64,000 bases of DNA, from contig MU394073.1 of NCBI GenBank assembly GCA_022578605.1, positions 186,001 through 250,000 on the forward strand. Reading direction: 5' to 3'. Shown in pieces: positions 1 to 64,000 of this stretch; position 1 is the first letter of the stretch, and each line of letters starts with the position of its first letter. The DNA comes from Camillea tinctor. Taxonomy: Eukaryota > Ascomycota > Sordariomycetes > Xylariales > Xylariaceae. A model generated the notes under the pieces. That model made no database searches. It saw only the letters and a list, made by a program, of their open reading frames with translations, and was not told the DNA's origin. The translations under genes and the position numbers were made by a program.

Positions 1-949
1 CGCGCTTCCCCGCCTCCGCTGCCTGCGCCGCTGCTGCCCCGCCTGCGTACGGCCCGTCGTCGTCATCCCAGTCGGCTAGCTTGGCGTCGAGCTTCTGCGT
101 GCGCTTGATAATCTTTTGCTTGTCCTGCTCGCGCACCTTATCGCGCTTGGGCCCCCCTCCTGTAATGTACGAGCTGCGGCCCCCGCTGTCGTTGCTGTTG
201 TTGCCGCCGCCGCCATTACTTCCACTACCACCTCCTCCCTCCCCCTCTCCCTCTTTGCTGCCCTCGCCGTTTTCTCCCCCGCCTTCCCGCTCGTAATGTG
301 TCTTCTTGTAGCTCGCGTCGGCGGCCTGGACGCGCATGCGCCCCGTCGCCTGGCCCGAGGGTGTGTAGCGGAAGTCGGTGTCGTCGAGCAACATAATGGC
401 CATCTCGACGCTCTGTGGCTTGAAGAATACGATCAATGCGTCGCCCTTGAAATCGCCTTTTTCGTCGGTGTATAACTTTATGCGCGGTCGGCCACTGTCG
501 ATTTCCTCGGCGATGACACCGCACTTGCGTGAAAAGGCCTCGGCTACCTCGTCCACGGTCACGTCAAGTGGTAGGCCGGTAACATATATGGCAGTGTTTT
601 GTCGCGGCTGGGGAGGTTGTCGCTGCTTCTTCTGCGGTCGCTGTCGCGGTCCCCCTTCCTCGGAACCGTTGCCTTGGTGACCCTGCTTGCGCTTCTTGTT
701 CTGGTGGCCATTACTATCCTCAGATCCATCACGACCAACCCCATAGGCAGATTGTTGTTGAGCATGTAACTCCTCGTCTATAGCAGGGATCCACCGCTTA
801 AGTTGTGCATCCCACTCGAACTCAGTCCCATCGTCATGGACGGCGATGAATTTATTGTCGAGCTTCGAGTACGAGATGCGATCGTCGGCATCGAATTCTT
901 GAGGATCAGTCGGGAAGGAAAGACCCGATGCCAGCTCGGGTTCTGCCAT
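1..949 (-). CDS. CUS2: CUS2 / Tat-SF1-like U2 snRNP splicing factor (3' part outside window)
   Basis: One open frame runs from ATG at 949 to the window edge with no stop, so the C-terminus is missing; 316 codons are visible. Residues about 119-210 form an RRM: RNP2-like IYVTGL at 121-126 and an RNP1-like KGDALIVFF segment. A Gly/Asn/Ser-rich linker follows, then a basic segment ending KLADWDDD, which resembles the stretch between the two RRMs of CUS2/HTATSF1. The expected second RRM (a UHM) would lie left of base 1. The N-terminus carries an acidic/aromatic stretch (EFEWDAQLKRW) typical of Tat-SF1 relatives. In yeast and man this family helps U2 snRNA folding and SF3b binding during prespliceosome assembly in the nucleus. 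No intron is evident in the visible part. The assignment rests on RRM plus linker motif; another single-RRM protein is possible. Confidence 0.8.
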   Translation of the reverse strand, partial: MAEPELASGLSFPTDPQEFDADDRISYSKLDNKFIAVHDDGTEFEWDAQLKRWIPAIDEELHAQQQSAYGVGRDGSEDSNGHQNKKRKQGHQGNGSEEGGPRQRPQKKQRQPPQPRQNTAIYVTGLPLDVTVDEVAEAFSRKCGVIAEEIDSGRPRIKLYTDEKGDFKGDALIVFFKPQSVEMAIMLLDDTDFRYTPSGQATGRMRVQAADASYKKTHYEREGGGENGEGSKEGEGEGGGGSGSNGGGGNNSNDSGGRSSYITGGGPKRDKVREQDKQKIIKRTQKLDAKLADWDDDDGPYAGGAAAAQAAEAGKR

Positions 950-1643
950 GATTACGGTACAGTATGTGCTTTTTGTAGGGAAAGGGGGAGAAGGGAAAGA
1001 CGATGGTGGAAGCGAAGACGTTTGAGTACGAACACGAGTGATGTAGACAGAGAGATGTAGATAGAGAGAGAGAGAGAGAGCTTCAAGTCGAGAATACGAA
1101 GGTACATTGAATTGTAGGAAGCTTGGGTCTTGGCACGCCACAAGAGGCTTAGACCAGGGAACAATGGGTTGAACGGGTAATACCTAGGTTAGGTAATATC
1201 TATTTCTGTGAAGTCAGCCAGTTGCACTAACTATATTCGGTAGTATGACGATAGTTGGATTGGATAACACAACAGGTGAATCACATGGACGACGATATAA
1301 TTAAAAAAATTAATATAGAAAAAATAAAATAAAATCGAATAGGTTTCCAATATGTACCATTACACACAGTGTTTTTGTTTTCAAGGGGAAATTTCGAGGA
1401 GTAGATAGTCTAACAGAAATAAACACCATCTCCCCGTTCCTTGGTCCTACTATATGTGACATAAACACTGTTTACCTGCCATGTCTCCAAAGACCTGAAC
1501 GCCAAACGAAGCGATGTTTTCCTTTGCAATGCAATTCAGTAGAAGACCGAAAGTATTGTAGTACAGTCCTCCCCAGATACAACTTGCCCTCTCGCCTGTC
1601 ACTCGCCACCCGTCACCCGTCGCCCGAGGGAGGAACAAGTTCC
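950..1643. other. intergenic, upstream of CUS2 and downstream of SEC66
   Basis: About 690 bases without a supportable gene. It holds a (GA)n run near 1063-1080, an ACCTAGGTTAGGTA motif near 1188, and an A/T-rich stretch at 1300-1335. The CUS2 promoter should lie in the left part; no TATA box is obvious. Confidence 0.6.
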
Positions 1644-2478
1644 TCATTTCTTACCCCCCTTCTTCTTCTTGCCAGGCGTCGAAGCCGGAGTGGTCGCGTC
1701 GACCAATACACCGTCGTCGTCACTAGCGCCTTTGGTAGAATCCTTGGTCGCGTCCTCGTCTAGCTCTTTCATGAAATCCTTCTGGATCGTCTCCCTTCGC
1801 TTCTCCCACCACTGCTTCTCGGATTCCGTCTTTGCTTCGATTTCCTCGAGGCGGCTACGTAGAGCCGTGTTGGCAGCGATTTCGTTAGCCGATTGGAAGA
1901 TGACCTGACCCCAACCCGGCGCGAGAGCATTGGCCTAGACATTGGTCAGTAAATGTAGCCCTTCCTAACTTAATGGTGTATATTTCACAGCTTTGGGTGG
2001 AAACTCACCTCGCTAACAACATCACGCAGCTCCTCCTCAATCTCCTTTTCGGCCCGCAAAAATCTCTGGTTTAGATCATCGCCAACACTCCCCCTCTGTA
2101 GTAATGTGTTGAGCGCTGCCTTTGATGTTCGGATCTGGATGATGCGGCGGATATCCTCGACGGCTCTTCGTAGTAGGGCTGCCCTAATGACACTATCCGG
2201 GACCTTGGGCGCTTTTTCTTGACCGGCTTCGGGCTCCAGGTGAAGGAGTGACAGGTAGATGTTTCGCTGGAGATGCGGCGGAAACCATGGTTCTAGGTTG
2301 GCACTTTGCGCTGCAAGCTTGTTAGTTCCATCACTGCCTGGAGTATTTGTTCCTGAGGTGGTGGTGGCCTACTGGCTTTCCGTTTTCGGTAAATGGTAGA
2401 GAAGGTGAAGAGGGAGCCTCCGAGGACAGAGATGTATGCGAATGGGAGCGCAAGGCTCATCCAATCTATATCGAACAT
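1644..2478 (-). CDS. SEC66: SEC66, Sec62/63 translocon subunit
   Basis: Three exons: 2373-2478, 2009-2310, 1644-1934. Introns are 62 and 74 bp; the first has a CTAAC branch site, the second a canonical GTGAGT donor. The 232-residue product begins MFDIDW, has one hydrophobic segment at about residues 8-29 followed by YRKRKA, and then a cytosolic domain with NLEPWFPPHLQRNIYLSLLH, IRRIIQIRTSKAALNTLL, GSVGDD and APGWGQVIFQSANE. This is the pattern of fungal Sec66/Sec71, an ER membrane subunit of the Sec62/63 complex in post-translational translocation. The C-terminus is Lys-rich (GKKKKGGKK). I chose ATG 2478 rather than the in-frame ATG at 2490 because the family starts close to the membrane segment. 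Confidence 0.92.
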
Positions 2479-4229
2479 AGTGCCGACCAATATCAGTTAT
2501 GTTGAAGGGTAGGAAAGAAAAAAGGAAAGGTGGGTGATGGAGAAGGTTAAAAGCGAAAGACTGTCCTGCCCAACAATAAGAAGAGTTGTAAGTTACTAAA
2601 AGTTTATTATGTCAAGGACAAGGTAAAAAAAAAAGGCATGTGCACTAGTATTTTTAGGAACTTCGGATCTTGACACTTTTCAAAAGTTCAATAAGCTCAG
2701 GCGCTAAAGCCACATCCCGCCACGTTTTATCTTTCCTTTTTTTCGGAGGGTCCCTCCCTTGTACGCATCTGCACCTAACCTAGTTGGCTGCTTAGTCATT
2801 AGGTATTATAGCCTGTCACCTGTTAGGATATGTGTGCCAAGACACCACCATATTTATGCAATCATTTTATGCAAGAGTCGCAAAACGGAACGTTGAATTT
2901 TCTAAACGGGACACGACCTATAATAGGAAGAGGAACATTAAACCGAAGAGATAAATATTTACAGCCATTTCTGCGTAGAGTCCCGCTATATCAATATGTT
3001 GGTTGTATCATAAATGATGACTAAGGGCCCCAAGGCCTTAGTCATCTCATATGGCCTTAGTCATCTCAAAAAACTATAAAAGGGTTGCCAATACCTTACC
3101 CTCAACTAGATAGTTCCCTCTTTAAAGACACTTAAATACACCAGTCTCCACCCTTTTGTTGTTTTTGTTATTATGTCTTTTCCTTTTATTTCATACGTAC
3201 GTACACATGCCTAAAGGCATACCTACACAATGTAAAGACATTCCTAGGCCAGAGAAGCCTGTGTAGTAAAAAGCTTTTAAGAATTCTCCTGACTAACAAC
3301 ACATAAATGATACATGATAGTATTCGAATGTCACCGTCGTGGGTTGTGAGGCCAAGAAAGAGGGGCCCATAGGTTATAGTGTATTTGTGTGTGTTCAGCA
3401 CTAATGCTTAACAGGCAAAGCTCATGCGGACGGGAGAAATGGCCGGTTCGTCATTAGGAAACCTTTAATTTATAACTCAACTGATTGTCTCCAAATTAGT
3501 TCATGACAATACACCGGACACTAAAGTACTTACTTATCTCATTAGCGTAGAAGGACTGCAAAGGGAAGGACAATTTTGACCTTGAAATAAAAAATCAAGA
3601 CGGAATATGTATGGTTTGCACCTTACGTCTCGGTCAAGAGCCACTTCGAGTATGACATATTCTTGAATCTGGACTATAGAGTTCTTCGTGTAGGCGAACT
3701 GGTGGAGGACGCTTTGGGGGGGGGGGTGTTTCACGATCAGGCCGTACCAGGGTGTGCCAAGAGTGACAGGGGTTGTGGACTCTCTCATTGGGTTCCGTCC
3801 GGTTGGTAACAATACTATGGAGAGAACCCCACCCCTTTTCCATAGCTATAAGACGATTAACCTTAGATGCATCACATATTCTCAATCCAATAACTAAGTT
3901 ATATCTCCCTCTTTAGGCAGTGCGGTTCTATAATCTGTTAGACACTCCTATATGATGGAAACATTAGCAGCGTAATTCCCATATTAGGCAAGGTTTGTTT
4001 TGTTGCCTTTGCTTTGCAGAGTACAACATCATCTAACAAAGTATACCTTGTGCCAAGGTTCCCGTGTATGTAGGCCAAGTCCTAGGTAGACTAATGGCTT
4101 GTAATAGAGAGCCTCAACTTCAACCTCATGTTACCTAGTTACGGTCTGGCGGAAGATTTTCTCTGTATAAATAACCTAGAAGCTAATATATTACTCCTCT
4201 AAATATCCTCCCACATCCTCCTGTCTTAT
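2479..4229. other. long AT-rich intergenic stretch at the start of the accessory island
   Basis: About 1.75 kb with only short, unrelated open frames and frequent stops in all frames. It contains a hairpin with an extra direct copy at 3016-3068 and a run of 11 G at 3716-3726. I see no gene here; it may be decayed repeat DNA. Confidence 0.55.
3016..3068. repeat. hairpin plus direct repeat
   Basis: GATGACTAAGGGCC at 3016-3029 is the reverse complement, apart from one extra G, of GGCCTTAGTCATC at 3034-3046. A second direct copy of GGCCTTAGTCATCTCA lies at 3053-3068. It may be the end of a small degenerate mobile element or a chance palindrome. Confidence 0.6.
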
Positions 4230-6403
4230 TTACAGTGTTATCTCCACAACTGGACCTTCATATTCCTTCTTGCCATATACAACATACCAAGCAATAGCAA
4301 ATAGCACTACAGCTCCAAAGGTCAACACGTTAAAGTTCATGGTCTCCGGCGTGATCTGTGCTGCCGGAGGCCAAAAAGACCAAAACCACAGCAATAGCAA
4401 ATACAAGCAAGCAAATACGTTATTAATCACTCCTAATACACCTGGAATGCGCCACGGTCCCCAATGCAGATTATCGGGACCCACCCTAGACACATGTGTG
4501 TCGTATGGCTTGATTCCTGGGCTCTGTATACGCCGCCATAGCAAAAGCGTGCAGCTAAGAAGATAAGACGAGTATAAGCCAGCGACACTCAAGTTGACAA
4601 TGTTACTGAAAGCAACGCTTGAGCCGAGGATAATTAGAGATAGGAGCACGGAGACGATCGTTGTAAATGCGATAGTGTAAACTGGAATGGAAGTACGGCG
4701 GTTGAGCTAGAGGTATCAGGTAAATCTTAGTAAATAGGGGTAGAATGACAATATAGAGACATGCCCCAAAAAGGCTGGTGGGTTGTAACTTATACCTTGA
4801 TAAATGTCCTCCAAATCGGTACTCCTCGATCTCTTGCGAACGACCAAAGCATTCTCGACGATGATGCTAGAACGCCTACGGTGCTGCATATACCTAGAAC
4901 TACGATAATTAAGCCCATCACCGCCGCTCCCGGAGTTGAGTTCGTTCCTGTTTGAAAAACAAACAAGAATGGGTAGCCTAGCGTTGCTTGAGACTCCAGC
5001 ACAGCCTCAAGATCTCCTAAACAAAAGAGATATGCGATCAACATGGCAAATCCGAGGATGCCATTGATACCAATACTGATGATTATGGCTCGAGGCACTA
5101 CCGTAGAAGCATTTTTTATCTCCTCGGCCATCTACCGAGTCTCTCTGGTTAAGGATTGCAGAAGGGTATGAGTAAGTTATATAGGACCACTTACATGGAC
5201 TGCAGAATCGGCACCTTATGTGAAGTTAGATAGACTGTGTGTGACACCAGGTTCCGGCGTTGAAAAATCTTACCGATGAGCGAAAATACTGAGGCCGGTA
5301 GGCCAACCATGAACGATAAGCCCTGGGTGGGCCATCCGCCTTCATTAACAAAGGTTGTAAAGAGAGAAGTGTCACCATGAGGAGCAAGGTAGACAAGAGG
5401 AATCAAGATGGCGAAGAATCCGAGGATGTGTAGTATAAGTATTAGGCCCTCAAAATGGGCAAGGGTCTTGCTCGCGACGGTGTTAATAAACACGGAGAAT
5501 CCCAATATCGCCCAGAGAAATAGCATAGCCTGCCAAGGTTGAGGGACGTAATCCGGCTTAAGCATGATGATGATGCTTTGTAGGAGGGTTCCTATGAGAT
5601 ATGCCGCAGAAGCCGTGACTGCTTGCCAGCCGGTCAAAGTCACCCAACCTGCGTCTTTGGTTAGTGGATATGTTGTTGGAGTCTATTGTTCCGAAATACA
5701 TGTTACCAGTTATGTAGCTTAAAAAGCGCCTCGATCGATCAGGGGCTAACATCGCAACCCAGCTATGGCCGCCGTCAATACTCATATCATTATCATGCCT
5801 TAACCTTGCAGTCAATCACCTACTGATATTGGCCACCTGCAGTGGGCGCCCTGTTCAATAGCTTTAGCAAGGAATACACTTATATACTTTCTTCCCATCC
5901 ATGACCTTGACTTACATTGAGGCTAATTCTGATAGCACAGCAAAGCTCGAGAGGGTGCCAATCCAAACGATGAGATAACCCCAAATAACACCAGCGGGAC
6001 CTCCGCTAATATTCGGGTCAGCTGGGAATACGTGCTTCAGGCGCGTAGCCTACATACTTCAATAAGCTCTGGGAAGACACGCTATGATAGAATCAGTTAG
6101 CATTGTGTTGGGTTAATGGATGGGGGTTGCTGGTGTTCAAACATCATAATCCCCTCCCATGTGATTAAGACAGTGCAGGAAAATCCCATAATCGACATAA
6201 ATCCAAAATTGCGCTGTTTAAAAGTTAGTCAGAATGGCGCGTTGTGTGTAAGTCTCGTCCCGTCACCCACGTACCTTCAATACGGGATTTTTCCCGAGTC
6301 GCATCAGGTCCCTCTCATCTCTGCTGTAGCCCGCGCTGTTCATCTCTTCCCCAGAAGCAGTCGCAGTCATCGAAGTAGTCTTAGTGCGTGATTGGAGCTC
6401 CAT
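4230..6403 (-). CDS. amino-acid / GABA-type permease (APC family)
   Basis: Ten exons reconstructed from frame and splice sites: 6275-6403, 6143-6213, 6058-6081, 5916-6005, 5824-5850, 5707-5762, 5274-5648, 5195-5214, 4796-5131, 4230-4706, giving 534 residues. Phases close at every junction. The spliced protein reads FGFMSIMGFSCTVLITWEG, then NGGPAG at 75-80, FAVLSELASMAPTAGGQYHW and GWVTLTGWQA. Later come MAEEIKNASTVVPRAI and RMLWSFARDRGVP, the hallmarks of the fungal GABA/choline-type permease branch of the APC superfamily, with about 12 membrane segments. The likely role is plasma-membrane uptake of an amino acid or GABA-like amine; the substrate cannot be read from sequence. Exons of 20, 24 and 27 nt are unusually small, and the second intron has a weak donor (GTTTGA), so that junction is the least certain. 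It is the left gene of the accessory island. Confidence 0.85.
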
Positions 6404-6848
6404 CTTCAAATCTTCAACAGTGCTCTCTCTTGGCCTAAAGAGTAGTGGGAAGTAGATTTCAGCGAGAAGGGGCAGTAAGTAGATGGTTCAGGGAGAGCCG
6501 GATCTAGCTTCTAAGCGGGAACGGTTATGTGCCATGATTTGCCATGTGTGAAATTTCGATAAGCAGTAAGCGCGGGAGTCTGGCAGCCAACACAGATATA
6601 GAGTCGCAAAATGATATGGATGTTATCCGGAAACAGCTTGCCGTCCTGGTAATATGCAGTCATGGTGGCCAACACCAATGATATCTATTCCTACGATGGG
6701 GGTTCATGTACCATACGGACGCGAGGTCGCCTGATGATTTTAGAAGTTCCATAAGAACAGGAACTTCTTATGATGGCTTAGGTTGGTTTTGAGTTAACTA
6801 CGTCAACATAAATCGCCCACCCTTTTTTTCTTTTTGCTTTTCCTTGCC
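6404..6848. promoter_or_regulatory. divergent promoter region, permease / rhodopsin-domain gene
   Basis: 445 bases between two divergent start codons, so both promoters must lie here. A pyrimidine-rich stretch (6820-6841) precedes the right-hand start. No specific regulator site could be recognised. Confidence 0.5.
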
Positions 6849-8090
6849 ATGGTCTCGGTTTCTTTTTTGATTGTGCCTAGACAACGACCGATAATTGACG
6901 ATAACCATGAAGCACCACTCGTACAAATCCTTACCTGGCTCATGCTCTCGTTTTCTATCTTAGCCGTTGCTGCCCATCTCATAACGAAGAGAGCCCTTGG
7001 AAGGAAGCTAGGATCATCCGATGCGATTATATTCGCAGCCCTGGTAATTTACCCAGCTTACTATGCCTGTATTCCATCTAGGGCCGCTGACGGAAGTGAA
7101 ATCCTAGGTCCTGGCCATTGGTCAAGCCGCGGCCCTGTTGAGCCCCGATGGTCAAGCCATTGGGAATACTCAAGAGCAAATCTCAGGGGAGGATTTCGAT
7201 CGAGCTCTCAAGGTGAGTGCTGGATCCTTAGGTATAACTATATATACTAAGAAAAACAGGTCCTTTACAGCGCTGAAATGCTTCATATCTTGACGCTCGT
7301 CGTTGCTAAGATATCCCTTCTCGTTGCTCTCTGTGCTATAACCCCTATTACAGAGCACCGGTTTGCTATATACTCCGCAAGTATAGTTATTGTGATATGG
7401 GGCATTACTTCGGTCTTCATAGTGGCTTTCCAATGTCCAGCACCACAGCAGTGGAATGTGTTTAATCAAGGCTGTACAGACATTGTAGGTCATCGACGAT
7501 GTGCTTTTGGAGACTGGCTGTGGCTTACCATGCTCAGAGAAGCTCTAGAACATATATTGCTGTCATGGATATCGTGACAGATTTCTGTTTAATGGTCGTC
7601 CCGTCATTTATCATTATGCCCGTTCGAATGTCGTGGAGGAAGCGCTTTACGATTTTGAGTGGATTTTGGTTTCGCATCACGTAGGTCATGTATACTCAAA
7701 CATCACCTCTCATATGCCCGTTAACCGACGTCTGGTCCAACTCTCTGTAGTACCATAGCCGTTGCAATCGTGCAGCTGATATACCTCCGTCGCCTTCGTT
7801 TCGATATCCACTTCCTCAATAACCTATGGAGACCTGTGGCCTGCCAACAGATTATACAAACACTCAGCATCATGAGCACGTGTATTCCATTCCTCAAGCC
7901 ATTCTGGGCAAGCCTTGAGTCAGGGTTCCTACGCGCGGACGATCTCAATCGGCGGACCGCCGGCGGTACGAGTTCATCTGCACTGAACTCTTCGGGCTGG
8001 ACATCGAGGTATATCAAGATTAAAAACTATCAAAACTGGGTGCCCTCCATAGAACTTCAGAGTTCAGCCACCCGACAAGAGCATAACTAA
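6849..8090 (+). CDS. fungal rhodopsin-domain integral membrane protein (7-TM)
   Basis: Five exons: 6849-7043, 7108-7212, 7260-7484, 7538-7680, 7751-8090; all introns 47-70 bp, GT-AG, phases consistent; 335 residues. The spliced protein shows repeated hydrophobic segments: ILTWLMLSFSILAVAAHLI, SDAIIFAALVLAIGQAAALL, MLHILTLVVAKISLLVAL, ASIVIVIWGITSVFIVAF. The motif FQCPAPQQWNVFNQGC and the later YIAVMDIVTDFCLMVVP match the large fungal 'rhodopsin domain-containing protein' family (PF20684), which is common beside secondary-metabolite and effector loci. Its function is unknown; it is not a retinal-binding opsin by any residue I can identify. ATG 6849 is the first ATG of the frame; an upstream TTG at 6834 was ignored. 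Confidence 0.8.
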
Positions 8091-8745
8091 TAATCCTGTA
8101 CTATTTACATGCTGCTTTTTTAGTGTTTGTTATTTGAAGCGCGGTGTTGGTGTGGTATTGAGACAGACTGTTGCCTTAGGTTAGGTCAACGGCTTGGGGT
8201 TTTAAAAAAAAAAAATTGTTACCCTTCTTACAAAGCTCAAGAGCACATTTGATAATGTTGCATATATCTTCTCAATGTAGTGTGACATGCAGTCCAATGC
8301 ATAATGTTGGTGTGGCATTCAGGCAGGCTGACAACCGAACGGTCCAGGTGTCTTGCCAGGCTCTGAAGCTGTAGGTAAGGAGTAAGGGGTAAGGGGTAAG
8401 AGCACACGATCTTGGGGAAATAATGCTTCACTTACGCAATGCAGCACCACAATCGCTTGTATCGGTACAAACCACAGAAAGACCATGCATAATCTAACCG
8501 AAACTAAGCTTAAAAAGTCATACAAGATTACAGCTGATTTGTTGCACATTCTAGTCACATTTATTTCACTTTGCGTCAGCTACCCTGAAAGCGTGCTCCT
8601 ATCTAGAGAAAAAGACTTTGCATCCCTATCATAGGAACAGTATTATACATATCCCTAAAGGTTCGTTAACACGTGTGGGTGACATAGATGTAACTACAAT
8701 CTGAGCATCCTTCAGCTCTGCATTCTAGTCATCAGCATTGCGGAT
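8091..8745. other. convergent intergenic stretch
   Basis: No gene seen. Two related segments near 8143 and 8304 (GTTGGTGTGG followed by ATTGAGACAGACTG or ATTCAGGCAGGCTG) look like a diverged short duplication. A run of A lies at 8203-8214. Small open frames here look like chance. Confidence 0.5.
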
Positions 8746-9720
8746 TTAACCTGTAAGAAACGTCTCTACATGCTGCATGTGCTTCTCTCGTTGGTCGACG
8801 TGCGAAAAGTGAGCAGCATTGTCCAATGTAACCCATTTGACTTTCTTGATATGATCAAAGAAAGGTTGCATCGCCACATCCTGAGCCTCATCCTCGCGTC
8901 CGTTGATCAGCAGGGTTGGCACGGAAATGGCGTTAAGTAGCGGGATGCAGCTCCAATCGCGAAGCGAGCCCGAGATGTACAGCTCGCTAGGACCATACCT
9001 GCATCAATCGTAAGCTTGTTGAAACGACCCCTCAAGGAGCTACCCGGCTTACATGGTACCGTAAGTGGTTGCGTCTTTCGCAAACCAGTCAAGGGCGGCC
9101 TGGACCTCTTTCGATGGCCAAGGCCGGGCTAGACTCAGATGTCTCTTATAGAATACCTCGATGGCGGCTTCGTACTCTGCACTTTCGAAATCTTTCTCCT
9201 TTTCAGCACGATCTAGCTCGTCTTGGACTTCTTTAGGGAGTTGCTTCCTCAATGCCGTCATGCCCACCCTCCATGAATCCATGCTCGCCAGGCTGCTGGA
9301 AATAATAAGACGTCGAAGGTTTGCCGAGCTCGACGGCGAGGCGGCCCAATGGGCCGCCAGCATTCCACCCCAAGAGTGACCGTAGACGTCAATGGGTCGT
9401 TCCTTAAGCCCGAGGTGAGAGAGGAGATTGTCGAGCTCGTCCTTAAACAGGGTTACAGACCAGAATCCCTCGTCGCCTGCTTTCTCTGGCAGGTGCGTAG
9501 ACCGCCCATTTCCAATCTGATCGTAGAAAACCAGAGGAATTGATGACGAGAGATCCTCCAAGGGTAATAGATAGTCGTGGCATGCTCCAGGCCCACCATG
9601 TATCACGATCAAAGGCGTCTTTGATGTGTCCAGGTCACCGACGACCTTATACCACGTTTGACAAGGCTTTTCCAAGCCAGGAACCTCAAATTCCACGATA
9701 CCTTCTTTGGTGTTGGCCAT
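8746..9720 (-). CDS. proline-iminopeptidase-like alpha/beta hydrolase (S33)
   Basis: Two exons, 9053-9720 and 8746-8998, with a 54 bp intron between AT|GTAAGC and GCAG|G; 306 residues. The oxyanion-type HGGPG lies at 41-45, DQIGNGRS in the strand-4 region, and GHSWGG holds the nucleophile Ser116. LINGRED gives the acid Asp259 and NAAHFSH the base His286, so the catalytic triad is complete. This is the arrangement of prolyl aminopeptidase/tricorn F1-like hydrolases; members remove N-terminal proline or act on small amides and esters. No signal peptide, so probably cytosolic. It lies 320 bp from the UstYa gene on the same strand. A part in trimming a Pro-rich RiPP core is possible but only inferred. 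Confidence 0.88.
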
Positions 9721-10041
9721 GTTGTAAGTGAAACTGGGGAGATAGAAGGAAAATTGGAGGGAGGAAAGGGGGTGTCAACTTTTGCGGAGGGAGAAGGGAG
9801 AAACCAAGGCTAGAAAAAATATCAACAATCATGGGGATATGAAAGAGGCGAGAGGTTTGAGTGACAGGCTCCAACCAACATGCATGCGAGTTATTACTAT
9901 GTATGTATCACTGTGCAACCCCCTTACTTGACATATACTAGTATTTATTGTATTGTGTATTGATGATTATCTAGCCTGCTTAGGGTAGCATTGTCCTTAT
10001 ACAGTATTGACTTGACTTAGGTTGACATCTCGGGTCTAATA
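9721..10041. other. intergenic, upstream of the hydrolase
   Basis: 321 bases between the hydrolase start and the UstYa stop. Purine-rich just upstream of the hydrolase (9730-9805), AT-rich beyond. No RNA gene or recognisable site seen. Confidence 0.5.
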
Positions 10042-11046
10042 CTACCCAGAGTATCTCTCGAATGGCCCCGGTCGGACTTTGTATCTATCCTTCGGCAATA
10101 GCCGTGATCTTGCCCATTCATCGATGGCATCCCAGTTAACGCAGATAGTATCTGACTTAGAGCGGAGCTCTTTATTTGGAAATGCTTTATGGTCTCCAAT
10201 CCAGTAGGCAGTGTAGAGAGCCAAATCGGCCTTGCACATCAAGCTGCGCCTAATAGTATCAACACAATGAGCTTTTTCTCTTGTTAGCTAGCATCCACAC
10301 GTAATGAAAGATATTGATAACCAACTCATATGTATAATATTATATTCGGCCTCTTCTGCTGTCGCGTTTGGAAAGTAGTATGTAGGGAAAATATTCCTCC
10401 GCAATGCGTCCTTCGCAGCTATGTCAGTGCTTGCTCATGTAAATTTCAGTGTATACCTAGGTACTAGAGGGGCATACAAGGCAGTGGAGTTCGTGGTGAA
10501 CCGAAAGGACGGATACATAGTCTCCATCGGTCAGTTGGACTATGTCGTTACTAAAAGTTGCATGGGCTTGCTCTAACTCTTGCTTCGTAACGCGAATATT
10601 GATAGCTATTGAAATATTAGCTTTAAAGGTTATGACTGGATTTATGACTGATTTATTACTCACGGTCGAGAAGATAGTCCCAAGCCGCATCAACGTCTTC
10701 CGGGAGACCTGCGTATTTTGAATCTTCGCCAAAATATAGGGGTTTACGTTCATACGAGACAACATGATGAGCCGGCGCTAGAACCAGTTAATTGAGAAGT
10801 CATTTTTATCGTAAAGGTTAAAATAGATAGCTCACAGTACGGTTGGGGCACGTCTTTCCTACTCCATACGATAATTATAGGCAACGATACCAGCAAATAT
10901 CCAAGACACAAGATATTCAGTACCAAGCTTCGTACTCTTTGAATTCGCGACAATTTACCGCTGCTGGTTGAAAGAGGCTTCTCTTGTATCGGCTCATAAA
11001 TTTCGGACTTGTCAAGGAGGCCGGCTTGTTCGAAATTCTCCTCCAT
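10042..11046 (-). CDS. UstYa-family (DUF3328) oxidase
   Basis: Five exons: 10836-11046, 10664-10777, 10465-10605, 10326-10418, 10042-10271; 262 residues. One membrane segment at about residues 38-61 follows a short cytosolic tail, as in UstYa proteins. The family's two HxxHC motifs are both intact: H146-E-L-H149-C150 and H185-M-T-H188-C189; the second is assembled across an intron with donor GTTGGT. YYFPN and VDTIRRSLMCKAD are also family-like. UstYa-type proteins oxidise and cross-link side chains of ribosomal peptides in fungal dikaritin pathways (ustiloxin, phomopsin, asperipin-2a). It is transcribed away from the repeat-bearing precursor with 757 bp between starts, suggesting shared regulation. 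The exon 3/4 border is uncertain: the GTACCT donor used here keeps frame but leaves a longer HCL-to-YYFPN spacing than I would expect. Confidence 0.87.
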
Positions 11047-11803
11047 ATTCTCCTATTGTCAAGCTTGAAAGTCGACTTAGAATGGGGATAGTATTCTTCC
11101 CCTAAAATGGTTTAGAGGAGTGAAATGAAAATACTACGAATGCTTGACTCTTCTCGACCGTATGAAATCGGCGATCGAGTCATAAAGAACGAAGGTGGTT
11201 GAGGCAACTAGATAGTATAGCCATGAATCAGGGCTTATCCTATTCATCTATGGGGTTATAGTATTAGTACATACTTTCTAGACCATCGATAAGAGTCCTT
11301 ATGCGCTTAGCTACATGCTAGCTGCGGGTAGGTGGTCTAGGTGAATGAACTGCCGCTGGCCCGCCATTGACATCGAAATATGAATCTTGCGGCACAGCAG
11401 GACGCTTGTGAATGGTTATATATTAGAAGTTGGTGGTTATATGATTATTGATTAAGGCCGATTCTTACAGAATGACCTATCATTTGATCGTAGCGTACAT
11501 CGGTCCTAAGATGCAATGCATAGAGATACATTGATGTAACTCCCTATGTTTACACAACAGTGGCGGTGAGGTGAGAGAAATTAGATACATAGATTATAAC
11601 GAGTAAGTGGTATACATCCAGTCTTCCATATTCCCACAATTTGATACTGGTATCTCATAACTATCTCCATCTTCGAGTAACGACACCATAGGCATATCCA
11701 AACATAAATAGTGACCTGTTCGCTCACCAAAGGACATAGTATTGAGAAACTTCATTGAGAACAAGACCTTTCTAGCCAATTTCAAAATTGCCTACTTCTC
11801 AAC
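11047..11803. promoter_or_regulatory. divergent promoter region between UstYa gene and RiPP precursor
   Basis: 757 bases between two divergent starts. AT-rich, without a clear TATA box. A 63-codon antisense frame (11594-11785) has no recognisable features and I do not call it. A cluster-specific regulator site may be here, but no repeated palindrome was obvious by eye. Confidence 0.5.
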
Positions 11804-12128
11804 ATGCGGTTCCAGTTTCTGATTTTAACGTCTTTCGTCCTTGGCGCTATCTCAGCTCCAATAGGTAAGTGCTCACGACGCAGTGTGAGGGCACCTTTCT
11901 GACCAATATCTTATAGACGATAAAGCTTCCATGGCTCTGAAGTCTGAGGCACGTTTGCTTGCTAGGGATGTTGAGGGTATCTTCGAAGAGAAGACTAAGC
12001 GATCCAGTCCTGTGCCTCCGCTTTGGGATGGGGGAGTCGAGTTCGAAGGGAAGAAGATTCAGCGGTCTAGTCCTGTACCCCCACTCTGGGACGGAGGAGT
12101 TGAATTTGAAGAGGAGAAGACTCAGTAG
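11804..12128 (+). CDS. secreted repeat precursor peptide, candidate dikaritin-type RiPP precursor
   Basis: Two exons, 11804-11864 and 11917-12128, with a 52 bp intron (GTAAGT...TTATAG); 90 residues. Residues 1-18 are a clear signal peptide ending AISA. A short leader follows, then two units of 21 residues: a 5-residue spacer (EEKTK, GKKIQ) plus the identical 16-mer RSSPVPPLWDGGVEFE at 49-64 and 70-85. A Kex2-type Lys-Arg site lies at 48-49; the second unit has Gln-Arg (69-70) preceded by Lys-Lys. Signal peptide, Kex2 processing and repeated core beside a UstYa oxidase is the architecture of dikaritin precursors. The core contains Trp and Phe but no Tyr. The spacer EEKTQ recurs just before the stop, which sits where the third unit's Arg codon would be. 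A small repeated secreted protein of other function is the alternative. Confidence 0.8.
11985..12110 (+). repeat. two in-frame 63-bp core-peptide repeats
   Basis: Units at 11985-12047 and 12048-12110, each spacer (15 bp) plus core (48 bp). The 48-bp cores at 12000-12047 and 12063-12110 differ at 11 positions by direct comparison, all in third codon positions and all synonymous, so the encoded 16 residues are identical. Confidence 0.92.
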
Positions 12129-12173
12129 TCCAGCCCTATAAGCCCTGTCTAAGATGGGATGTTGGTTATACTG
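12111..12173 (+). pseudogene. decayed third core repeat, cut by the stop codon
   Basis: The spacer EEKTQ (12111-12125) is followed at 12126 by TAG, exactly 63 bp after the Arg codon of repeat 2 (12063) and therefore in its register. Downstream codons keep TCC, CCT, GAT and GGG at matching positions, but the Trp codon position reads TAA and Val reads ATA. By eye 19-20 of the first 33 bases match either intact repeat. Several differences are G to A or C to T. The unit is not translated in the present frame. Confidence 0.65.
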
Positions 12174-12898
12174 GACGCGGGATATAAGATGCCTCACGGA
12201 ATATAGTGATAGACATCAATCCTGGAGAATACGTTGCAGTTTCGTTGTGTCACTGCTGTGGGACAACTAGAACATAATATGCATGATTAAAAAGTAGTAT
12301 TGTAGCTCCTACCTGAAGGCTTGGTCGTGAGGTCAGCACCCTCGATCCTTCAACCTATGGCGATAATGTAATTATTTACTTGGGGTTACTGCAGATGTCA
12401 TCACGTCTTACAAACATCCCGCACTAGAACTCTGGGGTTGTAAAGCACACGCCCAATAAATGGGTATCTTATAGTCGGATAAATAGCCGCTGATGCTACC
12501 TTATGGCAGAAGAAGTACCATGCAGCTGGATTGCAGAATGGAGACCAAAAAGCTGTAAGCTCACCTTTCGACTTATGTAGTGATTCGGTGTTAATATAAT
12601 TCGAGCTACCTACCTGATTTGATATAGGTTAGGAGCAACGGTTCGGGTCTCTTCAGGACCTACCAATAACTATGGACTCTAGAGATAGGGGTGTATCCCC
12701 GTGCGATATGCGACACCAATGGGAGAACACTCTCGATTTTCTGATGTCCCTCCAACATTCGTCTATACACTATTAGAAAGCTGTATTGTATACCAAGGAC
12801 AAAGGGGCGTATCTCTCAAATTTCTATTATATTTCAGAATTCATGAAAAGAACTCATCCAATAGGTTTTTTTTTTTTTTCAGATTGCCGTAAGCTATC
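12174..12898. other. intergenic between precursor and peptide transporter
   Basis: About 725 bases without a gene. It must hold the precursor's 3' end and the transporter promoter. A run of T ending in CAG at 12867-12882, 17 bases before the transporter ATG, resembles a 3' splice site, so a 5'-UTR intron is possible. Confidence 0.5.
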
Positions 12899-14867
12899 AT
12901 GGGTAACCAACGACTCCATGAACCCTCTTCAGGGGAGAGATTCTTCCAGAGAGATGCTACAATCGAGGAGATCCAAACGCTCATCCACGAAAATGAGCGG
13001 GTCCCAGCCACAGCATGGCTCCTAGCCTTCACAGGAGCGGCATCACAATTCGCACGATTCGGCATTACTGTGACATGGCGTTAGTATCCACTACTCTACC
13101 ATGTTCGGGCTTCTAACTTGACTCAGAGAATTATCTCCAGAACCCGCAAGGAAACCCTCTACTCCCGGGTGCCTTGGGCCTAGGGCAGGCTAAAGCTACA
13201 ATCATTCAGAATGCGTTTCTGTTCTTTCAGTACTTGACTCCTCTACCGTTCGCCTTGATGTCAGACGTCTGGATCGGTCGCTACAAGACAATGCTCATCT
13301 GCCTTGGGTAGGTGACCGAAAATTGCTTTCGCGATAAACCTGGAAGTTGGTAGCTAATATTTTCTAGACTCTTAGTCACGGGATACGTCGTGTTGGTAGT
13401 TACATCCATCCCGAGTGCTCTGAACCACGGAGCTGGAATCCCGGGTATTGCCATCACCATGGTATTGATAGGCCTAGGGCAAGGAGGCCTATCAGCAGTC
13501 ATGTACCCATTCATAGGTACAGTTTATAACTACTATTGTGGAAGGTTTTAGGGCTAAATGATATACAGCTGACCAGATTCCTATCACGAAACCTCAAGTG
13601 AAGCGAAACAAGAAAGGAGAACTTATAGTAACAGATCGAAAACTGACGATTCAATACGCCTTCAACGGATATTACTGGTAAGGCTAGCACATATCTTCTG
13701 CCGTTTTTTCTTAACAGAAATAGTATAAAAAGCTAAAATTCCCAGGATGGTTAATATCGCAGCTCTCTCCTCGATCCCTACCACTTTGATGGAGAAGCAC
13801 ATCGGCTTTTGGCCGACGTACTTGCTACCGACATGCGTTCTTGTCATCTTTATCATTCCCGTGATCCTTTGGAATAGGCAACTCGGTATCTAGCATTTGG
13901 ACTTTAAATGAAAGCGGCTACTAATAGTTTCATAGTCAAGCTGTCTCCGGAAGGCAATGTTCTCCCACACGCTGGTCATGTGCTCCTAATTGCCTGGCGC
14001 TCCCGGTTTCGACTATCTGCCGCAGATCCAAAATATCAGGAATCGCATTATGGTCGCTCTGTACCTTGGAGCGCTTCATTTGTAGACGAAATAAGACGTA
14101 GCCTGAAGGGGTGCCGTGTCATCGCCTATTTTGTAGTTTTCTGGCTTTGCTATAATCAAACTACCAACAACATTATCTCCCAGGCAGGCCAAATGACCCA
14201 ACAAGGAATATCTAATGATACTATCCAGGCTTTGAACCCAATCGCATGTATTATTGCAGGTCCTCTTATCCAAAATGTCGTTTTTCCTTTCCTTCGTCGC
14301 CACCGAGTCTCTTTCGGACCTATTCGGCGCATGACGGTTGCGTTTCTATTCATATCAGCGGGCATAGCCTATGCAGCAGGACTTCAGCAACTTATATATT
14401 CCAGGGGCCCTTGTTACACCAATCCTCTAGAATGTCCAGCAGCTGTACAACAAAATACAGGCGCTCGGGTACCCAACGACTTGAGCGTGTGGCTTCAAAC
14501 GCCGTTGCATTTCTTACTTGCTATCGGCGAGATTTTAGGTCTCGTTTCTCTAAACGAATACGCATATTCTGAAGCCCCAACCAATATGAAAGCAGTGGTT
14601 CAAGCACTTCTGGAAATCGCTGCTGCCGTAGCAGCAGCTCTTGGGATCGCACTGGGTCCAGTGTCTAGAGATCCCTGGTTAGTGATCATGTATGCTAGCT
14701 TGGCGGGTGCGTGTGCTTTTTCTGCAGTTACTTTTCTGGCAATATTCAGGAGACACGATGCTATTTATGAGAATCGAGACGTGGAGGACGCGAGAGACGA
14801 CAAGGGTCACAGTGAAGCCGTAAAACAGGGTGACACTCAAACGGAGCAGAGCACGACGCCTGCATGA
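12899..14867 (+). CDS. POT/PTR2-type proton-dependent oligopeptide transporter
   Basis: Six exons: 12899-13079, 13127-13307, 13368-13516, 13569-13677, 13746-13885, 13936-14867; 563 residues, all phases consistent. Recognisable POT features are FQYLTPLPFALMSDVWIGRYKTM, GLGQGGLSAVMYPFIADQ, RKLTIQYAFNGYYWMVNIAALSS and NEYAYSEAPTNMKAVVQAL. About 12 membrane segments are expected, in the plasma or vacuolar membrane. The first helix reads AASQFARFG (47-55) where PTR2 proteins usually carry the ExxER proton-coupling motif; the Glu and Arg appear replaced by Ser and Gln. The gene starts 770 bp after the precursor on the same strand and may export or take up the peptide product; this is inference. It is the right gene of the accessory island. 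Confidence 0.85.
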
Positions 14868-15817
14868 TGACTTGTCTTTACTAACGACTAAACAAGGGTA
14901 TAGTCATATTAGAAGAAGTATTGTAGATTCACAACAAAAAAATAATGTTTTTCAAGTCGGATAATGCCTGCGGTGTCTTAATTATCTCGGATTGACAAAC
15001 CTGTATTTATTCTATGAGTCTAGCTTACGAAGAGCAATACGTCCGATAATTCTTAAATCAAATATCCCCCTTCCAGCCCACCAGCAAAATTAGGAAGTAC
15101 AACAATAAGTTGAATAATAAAGCTAACGACAGCAGTATCAACCAGTATAGCATCAACTACTATCATTTAACTACATTGATAGTTTTAATTACGGCAGTGT
15201 GTAAATGAAAGCTTTCTATAGAACATTTATTAGATTCTGATAATAAAATGTAAAAAGGAAGGGAAAACATAACCTACTCTTTCTTGCCTCTTTATCCCCC
15301 TATGTATATTTAATTATTAACCCCATTTCCCTTATTATACTCAACAGAGACCATCCAGCTTTTCAGTTGCCGTTGGCTATACTGGAAATGTAAAAATGGA
15401 GCGGCCGTTTATTACGGACTGCGGATACCCGCCAGGCTGCCAAACTTTAACCGGTGCACAAATGTTTAAAGTAAGCTTTATGCAGTGCCCATCTGCAGGT
15501 CTAGGATTGAGGTCCACTTGTCCCCGCACCACCCGCTGATCCGCCTGCCGGAAGCTGCCCAGGTCTTGAGCTAACGGAGCGGGATTAGCGTTTATCCTTC
15601 TTTCTTTTTTCACCGCCTTAATTTTTCAGAAACTGGCAGCGGCAGAATTTCTTCAATTTGCCATTACATACAGTTTTGCGACAATCTTTAAGCCAGTATA
15701 GCAAGAAAGAAGAAAACACAAAAAAGACACAAAAATTCGAGAAAAAAAATCAAATAAAAAACGATAAAAAGGAAAGAGGATATTTGATGTTAGAACACAC
15801 ATAAAAAAAAAGCTATC
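14868..15817. other. AT-rich intergenic stretch with a GC island
   Basis: 950 bases. 14870-15350 is very AT-rich. At about 15400-15600 a GC-rich patch supports a 78-codon antisense frame with no features I recognise; it could be an old gene remnant. A long A-rich run (15705-15815) directly precedes the RCL1 start and probably belongs to its 5' region. Confidence 0.5.
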
Positions 15818-17035
15818 ATGTCGACAAAACCTGAATTCGTCAGGTTGACCGGCCACCGGTCCTTCGCCCAGCGCCTCGTCCTAGCCACCCTCACCGGCCG
15901 CCCCGTCCACATATCCAAGATCCGACCCAACTCGCCGACACACCCCGGTCTCGCGCCGCACGAGGTGTCCTTCCTCCGGCTGCTCGAGGCCGTGACCAAC
16001 GGCAGCTCCATGCAGATATCCTACACGGGCACGACGATAACGTACCAGCCGGGGCTGATCACCGGCGCGGTGCCGGGGTACACCTCGGCGGACGGGGACC
16101 TGATCGAGCACGTGGTGCCGGCGGGCTGCGCGCGGGGGGTGAGCTACTTCCTGCTGCCGCTGTGCCTGCTGGCGCCCTTCGCCAAGGCGCACATGAACGT
16201 GCGGTTCTCGGGGCCGGGGGTCATCACGTCGGCGACGGAGGCGGGCGACCTGTCCGTGGACACGTTCCGGACCGCGATCCTGCCGCTGTACGACCTCTTC
16301 GGGATCCCGGCGCTGCGGGTGGAGCTCAAGGTGCTGCAGCGCTCGTGCAGCGGGCCGCGGGGCACGGGCGGCGCCGGCGTCGTGGAGCTGCGGTTCGCGA
16401 GCCAGGTGCGCCTGCCCAGGACGCTGCACCTGAACCGGGGGCCCGGGCGGGTGAAGCGCGTGCGCGGCGTGGCCTACGCGACCGGCGTGTCGGCCTCCAA
16501 CAACGCGCGCATGATCCACGCCGCCCGCGAGGTGCTCAACCCGTTCGTCTCCGACATCCACATCGCCGCGCAGTACGACCAGGCGCCCCTGGTGGCCGAT
16601 CCCGGGGAGAAGGCCGGGAGCAAGCGGCGGATGGGCATCGGTTTCGGGTTGAGCCTGGTCGCCGAGTCCAGCGCGGTAGGGGTCATATACTCGGCGGATG
16701 TGGTGGCACCGTCGAAGGGCGGGGAGATACCGGAAGACATTGGGAAGAAATGCGCATATCAGCTTCTAGAATCGATAGATCAGGGGGGCTGCGTGAGCAG
16801 GGCGGCGGCAGGCACCATCCTGACTTTGATGGCTATGGGGTCTGAAGACATAGGGCGTGTACGGCTCGGGAAAGATATAATAGGCACAGAAGAAGTTATA
16901 GAACTGGCACGGGATCTAAAGAAGTTTGGCGCAAGTAGCTGGGGCCTGAGAGACGTGGAGGACGACGACTCAGGGGACCTATTAGTCGCGGTTAGGGGAA
17001 TCGGAGTGGGCAATGTGGGCAAGAAGGTTGCGTAA
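15818..17035 (+). CDS. RCL1: RCL1, RNA 3'-terminal phosphate cyclase-like ribosome biogenesis protein
   Basis: Single exon, 405 residues, the usual length for Rcl1 proteins. It has the cyclase-fold landmarks: FRLTGHRSFAQRLVLATLTGRPVHI-like start, GLAPHEVSFLRLLEAVTNGS, ADGDLIEHVVPAGCARGVSYFLLPL, RTAILPLYDLFG and SNNARMIHAAREVLNPFVSDIHI. Rcl1 works in the nucleolar SSU processome with Bms1 for 18S rRNA maturation and lacks true cyclase activity. Base composition changes sharply inside the gene: the first ~850 bp are very GC-rich, the last ~350 bp are not. Its 3' end lies 58 bp from the 3' end of the DSC4 gene. Confidence 0.95.
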   Translation: MSTKPEFVRLTGHRSFAQRLVLATLTGRPVHISKIRPNSPTHPGLAPHEVSFLRLLEAVTNGSSMQISYTGTTITYQPGLITGAVPGYTSADGDLIEHVVPAGCARGVSYFLLPLCLLAPFAKAHMNVRFSGPGVITSATEAGDLSVDTFRTAILPLYDLFGIPALRVELKVLQRSCSGPRGTGGAGVVELRFASQVRLPRTLHLNRGPGRVKRVRGVAYATGVSASNNARMIHAAREVLNPFVSDIHIAAQYDQAPLVADPGEKAGSKRRMGIGFGLSLVAESSAVGVIYSADVVAPSKGGEIPEDIGKKCAYQLLESIDQGGCVSRAAAGTILTLMAMGSEDIGRVRLGKDIIGTEEVIELARDLKKFGASSWGLRDVEDDDSGDLLVAVRGIGVGNVGKKVA

Positions 17036-17093
17036 TGAAAGTTTTTACATCCTTTTAATATTTATACAATGATACCTCATGACTACTATATCA

Positions 17094-18202
17094 TCACGAT
17101 GGCCTTTGCTGTATGGCGGCCAACCGTGCTCTCCTCTGGGCCGCCAGGGCCGCCAGCGTCGCATTATATCCGACATTTTGTATACTAGTAGCGTAGGCCG
17201 CCGCCCCATCAGGTGCGTCCCTATTGTGCCAGGCAGTCCGAAGCGATTGTCGAACATTAAAGTTCGCCAGTACAGCATTCCCTGATCGCAAGATATCCGT
17301 GAGGCCCTCGAATTCGCTGCTTCTCGCTGCGGCCTGTGAAGGCGGCCCAGTCCGGTCTTCCGTCTCGTGCCGATTTTCGTTTCCGTCATTATTTAGTAGT
17401 GAATCCATTTCAATATCATTTGTCTCATCCATCGTAGGCGCATCACGTAGAACCCCGCGCTCTTCCGCATCGTGATCCTGTCCGGGGTGGGGCACCGCGA
17501 CCACCGAAGCCCCCGCTTCCGCAGGGTTGTTGCTGCGCCGGGACAGCTTCACCACCTTCCGGATCTTTTCTTTCTCCATATTCACCGTCATCATAAAGCA
17601 TTGCAGCGCCAGAACCACGAGGTCGAGAAGGAGGAGGGTCAGCTTGGAGGAGGGGGCTTTCTGCCCCACAAAGTCGATGAGGATGCCGCCGTGGAGATAG
17701 CCTCGGGAAGCCTCGCTGGCTTGGGGTAGCGAGGTGACCAGATGCAAGAACATGCATAGGGCGTTCGGGCCGACGATCGCGGAGACGTGGTAGTTGGGAA
17801 TGATGAGGACGGTATTCTCGGCCTTAGGGCTTACAAACAGCGCTTGCGCCACCCAGCGTATCATCAATCGAAAGAAGGAACAGCTAAAAGGACAAGGCTG
17901 TGGTATAAGCCTTCGTGCCTTGGCTAAATAGAAAGGTAAGGTAAAGTCACGTACTCCATATAGTATAACACACACAGCTCAGCATGCACCATCGCGTCCA
18001 AGTTCATAGTCAGGTACGACAGGAATTGCAGCTTCTTGGCGAGGCCCTCCTTCGCTTTCTGCGAGAGCGAAGGGTCCTGGGACTGGAGGCCGGCAGCACC
18101 GTGGCGCTGCTGTAGTTCGTCATCGGCGTCATCCTCGCGAAGGTGGTGGGAAGAAAGGGGGAGGGGATCCGCCGGCGAGGTCGGGGAGGAAGCATTGTTC
18201 AT
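17094..18202 (-). CDS. DSC4: DUF1746 protein, Dsc E3 ligase subunit 4 homologue
   Basis: Two exons, 17955-18202 and 17094-17883, joined across a 71 bp intron (GTACGT...TTTTAG); 345 residues. An N-terminal Ser/Pro and acidic region is followed by KLQFLSYLTMNLDAMVHAELCVLYYMDCSFFRLMIRWVAQ and PNALCMFLHLVTSLPQASEASRGYLHGGILIDFVGQ...LLLLDLVVLALQ. This is the multi-pass DUF1746 domain of fungal Dsc4. A long hydrophilic C-terminal tail follows. In fission yeast Dsc4 belongs to the Golgi Dsc ubiquitin ligase that activates SREBP-type sterol/hypoxia regulators. The assignment rests on the domain pattern, so confidence in orthology is moderate. Confidence 0.78.
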
Positions 18203-21200
18203 TGCTCCACCTCATTCGATATGAGCAGCCACCGGGGGTTTCGTTTTTTTCGAGAAGCGTTTAACTCTTACATGCTGCGAAGAGAGGAGGGGAGGAGGTT
18301 GGTTAGATCAGATCGCTTACTAAATTAAAAAGGGAAAAGGAAAGGAAGAAACAGAAAGAAAAAAAGAAATAAAAAGCACACACACACCCTCTTTTTTTTT
18401 TTGGTGATCCTAACAAAGCAGCGCTTGGGAAGTTGTCGGACGAAAAGCGTTCAAATGCGCACTAGGTCAGATAAGATGGGGGTAGTCAAGTAATCAGGTA
18501 ATCAGGTAATCAGGAGATTGATTCACTGACAAAGCGCGTGTGTCTAGGTAGCCCTGCCTGAGGCTGTACAACTAGGTACAAGGATGTCATTTTAGTGCAC
18601 GGACCACATGTGCTTAACATGGATAGACCCCACACTCAGTATAACCTCCAACTTTCTATAGGATATGCTAGCAGACATCAATGTAATGCAGTAGAGTATC
18701 TGGATCATATTTAATAGCAAGTTGGTTAGTAGAATATTGGCGTAATGTTCTGGAGATTCATGAGTGTCAAAATAATAAAAATGTATGATGAAGGACCTAA
18801 TTGGCCTCTAGATTACTATGGACTCACTGGTGGAGCGCCTGGGGTTAAGTTTTAACCTCTAAGGATGATGAAAGCTAGAGCTTCATAGGACAATAGCATT
18901 GGATAGAACAGAGTAAATTAGATACCCACACACCTAACTCCCTCTTCACTTACTAAGGCCTATGAGGATAGTATTCTTCGTGCTTGTCAATTTAAGCCTC
19001 TGGCAAACTTTGCGGACATTCGCAAAATATATTTTCAGTATCGCCGTACGACTTCGCTAACTAAGTCGATGTATAAGGAGTACGTCTGTACAGTTGAAAA
19101 CGCCGTAAACGGGGCGACCATGGTTTAGGATGTGAGCGGACAGCTGCTGAAGAAGTATCCAATCTAGGTTAGGAGGGCAGTTCTCTATACCTAATGATCC
19201 CCGCTATGTAATGCTGCCGTATGTTACTAGGGAGTGGAAAGGGAGAGGAGACTATATGAATGAAGTGAGGCTACAGGGTGCGTATGACGGGACGGCCCTT
19301 GTCTACGCGAGAAACTAAGCCCTCTCCTGAGTCAGGAAACAAGACCCCTTTGGCCATGCCGGAGTCACGGCATCCACTACAGACGGCACCAATTTGAACT
19401 TGTTCGCACATAATGTCACCAAATCGGAGGACAGCATGCTTAGATATCACCAGTATCTGGCCAAGTCGACTAACCCCGTAGACTCTCACCAGACGCTCGA
19501 AGACGGGCGGGAAGCATTACGATGCTCTCCATACAGTTGCTGAAGCAGCACGTTTGTGAAGTCTACCATCTTACCTGTGGAACTGGCGATCCTGAACCCC
19601 AAGTTCCCTAAATCGATCTGCCTGGTGGGTATCAGCGCCCCATATGCATACGCACACCCGATAGTTGCTAGACTTTCGAAATGAGATAAAGCAGAATTAT
19701 TGTAATAGGTAGGGTTTAGAAGCATCTTGTCATAGGCTAGGAACGAGGTATATGTTAAGGGGTAATATGCCTGTATTCAAAACTAGAATAATTGTTTTAG
19801 AATGGCCATGCTAGATCCACCTTCCCATTTTGCGAGGGGATCTCCAGCTCTCTATATAGACGGGTAGCTTAGTCCTCCGCCTATAAGATCTTTTAGCCGT
19901 TGGCGCGTATTCCAATATTCTAAATATACAAAGCATGAGTGTCGACGCCCAACGCCGACCTTCTCCGATGTGTTGGACCTATTATTCATTCTTCCAGTCC
20001 TAACCCCTCACTCGCCTTCATTCCTGCATGTTGGCATGTTGCTTAGTCGTTGGATATATGTGGACCCGCAGATCGGGGTATCCACATCGTAACAGTATAC
20101 GGGTACGATGGCATTTCAGATCGGAGACCCTTAGTGAATTATACATACCGATCTATTTTATTTGAAAGGCATAGTCGGCCTAAGAAGCCACTTCTAGAAT
20201 AATTTCTGGATATCGATGTTGAAAGGGGGTAATATTTCCCATCGCGCCCCATGAGAGTTCATAGGACGTAGCAAATCTTTGATGAGATAAGGATGTATAA
20301 CCCTAAATCAACCAGGCCACTGTACCAATTATGGGGAGACATCAAGTCCGAGCTTGGTTGTTGAATTGCCTCTAGACTCTCGCGATAGGCTCCGCCCTGA
20401 GGTTGAAGTTTAGATAGGAACACCGAAATTGTGGAGCTAGAGTCCCGAAATACGGCGCGGGACCGGGCCCCACCCAAAGCCGGACCGCAAATGACATTCC
20501 GGGGCGAATGACATATAAGGCCACAGTGATTATTAGTATTAAGATTGGACACTGTTTAGAAAACTAAGGTTGGTGATGGCAGCCTAGAGATCTGACCTCC
20601 CATTCATTTGATCTAAGTCAGTTCCATTGTCATACCTACAACATCCTCATATCTTCACCAATTTATTCATCAGGACAGAACAGCCTTTTTTATCGTTTTA
20701 AATCAGCCTGACTATTTTGCCATGCTTTAGATATGACGTCAGACTACTTGCTGCGAAGCTGCGAACTAGAAATTGAAATTTTTTGTCCCTCATTTTACAC
20801 GACTGCTGTATAGTGGAATTGAAGTTTCAATAGGAAAGCCAAAATGACATCTTGGGTGCGAGGAAACGAAACTAAAGGCGCCTGTCATACTAAGTTAAAC
20901 TAATTACATACAAATACCATTTTACACTCAATTTAGCGCAGACTTCTAGATCGCGCTGCATCGACATAGCGCAATGTAGTTCTTGATAAATAGAAATATA
21001 TACCTAGTTTCGGAAATACTGAAGTAGAGTAGTAACACGATAATTGAATTGATTTCCCTAACTTAGATTGATATGTTCTCATTGTAGTTGAAGAGCTAGA
21101 AAAAGAGAGGACACTCCCGGAGAGGTTTCTACACTGATCACTACAACTGAGCCACGATGCATGCGGATTGCTTGCATCTTTTTTACCGATTTAAATTTTT

Positions 21201-22253
21201 TTTATTTTTTTTTTATTTTTAGAAAAAAAAAGTCAGTCTAGACAGCCTGCGTCTCTTATTCTCTCCATGATTCAACAACAATTAATTGATTTCAGTCAAA
21301 GTTTAATGGTATTAGAATTTAGTGTTAACAAATTGCCAAGACCGTGTTTGGCAAACAGCCAATCAGAAGCCTGCAGCTATCCCTTTTTGTCGTGTAAGCG
21401 ACGTCATTGCAGATATGGACAGAGTGCATGGGTCCCTCAGCTAATTACATAAGAGGGATGCGAGAAGGGAAATAGTTAGATGCCTCTAATATCTAAACAA
21501 ATATCGATATTAGTTATGATATTTATGTAATTATTAGGCAAGGACTTGGAGAGGTAGTTTTTAGGCAAAAGTAAGGTCTGAACGGTTTTGTTGGTATAAA
21601 ACCATAGGTACAGCGACTAAATGTACAAAATCTATAATATCAACGGCACCCGACAGAACAAGCAGGTTACGTTGTAAGATAGAAGGTAAAGTAAACAAAG
21701 CAAAACAAATTAAAGGAGCAAACACAGACTTGGGATGGAAGGTGGACTTGTATGAGTCAGACACGCTGGATATCCTTTGGATAGGTTGAAATGGATTGTT
21801 TCAGTGCATGTATTGTATAAGACTATGCTGTGTACAGTAACTAAATTTAATAATTGCGATAGTTTCAATCGGATATCTCGCCCTAGCATTAGCTTGGGGT
21901 AAACTACAACACGCCATTGGCCAGAGCCCCTCCTACCCGCATCTACCTCCGGAGATCGCAAGAGCTAGAGAAGGATTTTCCTGCATAATTTTTTTTTCTC
22001 GTGCCTTATCGGCTTATCGCCAACTGCTGCAGGCCGTCTGGGGGTTGCGCCTTTGAAATTTATCAATTTATTAATTTATCATTTTATCTTTCTCAACTCT
22101 AAAAAAAAAAAGGCCTTGAATGACTCTTCCCTCTACAACACCTCGACAGACTCCCGACTCCCCCCTTCAAGAAGCTCAATTGACTTCAATTGGGAGCCGG
22201 GCACCCTGCATCTCGCCTTGCGAGACATTGCTCTTTCAACACATCAGCCTATA
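18203..22253. other. 4 kb gene-poor region
   Basis: AT-rich, stop-dense in all frames, with one doubtful small gene (19315-19725). An 8-bp unit TAATCAGG is repeated three times near 18491-18515. ACCTAGG/TAGGTA-type motifs recur. At 21180-21230 there is a dense T-then-A low-complexity tract. No transposase, reverse transcriptase or RNA gene could be recognised. The last ~200 bases hold the CPA2 5' region. Confidence 0.55.
19315..19725 (-). CDS. doubtful hypothetical protein
   Basis: Possible two-exon gene: 19490-19725 and 19315-19438, joined by a 51 bp GTGAGA...CTAAG intron, giving 119 residues. The frame is open upstream of the ATG as well, so it may be the tail of a longer or decayed gene. 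The text (SHFESLATIGCAYAYGALIP, NLGFRIASSTGKMVDFTNVL) looks protein-like, but I recognise no family. No neighbours support a role. It could equally be chance. Confidence 0.22.
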
Positions 22254-25200
22254 ATGGCTCTCTCCTCTACCAAGCTAGCCGGTCGAGCACCTGCGCTGCT
22301 GCGACAAGGACGATATCTACCTCGGGTCCTCCCACGAAGGCAATTCACTGCTACCACAGTTCGTGCGCCTACACGGCAGCTCCTAGCACCTAATTCCAGC
22401 TTTGCTTTCACGCAGAAGAGGACTTTCGCTGCTACCACTGCCTATGCCAATGCCGCTGCCACTGCCCAGGAAGCGCCCAACCCCAAGGCATACTTAGAGA
22501 GCGGTGTTATAAAACCCAGAGATGTCGTGGACGTCAAGAAGGTCCTGGTCATTGGAAGTGGTGGATTGGCCATTGGACAAGCTGGAGAATTCGACTATTC
22601 AGGTTGGTCTTACACCTACAATTCACAATTCGTGATACACACCATTCGCGACAATTCAAACCCGGCGGTCGAGTCGAGGAGGATGAGTCACATTATATCT
22701 AAACCTATGCCTACACTTACCCTTTGTTCTCGATGGAAGCTAACCTATCCCTATGTCTGCAGGTTCTCAGGCCCTCAAGGCTCTTAAGGAGGCCGGCGTA
22801 GCCTCAGTTCTCATGAACCCCAACATCGCCACCATCCAAACCAACCATGTCCTCGCCGACGAGATTTACTACCTCCCCGTCACCCCTGAATACGTGACCT
22901 ACGTCATTGAGAGAGAAAGACCCGATGGCATCTTCCTATCCTTTGGAGGTCAGACTGCGCTCAACCTGGGTGTCCAGATGCAGCGAATGGGCATATTTGA
23001 GAGATACGGCGTCAAGGTTCTTGGCACGAGTGTACACACCCTCGAGCTCAGTGAAGACAGAGATCTCTTCGCCAAGGCCCTCAACGAGATCGACATCCCC
23101 ATTGCCAAGTCAATTGCTGTTGGAACCGTCGAGGATGCCCTAGATGCCGCTTCCAAGGTTGGCTACCCCATTATTGTCCGTGCCGCCTATGCTCTGGGTG
23201 GTCTTGGCTCCGGTTTCGCCAACAACGAGGAAGAGCTCCGCAACATGGCTGCTCGATCCTTGACCCTCTCACCCCAGATCCTCGTCGAGAAGTCCCTCAA
23301 GGGCTGGAAAGAAGTCGAGTATGAGGTTGTCCGCGATGCCAACAACAACTGCATTACTGTTTGTAACATGGAAAACTTCGACCCCCTGGGCACCCACACT
23401 GGTGACTCTATTGTTGTGGCCCCCAGTCAGACTCTCAGTGATGAAGAGTACCATATGCTTCGTTCCGCTGCTATCAAGATCGTTCGCCACCTTGGTGTCG
23501 TGGGTGAGTGTAATGTTCAGTACGCCCTCCAGCCGGATGGCCTTGATTACAGGGTCATTGAGGTGAATGCTCGTCTCTCTCGGTCGTCTGCGCTTGCCTC
23601 CAAGGCCACTGGATACCCTCTTGCCTATACCGCTGCAAAGATTGGTCTCGGACACAGCTTGCCCGAGCTACCCAATGCTGTCACGAAGACCACAACTGCC
23701 AACTTCGAACCCTCGCTCGATTATATCGTCACCAAGATTCCTCGTTGGGACTTGTCTAAGTTCCAGCATGTCAAGCGTGACATCGGCAGTGCTATGAAAT
23801 CCGTAGGTGAAGTCATGGCTATCGGACGTACTTTTGAGGAGTCGTTCCAGAAAGCTATCCGTCAAGTCGATCCTAAGTTCCTCGGCTTCCAGGGTGATAA
23901 GTTTGATGACCTGGATTATGAACTTTCACACCCTACCGATCGTCGATGGTTGGCAGTCGGCCAAGCCATGCTCCACGAGGGTTACACTGTTGAACGAGTA
24001 CATGAACTGAGCAAGATTGACAAGTGGTTTTTGTACAAGCTTCAGAATCTTGTCAACTGTACTAGAGAGATGGAAGCCGTCGGCAGTTTGGAGGGTCTGA
24101 AAAAGGATCTCGTCCTAAAGGCGAAGAAGATGGGCTTCTCTGATAAGCAGATCGCAAAGGCTGTGAAGAGCGACGAGGACTCTGTCCGTGCCCACCGGTT
24201 GAGCATGGGAATTCGTCCTTGGGTCAAGAAGATTGATACCCTTGCCGCTGAGTTCCCTGCTGATACCAATTACCTGTACACCACCTATAACGCTAGTTCT
24301 CATGATGTTACTTTCGAAGATAAGGGTACTGTTATCTTGGGTAGTGGCGTGTATAGAATTGGTAGCTCTGTCGAGTTCGATTGGTGCGCTGTCAGCGCTA
24401 CCTTGGCTTTGAGGAATATGGGTCAGAAGACTGTCATGATCAACTACAATCCTGAGACATACTCTACCGATTTCGACACGGCTGACAAACTCTACTTTGA
24501 GGAGTTGAGTTATGAGCGAGTGATGGATATTTATGAGCTCGAGAATGCCTCGGGAGTCGTTGTTTCTGTCGGTGGTCAGTTACCGCAAAACATTGCTCTA
24601 CGCTTACAAGAAACTGGCAAGGCCAACGTGTTAGGTACTGATCCTAAGGACATTGATAAGGCTGAAGACCGTCAAAAGTTCTCCGAGATCCTAGATAGCA
24701 TCGGTGTAGACCAGCCCGCTTGGAAAGAGCTGACATCTGTGGCCGATGCCGAGAAGTTCGCTCAGGAAGTTGGATATCCTGTCTTGGTTCGTCCTAGCTA
24801 CGTTCTCTCTGGTGCTGCTATGACCGTCATCCGCAGCCAAGAAGACCTCAAGGACAAGCTTGAAGCCGCTAGCAGCGTTTCGCCTGATCATCCAGTTGTT
24901 ATCACCAAGTTCATAGAGGGCGCCCAAGAGATCGATGTCGATGGTGTTGCTTCCCAAGGAAACCTGGTCGTTCATGCTGTGAGTGAGCACGTTGAGCACG
25001 CTGGTGTGCACTCGGGAGATGCTACTTTGATCTTGCCTCCGGTCAACTTGGATGAAAACACTATGGCCCGTCTCAAGGAAATTGCTGAAAAGGTTGCTAA
25101 AGCCTGGAACATCACTGGTCCGTTCAACATGCAGATAATCAAGGCCGAGGACCCTGAGGGTGGCGCACCTGCGTTGAAGGTTATCGAGTGCAACCTCCGT

Positions 25201-25993
25201 GCCTCCCGGTCATTCCCCTTCGTTAGCAAGGTTCTTGGTACCAACTTCATCGACGTTGCCACCAAAGCCCTGGTTGGCAAAGATGTTCCAGAGCCCACTG
25301 ATCTCATGGCTGTCAAGCGAGACTACCTTGCTACTAAGGTTCCCCAGTTCTCCTGGACTCGTCTCGCTGGAGCTGATCCGTTCTTGGGTGTGGAGATGTC
25401 TAGCACAGGCGAGATGGCTTGTTTCGGCAAAGACCTGGTTGAGGCTTACTGGACCTCTCTGCAGTCCACCATGAACTTCCGCATGCCGGAGCCTGGTGAG
25501 GGTATCCTTTTCGGCGGTGAGCTCTCCAAGCCATGGCTCACCAAGGTTGCCGATTACCTTGCTCCCCTCGGGTACAAGTTCTACGCTGCCGACAATGCTG
25601 TCAAGAAGTTTCTAGAGTCGACAACGAAGGATCGCGTCAATGTTGAAGTAATCGAATTCCCCAAGGAGGACAAAAGAGCACTCAGAGAAGTCTTCCAGAA
25701 ATACGATATCCGTGGAGTGTTCAACCTGGCTTTGGCCCGTGCCAAGACGGTCATGGATGTTGACTATGTCATGCGACGAAATGCCGTCGACTTCGGTGTG
25801 CCCCTATTTATGGAACCACAGGTATGCATAACTATTATTATAAAATCCCACTTAACGTAGATTAGTCACTAACATTATGCCCTAGACTGCTATGCTCTTC
25901 GCCCAATGTATGAGCGAGAAACTGCCTCGGAAGGAAGGCATACCCTCCGAAGTTCGCCGGTGGTCCGAGTTCATTGGTGGCAAGCCGTTATAG
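22254..25993 (+). CDS. CPA2: arginine-specific carbamoyl-phosphate synthase, large chain, mitochondrial
   Basis: Three exons: 22254-22602, 22763-25821, 25886-25993; 1171 residues. Residues 1 to about 60 form a basic, Ser/Thr/Ala-rich mitochondrial presequence (LAGRAPALLRQGRYLPRVLPRR). Then [32 protein letters not shown] opens the first ATP-grasp half; the second half begins VILGSGVYRIGSSVEFDWCAVSA. Both halves keep the GG loops and the ATP-grasp signatures VEVNARLSRSSALASKATGYP and IECNLRASRSFPFVSKVLG. A C-terminal MGS-like allosteric domain follows. It makes carbamoyl phosphate for arginine with the small amidotransferase (CPA1/arg-2 type), which is not in this window. The frame is open upstream to 22053, but the presequence and A-rich 5' leader favour ATG 22254. 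Confidence 0.95.
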
Positions 25994-27417
25994 ATGATCA
26001 ACTCGGCGCTTGACCAACACGACCACTACAAAAGGCCTCTCATTTTGGAAGAGAAGACATAAACCTCGCGGAATCTCACAGTTTATATCCATAACATACC
26101 CACATTATCCATATTGATTCAGCCCCGGCCCCCCGTGTCCGGTTGGCTTTATCTTGTTGGTTCTGGCAGGCGTTTTTTCCCTCGTGTTAAGTTGAAGTGT
26201 TTTCCCCCTCTTCTAACTCGTGAAGGGACGGAGCAATGATGGAAATTTAAAAAGGGGGGGTTCTCTTTTTTCTTCTGCTAACGAGTTTTATTTTATTTTA
26301 TTTTTACTCTATATTCTATGTATACTAGACGATCTTGAAGGGGATGGGGAGTAAGGGGAGTAAGGCAGGGGAAGAGAGGAAAAGGAATAAAAGGGGGTGG
26401 GGGTGATGATGATGATTTATCATCGAATATTTCTTGTATTTTTCATAAAAAGGAAATATCGTGGCAAAAATGAAGGATGAAAGTTTAAAAAGTAGCCAAT
26501 TGTCTTCTGCTTTTGTTATGGTCGTTGTGTGCATTGCTAGGTTTACAATGCTTCCTTACCTATAAATGAAATGAGTATCACTACTAACGTCTCTTCCCCT
26601 TAATTTTCATCAGGTATGGGCCTATAGAACAAGAAAAGAAGACACAGCACAGATGAGATAGACATAATGAGAATAAAGAGTTTAGCTAGAATTTAAAATA
26701 ATTAGCTATTCTCTCCTTTTTTTTTCTTCCACTCTCCATTCTCTCTTTCCTTTTCTTTTTCGTGTTGTGATTGTTTTACTAATTACCCCTTTCCCTCCTT
26801 CCCTTAACCACGTATCAACTTCAACATCAATTTCTTTTTTTAAGTCTTCCTCCCCCAAACCAATTCCCGAGATCGTCGCCGCCCGATGATCAATTAGATC
26901 GGGATGTGAAGAAAAAAAGGGTGAAATGTCCAGACGAATGGGAAAAAGAAAGAGACCTCAACAAATCCAAGTCACAAGTCGCATGCAATTTTCGCTTCGC
27001 TTGCGTTTATCGAATTAATGTATTCGTGCGTGCGTTTTGCGCGTTATGTACGGTTATGTAGGCTGGGGGGGAGTAGGGTAGTAAGGGGTGGTTGTTCGCT
27101 TTTCTTGGCCAACCTCTAGGGATTCATTCCATCAATCCCTTTGTTTATGCCTCTTTTCACCATCTTCCAAATTCCGAGGTGGTGTCCTCCCCCTTCTCCG
27201 GGTTTCCTCGCAATATTAATCCCTCTCGATTTATCAATTCGCAAGATGTTGAGAACCGAACTTTTTTGGTTTTTTTTTCTTTTTTAATTTGCCCCTTAAT
27301 ATGAGTTCGTGTAGGTATTATTACCTCCACCTATCTACATAATCTCATCCATACCTTGTCGTGTCTCCCCCTCTTTTCTACTCATCCGCTCTCTCTCTCT
27401 CTTTCTTTTCGATTCTT
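25994..27417. other. convergent 3' regions of CPA2 and NPL4
   Basis: 1.4 kb, low-complexity: poly-T and C/T-rich tracts (26250-26300, 26700-26760, 27270-27290), an AT-rich stretch near 26430-26700, and repeated ATGATG near 26405. It presumably contains both 3' UTRs. No gene seen. Confidence 0.55.
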
Positions 27418-29744
27418 TTACATATCTTCGTATTTGGTACGGTCGAAGGAGGGTCGACTCTCGTTTCGTTCGTTCAGCCTAACGGCAGCAAGACGCTTAG
27501 CAAGCGGTTCACCGGATCTATTTGGGGTAGTAGTAGCAGCAGCGGCACCGGTAGCAGACGACGACGCGACCGATGACGCCCTGCTATTTTTTACTTGATT
27601 GCCGCCCTCATCGCCACTTGAAGGACGAGGGCGCTTTTTGGGGAGACTCTCACCAGTCGATTGTAGAATGGCTAATAAAGTCTGCCAACCGGGCTTGGAG
27701 AAGAGCTGATAGGTTTCGGCTAGATCGTGCGTAGTGGCAACTCGACATAGTAGGGCTTCCTCATCCTGGAAGAAAGGTTAGCATAATTAAATATACCCTA
27801 TCAAGAAAAACGATAAAAAAGCGAAGACGCTCTGTGATTTATGGTTAAGGCTCACCTTGGCTAGAACGTCCATTCCGTGGATGAAGTTGAGGAGGTGAAA
27901 ATCCGAGAGGGATCCGAGCTGTTTCCCACCGCTAGTGTCTAGTGCTTTGGCAACCGACTTGTATTCTTGGCTCTCTCCTATCGCCTCACGGTTCTCGATG
28001 GGGAAGTTAGGGGTATTAAACAAAGGCTTGGGCTCGGCAGGGAAACCATGCGTCAGTGTGACGAATAGATACTCGACCGGGAAAGATGGTTTAGCATTTT
28101 CTTGCACATTTGCACCATACTCGTTAATCTTGCGATAGAATACCTCGGGGATGTACCGAGTTCGGCTCGTAGATCCATCGTCATCCTCTTCTTCGCGCAC
28201 GAGCATGACATTAGGGTCAGCTGATGGTTCTACAATATCTGCCCGGACCATCTCTACTGCTTCGTTTGAGACCTGGTAGGACGAGATGGAGATTTGACCC
28301 GTGTCGTCGCCAGATATGATGCACGTAACAAAATTAGAGCCAAACCTGCCGGTATCACTCCATTTTGTTGGCTTAGGGTGTTGGGCTTGCAGGCGCGCCG
28401 CAAAGCAAACCTCAAGGGATGAGAGGAAATAGGAATCAGCGTGCCGCTTGCAGATGACACTCCCGTCGCCCTTCCCAGAGTCGAGCAAATCGGTAAAAAT
28501 AACACCGACCTGCTCTAGTCCACACAACTTGGCGACTTCGTTTACGGCAGCTTCGTTCTCAAAAGAATTTAGTGTGACCCCGTCAACTTCATCTAGCTGG
28601 GGAACCTCATATATAGCCTCTACAATAGCTTTCACGCCTAGAGGCACCTCGGTATATTCTGCATATCGCCCATATAGATAACCTATCCGTTGTGCACCGG
28701 TCCTCCGCCAGGCATCAATAAATGTATTGACAAGCTCGAAAGAGGCAAACTCGACATGGTCGACCATACGAAAAGTCTGGGGCTGTAAAGTGATGGCGCT
28801 GGGCTGGCATTTGGTGCAGATACCCTCAGGCCATTGCGGATGGCCTGATGGGCAGTCCCGCTTGACCCGGAAGTAGGGCTCTTTGAGAGGTGGTATAAAT
28901 GAACTACCGAGTTCGGGCTTGTTGGTGGCAGAGTTGATCTTGCGGAGGTACGAGTGGAACGATAGGTATTTGATCTTCTTGTCGGCGAGGTATTGCGCAT
29001 TGAAAGGATCGAGAGGCATGCAGTAATCGCACATGCCTTTGGGGCCGTGTTTGCACATACGATCGCGGCCTCGCGCAATCTTCCCATCCTGTCTATCCAA
29101 GCGATCGTCGAGAGCAGATTGTCTGACCACCTCCCAAGGGTTCTTGATCACCTGAGAAGGTGAGGCCAGGGGTGGCGGATCGATAGGCATATCCTCTGTG
29201 GGCAAGATGGGCTTTCCGTTCAGTCTGTTGGTTGACGACGACAGCGTCTGGGAGGCTGCGGGGAGGCCATTTGCATGGCCATTCGTGGAAGTATCCTGGT
29301 GCTGGTAGGTAATGAATATGAGATCGCCATGGCTATATGTGCAGATAGATATCTATATTAGCGGCTATGAACGGCTAGGTAATTATATGGGTAATCCAAA
29401 CGAGGGGGGAGAGAAAGAGAAAGAGAAAGAGAAAGAGAGAGGAAGATATAAAATACTTCAGTCCTATCTGCGCCAGCTTAAACTTGGCTATGTCAACCAG
29501 TCTCTTGGAGTCTTTGGAGTGTGGATCGGGAGACATGGAAATGGTCTGGGGGTCGACGGTCGGCGGCAGATGTGTCACGAGCTGCATATATTATATTATC
29601 AGTTAACCTAGTTGGTGGACCATGTCGGATGCATGACCGGAGGAGCCAAGCAAGACATACCTGACGGCCAAGTTCTGCAAAAGTGTCGTTCTTGTCGATA
29701 GTAATGCGGACCATGCCGTCCGGCCCTCGAAGTCGCAGCAACAT
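27418..29744 (-). CDS. NPL4: NPL4, Cdc48/p97 cofactor
   Basis: Four exons: 29661-29744, 29457-29581, 27856-29332, 27418-27765; 677 residues. The first exon gives the ubiquitin-like start [22 protein letters not shown]. The short second exon gives [20 protein letters not shown]. Then the Npl4 zinc finger motif [12 protein letters not shown] at about 163-174 and a second Cys set ([18 protein letters not shown]) lead into the MPN-like NPL4 domain ([31 protein letters not shown]). Npl4 works with Ufd1 and Cdc48 to unfold ubiquitinated proteins in ERAD and other pathways. Intron 2 carries a (GAGAAA)n run. The C-terminus is Ala/Ser-rich and variable, as expected. Confidence 0.94.
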
Positions 29745-31052
29745 GGTGGCGGGACTTGGAGGGGGGAGGGACTTGGGACTTGAGATTTGGGACTGCAGAT
29801 TATGCGGGGCAGAGAGAGAGAGAGAGTAAGAAGGTTAGGTTAACTTATTATAGAATCGAGAAGGGAATACGTAAAAGTAAAGTGGGCGTGGATCTATAAG
29901 GAAAGAGACGGAGAGATATAAGGTGTTGGGAGGTTGAAGGGAAGAAGTGGGAAGAAAGATGAAAGTGAGATGTGAATTAAGGTAAGTTAGAGCAGATGAT
30001 GGTAGAATGTAGAAAGTAGAAAGTAGCACCTAACCTAGCTAAAAAGAAAAGCTAAAAAGAAACACTAAAAAGAAGCTGAAGGTATCAGGCACTGACGGCT
30101 GATGACGCGCCGTGTAAGAGCTGCTTAAGCTGCTAAAGCTGCTTTAACCTGCCAAAACCTGCCAAAACCTTAATAACTTTCCCAATCAGCCTTAGCTCAC
30201 TTTGCTTCAAAGGTGGCTCGAGCTCCACTGCACTCCTCCCCAAACCCAGTCAGCCCGTCCAGTGGTCCAGTGGCATGCCGTTCTAAAAACCATGTGAGGT
30301 CATTTTCTTTCTTTAACACACCAAGTCTTGCATATAGGAGAACGTATTTCATAAGAACTATGACAATATATTATCAAATGTGCAACGACTTTTTTTTATT
30401 GCAAAAACCCCCTAAAGACCTTTGCAACTCCCGAATAATAAAAATAATAAATGAGAGATGGGGAAAAAACAAAAACAAAAACAAAATAAGAAACGTAGCA
30501 GTAGCAGCCTCGTTCTGATCGGATATGATCTCAACTATTTTGGGTTCGGTTCTGTGGTGCGCGCGTAGCTCTCCCTAAACCCATCACAATAAATATCTCT
30601 CCATTCCGCCTGGAGATTTTTTTTTTCCCCTTCATTCATCACACCTCCCCCCCCGAGGCATTGCCTTCGGCCAAAACAGAAAACTTAAAAAAATAAAAAT
30701 AAAAAAAATAAAAAGCTCCTCGCATGTCTTGGTAAGAGTGAAGGAACATCCACATAGTTTACATAGAATAAACACAAGCCGAGTACGAAAACCACCCAGC
30801 AGTTCGGCCCAACCCTAGTTAAGCCATGGTCACCCCTACGATAGGTAATGCCCTGAACGCCCTGTTTTGCTTCCCCCCACATCTCCAACGCACGACCACG
30901 TATCATCGTCTATCACCTTTATGTGACAGGTTCCGTTCTTGTCTGCCCCCCCCTCCGTCCTGGCTGTCGCTGTCTGCGAGCCATTAGCTGCGCAACCCAA
31001 ACGGCCACTCGCTTGCACGCCTGATGCAGCCAGAACGAAAAACAAAGGGAGC
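29745..31052. other. intergenic between NPL4 promoter and PWWP gene 3' end
   Basis: 1.3 kb. It contains (GA)n at 29812-29827, repeated AAGCTGCT/AAAACCTGCC words at 30118-30168, and A-rich runs at 30460-30490 and 30690-30715. No gene or RNA seen; the NPL4 promoter should lie within the first few hundred bases. Confidence 0.5.
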
Positions 31053-33330
31053 TCAGGTTTGTACCTCCGTAGCCGTTGGCTTATCCTCATTCGACGACTC
31101 TGCATTGGCCTCGCTTCCCTCCTTGGTGTCCTTTTCGCAAGATCCCGCCTTAGACGTGTCTTTGTCAGACTCCGCTTTGGTCTCTGCCTTGGCTGCCTTC
31201 TCTCCATTTGTCTCCTTCTCGCTCTTCGCGTGTGCTTTGGATGTGCCATTAACACCGTTGGCTGCTGCGGGAGCTTCTCCCTCCACAGCTAGGAGCTTGT
31301 TCCACTTATCTAGGAGTGTCTGAGACCGCGGCTTGAATTCAAATTCCGACTCTTTAGGGATCGTCTCCAATCTCAAGATGGCCTTCAAAACCTTGTTGAT
31401 CTTGGTTGCCCGGATAATGCTGACTTCTAGGTCCGGGAAGGTCTCGAGCTTGCCGAGGAAATCGGACATGGACTTCATTTCTTCAGACTTTGGCTCCTGA
31501 TCACGGAGCAGGAGGCCCTTCTGAAGGCGGTGTCGCAGGAACAGTATCTCTTTCTTTTAAACAGTTAGCACTCAGATCCAAATCAATTAAGAGCTTTGAT
31601 TGCACCTACCTCCTTGCGGACGTGCTTCTCCTCCGGAGTCAATTCTGGCTCCTTTGGCGCCTGTTCCTTCTCCTTTTTGCTATCCGCATCCTTTGCCTTG
31701 GACTTCGTTTTGCCCTTCGCCTTGGAAGCGTCCTTAGCCACGGATGGTGATTGCACTCCATTTGCCGCCTTAGGAGTCGAGGAATTTGTCAGTTTGATCT
31801 TGGGTTTCTTGACCGAGTCGGATCGCTGGGGGGTCTAGGATAAAGAATTAGCTATTTCTGATCCATCATATATATATAGTCCGTGATCTTAGTAACTTAC
31901 GCTGTGTTTCTCTTCCTCTGCCTTGCGCTTCTTCGATTTGGATTTCTTCTCTGACGTTTCGTCCTCACCGCCTTCTTCGGCATCGGCCATTTCAATATCG
32001 CCATCTTCGTCAATTGCCTCGGGGGCCTTGCCCTTCTTCGGTGTTTTCTTCTTGTTGTTCTTCGCCTCGAGCTTGGCGAGGCGCTGCTCTTCGAATTCCC
32101 GAAGCACATTCTTGTAATAATTGAGGTCATTCTGTTCAGCGGCCAGTTGATGGGCACTTTGCAGATCCTTGCGCATCTTGGGGGTGATGAGATCAGTGAC
32201 CGTCTCGGCATCAAGTTCGCTAAGATCGGTATTTGGGGTCCAAGAGCTACGGATTGTGGTCAGTACAAAATCCATTGGTCAGAAATTAGGGAGGTACCGA
32301 GCTCTTACAATTCATTGGTGTAAAGATACATGACCGGGTATGTTCGGTCTCCAGCACGCTTGCCTCCATCAGCAAAATCCTCTCGGTAGGTACCATCGGG
32401 GCGAGCAGCGGTGACAGGTCTGGAATTCAGCATGTTTTGCGGCAACATGTCCTCTTCGCAAACGATGACCGGCCAAGGCGGAAATCCCTTGAGCTTGGCA
32501 AAATAGTGGTCGCCGGGTTTCGCGTCAAGGTGTTGGATTTTAGCCTTGGAGGCTTTCTTGTTTAGCTTTTTGCCTTTGGCATGGTCGGGGGCGCCAGACG
32601 ACTTGCGACGCGCTTTAGACTTGTCGTTCCCAGGAGAGGCTTCCTCCGCCTCGACAGCTGCCGCGTCTGCCGCGTCAGCGCCTGCTCCATTCTCCGTCTC
32701 AGCATTTGTAGTAGCGTCTGCAGACTTTTCATTATCGGCCTTGGCATCGGTGGCAGGCTCTGCGGCCTCTTCGGCAGGCTTGTCCTTCATTTCAACGTCG
32801 GCTTCGGATGTCTTCTCGTTAGCTGGCTCGTTGACGGGAGCTGATTCCGTTTTGGACTCAGGTTCTATATGAGAAAACAACCAATGTAAGCTAATGACCT
32901 GAATTTTTTTTATTTATACAGTAGACCCGGGTGATGAAATAGCATGTGGAGACGGTTGGACAGATGCGTGTACTGTGATTGCGCGAAACGAATGGATTGC
33001 ACCGTGGTTCCGCGCCCCATCCAAGTGGCAATGCTCGCGAGGGTTTAGTGACACGTCTTCCTGCAGCAACAACTTACCTTCAGTTTCGGCTGGCTTTTCA
33101 GCTGCCTTATCCTCCTCATCCTTGGCAGCGTCGTCTGCAGCCGGTGCAGACTCAGACTCGGGCTTGGACTTGGACTCTGAATCTGTTGACTTGGCCTCCG
33201 TCCCAGGCGCGACAGTCTCTGATGATGCAACTTCTTCACCGGTAGTCCCAGCAGCAGTAGCAGCAGCAGTAGCAGGAGTAGGTTCAGCAGGCTGCGCGAC
33301 AGTAGATTGCGCGGGCTTCTCGTCGGACAT
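31053..33330 (-). CDS. PWWP-domain protein with TFIIS-N/LEDGF-like helical domain
   Basis: Five exons: 33078-33330, 32309-32864, 31901-32246, 31610-31834, 31053-31553; 626 residues. An acidic, Ala/Glu/Lys-rich N-terminus precedes a PWWP domain at about 200-295 (GDHYFAKLKGFPPWPVIV ... YPVMYLYTNEFSWTP). A Lys-rich charged linker follows, then a helical domain at about 485-555 (MSDFLGKLETFPDLEVSIIRATKINKVLKAILRL...LLDKWNKLL) like the TFIIS N-terminal/LEDGF integrase-binding fold. PWWP domains bind methylated H3K36, so this is probably a transcription-linked chromatin reader. The first intron (213 bp) is long for this window. No precise orthologue is assigned. Confidence 0.88.
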
Positions 33331-34779
33331 GATGATGGCCCAACTCGGTGAGATATTACAAGAAAGAGAAAAGAAAAGAGGAAGAAGAAGAAAACAAAGA
33401 AGTTTTTAGTATGGATGTTGGTGGAAGTATATGTATGGACTTTAGTTTATAGTTGTAGACAACGGTCGCAAAAGCTGGTGCGTGTGTTGTATGTGTGACG
33501 GTTTTTTTTTTACGGTCAACCCGTGATAGGCGTTGGGAAAACGCGTCAAATCCACTTATCAAGGAAAGTAACTGATGGCGCCGATAACAACTCTATCCTG
33601 GGGATGGATGGGAGCAATTGACGGCGCGATCAGATGGTGATGGTTGGTGTTGACGTTGGGGTCAAGGAAGAAAAATAAAAAATGTAGAACCATCGAATGG
33701 AGTTGGAGATCAAATGTGTGATGATGAACAAGACAAGGGAAAAAAAAAAAAAAGTTGCCCAGGATCAAAAGATGGGAAGGGAAAGCCTGTGCTCAATAGC
33801 CGTAGGTAATTAAGTAGGTAGGTTATGGGTATTATTACTTGTAGCTCTGCAAGAAAAGCACGTGACTTAATCGAGATGGCGTTTTCCTTCTCTCTTTTTT
33901 TTTCTATTGAGGTAAATAAATAGGTAAGGTCTTGGGTCTTGGGTCTTGGAGTTGGTTATTGCCGTGGCGGGTCTCACACAGTCCCAGTCATCCCCGTTAA
34001 CCCAGTCATCCCCGTTAACCCAGTCCAGTCCAGTCCAATCTTGGTTTATAGTAGTGATAGGTTACTAAGATTAGGTAGGTAGACAGGTAGACAGGTAGAC
34101 AGCCAGATAGGCAGACAACTAGGTAGAGTACACACACAATACAGCAACGTACCTATGTAGGTAAGGGTAATAAGGCAAGGCAGGTAACGCCAACACACCC
34201 GCCACTCCTTCCTCCCCCCTACAATCCCTTAGAATACCTTGTCCATCCACTGCCATTCATAGGTAGGGAAGGAACAAAAAAAAAGAATACATCATCCCAG
34301 GTTTATCACCAGTGATGGTCTCCTTAGGTAACCAACCACCTACCTAGTAATCCGGACCCCCTTCCTTGCCCTTCCCTTCCCTTCCTTTCCCCTTCCCCTC
34401 CTTTTCACACACAACCCACATCCACAGACACACATCCGCACACACACACCATCTTCTGCCCTCACTCACTCTCTCACTCTCTCTCTCTCTGCCTGCCTGC
34501 CTGCCTGTCTGTCTCTCTTCACACAAGCCACCATTATATTCACACAACCTGCATTTTGCACTTTGATCATCATCTTACCTCCTTGTCCATCTCAGCTCAA
34601 ACCCTAAACTGTCAAAATCATCATGATGCAAAATTCGATTTGTCATTTTCAATTCCTTGTCTTGGCCCCCCTATGTTACCTTCTATCGCCTTGCTATATA
34701 TGTTACAGTAAGTTGTTTTCATACAGAAAATGGAACGAGTCACACCTAGTTTGAGCCCAATAGAAGTCCATCACCGGCT
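33331..34779. other. intergenic rich in simple repeats
   Basis: 1.45 kb. It contains an 18-bp unit (CCCAGTCATCCCCGTTAA) twice at 33983-34018 followed by CAGTC repeats, a GGTAGACA tandem run at about 34076-34102, many TAGGTA words, and CT-rich/CTGC runs at 34455-34520. No gene seen. The BRR2 3' UTR lies at the right end. Confidence 0.6.
33983..34018. repeat. 18-bp tandem repeat, two copies
   Basis: CCCAGTCATCCCCGTTAA occurs twice in direct succession and is followed by several CCAGT units. Confidence 0.85.
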
Positions 34780-37700
34780 TTACTCCTCATCTTCTTCTTC
34801 ATCCTCCTCCTCCTCATCATCATCATCATCCACATCCATACTCTCTGCTACATTGACTGAAAACGTCGGCTCTTGGTCAACACCCACATAGCTATCGCTC
34901 ATCAGGAAAAGCTTGAGATCATGTTTCCCAGCTGTCGGCACCGTGTACTCTAATCGGACCTTCAATTGCTTGCCAATGGTGACCCTCTTGATGGCGAGTA
35001 GTGTTTTGGTACTTTCCTCCCCTACAACCAGCCACCAATTTTCCATTTTCTTGACTGGGTAGAACGGAGCATGTACCGTGGTGTCGACCTCGCCATCTTC
35101 ATCATCGACCTCCCGCTCAATCTGGACATTCATGTATGCCGGCTCTCCGGCGTGGATGCTGTCTTCGTCGAGGAGCTCAAACTCAAGCGAAATATCCGGG
35201 TACTTGTTATTTGTAAACCCAGCTGCTTGCGCCAATTGAGACTGTGACAGCCCAAGGCGTTTCACAAGAGTAGAATAGTTAGTGTTCTCCTCGGGGTTCA
35301 TTGCTTCCATGAAGTCGAAAATATCATTGATTCTGTAGTTCTTGATGTTAGCTTCAAATTCCCCAACATCGTTGGATGATAACACATACTCGAATTCATT
35401 CGCCACCTTCACAACCTCGGGTGTGAAGTGAGGAATCTGCTTGAGGGGGCTATCACGGTCCCACATGGCTTGGACGACCATCTGCGACATTTCCATGGCG
35501 TTCATAGCGTTGAGGTGACCATCCGAAGAGAGCACATCAACAGTTGCGCTCAGCAAACTCAGAACCTTGGATACAATAATTTCCTGGTCTTTGGCCAAAT
35601 CGATGGGCAATTGCATTCTAGAGAAATGTGCCTGCAAAAGCACGAAAGCCTTGAAGTGCGGGGAATCGTAGGCAGGCTCTGACATCTTGACCGGCACTCT
35701 GTCGTAAATACGTCGTAGGATGTTGTCCTCGTGGCGCCGGATCTGAATTGACTCAAACTCTGTTGCCGACGTAACAATTTCAAGGATTCCCTTCAATTTA
35801 GTCTTGGCACTCAGGGATAGGAGGAATGTCTGCATCGTGATATAGGAGATGTTGTAGTAGGCAGCAATCATCGCTGCATTCTGAGGAGCGACTGAGCCAT
35901 CGTCTTCATCGAAATCAATAATCTTCGATTCCGTCAGCTCCTTTAGAGTAGTCTCAACAAGGTCGGAGAGATAGCTGCTCAGGCCATCGTGGGTTGGACT
36001 TGTGAGACTGTAGTAGCTTGGATTTGCCAGCAGCCGGCGATAGAAATACGTGAATGTTGTCCAGTTGATAGCGTCCTCGGCTGACTCGATCATCTTCGTG
36101 CTCACTTCAGTGACAAAGGCATCGTGGACGTAGTTGTGCAAATGGGACTCGACCGGAAGCGCCTCGTTCAAGAATTTCTTGAAATATTCTCTTCTAACAG
36201 AAGGCACCATGAGAACCCCACGACTACGGCCCTCCCCGGATGGCCGCAAGGCTTTACCAAACATTTGTAGCACTTCACTAAGTTGGTAGTCGACATACCG
36301 GTGTTCACGTCCCTCGAAGTACTGGGTGCCCATTACAATTACTAAGTGAGCAGTACAGTCAAGCTCCCAGCAGACATCGCGAGATGCCACGAGAACCTGG
36401 ATGGCACCTTGTTTGTAAAGATGTAAAACAATACGCTTGTCGCTTTGACTAAGAGCCTCATGGTAGTAGCCTACACCATGAGAAAGGGCTTCGGCTAAAG
36501 CCTCTTCATGTACCCGCTCCAAGATAGGGCGTAATTGGTCGACATCTACATGTAGAAATCTATCCTCATCATCGTCTGCTAAGCAGGTTGCGAGAATGTC
36601 ACGTGCACTAGATCTAGTCTGTTTTCTGTTGGGGACGAAAACTAGAGCAGGCTGGTCGGGAGACAACTCTGTAATGGCGAGGTAGGTTGGCTTGGCCATG
36701 GCAAGCATAAGAGAGGGGAAGTGAGGGTTGGAGAAAGATTGGATTCGAAGCTCCAATGGGACCGGCCGGACGTGTGGGCTGAAGTTGTAGATATCCTTCT
36801 TCTTGGCGTCTATCCATTCTCCAATATCTCGTGCATTGGCAAGCGAAACACTTAGCCCAACGATTCTCATAGATAGCTCTGCAGTGGTACGGATATAGTG
36901 CATGCGGGACACAATGATCTCATAGATGTACCCCAACGGACCACCTAGCAAATGAAGCTCATCGGCGATGAATAACTCGACAGTGAGGATGTTCTTGCGC
37001 CTCTGCCATTGTCGTGAAAGAACATCCCATTGGGTCGGTGTAGCTAGAATGAGATCACCCTTCTCTAGTAGCTTCAAATCGGTCGCTGTGTCACCAGTAA
37101 GCTTAACAATCTCCTTACCGCCACGAAGATGAGACAATCGCTTCTGCCAGTCTTGGTGTCTGATGTCTACAAGCTCTTGCGACGGCGCAATGTAGACAGC
37201 ACGACCAATTTCTGGCTTCGACCAATAACGTAAAAGGGCGAACTCAGCACAGACTGTTTTACCACTACCAGTCGGGGCTCCAATCAAGACATTATCGTCT
37301 GTAGAATACAGGGAATTAAATGTTTGGGTTTGGATCTTGTTGAAGTAACTCCAATCTTGGTATAGATTAGCATAGTCTTTGGCTTTGAGCGCAGCAACCG
37401 GGAGGGGTTGAAGGTCTAGGAGCTGCGTATGAGGTGGGAATTTCTCAGGGAGAATAAGCTTCTGGAATGACACAGGGAGCCGTGTCTCTGAGTGCATCCA
37501 TCGATCCGAGATGACGGAAATGAAGTAGTTCGGGGGCATGGGTTCCGTGATTGGCACAGTAAAGTCTACCAGATGCTCGTTGGACTCGGATACAGCATAG
37601 TCCTTGCGTAGGAGGAATTGGTCTTGGAATAGGACATCCTCGCCGTCACAGTCCTCAACCATAATCCAGAAGTTTTCGGCAGTTCCATGAACTTCATCAT

Positions 37701-40700
37701 CCCACTCGAAATTAGGAGTGATTGTCAGCTCAACTCGAAGCATAGATCGTGTCATAGGCTGTGCCTGGGCTTGTATCTCGACACGAGGAAACTTTGCTAC
37801 CAAGTCGCAGACAGTCCGGCCAGCTTTAGGTAGTCCGAGCAGCTCTCCCATACGCGGAGGGTCTAGATCAAAGTAACTGCTCCAAGGGACATCTATTCTT
37901 TCGGCCTTCGCTACGATATCCCTAGGGCAACGAGGGAACTGTCGGAGAGGAGTCATCGTAGGCCACATTCGCTTCTCTGCCATCTTGCACAAGTCTAATG
38001 CCGTCTTGCAAACATTAGACCATCCTTTCTGGAGCGTGATTTCAAATATGGCACGAAGAATACGACCAGCGGATTGCGTGACATAAACCATATCGGCCAT
38101 CAGAGCTAGACCGTCAAGCTTGAGACGGGAAATGTATGCCTGCAACAAGACATTGATTTTGGCATGCGGTTCCTCGATGCTTTCTTTAACCGGGATCGGT
38201 ACACGGCCCAAAAGCTTTGCCAGCTCTAGCTTCTCATCTTGTCGAACTGGGATATACTTAAACTCGGCACTGAGAGCGAAGACTCGGAAGAGCTCAATAG
38301 TGGTGATGGATGGCTGAATCAGCTTGTTGTAGGTATCCATCGACCCATACGTTATGTAGTAGTGGGACGCTATTCTTCCCAGTTCGGTAGCTTTGAGCTT
38401 TCCGGTCTTCTCGTCATAAGTTATGAGGTTAGACTTCTTCAGCACAGTTGCTGCAGAATGTATCAAGTCGACCCGCTTCTGCTCGAGGGCATCGTCATCT
38501 TCATAGTCGGTACCAACGCTATACAGACCGGGCGATCGTAACATTCGGACGAAGAGATAAGTGTAACCCAGCCACTCAACACCTTCGTCCCGACTACGAA
38601 CATTACCGAGGACAATTTCTGCGTTGAGATTATCCACTAGTTTGCTGGCAAATTGACTTTCGATAGGTAACTGCTGGTTGAGCAGGGACAGATAATACTG
38701 TATCTCGTTTTGTGATGTGATGATGATGCCCTCACCGTACGTGTCGTACTGAGGACGTCCGGCACGACCTAACATCTGCAAAACATCTTGAGGGCTCAAC
38801 TCTACCCAACTACCCTTTTCAGGGGAATAGACCTGGGTTCCCTTGATGATTACGGTGTGTGCTGGTAGATTGACACCCCACGCAAGGGTAGCAGTACACA
38901 CGAGAACTTGAATGAGACCAGCAGCAAACAAGCCCTCGACCTCGTCACGATCTACTCGGTTCATACCTGCATGATGAATTCCAAAACCATACGGCAAGAG
39001 ATCTTTCAAGTCTGCATCAGAGATATCGTTGACGATTTCGTTCAGGGCTTCCCTGGAGCCAGAATCATGTTTTAAAATCTGATTGATAGTCTCCATCTCA
39101 AGCGCCTTGTCTCTGATGTATCTTGCGGTCTTCGCCGTCTCCTTACGAGAATGTACAAAGATAAGCATCTGGTTGCGATGTGTCCCAACATGTTCAAGAA
39201 CCTTGTTGTAAGTAATGTCGTTCATCGTCTTGAGCTGCTTGATGGCTTTCTTATCAGTAACTCCAATGAACTCCTGTCTCAGGGGGCAAGGACGGAAAGA
39301 CCCATCGAAGTGAAATAGGCCTTTCACAGGATCCACACGTAGGAAACTAGCAACATCTCTGTAATTGGGCAAAGTAGCTGACAAGCCAATAAGCCGGACG
39401 GGATCGCCAGTCTGCTCCGTCTTCCGTATTGTCCTGCTAACAATACTCTCGATAACCGGACCACGGTCATCATGAAGCAGGTGGATTTCATCTATAATGA
39501 CAAGCCGCACGAGGTTGGTATACGTTAGATCAGTGGCTTTTCTCGTTATAACATCCCATTTTTCAGGGGTCGTAACGATTATCTGGGTCTCAGCGATCTG
39601 TTGCTTAGTCAATTGGCGATCACCAGTCAATTCAGAGACAGTAATGCCGTATGGCTTAAGACGACCGCCGAAGTTGCCCACTTGTTCCTGTACCAAGGCC
39701 TTCAGGGGCGCGATATACACGATCTTGAATGCATCCAAGTCGATATCTCCAGTTTCAGGGTTCCTATGCTTTCCGAGTTCCCGCAAAATGGTAAGCATAG
39801 CTACGTTAGTTTTACCACTACCAGTGGGCGCACAAATCAGCATGTTACCATCGTCCTCGAAAGCCGTAGGGTAACACTTGGACTGAATCTTGTTCAAAGA
39901 CTTGGCGGAACTAAAAGGTATGCGCGCCCACTCAGGCATTTCGGTGATAGGGATGTTCACATCGTCGGGTTGATTGCGCTTCTTGGGAGCCGGAACATGA
40001 ATCTCTTCATAACCCTTGAATGTTCGTTTCGTGGAGCCTTCAGGCAGTCGAACCTTGGGATTCGTCATAAGATGGTTACCTTGGTCGAATACAAGATTCT
40101 CTAGGTTAATCAGCTTGCGAGGCTGGAGGCCCCCAACTAGCTGACCTTCTGCACGCTCAGGTTTGGGTTCTGAAATGAGAGAGGTCGGCATATCGATGTC
40201 CATCTTAATTTCCATCTTCTTAGCGCCGGCGCCGCTCTTCTTTCCGTGTAGTTCGTCGAGTATCCACCTTACACCCTCGGATGCCATCTCCCGCTCAATG
40301 ACTCCTTTCTCTTCCTCCCCGTCTGCCTTGGCTAGGCGTGTAAGCCAGACGACCTTTTCCCGATTCTCGATAAGCTTCTGGACAACTTCATGGTGCTCGT
40401 AGTCGAAAAGTTCCATCAAGTCATTTTCAATCTCTCGAAGTTGTTTCTCGTCCCCGCCTGGCTCGTCCGGTTCTCCAGAAAGGATGTGCAGTGCCTGCGC
40501 TGTCTTATCATGTTGTATATGAGCATCAGAGTATAGGTTGCCGATCTCTCTCTGTAACCAGTACGCATCGATCTCACGGGCAGGTATGTAGTTTTTTTCC
40601 GATGTTCCCTTCCGCTTACCGCTGGGGAGCCCAGAATCAATAACCATTGCGTCCTCGCCAGTCAAGCCTGCGTCAGCCTCGTTCCGATCGCCATCAGCAT

Positions 40701-41520
40701 CACCATCCGCCTCTTTCTCCTCGGCGCCAGCCGCTTCATCCTCATCATTATCGAAGACCGCTTCATCGTCGGAAGATTCGTCTCGAACTTCGTCCACCAT
40801 AGCCCCTTCCCCGTCCTCGTCGTCTTCGTCAAAAACTACGGCAACACCCTGGCGGTCGTCGAGCTCGGCATCATTCTCGTCCCCGCCAGCGCCCTCATCC
40901 ATTTCTTCATCATCTTGGGTATCATAATCCGTGATTTTCTTACCGAGGTTGACTAGCTCGTTAAACTGCTTCGGGTTCAGCGTAGCACCTAACAAATCGT
41001 CAACCTCCTTTTTCTTGTCGAAATCCTTCATGTCCTCATCCTTTAGATATTCGAGCACCGCGTCGGCCGCGCTTAGAACAATCTCGTGGGACACATCGCC
41101 GAGGTTATTCGCGACAATATGTAGTATAAGATCGAAGGTGGCTCGCGTGGCCGGTGTTCGCGGTCGATACCTGAGACCTTCGACTAGTAAATCGGTGGCG
41201 CCAAGAATGCCTGTTGCTCTCATCTGAGAGGGATCGCCTTTCCGCTTCCTCTGCTCACGAGCGAGAATATCTTGGCCCTCTTGCAAATTTCCCCTCTCAA
41301 CAGCTGGTAGTCCAGTAGCCTTCTTGGGCTTGGGAGCTTCGTCGCGGGCGACACGCGAACCCATATCGTTGATGCTCAGGCGGCCAGCCAGAGACTCGGG
41401 ATCGCCAGTAGCCTCGTCGGTTCGTCGCGTAACAAAACGACGGTCCGCCTGGAGAACCAGGTTGGACATGGCCGAGTACTTGTACTGCGAGACATCTCGA
41501 TAGTGGTCGGAGGACGACAT
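34780..41520 (-). CDS. BRR2: BRR2, U5 snRNP RNA helicase
   Basis: Single exon, 2246 residues from ATG 41520. Acidic N-terminal region with a PWI-like segment (about 250-330 is Asp/Glu-rich), then two Ski2-like helicase cassettes, each followed by a Sec63 domain. Cassette 1 has APTGSGKT near residue 560 and DEIH near 673. Cassette 2 has APTGSGKT near 1415 and DELH near 1518. Motifs such as VCTATLAWGVNLPAH and LQMLGRAGRPQYD confirm an active-looking first cassette; the second has CWELDCTAH and LQMFGKALRPS, the usual degenerate form. Brr2 unwinds U4/U6 to activate the spliceosome. The upstream in-frame Met at 41601 would add 27 hydrophobic residues and is unlikely. The C-terminus is an Asp/Glu tract. 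Absence of introns in a gene this long is noteworthy for this genome. Confidence 0.96.
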   Translation of the reverse strand: MSSSDHYRDVSQYKYSAMSNLVLQADRRFVTRRTDEATGDPESLAGRLSINDMGSRVARDEAPKPKKATGLPAVERGNLQEGQDILAREQRKRKGDPSQMRATGILGATDLLVEGLRYRPRTPATRATFDLILHIVANNLGDVSHEIVLSAADAVLEYLKDEDMKDFDKKKEVDDLLGATLNPKQFNELVNLGKKITDYDTQDDEEMDEGAGGDENDAELDDRQGVAVVFDEDDEDGEGAMVDEVRDESSDDEAVFDNDEDEAAGAEEKEADGDADGDRNEADAGLTGEDAMVIDSGLPSGKRKGTSEKNYIPAREIDAYWLQREIGNLYSDAHIQHDKTAQALHILSGEPDEPGGDEKQLREIENDLMELFDYEHHEVVQKLIENREKVVWLTRLAKADGEEEKGVIEREMASEGVRWILDELHGKKSGAGAKKMEIKMDIDMPTSLISEPKPERAEGQLVGGLQPRKLINLENLVFDQGNHLMTNPKVRLPEGSTKRTFKGYEEIHVPAPKKRNQPDDVNIPITEMPEWARIPFSSAKSLNKIQSKCYPTAFEDDGNMLICAPTGSGKTNVAMLTILRELGKHRNPETGDIDLDAFKIVYIAPLKALVQEQVGNFGGRLKPYGITVSELTGDRQLTKQQIAETQIIVTTPEKWDVITRKATDLTYTNLVRLVIIDEIHLLHDDRGPVIESIVSRTIRKTEQTGDPVRLIGLSATLPNYRDVASFLRVDPVKGLFHFDGSFRPCPLRQEFIGVTDKKAIKQLKTMNDITYNKVLEHVGTHRNQMLIFVHSRKETAKTARYIRDKALEMETINQILKHDSGSREALNEIVNDISDADLKDLLPYGFGIHHAGMNRVDRDEVEGLFAAGLIQVLVCTATLAWGVNLPAHTVIIKGTQVYSPEKGSWVELSPQDVLQMLGRAGRPQYDTYGEGIIITSQNEIQYYLSLLNQQLPIESQFASKLVDNLNAEIVLGNVRSRDEGVEWLGYTYLFVRMLRSPGLYSVGTDYEDDDALEQKRVDLIHSAATVLKKSNLITYDEKTGKLKATELGRIASHYYITYGSMDTYNKLIQPSITTIELFRVFALSAEFKYIPVRQDEKLELAKLLGRVPIPVKESIEEPHAKINVLLQAYISRLKLDGLALMADMVYVTQSAGRILRAIFEITLQKGWSNVCKTALDLCKMAEKRMWPTMTPLRQFPRCPRDIVAKAERIDVPWSSYFDLDPPRMGELLGLPKAGRTVCDLVAKFPRVEIQAQAQPMTRSMLRVELTITPNFEWDDEVHGTAENFWIMVEDCDGEDVLFQDQFLLRKDYAVSESNEHLVDFTVPITEPMPPNYFISVISDRWMHSETRLPVSFQKLILPEKFPPHTQLLDLQPLPVAALKAKDYANLYQDWSYFNKIQTQTFNSLYSTDDNVLIGAPTGSGKTVCAEFALLRYWSKPEIGRAVYIAPSQELVDIRHQDWQKRLSHLRGGKEIVKLTGDTATDLKLLEKGDLILATPTQWDVLSRQWQRRKNILTVELFIADELHLLGGPLGYIYEIIVSRMHYIRTTAELSMRIVGLSVSLANARDIGEWIDAKKKDIYNFSPHVRPVPLELRIQSFSNPHFPSLMLAMAKPTYLAITELSPDQPALVFVPNRKQTRSSARDILATCLADDDEDRFLHVDVDQLRPILERVHEEALAEALSHGVGYYHEALSQSDKRIVLHLYKQGAIQVLVASRDVCWELDCTAHLVIVMGTQYFEGREHRYVDYQLSEVLQMFGKALRPSGEGRSRGVLMVPSVRREYFKKFLNEALPVESHLHNYVHDAFVTEVSTKMIESAEDAINWTTFTYFYRRLLANPSYYSLTSPTHDGLSSYLSDLVETTLKELTESKIIDFDEDDGSVAPQNAAMIAAYYNISYITMQTFLLSLSAKTKLKGILEIVTSATEFESIQIRRHEDNILRRIYDRVPVKMSEPAYDSPHFKAFVLLQAHFSRMQLPIDLAKDQEIIVSKVLSLLSATVDVLSSDGHLNAMNAMEMSQMVVQAMWDRDSPLKQIPHFTPEVVKVANEFEYVLSSNDVGEFEANIKNYRINDIFDFMEAMNPEENTNYSTLVKRLGLSQSQLAQAAGFTNNKYPDISLEFELLDEDSIHAGEPAYMNVQIEREVDDEDGEVDTTVHAPFYPVKKMENWWLVVGEESTKTLLAIKRVTIGKQLKVRLEYTVPTAGKHDLKLFLMSDSYVGVDQEPTFSVNVAESMDVDDDDDEEEEDEEEDEE

Positions 41521-42226
41521 GTTGGACGATGGTTCGTTGAAAAGTATATAGGAAGCAGAGGTGGCGTAGAAGAGGGAAGAGGGCAAAGAGAGAGGGATCA
41601 AACGGCGAGTCCAATCGGATCGATCAAATGGACGTTGGTGCCGTTCTCGTCAGTGATTATAGCATTAGTGGAATTGGGCGCAGCGAGAGTTGAGTCGATA
41701 AAGGATAGGATAGGAAAGAAAAGAAAAGGAAAGTATATGAAGATTGATTTATCCTTAGATCCGTTCACCACAAGGCTGCGCTCTTCGGATGGTGGTGATT
41801 AAATTAAGTAAGAGTTGAAAGTTATAAGGAAAGGTTGTAGGTGTTAGGTTAGTTGTAATAGCAGTTGTTAGAAAAAATTCGGATGTTGATTGATCTCCAA
41901 GAGCTAACAGAGCTCAAGCCACGGTGGGTGGGTCACGGCAGATCAGTCACGGATGACGCTGATTGGTTCAGTACAGTTACTGTTTACTGCAAGTTCCCCC
42001 CAGACACCGACTTTATTATAAGAGGTACCTACCTTCTAATTGATTTGGGTTACTTATCTATTTACATGTCACATGCAATACCTTACTACTAGGTATCTAC
42101 CAGCGTAACACGAGGTTATGCTAAGTACATATGCAGATATCTAGGTTAGTTAAGTACTATTATAAGTCACTTTCAACTGCCTAAAAGAAACATTTTTACT
42201 ATTACTACTACTACTACTACTACTAT

Positions 42227-42273
<47 letters not shown>

Positions 42274-42299
42274 TTGCTACGACTACTACCACCACCATC
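41521..42299. promoter_or_regulatory. divergent promoter region, BRR2 / coiled-coil gene
   Basis: 779 bases between divergent starts. It contains ACCTAGG/TAGGTA-type words (42025-42145) and a trinucleotide repeat that reaches the right-hand ATG. No TATA box at a usual place. Confidence 0.5.
42198..42298. repeat. (ACT)n trinucleotide microsatellite abutting a start codon
   Basis: An almost unbroken ACT/CTA tract of about 75 bases, drifting to CTACGACTACTACCACCACC, ends directly at the ATG of the gene at 42300. It is probably in that gene's 5' UTR and length-variable. Confidence 0.9.
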
Positions 42300-44036
42300 A
42301 TGGATAAAACACAAGAGGAGGATCTATGCAAGCGAGCTCGTGAGGCCCTCGAGCACCGCATCAGACCTCAAGATGAGGTTATGGCAGTGAAGAAACTCAT
42401 GGCTCATCACCTCGCTCAGAGCTTAGGGATGGAGCAACTCAGCATTCCCCTATCCCTCGTCGACACAGACACCACGGTCAAACCGTCGGACAAATTGCTC
42501 GGCAGCCAGAGAGACTACATCGAGGCGGTCCAAAGGAACATCCGGGCTCGCGAGGAATTTGCCAAGCTTCAGTCAGAGCTCGCAGCCGCCATGCCAGCAG
42601 AGCCGGTTCCTTCTGAGGAAGATGATCCAGAGACCGAGCTTCTCGAGCTACAACTAGAGGTCAACAGGCTCGAGCAAGAGCGTGACCGGCTAAAAGTCAT
42701 CAACAAGCACCTAGATGTGCTTAGCGAACAACCAGCAGCATCTCCCGACTTTCTGAAGCCCGAAGTCATGTTTAAAGGATGTGAGCCGCTACCTGAGATG
42801 CCTAAGGAGCTGATGGACGGCTTTACGCGAGAAGGGGAAGGGGATGGCCGGGATCAGGAGGTGCAGGAGCTCCTGTCAAGACTGCAAAAGGCAGTTCTAC
42901 GCAACAAGCTGCTAGCTAAGCGCGAGAAGCAGAAGCTCGACGACTTGCAGGCGCGGCAGCCCATTGACCCCACTAGCCTACCGCCTGAGGCCCAACTGCA
43001 CGCTCTGAACGCCGTCAAGGACCACCTGATCAACTGGATAGAGAACATGCTCAGCAAGGCCGGCGACGGCGACGGGGAGGGCGATTCCGAGCTCGGCGGC
43101 GAATCGCCCAGCAAACCGCAGAAGAAGGGGTCGGCAGCGACCGGGGACCAGAAGGTCGACCACGCGGCCCAGATCGCCGAGATCCAGAAGGAGTATGAGC
43201 GACACGTGGAGCTGCGCCAACAGATCATGACGTCGCTTGCGCAGCTTAAAAAGCTCCAAGACGACCAGGCCCAGGACGACAAGACCAAGAATAAGAAACC
43301 GAAGCAAAATCCCGGACCGGAGGAAGCCTCAGCACCCGCCGCCGCCGTCAGCTCCAGGCCCGAACCGACGGCCTACCTCCTCACGCCGTACCTGGAGCGG
43401 CTCCAGGCCATCTCGCGCGAGCAGAAAGGCCTCATACAGGAGAAGTCGCACATCAACGCGGTACTCACGCGGCAGCACCAGGAGACGACCAAGATCCTGG
43501 ACCACCTCGCCGACGAGAGCCAGCTGCTCTCGCGGTACCCGGCGGCTGCCACCACCAAACCCACTGACAGCGGCAGCGGTAGCGGTAGCAGCCGGCGGGG
43601 CAAGTCGCGCATCAGCTTCGGCGAGGCCACGCGCGCCGCGTCCTCGGCGGCCGCCAACCGGCCCAACGTGACGGCCCTCGTGGAGCCGTGGCTCTTCGCC
43701 GCGGACTCGGCCAAGATCGCGACGCTAGAGGCCGTCGCCGAGAAGGTCGAGGAGGGCCAGATGGCCGTCGAGGAGGCGATGCGGTCGCTGAGCGAGGTGC
43801 GCAAGCTGCTCAACCGGGAGGACGAGGAGGAGAAAGAGCCCGGAGGAGCAGAGCAGGAAGGGTCTTCTTCTGCTCTCCCCGAGGACGACGACCTATGGCT
43901 GGCGGGAGATGATGGCGGGAAGGGGGTGCGGAAGAATACCGAGAAGAGGAAGAACACGAAGAAGAAGCCGGAGAAGGAGGAGGGGAAGAGTATATGGTCC
44001 AAGTTGGACGGGAACTTGGGCTTGATCAACGAATGA
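42300..44036 (+). CDS. conserved-looking coiled-coil protein, function unknown
   Basis: Single exon, 578 residues. Long charged heptad-like stretches occur at about 75-165 (RDYIEAVQRNIRAREEFAKLQSELA, LLELQLEVNRLEQERDRLKVINKHL), 200-235 (LLSRLQKAVLRNKLLAKREKQKLDDL) and 290-335. A Ser/Thr-rich disordered segment and a Lys/Glu-rich tail (EKRKNTKKKPEKEEGKSIWSKL) follow. No signal peptide or membrane segment. The architecture suits a structural or spindle/kinetochore-type protein, but I cannot name it. The 3' two thirds are much more GC-rich than the 5' third. Confidence 0.75.
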   Translation: MDKTQEEDLCKRAREALEHRIRPQDEVMAVKKLMAHHLAQSLGMEQLSIPLSLVDTDTTVKPSDKLLGSQRDYIEAVQRNIRAREEFAKLQSELAAAMPAEPVPSEEDDPETELLELQLEVNRLEQERDRLKVINKHLDVLSEQPAASPDFLKPEVMFKGCEPLPEMPKELMDGFTREGEGDGRDQEVQELLSRLQKAVLRNKLLAKREKQKLDDLQARQPIDPTSLPPEAQLHALNAVKDHLINWIENMLSKAGDGDGEGDSELGGESPSKPQKKGSAATGDQKVDHAAQIAEIQKEYERHVELRQQIMTSLAQLKKLQDDQAQDDKTKNKKPKQNPGPEEASAPAAAVSSRPEPTAYLLTPYLERLQAISREQKGLIQEKSHINAVLTRQHQETTKILDHLADESQLLSRYPAAATTKPTDSGSGSGSSRRGKSRISFGEATRAASSAAANRPNVTALVEPWLFAADSAKIATLEAVAEKVEEGQMAVEEAMRSLSEVRKLLNREDEEEKEPGGAEQEGSSSALPEDDDLWLAGDDGGKGVRKNTEKRKNTKKKPEKEEGKSIWSKLDGNLGLINE

Positions 44037-44452
44037 TGTCACAAGAGCGTGATACCGTTCTCGCATTGATAGCAATAGCATGTTATATACTGTATGCCCT
44101 CCCTTAATCATTATTAAAATCAAAAAGGGGTGTGAGTAGCAGAATATTAATAGGTGGTCAACTGAATTATCATCTGTTGTTTTTATTTATTTATAAATAA
44201 TACGATCACACTAGCTAGCCACAATTCTGACATATACCGTAGGTGTGTGGGGGATGGTGTAGAGTCTATGTGTAAATGATCAAAACCATCGTTTTTTCTA
44301 TTTTTTTTTCACCAATCCAACGCCGATAATTCGTGGTAATAGTAATTGAACGCCACTTTCATGCCATCTCTTGCGCTGTGATCTTTACCCCTTCCTCCTT
44401 CAGGATGACTAGTTAGGTTATTTCCCTTGCCTCCCTACTTATGATTCATCTC
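44037..44452. other. convergent 3' ends, AT-rich
   Basis: 416 bases between two convergent stops, AT-rich with A/T runs suited to polyadenylation. No gene seen. Confidence 0.5.
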
Positions 44453-45863
44453 TCAGCCCTTTCCAGCCAGGATGTTGGATATTCTCAACGCCAGATCCAG
44501 GATCGAGAGGTGCTCGTCTGCGCCATCCAACAGCCGCTTATCCACCTCGGAGAAGACGAGCGTGATCTTGTTCTTCGCGATATCCGGGATAACCTCGTCG
44601 TTGATGACCGCTCCGTACAACTAGCCGTTTTTGTCAACACATGCTATATGAGATGGGCGGGTAGTAGGCAACCCGGAGTAGAAGAGAAAAAAAGGAGAAA
44701 AAACACTTACCTGCGTGAGGACCTGCCCGGCGCTCCAGCCGTCCGCCACCATCTCCTCCACCACCTTAGCTATAGCCTGGTATGTCGCTCCCGCCGACCG
44801 TGGCTGCATCGCCTTCTGTAGCTTCTCGATCGTCTGATCTGGAATCACGCCAGCGATCTCCTCGATGATCTTCACTGAAACCCTCTTCGCCGCCGCCGCA
44901 CCGTCGTCCACATCCATCGTATCCGCCCCATCGTCATTGCTCCCGCCTTTCTCCTCGTCCTTCTCCACGGCGCCGACCAGCCTCGCAGCGCTCTGCAAGA
45001 ACGTAATCGCCTTACGCAGATCGCCCTCACTGCACTTGATAAGCGCGTCGACAGCGCCGTCCTCGAGCGCGACGCCCTCCTTCAGGGCGATCTCCTCGAG
45101 GCGCCTGCGGGCGTTTCCCTGGTCGAGGCTCTTGAAGCGGAACTTGCTGCAGCGGCTGGCGAGGGGGTCGATGATGCGGGTGACGTAGTTGCAGATGAGG
45201 CAGAAGCGGGTGATCTTGCTGTAGGTCTCCATGGTGCGGCGCAGGGCGCTCTGCGCGTCTTGGGTCATGCTGTCGGCCTCGTCCAGCACGATGATCTTGA
45301 ACGGCGGGCACGGGTACCGCGTCTTGTAACCCGGAGGCGGGTTCGTCAGCTGCATGCGCGCGAAGTCTTTGACCTTCTCCCGCACGATGGATATGCCCCG
45401 CTCGTCGGAGGCGTTGAGCTCGAGCACGCGGGACTTCATCATCTCGGGGCCGTAGAGCTCTTTCGCTAGCGCTAGGATGGTGGATGTCTTGCCGGTTCCC
45501 GGGGGGCCGTAGAAGAGCATGTGAGGAAGCTACAGATAAGACACATATACAAATAAGACGCTGGCCTAAGCAAAGTGGGTGGGGCAGAGAGACTCACATT
45601 GGAAGCTTGCAGCGTCCGCTGAAGGACATTTACCGTGTGATCTTGGGCTGTGACATCGCTAAGGGTTTTCGGCCGGCTAATTTCAATTTGGGTCAGTTTT
45701 GGGCAGGTCAAACATAATATGAGATAGGAGAAGGTTATGAGACGTACTATTTCTCTACCCAAGGTTGTTTCCTAGCGCCCTGCTTCGAATCATCTACTTT
45801 GGAAGTCGACGATCCATTTGCTGCTGCGGCTTTCCGCGCCTTCAGATCAAAGAAGCTCGCCAT
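44453..45863 (-). CDS. RFC2: replication factor C subunit 2 (clamp loader)
   Basis: Four exons: 45748-45863, 45598-45676, 44711-45529, 44453-44620; 393 residues. The N-terminus is [13 protein letters not shown], then [21 protein letters not shown] (RFC box II). Walker A GPPGTGKT lies at 73-80, Walker B DEAD at 148-151, then the sensor stretch [21 protein letters not shown] with the SRC arginine finger motif. The C-terminal collar ends [25 protein letters not shown]. This matches yeast Rfc2/human RFC4-type subunits. The protein loads PCNA at primer ends with the other RFC subunits, in the nucleus. An acidic insert near 265-290 ([18 protein letters not shown]) looks lineage-specific. Confidence 0.93.
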
Positions 45864-46448
45864 AGTCGAGACTCAACTCAGCTTCGTATGATATATGCCC
45901 AGATGGTAACCCGACAGAGAGTAATGTGGGAGCTGGGGTTCGTCAATTGTGTATTCCTTACGTATAGCTGTGAAGTTGTCTTCCGTTGGCAGAGGGACCT
46001 AAAAAGTTGTGACGCGTGAGGACGCGACTTAATTCTGCCTTCAATTAAAGTCCGAATCAAGAAAGCGGTGAGACTCTTTCCCCTAGCTCGTCTCCACTTG
46101 TTTAGGTTATGCCTGGCAGCTAGTAACTAACCCCACTAAACAAGTATTGGGGTATTCTATCACTTATCCTGTCCTATCTCTTTCATCTCTCTCATCTCAA
46201 AATATTCAAAATATTCAGAACATTTAGAACATTAGTTACTACTTCTAAAAGTAGCATTTAAATAACACACCAGCATGCCAAAAATCGGCCATTGAATTGT
46301 GAGTATTTTAATTAGCCAACCCGACATTATTTGTAAAACCAAACGCGATGATGTTACCGCCTGCTTACAGCTATATGCTTCGAGATATCAATCTTCTTCT
46401 CCCCTTACCCCTATACAGCCCAGAAAGAACACCTTGTCAAATTTATTT
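45864..46448. other. intergenic, RFC2 promoter and hydrolase 3' end
   Basis: 585 bases. It has ATTCAAAATATTCA and CATTTAGAACATTAG runs near 46200-46235; no gene or RNA seen. Confidence 0.45.
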
Positions 46449-48263
46449 TCAATCATGTACTAGTTGCCGAAGTCTCTTCTCAATGACTTCTCGTCCTTCA
46501 ATAGTGTTCCATACTTGATGTGGTGCATCATCTACAATATCCCAGTGTCGCAACTGGTGTGTGAGATGCGTCAAGTCTCTCTGGAGATTCTCCCAGTCGC
46601 TGTGCTCCCGCACCTGATCACCGGAACTTACCACGGTTAGAGGAACGTCCTGGACCTGGATTGCTCTACTGCTAGCCACATCCCGCTTTGACAGGGTTGC
46701 TGCTACCAGGTTCTCCTGGAGCTTTGCAAAGATGTATTTCCCCGTCTGGTAGGCCGACTGGCCCCAAACACGATCTTCTTTGTTCCGGCCTTTGAAGAGG
46801 GCCCCCGGGATACGATCTAGTCCGAGTGGAGAAAGTATCCCGCGTATCCATAAGAGAAACCCTCGCCCCGAGTCGCTGAGGCCGTCGAGAAGCTCTTCAT
46901 GAAGCGGGTCGATAAGCAAGAGCCCCTTGATATCCTCGCCGTGGCGAGCAGAGAACACCCGTGAATATATAGAGCCGATACCAGCACTCAACAGGACTGT
47001 TATTCAATCAGCACAGCAAACTCAACGCATAGAAAAGCCCACTACTTACCCCAGGGGCCATCCTCCCCAGCTCTAGCAAGTGCTTCGCTCACAGCCTCGG
47101 CAGCCATTCCTGCGGAAAGGGGTGAAGGAGCAGTATCGCTCTAATATCTCAAATCAGCTCTGGTATTCAAACATCAGGACTTGTAACACTTACCCAAGCA
47201 AATCCCGGGCGGTCAACAAAACAATACCGGCTAATCGATCCATTATTAATAGCATTATCGGCCAACTGCCACAAGCCGTCCTCCACAGGACCTTCTCCCT
47301 CGAGAAGTACGGTGGGCAACTTCATACCCTCCGAATGTGTCTGGTTTCCATGACAGTAAACATGCAACCTATACTTGTCCCCGTCAACCCAGTACAACTT
47401 TCCTGGCGGTGCCAGACCGGCGTCAAGAGCGCGAAGAATGAGAGTAAGGGTCATGAGGATCAGGACGATAACTAGTATGACCACTGATAGGGTGGATACC
47501 AATACGGCCGTCCATTCTACAAGAGTGCGTCGTGTCTCGGCTCGGCCGGTCAGTCGCTGCTCTTCCTCGTTTTTGCCCCATTGGACAAGGCGATCGGTGA
47601 CAAGCGTCCATATAGCCATCAGGAGCGCCCCTATGTTTTACCAATGTCAGGATTTTCTACTTTCTATAACACGAAGCGCGGTGGTCTACTTACAGGCAAC
47701 ACTGACCATGCCTACCCAGCCCTCCTCGTATCTCGTCTTCTCCACAGCGATCAACAAGACCGTATCGATCAACAGAACCGCTCCCATCAGTATACTACAG
47801 ACTCTGACGGGTTTCGATGGTATCGCGAAGAACACCAGCGTGAACAGAAGATTGGCGAGGGCCAAGCTCGAGTAGCTGAATGCGAAGAAGCCCGAACCAC
47901 GAGTGTGAAAACCCGGTGGTGTGACGAAGGTCGACAGGAGCAAGATAAGCCACCATGCAAAGGTGAGCAGAGCAAACAGGAGGGTTGCCCATCGTAGCAC
48001 TCGGACGCTCCAAAGGTTGTATGGCGTGACCTAGGTATAATAAAAATCAGCACATTAGTTCATGGCTAGGTCATTATACACGGTCTCTCCCATGCGCGCA
48101 GAGGTTTCATTACCGCTGGATCATCCGGACTTAGGTAGTGCGCGCTCTCCACTCGGTTTGGCAACAGCCGGGTATGTTCACTAGGAGTCGTGTCGTCTTC
48201 CGCATCTCGGGACGATCCCGGACGGGAGTCGTCCCTTTGGGACCCTCCCCACAGCTTATTCAT
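46449..48263 (-). CDS. multi-pass membrane protein with alpha/beta-hydrolase domain
   Basis: Five exons: 48114-48263, 47694-48030, 47194-47630, 47050-47140, 46449-46996; 520 residues. A hydrophilic N-terminus (MNKLWGGSQRDDSRPGSS) precedes four hydrophobic segments (LRWATLLFALLTFAWWLILLL, SYSSLALANLLFTLVFFAI, VCSILMGAVLLIDTVLLIA, LVSTLSVVILVIVLILMTLTLIL). A hydrolase-like domain then has VYCHGN, VLLEGEGPVEDG, YCFVDRPGFAWSDTAPSPLSAG and GLLLIDPLHE. Fungal genomes carry relatives described as (mitochondrial) integral membrane proteins. The usual GxSxG elbow is not evident; the matching stretch reads LLSAGIGSIYS, so catalytic activity is open. Function unknown. Confidence 0.8.
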
Positions 48264-49153
48264 CTTGCGCGTGAGTTTTCTAATGAGGCTTCGGAGCGGG
48301 TGCGTATTACTAGTGGTAAGCCGGATCGCAAAGTTTAGAACAGGAGCAAATTAGCTTTTGAAAGGATTTTGGTGAAATTTTCAATGGAAACAAAGAAAGA
48401 AAAATTAGACTTCACAGTTAATTGAAAGAGGAAACGACAGCTTCGGCTCTAGCAATAGCTTCGCGCGCAAAGCCTGTTGCTATACGTCATGACTTTGACT
48501 TGTACATAACCCGCCACGCCCCGCGCGTCCCAACTTCTTAGGTACTAGCTAGGAACTTTATTCCCACCTAGGTCTAACGTCCAGCTAAGTAAGTTAGAGG
48601 ACTTGGCACTAAAAAGAATAGCTCCGAGTTGCTAGAACAACTCTTCTTCCCTATAACCTTTTTTTCTCAATCGATCCCATACATCCCAATACAAATATCC
48701 AAGTCACACAGGGTTAGCTCCCAGAAATTGGATCTGCAGGACGGGAGGTACATAACGCACAGCATTGTTTTTTTTTATAGTCTAGTTCGCACATAATAGA
48801 TGGATGCATAGATCGAATATTTATATAATATTGTAGTGTAGGTACATTGAGAATTTCTACTTGATCTCTCTAATAATACAGAACACTGAAGTAAATAAGT
48901 CATGCTAAGCATTTATCCGTCTGCTTCTAAAGTTGTTTCCACCTTCAATCATCATCCTAAACATATATTACTTCTCCCTGCTCAAAGAGCATACATCTCC
49001 TTATCACGAAACCTTCATGCTACCTATAAACGCAGCGAAGAGCGAAACGGGGTGCAGAGATCATGCTAGCTAGGCTAGTCCCAACCGAGACTACATAATA
49101 CTACGAGGAAACAAATAAATAGATACTTAAGGTAGCGATAATTATGGTCGTTA
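48264..49153. other. intergenic, AT-rich
   Basis: 890 bases between the hydrolase start and the next stop. It contains AGGTACTAGCTAGG and CACCTAGGTCTA words (48540-48575) and a T-run at 48768-48777. No gene seen. Confidence 0.5.
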
Positions 49154-50491
49154 TTAGATGTCCTCTTTTGGACTTCCAAAGGCTACGGTGCTCGAACACG
49201 AATGGTGACTGGAACTCGAGCGGGAACCTCGCGATGTGCCCCTTATCCCAGTCAACGACTCTCTCATCTTTTTTCTCATCTCGGGACCTTTGAACGAAAT
49301 CTCCTCGGGGTTATGACCCGGCCCTCCAGATTTGATCGCATCTGATGGTAGGGTATCCATTGGATGACGAACCTGGGGGTTGCCAAGAGTCATATCAGGC
49401 TTCTGGTGTATCTCCTGTTTAAAATGCTGCAAAGCTGGTCCTGAAGACTCCGAGGTTGAGACCCATTCCCTTAATTGTGATAACCAGCGATATTTGCCAA
49501 ACTTTTCTCTACTTTTAGTCGGTTCGGAAACAGAGACATTGCGTCTCCGCCCGCCCATGCCGCTAGATAAGTCGGGGACTACTCCGAGTTGGCCGTGTGA
49601 TGCTCTTTTTCGATGAGTAGGATCTATTTGGTGCGATTTTATGCCCGTAGCCACCTCTGGAACCAGAGATATTCCTTCTAATCTGACTGAGAAATCCCGG
49701 CGTCTGTCTTCAGGCATTGCTAACCGCAAATGATTAGGCTTGGGTACAGGACTAGAGTGCTTCAACTTTTTGTCGATAAGGGGTATGCCCGAGCTTGACA
49801 CAGGACGTTCAAGGCCTGTATATGGCAGAGCTATCAGGCGCGATGTGCTCAATGAAGACGTTGTCTTATGCTGACCCAACGAATTTCGCTTCAACTTAGC
49901 AACCATGGTGGACTTTTGAGAAAATATATGGTCCCCGATTGATTGGCTTTTCGGCAGCTTCGAGCTTCTTTCTTTCGATCCATCTTCCTCGCTACCCTTC
50001 TAGAGGCGAGCATTCTGGACCTCAGATGTAGACAGGCCGAAGAGAGCACTTCGGCGCTGTTTGTTTCTTGTCTTATGCTCTTCCTGTGATGATGATCTAG
50101 GGCGGTCATGTCGATCAGGCTGGGGTCTATCCCCAGAATGACCATCCTTGTCGATTAGCGGATGGTATGATGTTCTATAGGACTTGAAGAAGAATGGGTC
50201 GTATATGCCAGCAGACCCAGCTTGGCCTATTTGTGGGCTAGTATCAGAGGAAAAGCTACAGATCTCCCCTAGTTGGTTCCAAGCAGATTGATCATTTCCG
50301 GATGAAGGGGAAGTGGTTGCTGAGTTGATACTGTTTCCAACACTGGTAGGATATGAGAAGTTTCGGGAAACAGATAGTACGGGATTCTGTGGTGTTGCAG
50401 GGGCTTGGGGAGGTATTATGTCGTCCCTTTGAGGTGAACCAAGAGTAACCGGCGACTTCTGCTTCTTAAATCGGCCAATGAGCCCTACCAT
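49154..50491 (-). CDS. disordered fungal protein interrupted by one in-frame TAG
   Basis: A frame from ATG 50491 (MVGLIGRFKKQKSPVTLGSP) runs to 49154 with a single in-frame TAG at 50000-50002; the codons on both sides form one continuous 446-codon register. Both halves are Ser/Pro/Gln-rich, basic and alike in character. The downstream half alone could start at ATG 49906 and encode 250 residues. The stop may be a nonsense mutation, a sequence error, or be bypassed by a weak in-frame intron (for example GTCCAG...AAAG, 51 bp). Context CTC-TAG-AAG is not a known readthrough signal. The frame is open further upstream to 50620. No known domain. Confidence 0.5.
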
Positions 50492-51441
50492 TTTATGCAG
50501 CGATGGTTCGTGAAATCCACCCAGCCAGTACGAGGCCCAGGTTACTGAAAAATAAGACCGGATGATTCTAGAATCTCCATACGTAGGTGAATTAGTAAAA
50601 ACGGTTACCTTCGACATCAAGTCAGATTCTGTTCTAACTACAGAAACTATAGGGGAGAGGAGAAGGGGGTCAGAATATCACTGATGTTGTACCTGCCTTA
50701 GAAGTATGCGACAAATTCTACTCCCATGTACAACATATTACATATGACTACCTAGGTTACACTACATAATGACTGCGTAATATCTGGTTTAGCGTCTCGT
50801 TTCACCAAAACCTTACCCCGTCGCTTGAGTTTATACTAGTATCTAGGTAGTTATATCTTCCACTTTATCGAACTATTAGTTGAGTCAGGAAAACTTTAGC
50901 ATAAATAGAAAAAAATTAAAATTGACTAGATGCAATCTATCTACATACTCGATAGGTTATATGAATTTAGTAATATGTTCTGTTCAAGATGGGACGAAAT
51001 ACTGGATATAGATGTAGTGTACTACTACATACCTAAAACTATAGCTGGTGGATCGGCACTGCGGCAACTCAAGATCTGTCAAAGAGGGAAAAGCGGGTTT
51101 GATTAAAATGATCTGCTGCAGGGGCCTGGCTGCCAAGAACCTGCAAGGAGGAACCCCGCCAACCCGCCATGCCGACCTTCCAGAGACCCACTCTTGGGGC
51201 CAAACCAAACCAACTGCAACCCTTCCAACTTTAAACTACTTAAGCCGAGCTTCTCATCAGCAACAACACAGAACAAAGACCCCAACCCGAATAAAACTCC
51301 CGCTTCTTTTCCTATCGCGCCACCAACGCCCGACATCGCAAAGAAAAGGGTCTAGCCTAACAAAGCAGTTATTCGTCACCAAACTCTTCCAGCGCTAGTT
51401 TTTACCTTTTCCTACCAGGACGCACATAAGCAACCGCAACT
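50492..51441. promoter_or_regulatory. divergent promoter region
   Basis: 950 bases between divergent genes. The left half is AT-rich with CTACCTAGGTTAC at about 50749. The right half (51100-51440) is less AT-rich and probably the 5' UTR of the next gene; a 116-codon upstream frame there (51048-51398) is not called. Confidence 0.45.
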
Positions 51442-52812
51442 ATGAGCTATCCTCCTGGGCGGTCTCGGGATCTCTCAACGATGCCGGGCTTAACCCTCAA
51501 TACCGGAGTAGCAGCAGCAGGAGCCTCGGTAACCTCACAGTCTCACACCACAACCTCCGGGAAAACGCTACCAGCTCACGCGAACACAAGTATACTGCCA
51601 CCACCACCACCATCAGCTAGCAGCATGATTCCAACTTCCGTCACTCCGGTCCCGCCGCCACAGATCCCATATACCTCAACCTCGAACCTACACCAAGCTC
51701 AGAGCCAGGCTCAGCAAGCCAAGATACATACGCAGTCACAGATACAGACACACCTACATATACAAACACAACCACAACCGCAACCGCAACCCCAGGCCCA
51801 GACCCAGACCCAGACCAAGAACCCACCACCAACACAAAAACAATCCTCCTCACGGTCCTCCTCCCCCGTCCGACCAACTTATAGCCCCATCACCCCGCCT
51901 CTCAACCCGATGGTAGCGCCTACCGCTCCTATACCGTCAGAACGACCAGCATACACCTATAATGCACACTCGAACACAGCGGCAAGCATCCCGCCCCCGC
52001 GCCCGGAGCCTATAGATTTCGACAGCAACCCGGACGTGTTGGCGCTCAAGTCGGCCATCTCGATCCTTCAGATGCAGCGACGTAAGGCAGAAGCAGACAT
52101 GGCGACACTAGACCGAGCCAAGGGCGCAGCGCTTGCGGAACCAGGTGCTTTTGTGCGGGACCTGACTGAGGGGCGCGTCGGTGTTGAGGGGGACCGGCTA
52201 TTCGTAGGTGGCACAAGAGTACGGGACGATGGCGACGGCAGCGACGACGATGACAGTAGCAGCGATGATAGCAGCGATAGTGGAGAGAGAGGAGGGGGAG
52301 GAGAAGCATCTGAGCAGCAAACTGGAGGCAATAATACCGGTGGGATGTCTGCAGGAGCTCAAACTGGTGGCGATGAGACGCCAAAGGCGACAACCACATC
52401 ATCGCGACCTTCCAAAGAAACCGAAGCCAAATCATCAAAACCCACAGCGACAAAGCGTGATCCCGACGCCATGGACACTACAGGAAGTAGTAGCAGCAGT
52501 AGCAGCACCACCGAGCCCAAGCCGTGGACGAAGCTCCCCAAACCCCAGAGCATCGTGCGCTGCCCCCCGATCAACTGGTCCCAGTACGCCGTCGTGGGCG
52601 AGTCCCTCGACAAACTGCACAACGAGCAGCTATCGCGCCCGCCGCAAGGTAGCCCCGCCGTCGTCACGGCCGACGGGCGCTTCGAGTTCCACTACGGGTC
52701 TAGCAACACCGCCAAGCAAGAGCGCCTCGTCGGCGGTGTCGCAGCCCCCTATGCCCCCGGCAAGGATAGGCTGCTCCCGGATAGCAAAAAGTCCAAGGGT
52801 CCGAAACGCTAG
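51442..52812 (+). CDS. Pro/Gln-rich protein with conserved-looking C-terminal region, function unknown
   Basis: Single exon, 456 residues. Residues 1-190 are low complexity: runs of Pro, Ser and Gln (QPQPQPQPQAQTQTQTK). A helical segment (DFDSNPDVLALKSAISILQMQRRKAEADMATLDRAKGAAL) follows, then an acidic Asp/Ser stretch. The compact C-terminal block PKPQSIVRCPPINWSQYAVVGESLDKLH, then VVTADGRFEFHYG and a Lys-rich end, complete it. The C-terminal block looks ordered and is probably what is conserved in relatives. No signal peptide or membrane segment; nuclear location is plausible from the composition. I do not recognise a family. Confidence 0.7.
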   Translation: MSYPPGRSRDLSTMPGLTLNTGVAAAGASVTSQSHTTTSGKTLPAHANTSILPPPPPSASSMIPTSVTPVPPPQIPYTSTSNLHQAQSQAQQAKIHTQSQIQTHLHIQTQPQPQPQPQAQTQTQTKNPPPTQKQSSSRSSSPVRPTYSPITPPLNPMVAPTAPIPSERPAYTYNAHSNTAASIPPPRPEPIDFDSNPDVLALKSAISILQMQRRKAEADMATLDRAKGAALAEPGAFVRDLTEGRVGVEGDRLFVGGTRVRDDGDGSDDDDSSSDDSSDSGERGGGGEASEQQTGGNNTGGMSAGAQTGGDETPKATTTSSRPSKETEAKSSKPTATKRDPDAMDTTGSSSSSSSTTEPKPWTKLPKPQSIVRCPPINWSQYAVVGESLDKLHNEQLSRPPQGSPAVVTADGRFEFHYGSSNTAKQERLVGGVAAPYAPGKDRLLPDSKKSKGPKR

Positions 52813-53859
52813 GATAGAGATAGGGGAAAGAAAAAAAGAAGAGACTTTTTAAAGTCGAACTATGTCAAGCTGAGCTAGTCTTGAAGAAAGTTTAATGACA
52901 AGGCAGATCATATTGGAGTTTGGGGCTTGTCTGTCCTAGATAATTGGAGAGGGGGGTGGGGCGAAAGGGGGGTAGCTCTCGTTGCAACGAGCAAAATGCA
53001 TTTTCAAGAAAGTGATAGAGTTTTTGTGCACCGGGGACTTCCTAACCCCCATATCCCGTTGCGCCCTGCTCCAAGGGAAGGATTATACATACAAAGTTAT
53101 TTACATACCTCCCTATACACGTTAGAAACGAGATCACGATGGTGAAGATAGGGTATATGGGAATTATCAAGGGCGTTTGGGAGGAAAGGGAAAGGGAACA
53201 TGTATGTATCACGACCAGAATGATATATATATACACATAGGCACCTAGATAGGTATAACCATATTATAATTAACCTAGGTATCCCACACACACATAATCT
53301 GATAAATATCTAAAACCAAGTCGCGATATAAAATGTATCGTCAACACCCCCCGACTAAAAACGTATACTATGCGATATCTCGACCAAGGCTCGTTAGCTC
53401 ATGGCATCATGAAGAGAAACAGACCGTAGTGAAGAAATCAACCCTTAAGCAAGCTTACGCGGAAAGCAATCCATTCATTATTCATGTACTGTTTATATCT
53501 CGAGACATGGAAGGGGTCTCGTGACATAAGAACTTCATTTTAGTCTTGATATTTTTTGCCTTGCCTAACTTTGCTCAGCAGTGTGTATAACTGTATAACT
53601 AGAGAGATGCACGCGCACACACACGCACACGCAAACCCTCCTCCCACCTTACGTACGCGCAGGAGGTTTTGAATGAAAAAAAAATGAAAAAGGACTATAT
53701 ATCATTCCTGGGATAAGCTCCTGCCCATGTGCAAAACCCTTGACCTGTGCCAGTATTTGTCTCCTGAACGCCGAGGGAACCAACATGCCATTTTGCTACC
53801 CGCGAAAAAGGCACAAATTGCAAGGATAATCCATACCATCATCACCATCGTCAGCCCGA
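52813..53859. other. convergent intergenic stretch
   Basis: 1.05 kb between two convergent genes. It holds an AT-rich part (53200-53340), an (AC/GC)n run near 53608-53632 and short chance frames. No gene seen. Confidence 0.5.
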
Positions 53860-55698
53860 CTAAAAGTTATCCATACTTTGTTGCACGGACCTACGCAGTT
53901 TTCTGTTGTAGACCTTTCGATCCTCGGGACTGCCCCAATATAGTCGATGCGCCTCAGGATTGACCAGAGTTCTCGGATCGTAACGGGGGCTCTCTTCCTC
54001 TAGGGCAGCCAATATTGCTTCGATATGTTGTTTGACATCCTCGCGGCGACTGGGGTTCGGAAAGTAACAGGGTATACCATCGGCGGTAATACGGTGATGA
54101 TAGACTGGAGGGTCAAATTTGACTCTCGGTTGCTCCTCCGGGAAGCGAGGGCTGAAGTTTATTCTAATGCGAAAAATCCCTCCATCGAAGTTGGTCATTG
54201 GGCGGCCGAAGTAGGTCATAACCCACACAAACGGGTTACCATTTTCCAGCTCCACGTTATGGGTAACATCACCCCGTTTGAAGGCTTCCTTGATTTGGTC
54301 GAATTGCCGGGCCAGATTAACAGCTACCGTAGTACCCTTATTCTTGGAAGATAACCCTTCTGTAGCCCACTTGGCCGACTCGGCATCTAGTGCTGCTTTG
54401 ATGTTATTCAGGCGTCGCAAGAGCTCGGTATAGTTGAAAACACCGTCCATGGTATTGTTACTGCCTTCGAACGGCATGCGGGTGAATGACTGGCCATCGC
54501 TCACTTCTTGCATCGCCTTTTGGATGGTCTGAACATACGAGTCGTAGTACCATAGAAACCGGCGTTTCAATAGATCCTTGAAGGGTTCCCATGGCACGCT
54601 AGAGTCGTCGATGTCAATGTCATCCTCCGAGTCATATTCATAGTCCTCCGGATGGGCGACGGTTTGCGTCTGGGCGTTTGCAGATGCGATGCTCGTGCTA
54701 GAAAGTCCTAGGTATTCTTCGAGTTTCTGAATGATAGAAATACGTAGTGTCTCGTGTCGGATCTATAATTAGGTTAGTCACCAGTGCTATAGCGTAAATC
54801 GAATAAGACGGCTTGCCTTGGCGATATAGCACTTCTGGTTCTCCTTATCCGAGATGTCGTTGGCCTCCTCGAAACCAGGTTCGTTCTCATATGGGTTCGA
54901 CGACATCAGGCTCTGTATAGAGAGGAGGATCGATTCTAGGCCCTGGGCAGCGGACCACTCTTCTCCCCGTTCGCCTCGCCATGTCCTAGCACCGGGATTA
55001 GACTTATCGATCGCGGTGGAGGGCAGGAGAATGTCTTTTACCCGAGGATAGACCTATACGCAAGTTAGAGGATCCCGAAGTTGCTAGATATCTTGAGGTA
55101 AGGCTAAAGTTCTTACAAGCACACCTTCCCAGACGAATATATGTTTGGGTTGAAGCGACACCGCCCACTATTTGTCGTCGTAGCTGTAACTGAAGGCGAC
55201 TTGCGTGGATATTCTTAAGGTGGGGTAAAACGAGTTAGCGATTCTTTGCGAGAGAGAGGTAACAATACATCAGACTACTTTTTAACACACCTTTGTTGAA
55301 TTTTACGGAAAACTTGGTGATACCAGTAAGTATATACAACAGAATTCGGAGTCAAAACAGGCGGCTAGTATACTGACCTCGAAGAAACCAAACTCGTAAG
55401 GAGTCTCGTGAGGGCCGATTATTAGAGCCTTGACATTACGGACATCTCGATCGCGAAAGGCAACGGCGAGGGCTGGCGTTAAGGAAGGCGAAGCAGGTCA
55501 GCAAGAGGGTTCAGGGGGGGAAATGTACGATCATGTAAGGATGAGAACAAGGAACCGTTCGCGTACAGAGATCAGAGCTTCTTTGGAGCTCACCGATTTC
55601 CTATAAATCATAACACACAGGAGGAATCAGTCACGTTGCTATTGTAGAAGGTAGGTAGATAATACCTTGGTGATGCGAATGATAGACTGGTCAGCCAT
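53860..55698 (-). CDS. UBE2Z-like ubiquitin-conjugating enzyme with a second UBC-like domain
   Basis: Eight exons: 55666-55698, 55567-55600, 55378-55472, 55291-55312, 55117-55213, 55042-55053, 54817-54985, 53860-54762; 454 residues. The N-terminal UBC fold reads IIRITKEIGEL, VKALIIGPHETPYEFGFFEFSVKF, NPNIYSSGKVC with catalytic Cys93, then LGTWRGERGEEWSAAQGLESILLSIQSLM, the UBE2Z pattern. After an acidic linker (DYEYDSEDDIDIDD) a second UBC-like domain spans about 310-454 (FVWVMTYFGRPMTNFDGGIFRIRINF, FPEEQPRVKFDPPVYHH) and keeps a Cys at 386 (DGIPC). Exon 6 is only 12 nt and intron 7 has a GC donor (AAG|GCAAGC). It should accept ubiquitin from E1; the status of the second domain is unknown. 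Confidence 0.87.
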
Positions 55699-57227
55699 AG
55701 TTGCGGACTTGTCGAACCTAGGAGGTGGCCAGAATATGATGCCTCATTAGAAGACGGCTGGCGGATGTTTAACAGAGAAATACCGGCGACGACAGAGATG
55801 AGATGCAAGGCTGCGTACGTGTTTGAGTAAAGAAAGATCCAACGCGTCGATCCATAGGTTGGGGAGATGTTGGTTTAGGTAGGTAGATAGGAGCTGGAAG
55901 GTGGGGGGGATTTAAACTCCATATGCCTTATATGATGTTGGTGAGGTAAGTGAAAACGGCAGGAGGGGTGTGCGGGGTCTAAAAGTAAAAAACTACCCAA
56001 GGCTGGTAGTCTAGGTAATAAGCTTCAAGCGAGGAAGTTCCAAAAGACATAGGTTACTATCCATGTCCACCGGTATGGATGTACTTACATGTAAGCCATG
56101 CAGCTTTACGTAGTGCTTAGCTTATGTAGTAATTATACTTAGAAGATAGGTAAGTACACCTAGACAGACCAGAGCATTTAGGTTAGCTTGGTTTATTTTC
56201 AACCTAATATATTGTTGGCATTTTTGTTATGTTGGTACAACCTCTTCTAGGTTCTCAAAAGTCCCTTGCCTAGTATCTAGATATCGACATACTTACTAAG
56301 TAGGCATGTGTTTTTATACTTTTTTTATACTTTTTACACAGCACGATGGGTTTTGTTTAAAGCATCCAGTACATTAAACCATGTTGTTTTGAATAAATAA
56401 AATGGTGATAGATATAAGCAAATACGGGGGTACGTATAAAGTATACAGATCTGATATCTACAACTGTGTTAAAGATAACTACCTAACCTAGGTACAGAAG
56501 TAAGTGTAGCAAACACCTAAAATTCCCATATCTTAGCTAGTACCTTTATCAGTAAGTACATGTTGCTATTATTTAAAAGAGGAATTATTCAAAAGAGGAT
56601 ACAACATTAGTATAAACAGAATCCCCGCTTTTCGAAGATTAAGCCATGTTTTGAATGACCTTTTAAAGTTCTCTTAACCTTATTATTTTTTTAAAAAAAA
56701 AAGAAAAAAAGAGCATTGGGGAGATAAAAAAAGAAAAAAAAGAAAAAAAATCCATGAACCCAGTCAAGTCTTACCCCAGTCCTACAACCTAGTCTCAAGC
56801 TGCAGGGTCCGAAACCAGCTTAGATCCCCCAAAAATCACATTGTAGTCGCGACCTACTCTGCTACTTTAAATCCTAGGAATTGCCAGGCGGTGAAGAGGA
56901 AGGAACTAATAGGTGTAAGCTGGCTACTACTAGTGTAGCTACCCTTGTAACTAATCTACTACCTCAATCTCATTATATCGCCTATCTTCAATTAATTATG
57001 TAGAAACTACTACTACTTCTACTTTGTCAACTTTCGTCTGCTAAACTTCACAATTGTCATATTCATACTACTAATTAATCTTTTTTTTCTTTACATATCC
57101 ACCAATTGGCCTCCTTCATCTCGAAATAGAGATACCGGGAAAAAGGAGAAGGAAAAGGAAAAGGAAAAGGAAAAGAGAGAAAGGGCACAAAGCCAAGGTA
57201 GCATCGAACCTCATAAATCCCACCACA
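55699..57227. promoter_or_regulatory. large divergent intergenic region between E2 and ERG26
   Basis: 1.5 kb, AT-rich. It is dense in ACCTAGGT, TAGGTA and AGGTTAG words (55876-56540), with A-runs at 56690-56750 and a (GGAAAA)n purine tract at 57147-57182 just before ERG26. No gene seen. Confidence 0.55.
57147..57182. repeat. (GGAAAA)n purine tract upstream of ERG26
   Basis: About four tandem GGAAAA units ending 46 bp before the ATG; probably in the 5' UTR or core promoter. Confidence 0.85.
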
Positions 57228-58473
57228 ATGACTGCCACTACCGCCACCACCAAAGTTCCGGTTGAACAAGCCCAGCTCGGCCGTGTTCTTGTCATCGGCG
57301 GATGTGGATTCCTGGGCCATCATGTGGTGAACCTGCTACTGCGCGACTGGAAGTGCGATGCCATATCGGTAGTAGACATCCGGTGTCAGCGCAACCGACG
57401 ACCGGCGTCCGACGGTGTGGAGTATGTCGAGGCCGACATCACCGATAGCGAGGGTCTAGTTAAGGTCTTCGAGTCCCTCCGCCCCGACGTCGTCATCCAT
57501 ACAGCTTCACCTGTCGCCCAGGGCGGTGGTGCCACCAATGAGCTATTCCGCAAGGTCAATATCGAGGGTACGCGCACCGTTATCGATGTGTGCCGGCGCA
57601 CCACCGTCAAGGCCCTCGTCTACACGAGCTCTGCTAGTGTTATGAGCGACAACCGCTCCGACCTCATCAATGCCAATGAGGACTACCCCGTCATCCGGGG
57701 CAAGCAACAGTCTGAATACTACTCCGAAACGAAGGTAAGAGATTCTTCTCTGCTCCCTCCACTCTTTACCCCTTTTCTCCATTTAACTAACTCCATGCTT
57801 TCCCTCCCCTCTATCGCAGGCCCATGCCGAACAACTCGTCCTCGAAGCAAACCGCGCCGAACCCCTTCCCGACTCGCCTTCGACCGGCCTGTTCCTCACA
57901 ACCGCAATCCGGCCCTCGGGTATCTTTGGCGAGGGTGACGTGCAATTGGTGAAGCACGCGATCATGGCGTACCGCGAGGGCAAAGACAAGGTACAGGTGG
58001 GCACGAACGAGAACCTATTCGACTTCACGTACGTAGAGAACGTGGCCCACGCGCACTTGCTAGCGGCACGGGCGCTGCTCGTGACCCACGCAGCGGGCGT
58101 GACGCCCCTCGACTATGAGCGTGTCGACGGCGAGGCCTTCATCGTCACCAATGGCAGCCCCATCTACTTCTGGGATATGATGCGCGGCATCTGGCATGCC
58201 GCCGGCTCGGAGCGTGGCACCGACCACGTCTGGCTCCTGAGCCGCGACCTCGGCATTTTCCTCGGCTTCCTCAGCGAGGTCGCCTTCTCCATCCTCCGTA
58301 AGGAGCCCACCTTCAACCGCCAGCGCATTGTCTACAGTACCATGACCCGTTACTACGACATCAGCAAGGCCCGCCGCCGCCTCGGCTACGAGCCCCTCGT
58401 GAGCCTGAGCGACGGCGTCAAGAAGACGGTCGAGTGGACGCTGGCTCAGGAGAAGCAGGCTGCGAAATCATGA
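57228..58473 (+). CDS. ERG26: sterol-4-alpha-carboxylate 3-dehydrogenase
   Basis: Two exons, 57228-57734 and 57820-58473, with an 85 bp intron; 386 residues. The NAD(P)-binding loop GGCGFLG lies at 24-30, DITD follows strand 3, and the SDR catalytic pair is Y165-S-E-T-K169, directly at the exon border. RPSGIFGEGD and GTNENLFDFTYVENVAHAHLLAA are typical of the 3beta-HSD/Erg26 family. It removes the C4 carboxyl group and oxidises C3 of ergosterol intermediates with Erg25 and Erg27 at the ER. A C-terminal hydrophobic stretch (LLSRDLGIFLGFLSEVAFSIL) fits membrane association. Confidence 0.92.
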
Positions 58474-59003
58474 TAAATCCATCCGCCTTTCTTCTCCTTC
58501 TCTTCCCCCTTTTCTCCTCATTTCACCTTTAAAGTGTGTTTTTTTTTAATATTTTCCCCTAATGTAAAAGGGAGCGGTCTGTACATTTAGAGTCTTACTT
58601 CGGCCACGCGTACATGTAAAAAGCATATTGTCATAATAGTGTCTGTCACGATAATCGAATTATGAACCTTCTTCACAATGTCTTCTTTCACTCGGCCAGG
58701 GGGGCTTTATCGTCCTCAAGCTGCAGAGAGGGTTACTATTAGCACATATCATTCATCGACAAAGTTTTCTCACATGATTTTTTCTTGTGGAATATATAAT
58801 TATCAGCAAGGTAACGTACAAATCTATCATCAACGTTCGGTATCTATTGTTACTTTTTTTCAATGTCTCGCATCGATCATATACATACGCACGCCAAAAA
58901 ACACAGACACAAAAAAAGGGGGGAGAGGGAGGGGGGGGGGGGCGAATGGAAAGGGGTGGTATATATCTCCAACCCTCCGGTCCAGGCAACTTACCCTTAC
59001 CCT
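58474..59003. other. intergenic with poly-G tract
   Basis: 530 bases. Pyrimidine-rich after ERG26, then a run of 12 G at 58931-58942 within a GGGGGAGAGGGAGG context. No gene seen. Confidence 0.5.
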
Positions 59004-59699
59004 CTATCTCCCTCCGGCCGCCGTACTTGGCCTCCTCCCTCCATACCCCCTCCCCTCACAGCAAGCCAGCGTGTTATCCAACAACGCGCACGCCTCCACC
59101 GTCGCATCCCTCAGCCTCCGTACCCCGCCCACGCTCAACCGCAAGCTCTCAAGCTGGCGGAAGTTCTCCGTGCGCGCCAGCAAGTCGGCCAGCACCCCCA
59201 CCGCCGTGTTGTACGTCGCCGCCATCGCGCCGTCGTGCTCCAGGTACCCATCAACCCCGGCGTCGCGCATGAGCCCCGCGCCGAGCGCCTGCACGGCCAC
59301 GCGCTCCAGCCCGCTGCCCCAGCGGATGCGCACGCCCGCCAGCAGCGCCTGCAGCTGCACCGGGGACGCCGTGCGCACGCCCGCCAGCGCCCACGCCGCG
59401 CACACCTCCCCCCAGCGCTCCTTGTACCCGTGACTCGACGACTTGCGCTGCCCCGCCGCGCGCCCGAACAGGTACTCCAGCAGCCGCTCCGGGCTCTCGT
59501 ACGCCTGCGCGTCCCCGCACATCTTGTGCAGCGTCGCGAGCATGCTGGACGCGGTCGCTGTGCGGCAGTTGGGGCAGCGCGTGGGGGACCCCCGGCTGGC
59601 GCCCTCGGGCGGGAGCTGCGCGAGGATGGCCTTGGGGACTGTGCCGTACTTGGGCTCGTTGTGGCAGGTGTAGGTGATGGAGGAGGACGACGACGACAT
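59004..59699 (-). CDS. GC-rich orphan protein, function unknown
   Basis: Single exon, 231 residues from ATG 59699. It begins MSSSSSSITYTCHNEPKYGTVPKAILAQLPPEG, with CPNC at 42-45, and continues with Ala/Leu/Arg-rich helical text (LAGVRTASPVQLQALLAGVRIRWGSGLERVAVQALG). The CPNC and the earlier Cys-His could bind a metal, but four clear ligands are not arranged as in a known finger. GC is far higher than in the flanks, and long frames are open on other strands too (58863-59714 plus, 59251-59796 minus), a normal effect of high GC. That makes the choice of frame less certain; this one has the best protein character and a Ser-rich start. Confidence 0.55.
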   Translation of the reverse strand: MSSSSSSITYTCHNEPKYGTVPKAILAQLPPEGASRGSPTRCPNCRTATASSMLATLHKMCGDAQAYESPERLLEYLFGRAAGQRKSSSHGYKERWGEVCAAWALAGVRTASPVQLQALLAGVRIRWGSGLERVAVQALGAGLMRDAGVDGYLEHDGAMAATYNTAVGVLADLLARTENFRQLESLRLSVGGVRRLRDATVEACALLDNTLACCEGRGYGGRRPSTAAGGR

Positions 59700-61001
59700 G
59701 GTGTCGGGGAATAACGGTATGGGTCAGGGCGGGAAGGTATATGGGAGATGGGGGATCGCTATTCTTATTGATGTTGTGAGGGAATGCGGCCGGCACAAGG
59801 TTTTTTAGTTTGTCTTATCGAGAGCAAAGGAGGTCTTGATTTCCAAACTTCTCGTTAGGAAGAAAATCTTGTTTATATATATATAAGTAATACGCCGTGC
59901 TGTACCTCATAATTGGGCTAAGTTTAGAAAAAAAAAAGTTTTTTGCCGTCGAGCGATAGTTTTCGACACAAAGAGAATAGCCCTCTCAGGTTTCATAGGA
60001 AGGTCGAAACAATATATCTTGTTCAGACAAAGAGAAAAGACCCTTTATCCTGCTTGCGGGCTATACTCCTATTGGCGAAGAATCCCTTGTTTATTGAGAA
60101 AGGAGGCGATGGTCTTGCCAGAGTTGTCCTTTTCAAAAGTCGTGTTTTCCGGGTCTTTCTAGTCCTCTGGTAGATCACAATGCTTTATTCTCCAAGGGAC
60201 ACATTCTCTATACAACAATAGTAATCTCTGTCTTAGACCTCTCAAGAAGACAAGAGTCTATACGATGTTCAAAAATTGGAAAGAAAAAAAATAAAGGAGA
60301 TCGATATACCACGATGAACAAGTCCACCGGAGCCCATTGTATCCTTCACTAGAGCCTTTAGTCCTCATTATCCTCAAATTTCATATCTTACGGCTTAGTC
60401 TAATATACTTCCGTAAGAATAATGAAGAACAGTATGCGCGGCTCGAAGTACTCGATTTATCTCTGCAAGTGACTTTATCCATTGAACATCTTGATCCATT
60501 TATCCTTTCCCAGGAGGACCTATCGTCCCGGATGCAAACTACTAACTCTAGCCTAGCCACGCTCGCTACTATTTATATATACAGACATATAGACAACAAT
60601 ACCAACAAAAATAGAAGCTCTGAGAGTAGTAAAGCCTCTAAAATATCCTCATCCCCCTCTTTCCAAGCTTATATGTTCTTAAGATAGTCCGGATTTAAAT
60701 ACCGATATACGCAATGCAAACGCCTTGATATATGTACGCCCCAAAAAAAGAGGGAATTTAAAAGCAAAGGGAAGGGTCCCTTTCCCCTAAGAAGGTGCGG
60801 AAAAGACTGATATAGGTGGTTATGATATGTCACACACAGACCTTTTTTTGCCCTCCTCAGGTTTCTCTCACCCGTGGCACACTTAACGCCATCATCCTAA
60901 CCAAAACAATGGCTGACTGCCACTGAGACTAACTATTAGCAACTCGATATAAAAAAGGTTCACTCCGACTCGTAGTATATATAAAAAGAGATGAGCTCAT
61001 T
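59700..61001. other. AT-rich intergenic stretch
   Basis: 1.3 kb with short frames only (76 codons at 59943, 116 codons at 60337), both AT-rich and without features. The right end holds the RIM8 3' UTR. Confidence 0.5.
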
Positions 61002-63488
61002 TCACCGCTCATATTTGGGTAGAGGCTCTACACTTTGCGAAGGTGCTGCCGGGCCTGCAATAGTATGATATGAATCATGCGCTCCATATCCACTATCTTC
61101 TTCTTCGAATACTGGCGCAGAAGGCTCATGGGATCCTGACGTAGAAGGGCCGGCTACATCTAAAGGAGGGGCTGATGGCTCTGCGCCATCGTAATCTTCA
61201 GGGACTTCAGGAGGCGCACTTGCTTCCTGCATAAGCCTCCGACGCTCAAGTTCTTGCTTGTCATCAGCATGGGAACCAGAGGCAGCGGCAGGTGCTAGAT
61301 CCGCTAGTGTTGGAGCGGATGGACCCTCGGTGCTCTCCTCTGCCGGTTGAGTAGCATCTTCTGCAGGGTTATCTCCTTGGATTTCAGGAGATATGCTTGG
61401 CACTGACGGTTGTGATGGGCCGGCTGCCGATTCCGAAGGATGTGTTGGGGGCTGGCTTGGCAACAGCCTCTGCTCTGCTTGGCGTACGCGCTCCTTTTCT
61501 GTAAGACCGCTATCTCTGGGCAATTCCGGGGGTGGTATATAGATTGGGGCCTGTGCTCCATGCTGCTGGAAATCATAATAGGATGTCTGGGGCGATGTGG
61601 CTGGTGGGAAATAACCTTGAGGTGACTGTGGGAATTGTCCTGGGGCATAATCCCCACCGTACTCATTCCCATCGTGATAATCATTTTGCCAGCCATAAGC
61701 TGCTTCGTCTTCTTCGAGGGGTACCTCTTGGGATGTAGGCTGTACCGTCAGGGTTGGTTGTGCTACAGCCTTCCCACGTGCGCGGCTGCTGTCCAACATC
61801 CCGACAACCACCTCAAACGAGACTGATATCACGCCCTTTTCCCTCCTCAGATGATCGGTATCAACTATGGCACCATTCCAATTTGCTAGTCGTGTTAGGT
61901 CGGCACCATACGTGTTACCAACGCTACCTGTATTTCCGCCAGGAATACTGACAGAACCCATCCTAGTTGGTTGCTGCGAAGTACCTGCTGAAGGCCCAGC
62001 AAGTTTACCGCCCAAGTCGACAACAACTTCGACATGGTATTTGAAGCTGATTAGCCCCCCAGGGACACTTTTAATACTAGGAAACACGTCTTCTGGGACC
62101 CTGACCGAGGTCGCAATATCGGCAGTAAGAGTGGTGGGGTCGATGATGAGAGGAGCGACAGCCTGTGATAGATCTTTCCGGAAAACACTGCAAGACCCAG
62201 CAGATGACAACGATAGTCCACCAAGACCTGTCCTCGACCTAGGGTAGTATTCTTCTCGCTCTAGCCGTTTAGCATCTTCTTTAGATATGTTCGCAAATAG
62301 CGATAGAGGGGGCGCGTAGTCTACGCGACCCTGACGGTATAATGTGACGATGATTCCGTGCATGCTTTTCAAACGGCGATTGTGCTCTACTCGTATTTTT
62401 ACTGGTAACAAATCCCCGGGTAGACAACCGCCTTTTAGAAGTTCAACTGTCGCGGTGATCTCCCTATCATCGGCCCCGGATACCCGGCTTCCGGCAGCCG
62501 ACTCTCCGCTCGCATCGGCACCTCTCCCATTGACAGAACCGCTGTTATTACTGACGACACTGTCTCCACTGATTTCGCTCTGTAAATCGCTTTGCAACGG
62601 ACTACGTGCTGAAATCACTCCACCAAGGCCTATCGATGATGTGTCACCGACATTGACCGAACTTCCATTCGAATTTTCATTCGCTCTTATCGAGTCTCGA
62701 TCCGACGCGGGTTCTAATGTTTCTGTCGGCACTGGGCGCTTGATCGATGGCGCCAGGGGTGATGATGTATTCTTTTTCCTCCTCGGCTTTTTGCGCATGG
62801 TTTGCATAGTGACCTTACGCTCCCTCGGTGGCACAAGAAGACCTATATCCACCTTCTCTACTAGGGCGACTTTCGTATCGCAAGTAGACGTGGGCGCTAT
62901 CGAAGTCGGACGTGTTAAGGTGGCCGTGACCATGTACGATATTGTGCCTCTTTCAAACTACCCACACTGTCAGCAAGGACCCAGCACACTGGAGAGAAAC
63001 CGGCTAGAGAGCGACCGTACATCAATACTACTCGGGAGTCCTTTGGAGGGGAAGATGAGATCGAATTCGAACTCGAACCTCGCAGGTTTAAGCCTGCCCT
63101 CACCGCATAAGACCTGCTCATCCTGAAATAGGGACGCATGGCCGTTGCCATGGTATTTGAAGTTCCGATTCCCGTCGTGTGATATCAAAGAAGGGTTTAC
63201 ACTGCCGAGCTGAGCGCCAGCGCCGGCATTCTTGTAGACGCGAACGTATCCGTGTAAAGCGACAGTCAGGTGGGTTATGCGGAAGGGCTTGACAACAGAG
63301 AGCACCACGTGTCCCTTGACGTGGTCGCCAGCCGAGTACTGGCGATGGGGCTCCTGGAGTCTCACGTGGAAATCGGCAAGGTTACGGGTTCGGGATCGGA
63401 GGGGAAAGGCAAGACGGGAGAAGAAGGAGGTCTTTGGTGGCGGCTCGTCGGGCGACAAGTGGGCAGCTTTGTCGGGATTGGAACCCAT
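61002..63488 (-). CDS. RIM8: PalF/RIM8 arrestin-like pH-response regulator
   Basis: Two exons, 63021-63488 and 61002-62957, across a 63 bp GTACGG...GGGTAG intron; 807 residues. The arrestin N domain starts near residue 35 (DFHVRLQEPHRQYSAGDHVKGHVVLSVVKPFRITHLTVALHGYVRVYK) and continues over the intron (PARFEFEFDLIFPSKGLPSSIDFERGTISYMVTATL). The arrestin C domain lies at about 300-540 (VELLKGGCLPGDLLPVKIRVEHNRRLKSMHGIIVTLYR, GGLISFKYHVEVVVDLGGKL). The long Pro/Ser/Glu-rich tail (SAPPEVPEDYDG, PLPKYER) is typical of PalF and would be phosphorylated/ubiquitinated. PalF couples the PalH/Rim21 sensor to ESCRT for PacC activation at alkaline pH. An in-frame upstream frame stops at TAG exactly before the ATG. 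Confidence 0.9.
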
Positions 63489-64000
63489 CTATTCGACGTA
63501 TCGGGATAGGGGACGACGTGCGCGCGTGGCATGACACGACACGGTATGCGTCGATGTCGTCGTCGAGGTGGTCGTGATCGGGGGATCGGATTCGGATTGA
63601 GACTTCAGGCTCGGGGGGTTTGTTAGATGGGATTCTCTCGAGACCCGGAAGATACGGGGGGTTTCTGGGCGTGGCTCAGGGGTGGTGGTCGGGGCACGGG
63701 GAACGCAAATGGCGTCAAGGACCCCTAACGCCCTATCGGAGTGGTTATATGGTAACACTACGGCGTGCGGACGCGGATATGCAGAAAAGAAGATTGGAAA
63801 GTTCTGTTTGTTCTTGGGTGTTGCATGTGCCAAGATGTGAGAGGTCTTGGTAAAAAAGACTTGGTATGAAAATGGTCGGGAACAGGCTGGTGGGTGGGTG
63901 CCAAGAGATATTCCTACTTTTAATAACTTATGGAACCTTCCCGCGGGGCTGAATAAACTACCTGACCTAACCTAACCTAACCTAACCTAACCTTAACATC
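63489..64000. other. RIM8 upstream region
   Basis: 512 bases. A 114-codon upstream frame (63489-63833) ends in TAG right before the RIM8 ATG; it may be a uORF or chance. The right end holds a (CCTAA)n repeat. Confidence 0.5.
63966..63990. repeat. (CCTAA)5 repeat
   Basis: Five perfect CCTAA units at the window's end. The unit is 5 bp, not the 6-bp CCCTAA of filamentous fungal telomeres. Confidence 0.9.

What the first reader, a model, noticed from the sequence alone, without database searches (positions are those of the whole stretch)
10042..14867. Compact dikaritin-type RiPP cluster: UstYa oxidase, repeated-core precursor, peptide transporter
Sequence shows a secreted 90-residue precursor with two identical 16-residue repeats and a Kex2 site. 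Next to it, divergently, lies a UstYa-family protein with both HxxHC motifs intact; on the other side is a POT-type peptide transporter. Established: signal peptide + Kex2-spaced repeats + UstYa homologue defines fungal dikaritin RiPPs, and asperipin-2a needs only one UstYa homologue. Inference: this locus makes a modified peptide I cannot match to a known product.
Basis: partly seen in the sequence, partly recalled or inferred. Interest (0 to 1): 0.93.

Follow-up and report, generated by a model that had tools for sequence, protein, structure and literature searches.

The report
Fungal UstYa peptide cluster, SPxPP precursor
A fungus carries a small gene set that very probably makes an oxidised secreted peptide; the peptide belongs to a family shared by distant fungi and lacks the tyrosine that this type of enzyme usually works on.

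Summary
The window is very probably Camillea tinctor: its precursor and UstYa proteins equal GenBank 'hypothetical proteins' of that fungus. The 90-aa precursor has two identical 15-residue cores that differ at 10 DNA sites, all synonymous. The divergent UstYa gene is intact with both HxxHC motifs.

The precursor is not an orphan: ten homologues were found, in Xylariales, Melanomma, Botrytis and two unnamed records. None of 26 matched cores ([S/T]P-x-PP[L/I]-x-[D/N]-GG in nearly all) has Tyr; the Trp position is Val or Met in two species and one unnamed record. The Xylaria longipes core fragments have no aromatic residue or histidine.

So this is very probably a UstYa RiPP locus, dikaritin-like in logic, but not of the Tyr-ether type if these cores are the substrate. 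Modification and product are unknown. New variant of a known kind.

The parts
8746..9720 (-). proline-iminopeptidase-family alpha/beta hydrolase, 306 aa, intron 8999-9052; possible trimming peptidase, membership in the cluster not shown
   Evidence: model; TIGR01250 219 bits against a cut-off of 167.65; best PDB match proline iminopeptidase 3wmr
10042..11046 (-). UstYa (DUF3328) oxidase, 255 aa; introns 10835-10778, 10663-10606, 10477-10411, 10325-10272
   Evidence: PF11807 155.9 bits; 100% identical to F4810DRAFT_669587
10481..10495 (-). first HxxHC motif (HELHC)
10264..10332 (-). second HxxHC motif (HMTHC), split by intron 10325-10272
11047..11803 (.). 757-bp intergenic stretch between the divergent UstYa and precursor genes, possible shared promoter (inference)
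11804..12128 (+). precursor gene, 90 aa, intron 11865-11916; signal-peptide-like start, leader, two cores
   Evidence: 100% identical to F4810DRAFT_669589
11997..12002 (+). Kex2-type KR site directly before core 1
12003..12047 (+). core 1, SSPVPPLWDGGVEFE
12051..12056 (+). KK pair between the cores, three residues (IQR) before core 2
12066..12110 (+). core 2, same residues, 10 synonymous DNA differences; preceded by QR, not KR
12129..12158 (+). relic of a third repeat beyond the stop codon (19 of 30 bases match either core, in register); not coding
   Evidence: 1 of 20000 composition shuffles reaches 19/30; besides the two cores, 3 of 127940 window positions (both strands) reach 19/30, this one included
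12899..14867 (+). POT/PTR2-family transporter, 563 aa, five introns; membership in the cluster inferred from position
   Evidence: (PF00854 167.6 bits)

Best explanation
This is a UstYa-type fungal RiPP locus. The precursor enters the secretory pathway (inferred from its N-terminus), Kex2 cuts after KR, and the membrane-anchored UstYa protein, by analogy a copper enzyme, oxidises the conserved [S/T]P-x-PP[L/I]-x-[D/N]-GG block near the start of each fragment. No Tyr, and in one relative no aromatic residue at all, is available. The reaction is therefore most likely hydroxylation, desaturation or a cross-link on the conserved Pro, Leu/Ile, Ser/Thr or Asp residues, not the Tyr-ether closure of ustiloxin, phomopsin and asperipin. 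The neighbouring proline-iminopeptidase-type enzyme and POT transporter may trim and move the product. Shown here: genes, motifs, core conservation, shared contigs across classes. Inferred: catalysis, site of modification, secretion, roles of transporter and peptidase.
For: Intact UstYa with both HxxHC motifs and an N-terminal hydrophobic helix. Core copies diverged at DNA level only synonymously over 15 codons. Eleven precursors with one core pattern, nine from named species of Sordariomycetes, Dothideomycetes and Leotiomycetes (classes of Camillea, Whalleya, Melanomma, Botrytis; Xylaria and Monosporascus recalled). The group is close-knit (18 homologues at 50-71% to Camillea) while the genome's own other UstYa copies in L011-L024 reach only 24-34% over matches of 67 residues or more. 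DUF3328 protein CctR is a copper-dependent C(sp3)-H hydroxylase (PMC12435403, abstract and part 1 of section 3); UstYa homologues of phomopsin also desaturate residues (PMC10512285, passages).
Against: No expression, mass or enzyme data. Core 2 lacks a directly preceding KR; Kex2 might cut at KK and leave IQR on it, or release one tandem fragment. Twelve of the 18 other UstYa group members had no precursor found, and 4 of 11 precursors had no UstYa found. Contig sharing is inferred from equal species and contig length, not from measured distance. One linked UstYa model (X. grammica, P0021) lacks both motifs as annotated. The precursor records P0028 and P0031 have no clear signal-like start. 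The UstYa structure model is poor (mean pLDDT 54.9), so the copper site was not examined. Transporter and peptidase were not tested for conservation in relatives.
Confidence: 0.72

Rival explanations
1. A dikaritin whose cyclisation uses the Trp (or the later Phe) of the core as the aromatic partner in Camillea, with relatives that lost Trp using another residue.
For: Trp stands at core position 7 in 16 of 26 copies, both Camillea copies included. Victorin is cyclised through Phe, not Tyr (PMC9233826, passages). Most core fragments carry Phe.
Against: The Trp position is V, M, R, S or P in the other 10 copies; both X. longipes fragments have no F, W, Y or H although its UstYa keeps both motifs.
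Confidence: 0.25
2. A secreted linear peptide signal (pheromone-like KEP); the UstYa gene is an unrelated neighbour.
For: Signal-like N-terminus, Kex2 site, few repeats, strong residue conservation.
Against: Contig sharing with one UstYa group for 7 of 11 precursors, across three classes. Umemura 2020 reports that almost all KEPs annotated as pheromones, with three exceptions, lack DUF3328 neighbours (PMC7329392, abstract).
Confidence: 0.1
3. A decaying or silent locus: third repeat lost, second Kex2 site weakened, no product made.
For: Third-repeat relic with stop codons; QR instead of KR before core 2.
Against: Both cores keep identical residues against 10 synonymous changes; UstYa and transporter reading frames intact. 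Last repeats also look degenerate in X. curta and Monosporascus, so terminal decay may be normal for the family.
Confidence: 0.12

Closest known systems
Dikaritins (ustiloxin, phomopsin, asperipin-2a, victorin)
   Same: Repeat precursor with Kex2-type site next to a UstYa/DUF3328 gene with two HxxHC motifs; one UstYa as in asperipin-2a (PMC7329392 section 7)
   Different: No Tyr in any of 26 matched cores and no aromatic residue common to all; no tyrosinase match in the window (0 of 21 genome matches); only two cores in Camillea; the conserved block begins one residue after the Kex2-type site
Kex2-processed repeat proteins (KEPs)
   Same: N-terminal signal-like stretch, tandem cores, Kex2-type site
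   Different: Two repeats; published surveys asked for at least three (PMC7329392 section 13; PMC6339444 passages)
Cyclochlorotine hydroxylase CctR (DUF3328)
   Same: Same family and HxxHC pair; shows that the family can oxidise aliphatic C-H bonds (PMC12435403)
   Different: CctR acts on a non-ribosomal cyclic peptide
Other UstYa loci of the same genome
   Same: In 5 of 14 fetched stretches around other UstYa matches a KEP-like repeat ORF was found (L011, L013, L015, L019, L022)
   Different: Those repeats carry Tyr or Trp (GWLYIK, YSIGKR, DYAIR, AIWLWK, SPWSTKR); the UstYa proteins there are only distantly related

Membership tests
Dikaritin RiPP cluster | UstYa/DUF3328 protein with two HxxHC motifs | tested here: met
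   PF11807 155.9 bits, cut-off 25; HELHC and HMTHC. Definition as told in PMC12048977 passages
Dikaritin RiPP cluster | Precursor with repeated cores | tested here: met
   Two identical 15-residue cores, 63-bp period
Dikaritin RiPP cluster | Signal peptide on the precursor | tested here: inconclusive
   Hydrophobic start MRFQFLILTSFVLGAISA by eye; no predictor available
Dikaritin RiPP cluster | Kex2 sites between cores | tested here: inconclusive
   KR before core 1; KK then IQR before core 2. In the family 21 of 26 cores follow KR or RR after one residue; the rest follow QR, ER, DR (twice) or none (my count from the list)
Dikaritin RiPP cluster | Tyrosinase in the cluster (older five-gene definition, PMC12048977 passages) | tested here: not met
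   0 of 21 PF00264 matches lie in the window
Dikaritin RiPP cluster | Methyltransferase in the cluster (older definition) | not tested
   No genome search made for it; none among the 10 proteins and 9, which do not cover the whole window
Dikaritin RiPP cluster | Transporter or peptidase gene | tested here: met
   PTR2 and proline-iminopeptidase-family hydrolase adjacent; that they belong to the pathway is inferred
Tyr-ether dikaritins (ustiloxin, phomopsin, asperipin type) | Tyr in the core as ether donor | tested here: not met
   0 of 26 cores
Dikaritin product | Oxidatively cyclised peptide | not testable with these tools
   Needs mass spectrometry and NMR
KEP as surveyed in PMC7329392 | At least 3 tandem repeats between Kex2 sites | tested here: not met
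   Two repeats in Camillea; criterion
POT/PTR2 transporter | PF00854 domain | tested here: met
   167.6 bits, cut-off 27

The most novel reading that the evidence does not exclude
The SPxPP family is a separate UstYa RiPP subclass in which the copper enzyme modifies a proline-rich peptide without any aromatic partner, by oxidising or cross-linking the conserved Ser/Thr, Pro, Leu/Ile or Asp. It is spread over three ascomycete classes, and low-copy members such as the Camillea precursor fall below the repeat threshold of published surveys.
Probability: 0.35. Interest if true: 0.75.

Novelty: new variant of a known kind. Interest (0 to 1): 0.56.

Why it matters
Few ascomycete UstYa RiPPs have known products: a 2022 review counts five (PMC10512285, passages). 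Another review describes all five as closed through Tyr or Phe, for epichloecyclins as likely (PMC9233826, passages). A conserved precursor family with a matching UstYa group and, in one species, no aromatic residue in the cores lets one ask directly what UstYa enzymes can do without an aromatic substrate. It also shows a blind spot: a precursor with two cores fails the three-repeat filters of both KEP surveys looked at here.

Tried and rejected
Tried without result. Searches of viral contigs and genome contigs for UstYa relatives: 27 and 66 pattern hits, none confirmed. PDB sequence search for UstYa: 0 matches. Structure model too weak for a fold search (mean pLDDT 54.9); no fold search was run. 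UstYa trees too unresolved to test horizontal transfer: 12 of 17 and 9 of 15 inner branches open. The second tree left out P0021 (close to P0009) and P0024 (long branch). Cyclobiscognioxin A, a cyclic pentapeptide reported from Biscogniauxia papillata (Graphostromataceae), is cyclo-(Phe-Leu-Leu-Leu-Ile) and does not match the core (PMC12783183, passages).

Considered and set aside: resemblance of SPxPP to plant Hyp-rich hormone motifs or to Bowman-Birk loops. Both are recalled, untested, and weakened by the free third position.

Rows dropped and limits of counts: P0032 (E 0.66, one PPLWDGG stretch in a longer, unrelated-looking protein) was left out of all precursor counts. The core count of 26 used one regular expression that itself asks for P at position 2, P or S at 4 and 5, L, I or V at 6 and D, N or R at 8, so conservation there is partly built in; the free alignment of the 11 precursors also lists S51, P52, P55 and P73, P75, P76, D79, G81 as invariant. 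The expression misses two degenerate copies, in P0025 (first) and P0004 (last). The P450 search showed no match in the window, but only 92 of 283 candidates were scored, so it is no proof of absence.
Full report
What is there. The window is contig C23, 186001-250000, of a 44.7-Mb genome; two of its proteins are identical to Camillea tinctor GenBank entries, a xylarialean ascomycete. Exon models give a 255-aa UstYa on the minus strand (11046..10042), a 90-aa precursor on the plus strand (11804..12128) and a 563-aa POT transporter (12899..14867). UstYa and precursor models match the GenBank proteins at 100% over full length, which checks their intron calls; the transporter and hydrolase models were not checked that way. 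To the right lies an RNA 3'-terminal phosphate cyclase-family gene.

The precursor. It starts with a hydrophobic, signal-like stretch (by eye), then a leader, then KR, then two copies of SSPVPPLWDGGVEFE at a 63-bp period. The copies differ at 10 nucleotides, all synonymous, in 15 codons (p 6e-7 unweighted, 2e-6 with kappa 4; the stretch was chosen because it is identical). Over the whole 21-codon repeat it is 10 synonymous and 5 non-synonymous. This argues for selection on the peptide. Core 2 is preceded by QR, with a KK just upstream (KK-IQR), so how it is released is unclear. Past the stop codon, in register, 19 of 30 bases match either core (1 of 20000 shuffles): a lost third repeat. The degenerate PPLWDGG DNA pattern is found at these two places only in the genome, and a protein search at E up to 1 finds no second gene.

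Relatives. A single-sequence search gave the Camillea entry and 3 homologues; the profile of these four gave 12 rows, 11 of them kept: Camillea, Whalleya, Xylaria curta, X. grammica, X. digitata, X. longipes, Monosporascus, Melanomma, Botrytis byssoidea and two records without an organism name (P0028, P0031), which also lack a clear signal-like start. That search scored only the 7983 candidates sharing most words. UstYa has 18 homologues at 50-71% identity and then a gap to one at 33%. Matching species and contig length, precursor and UstYa share a contig in Camillea (591403), Whalleya (162368), Melanomma (77685), X. grammica (448630), X. digitata (392469), X. longipes (104947) and Botrytis (2174849): 7 of 11 precursors. 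Botrytis has consecutive locus tags. For X. curta, Monosporascus and the two unnamed records no UstYa partner was found; 12 of the 18 other UstYa proteins had no precursor found. Searches give three classes: Sordariomycetes, Dothideomycetes, Leotiomycetes. Both HxxHC motifs are exact in 15 of 19 UstYa rows (my reading); P0016, P0017, P0021 and P0023 have gaps or an insertion there that look like gene-model errors (inference). P0021 is the X. grammica partner. Trees could not resolve whether the locus moved between classes.

The core pattern. Of 26 copies matched by one expression: position 1 S 24, T 2; position 2 P 26; position 3 free (8 residue types); positions 4 and 5 P 25 each; position 6 L 19, I 7; position 7 W 16, V 6, four others once each; position 8 D 24, N 2; then mostly GG. 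The expression itself asks for some of these residues (positions 2, 4, 5, 6, 8), so their counts are partly built in; the free alignment supports S-P and P-P as conserved. No copy has Tyr. Cut at KR or RR, both X. longipes core fragments hold no F, W, Y or H, while its UstYa keeps both motifs. Thus no aromatic side chain is shared by all cores. What is kept is a hydroxyl residue, prolines, Leu/Ile and Asp/Asn. The conserved block begins one residue after the Kex2-type site. In 5 of 14 stretches around the genome's other UstYa matches a KEP-like ORF was found; in four of these five the Tyr or Trp block lies shortly before the basic site, so the layout differs.

How it most likely works. The dikaritin logic is described in reviews (PMC9233826, PMC10512285 and PMC12048977, passages): the precursor enters the secretory pathway, Kex2 cuts, UstYa oxidises. 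[quoted passage not shown] The Camillea UstYa has the same motif pair and an N-terminal helix (residues 32-64, confident at about 41-60), though the model as a whole is poor. I therefore infer hydroxylation, desaturation or a cross-link on the conserved aliphatic part. Roles of the transporter and iminopeptidase are guesses from position. The transporter's three printed alignments to solved POT chains begin at residue 82 or later.

Against known kinds. Umemura 2020 found that 65.6% of repeats of DUF3328-linked KEPs contain Tyr, so Tyr-free ones are known as sequences (PMC7329392 section 7). That survey asked for at least three repeats (section 13), as did the 2019 secretome survey (PMC6339444, passages), so a two-core precursor would fail both. 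Supplementary tables were not readable, so multi-core relatives may already be listed there. A survey of Hypoxylaceae and Xylaria hypoxylon sought RiPPs by similarity to known precursors (PMC8403587, passages). No held paper contains PVPPLWD, PLWDGG or PPLWDG. Among the papers listed I saw no title or start of abstract that describes this locus; these lists are capped and subscription papers are largely outside that library.

Verdict. 'Dikaritin' holds in the broad, enzyme-based sense; the Tyr-ether type is not met. The finding is a conserved, Tyr-free SPxPP family with its own UstYa group, a new variant of a known kind.

Noticed in passing
L011 (G000:C5:985001-994900), 1900-2445 minus, and C5 990-999 kb: Repeat ORF with ...AAATRSGWLYIK(E)R units beside several UstYa matches, about five separate genes by position: a multi-UstYa RiPP cluster candidate.
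   Followed up: partly
L015 (G000:C16:431500-441400), 1966-2838 minus: ORF with many DYAIRSEN-type units after a signal-like start, next to a UstYa gene; YAI recalls the ustiloxin core (recalled).
   Followed up: no
L013 (C26) 3019-3243 minus; L019 (C48) 6150-6689 plus: Repeat ORFs with DYSTLVYSIGKR and DAIWLWKEKR units near UstYa genes.
   Followed up: no
L022 (C21:435500-445400) 6011-6235 plus: ORF with a signal-like start and EASPWSTKR-type short Trp repeats, perhaps pheromone-like.
   Followed up: no
window 6897-8090, plus: Reading frames interrupted by apparent introns between an amino-acid permease gene (4230-5682, minus) and the hydrolase; no Pfam match for the two pieces scanned.
   Followed up: partly
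window about 13010-13070 (transporter first helix): The POT ExxER signature (recalled) is not evident; the helix reads AASQFARFG, and the three PDB alignments shown start after it.
   Followed up: no
P0002 and P0004 C-termini: Last repeats are degenerate in X. curta and Monosporascus too, suggesting loss of terminal repeats in this family.
   Followed up: no
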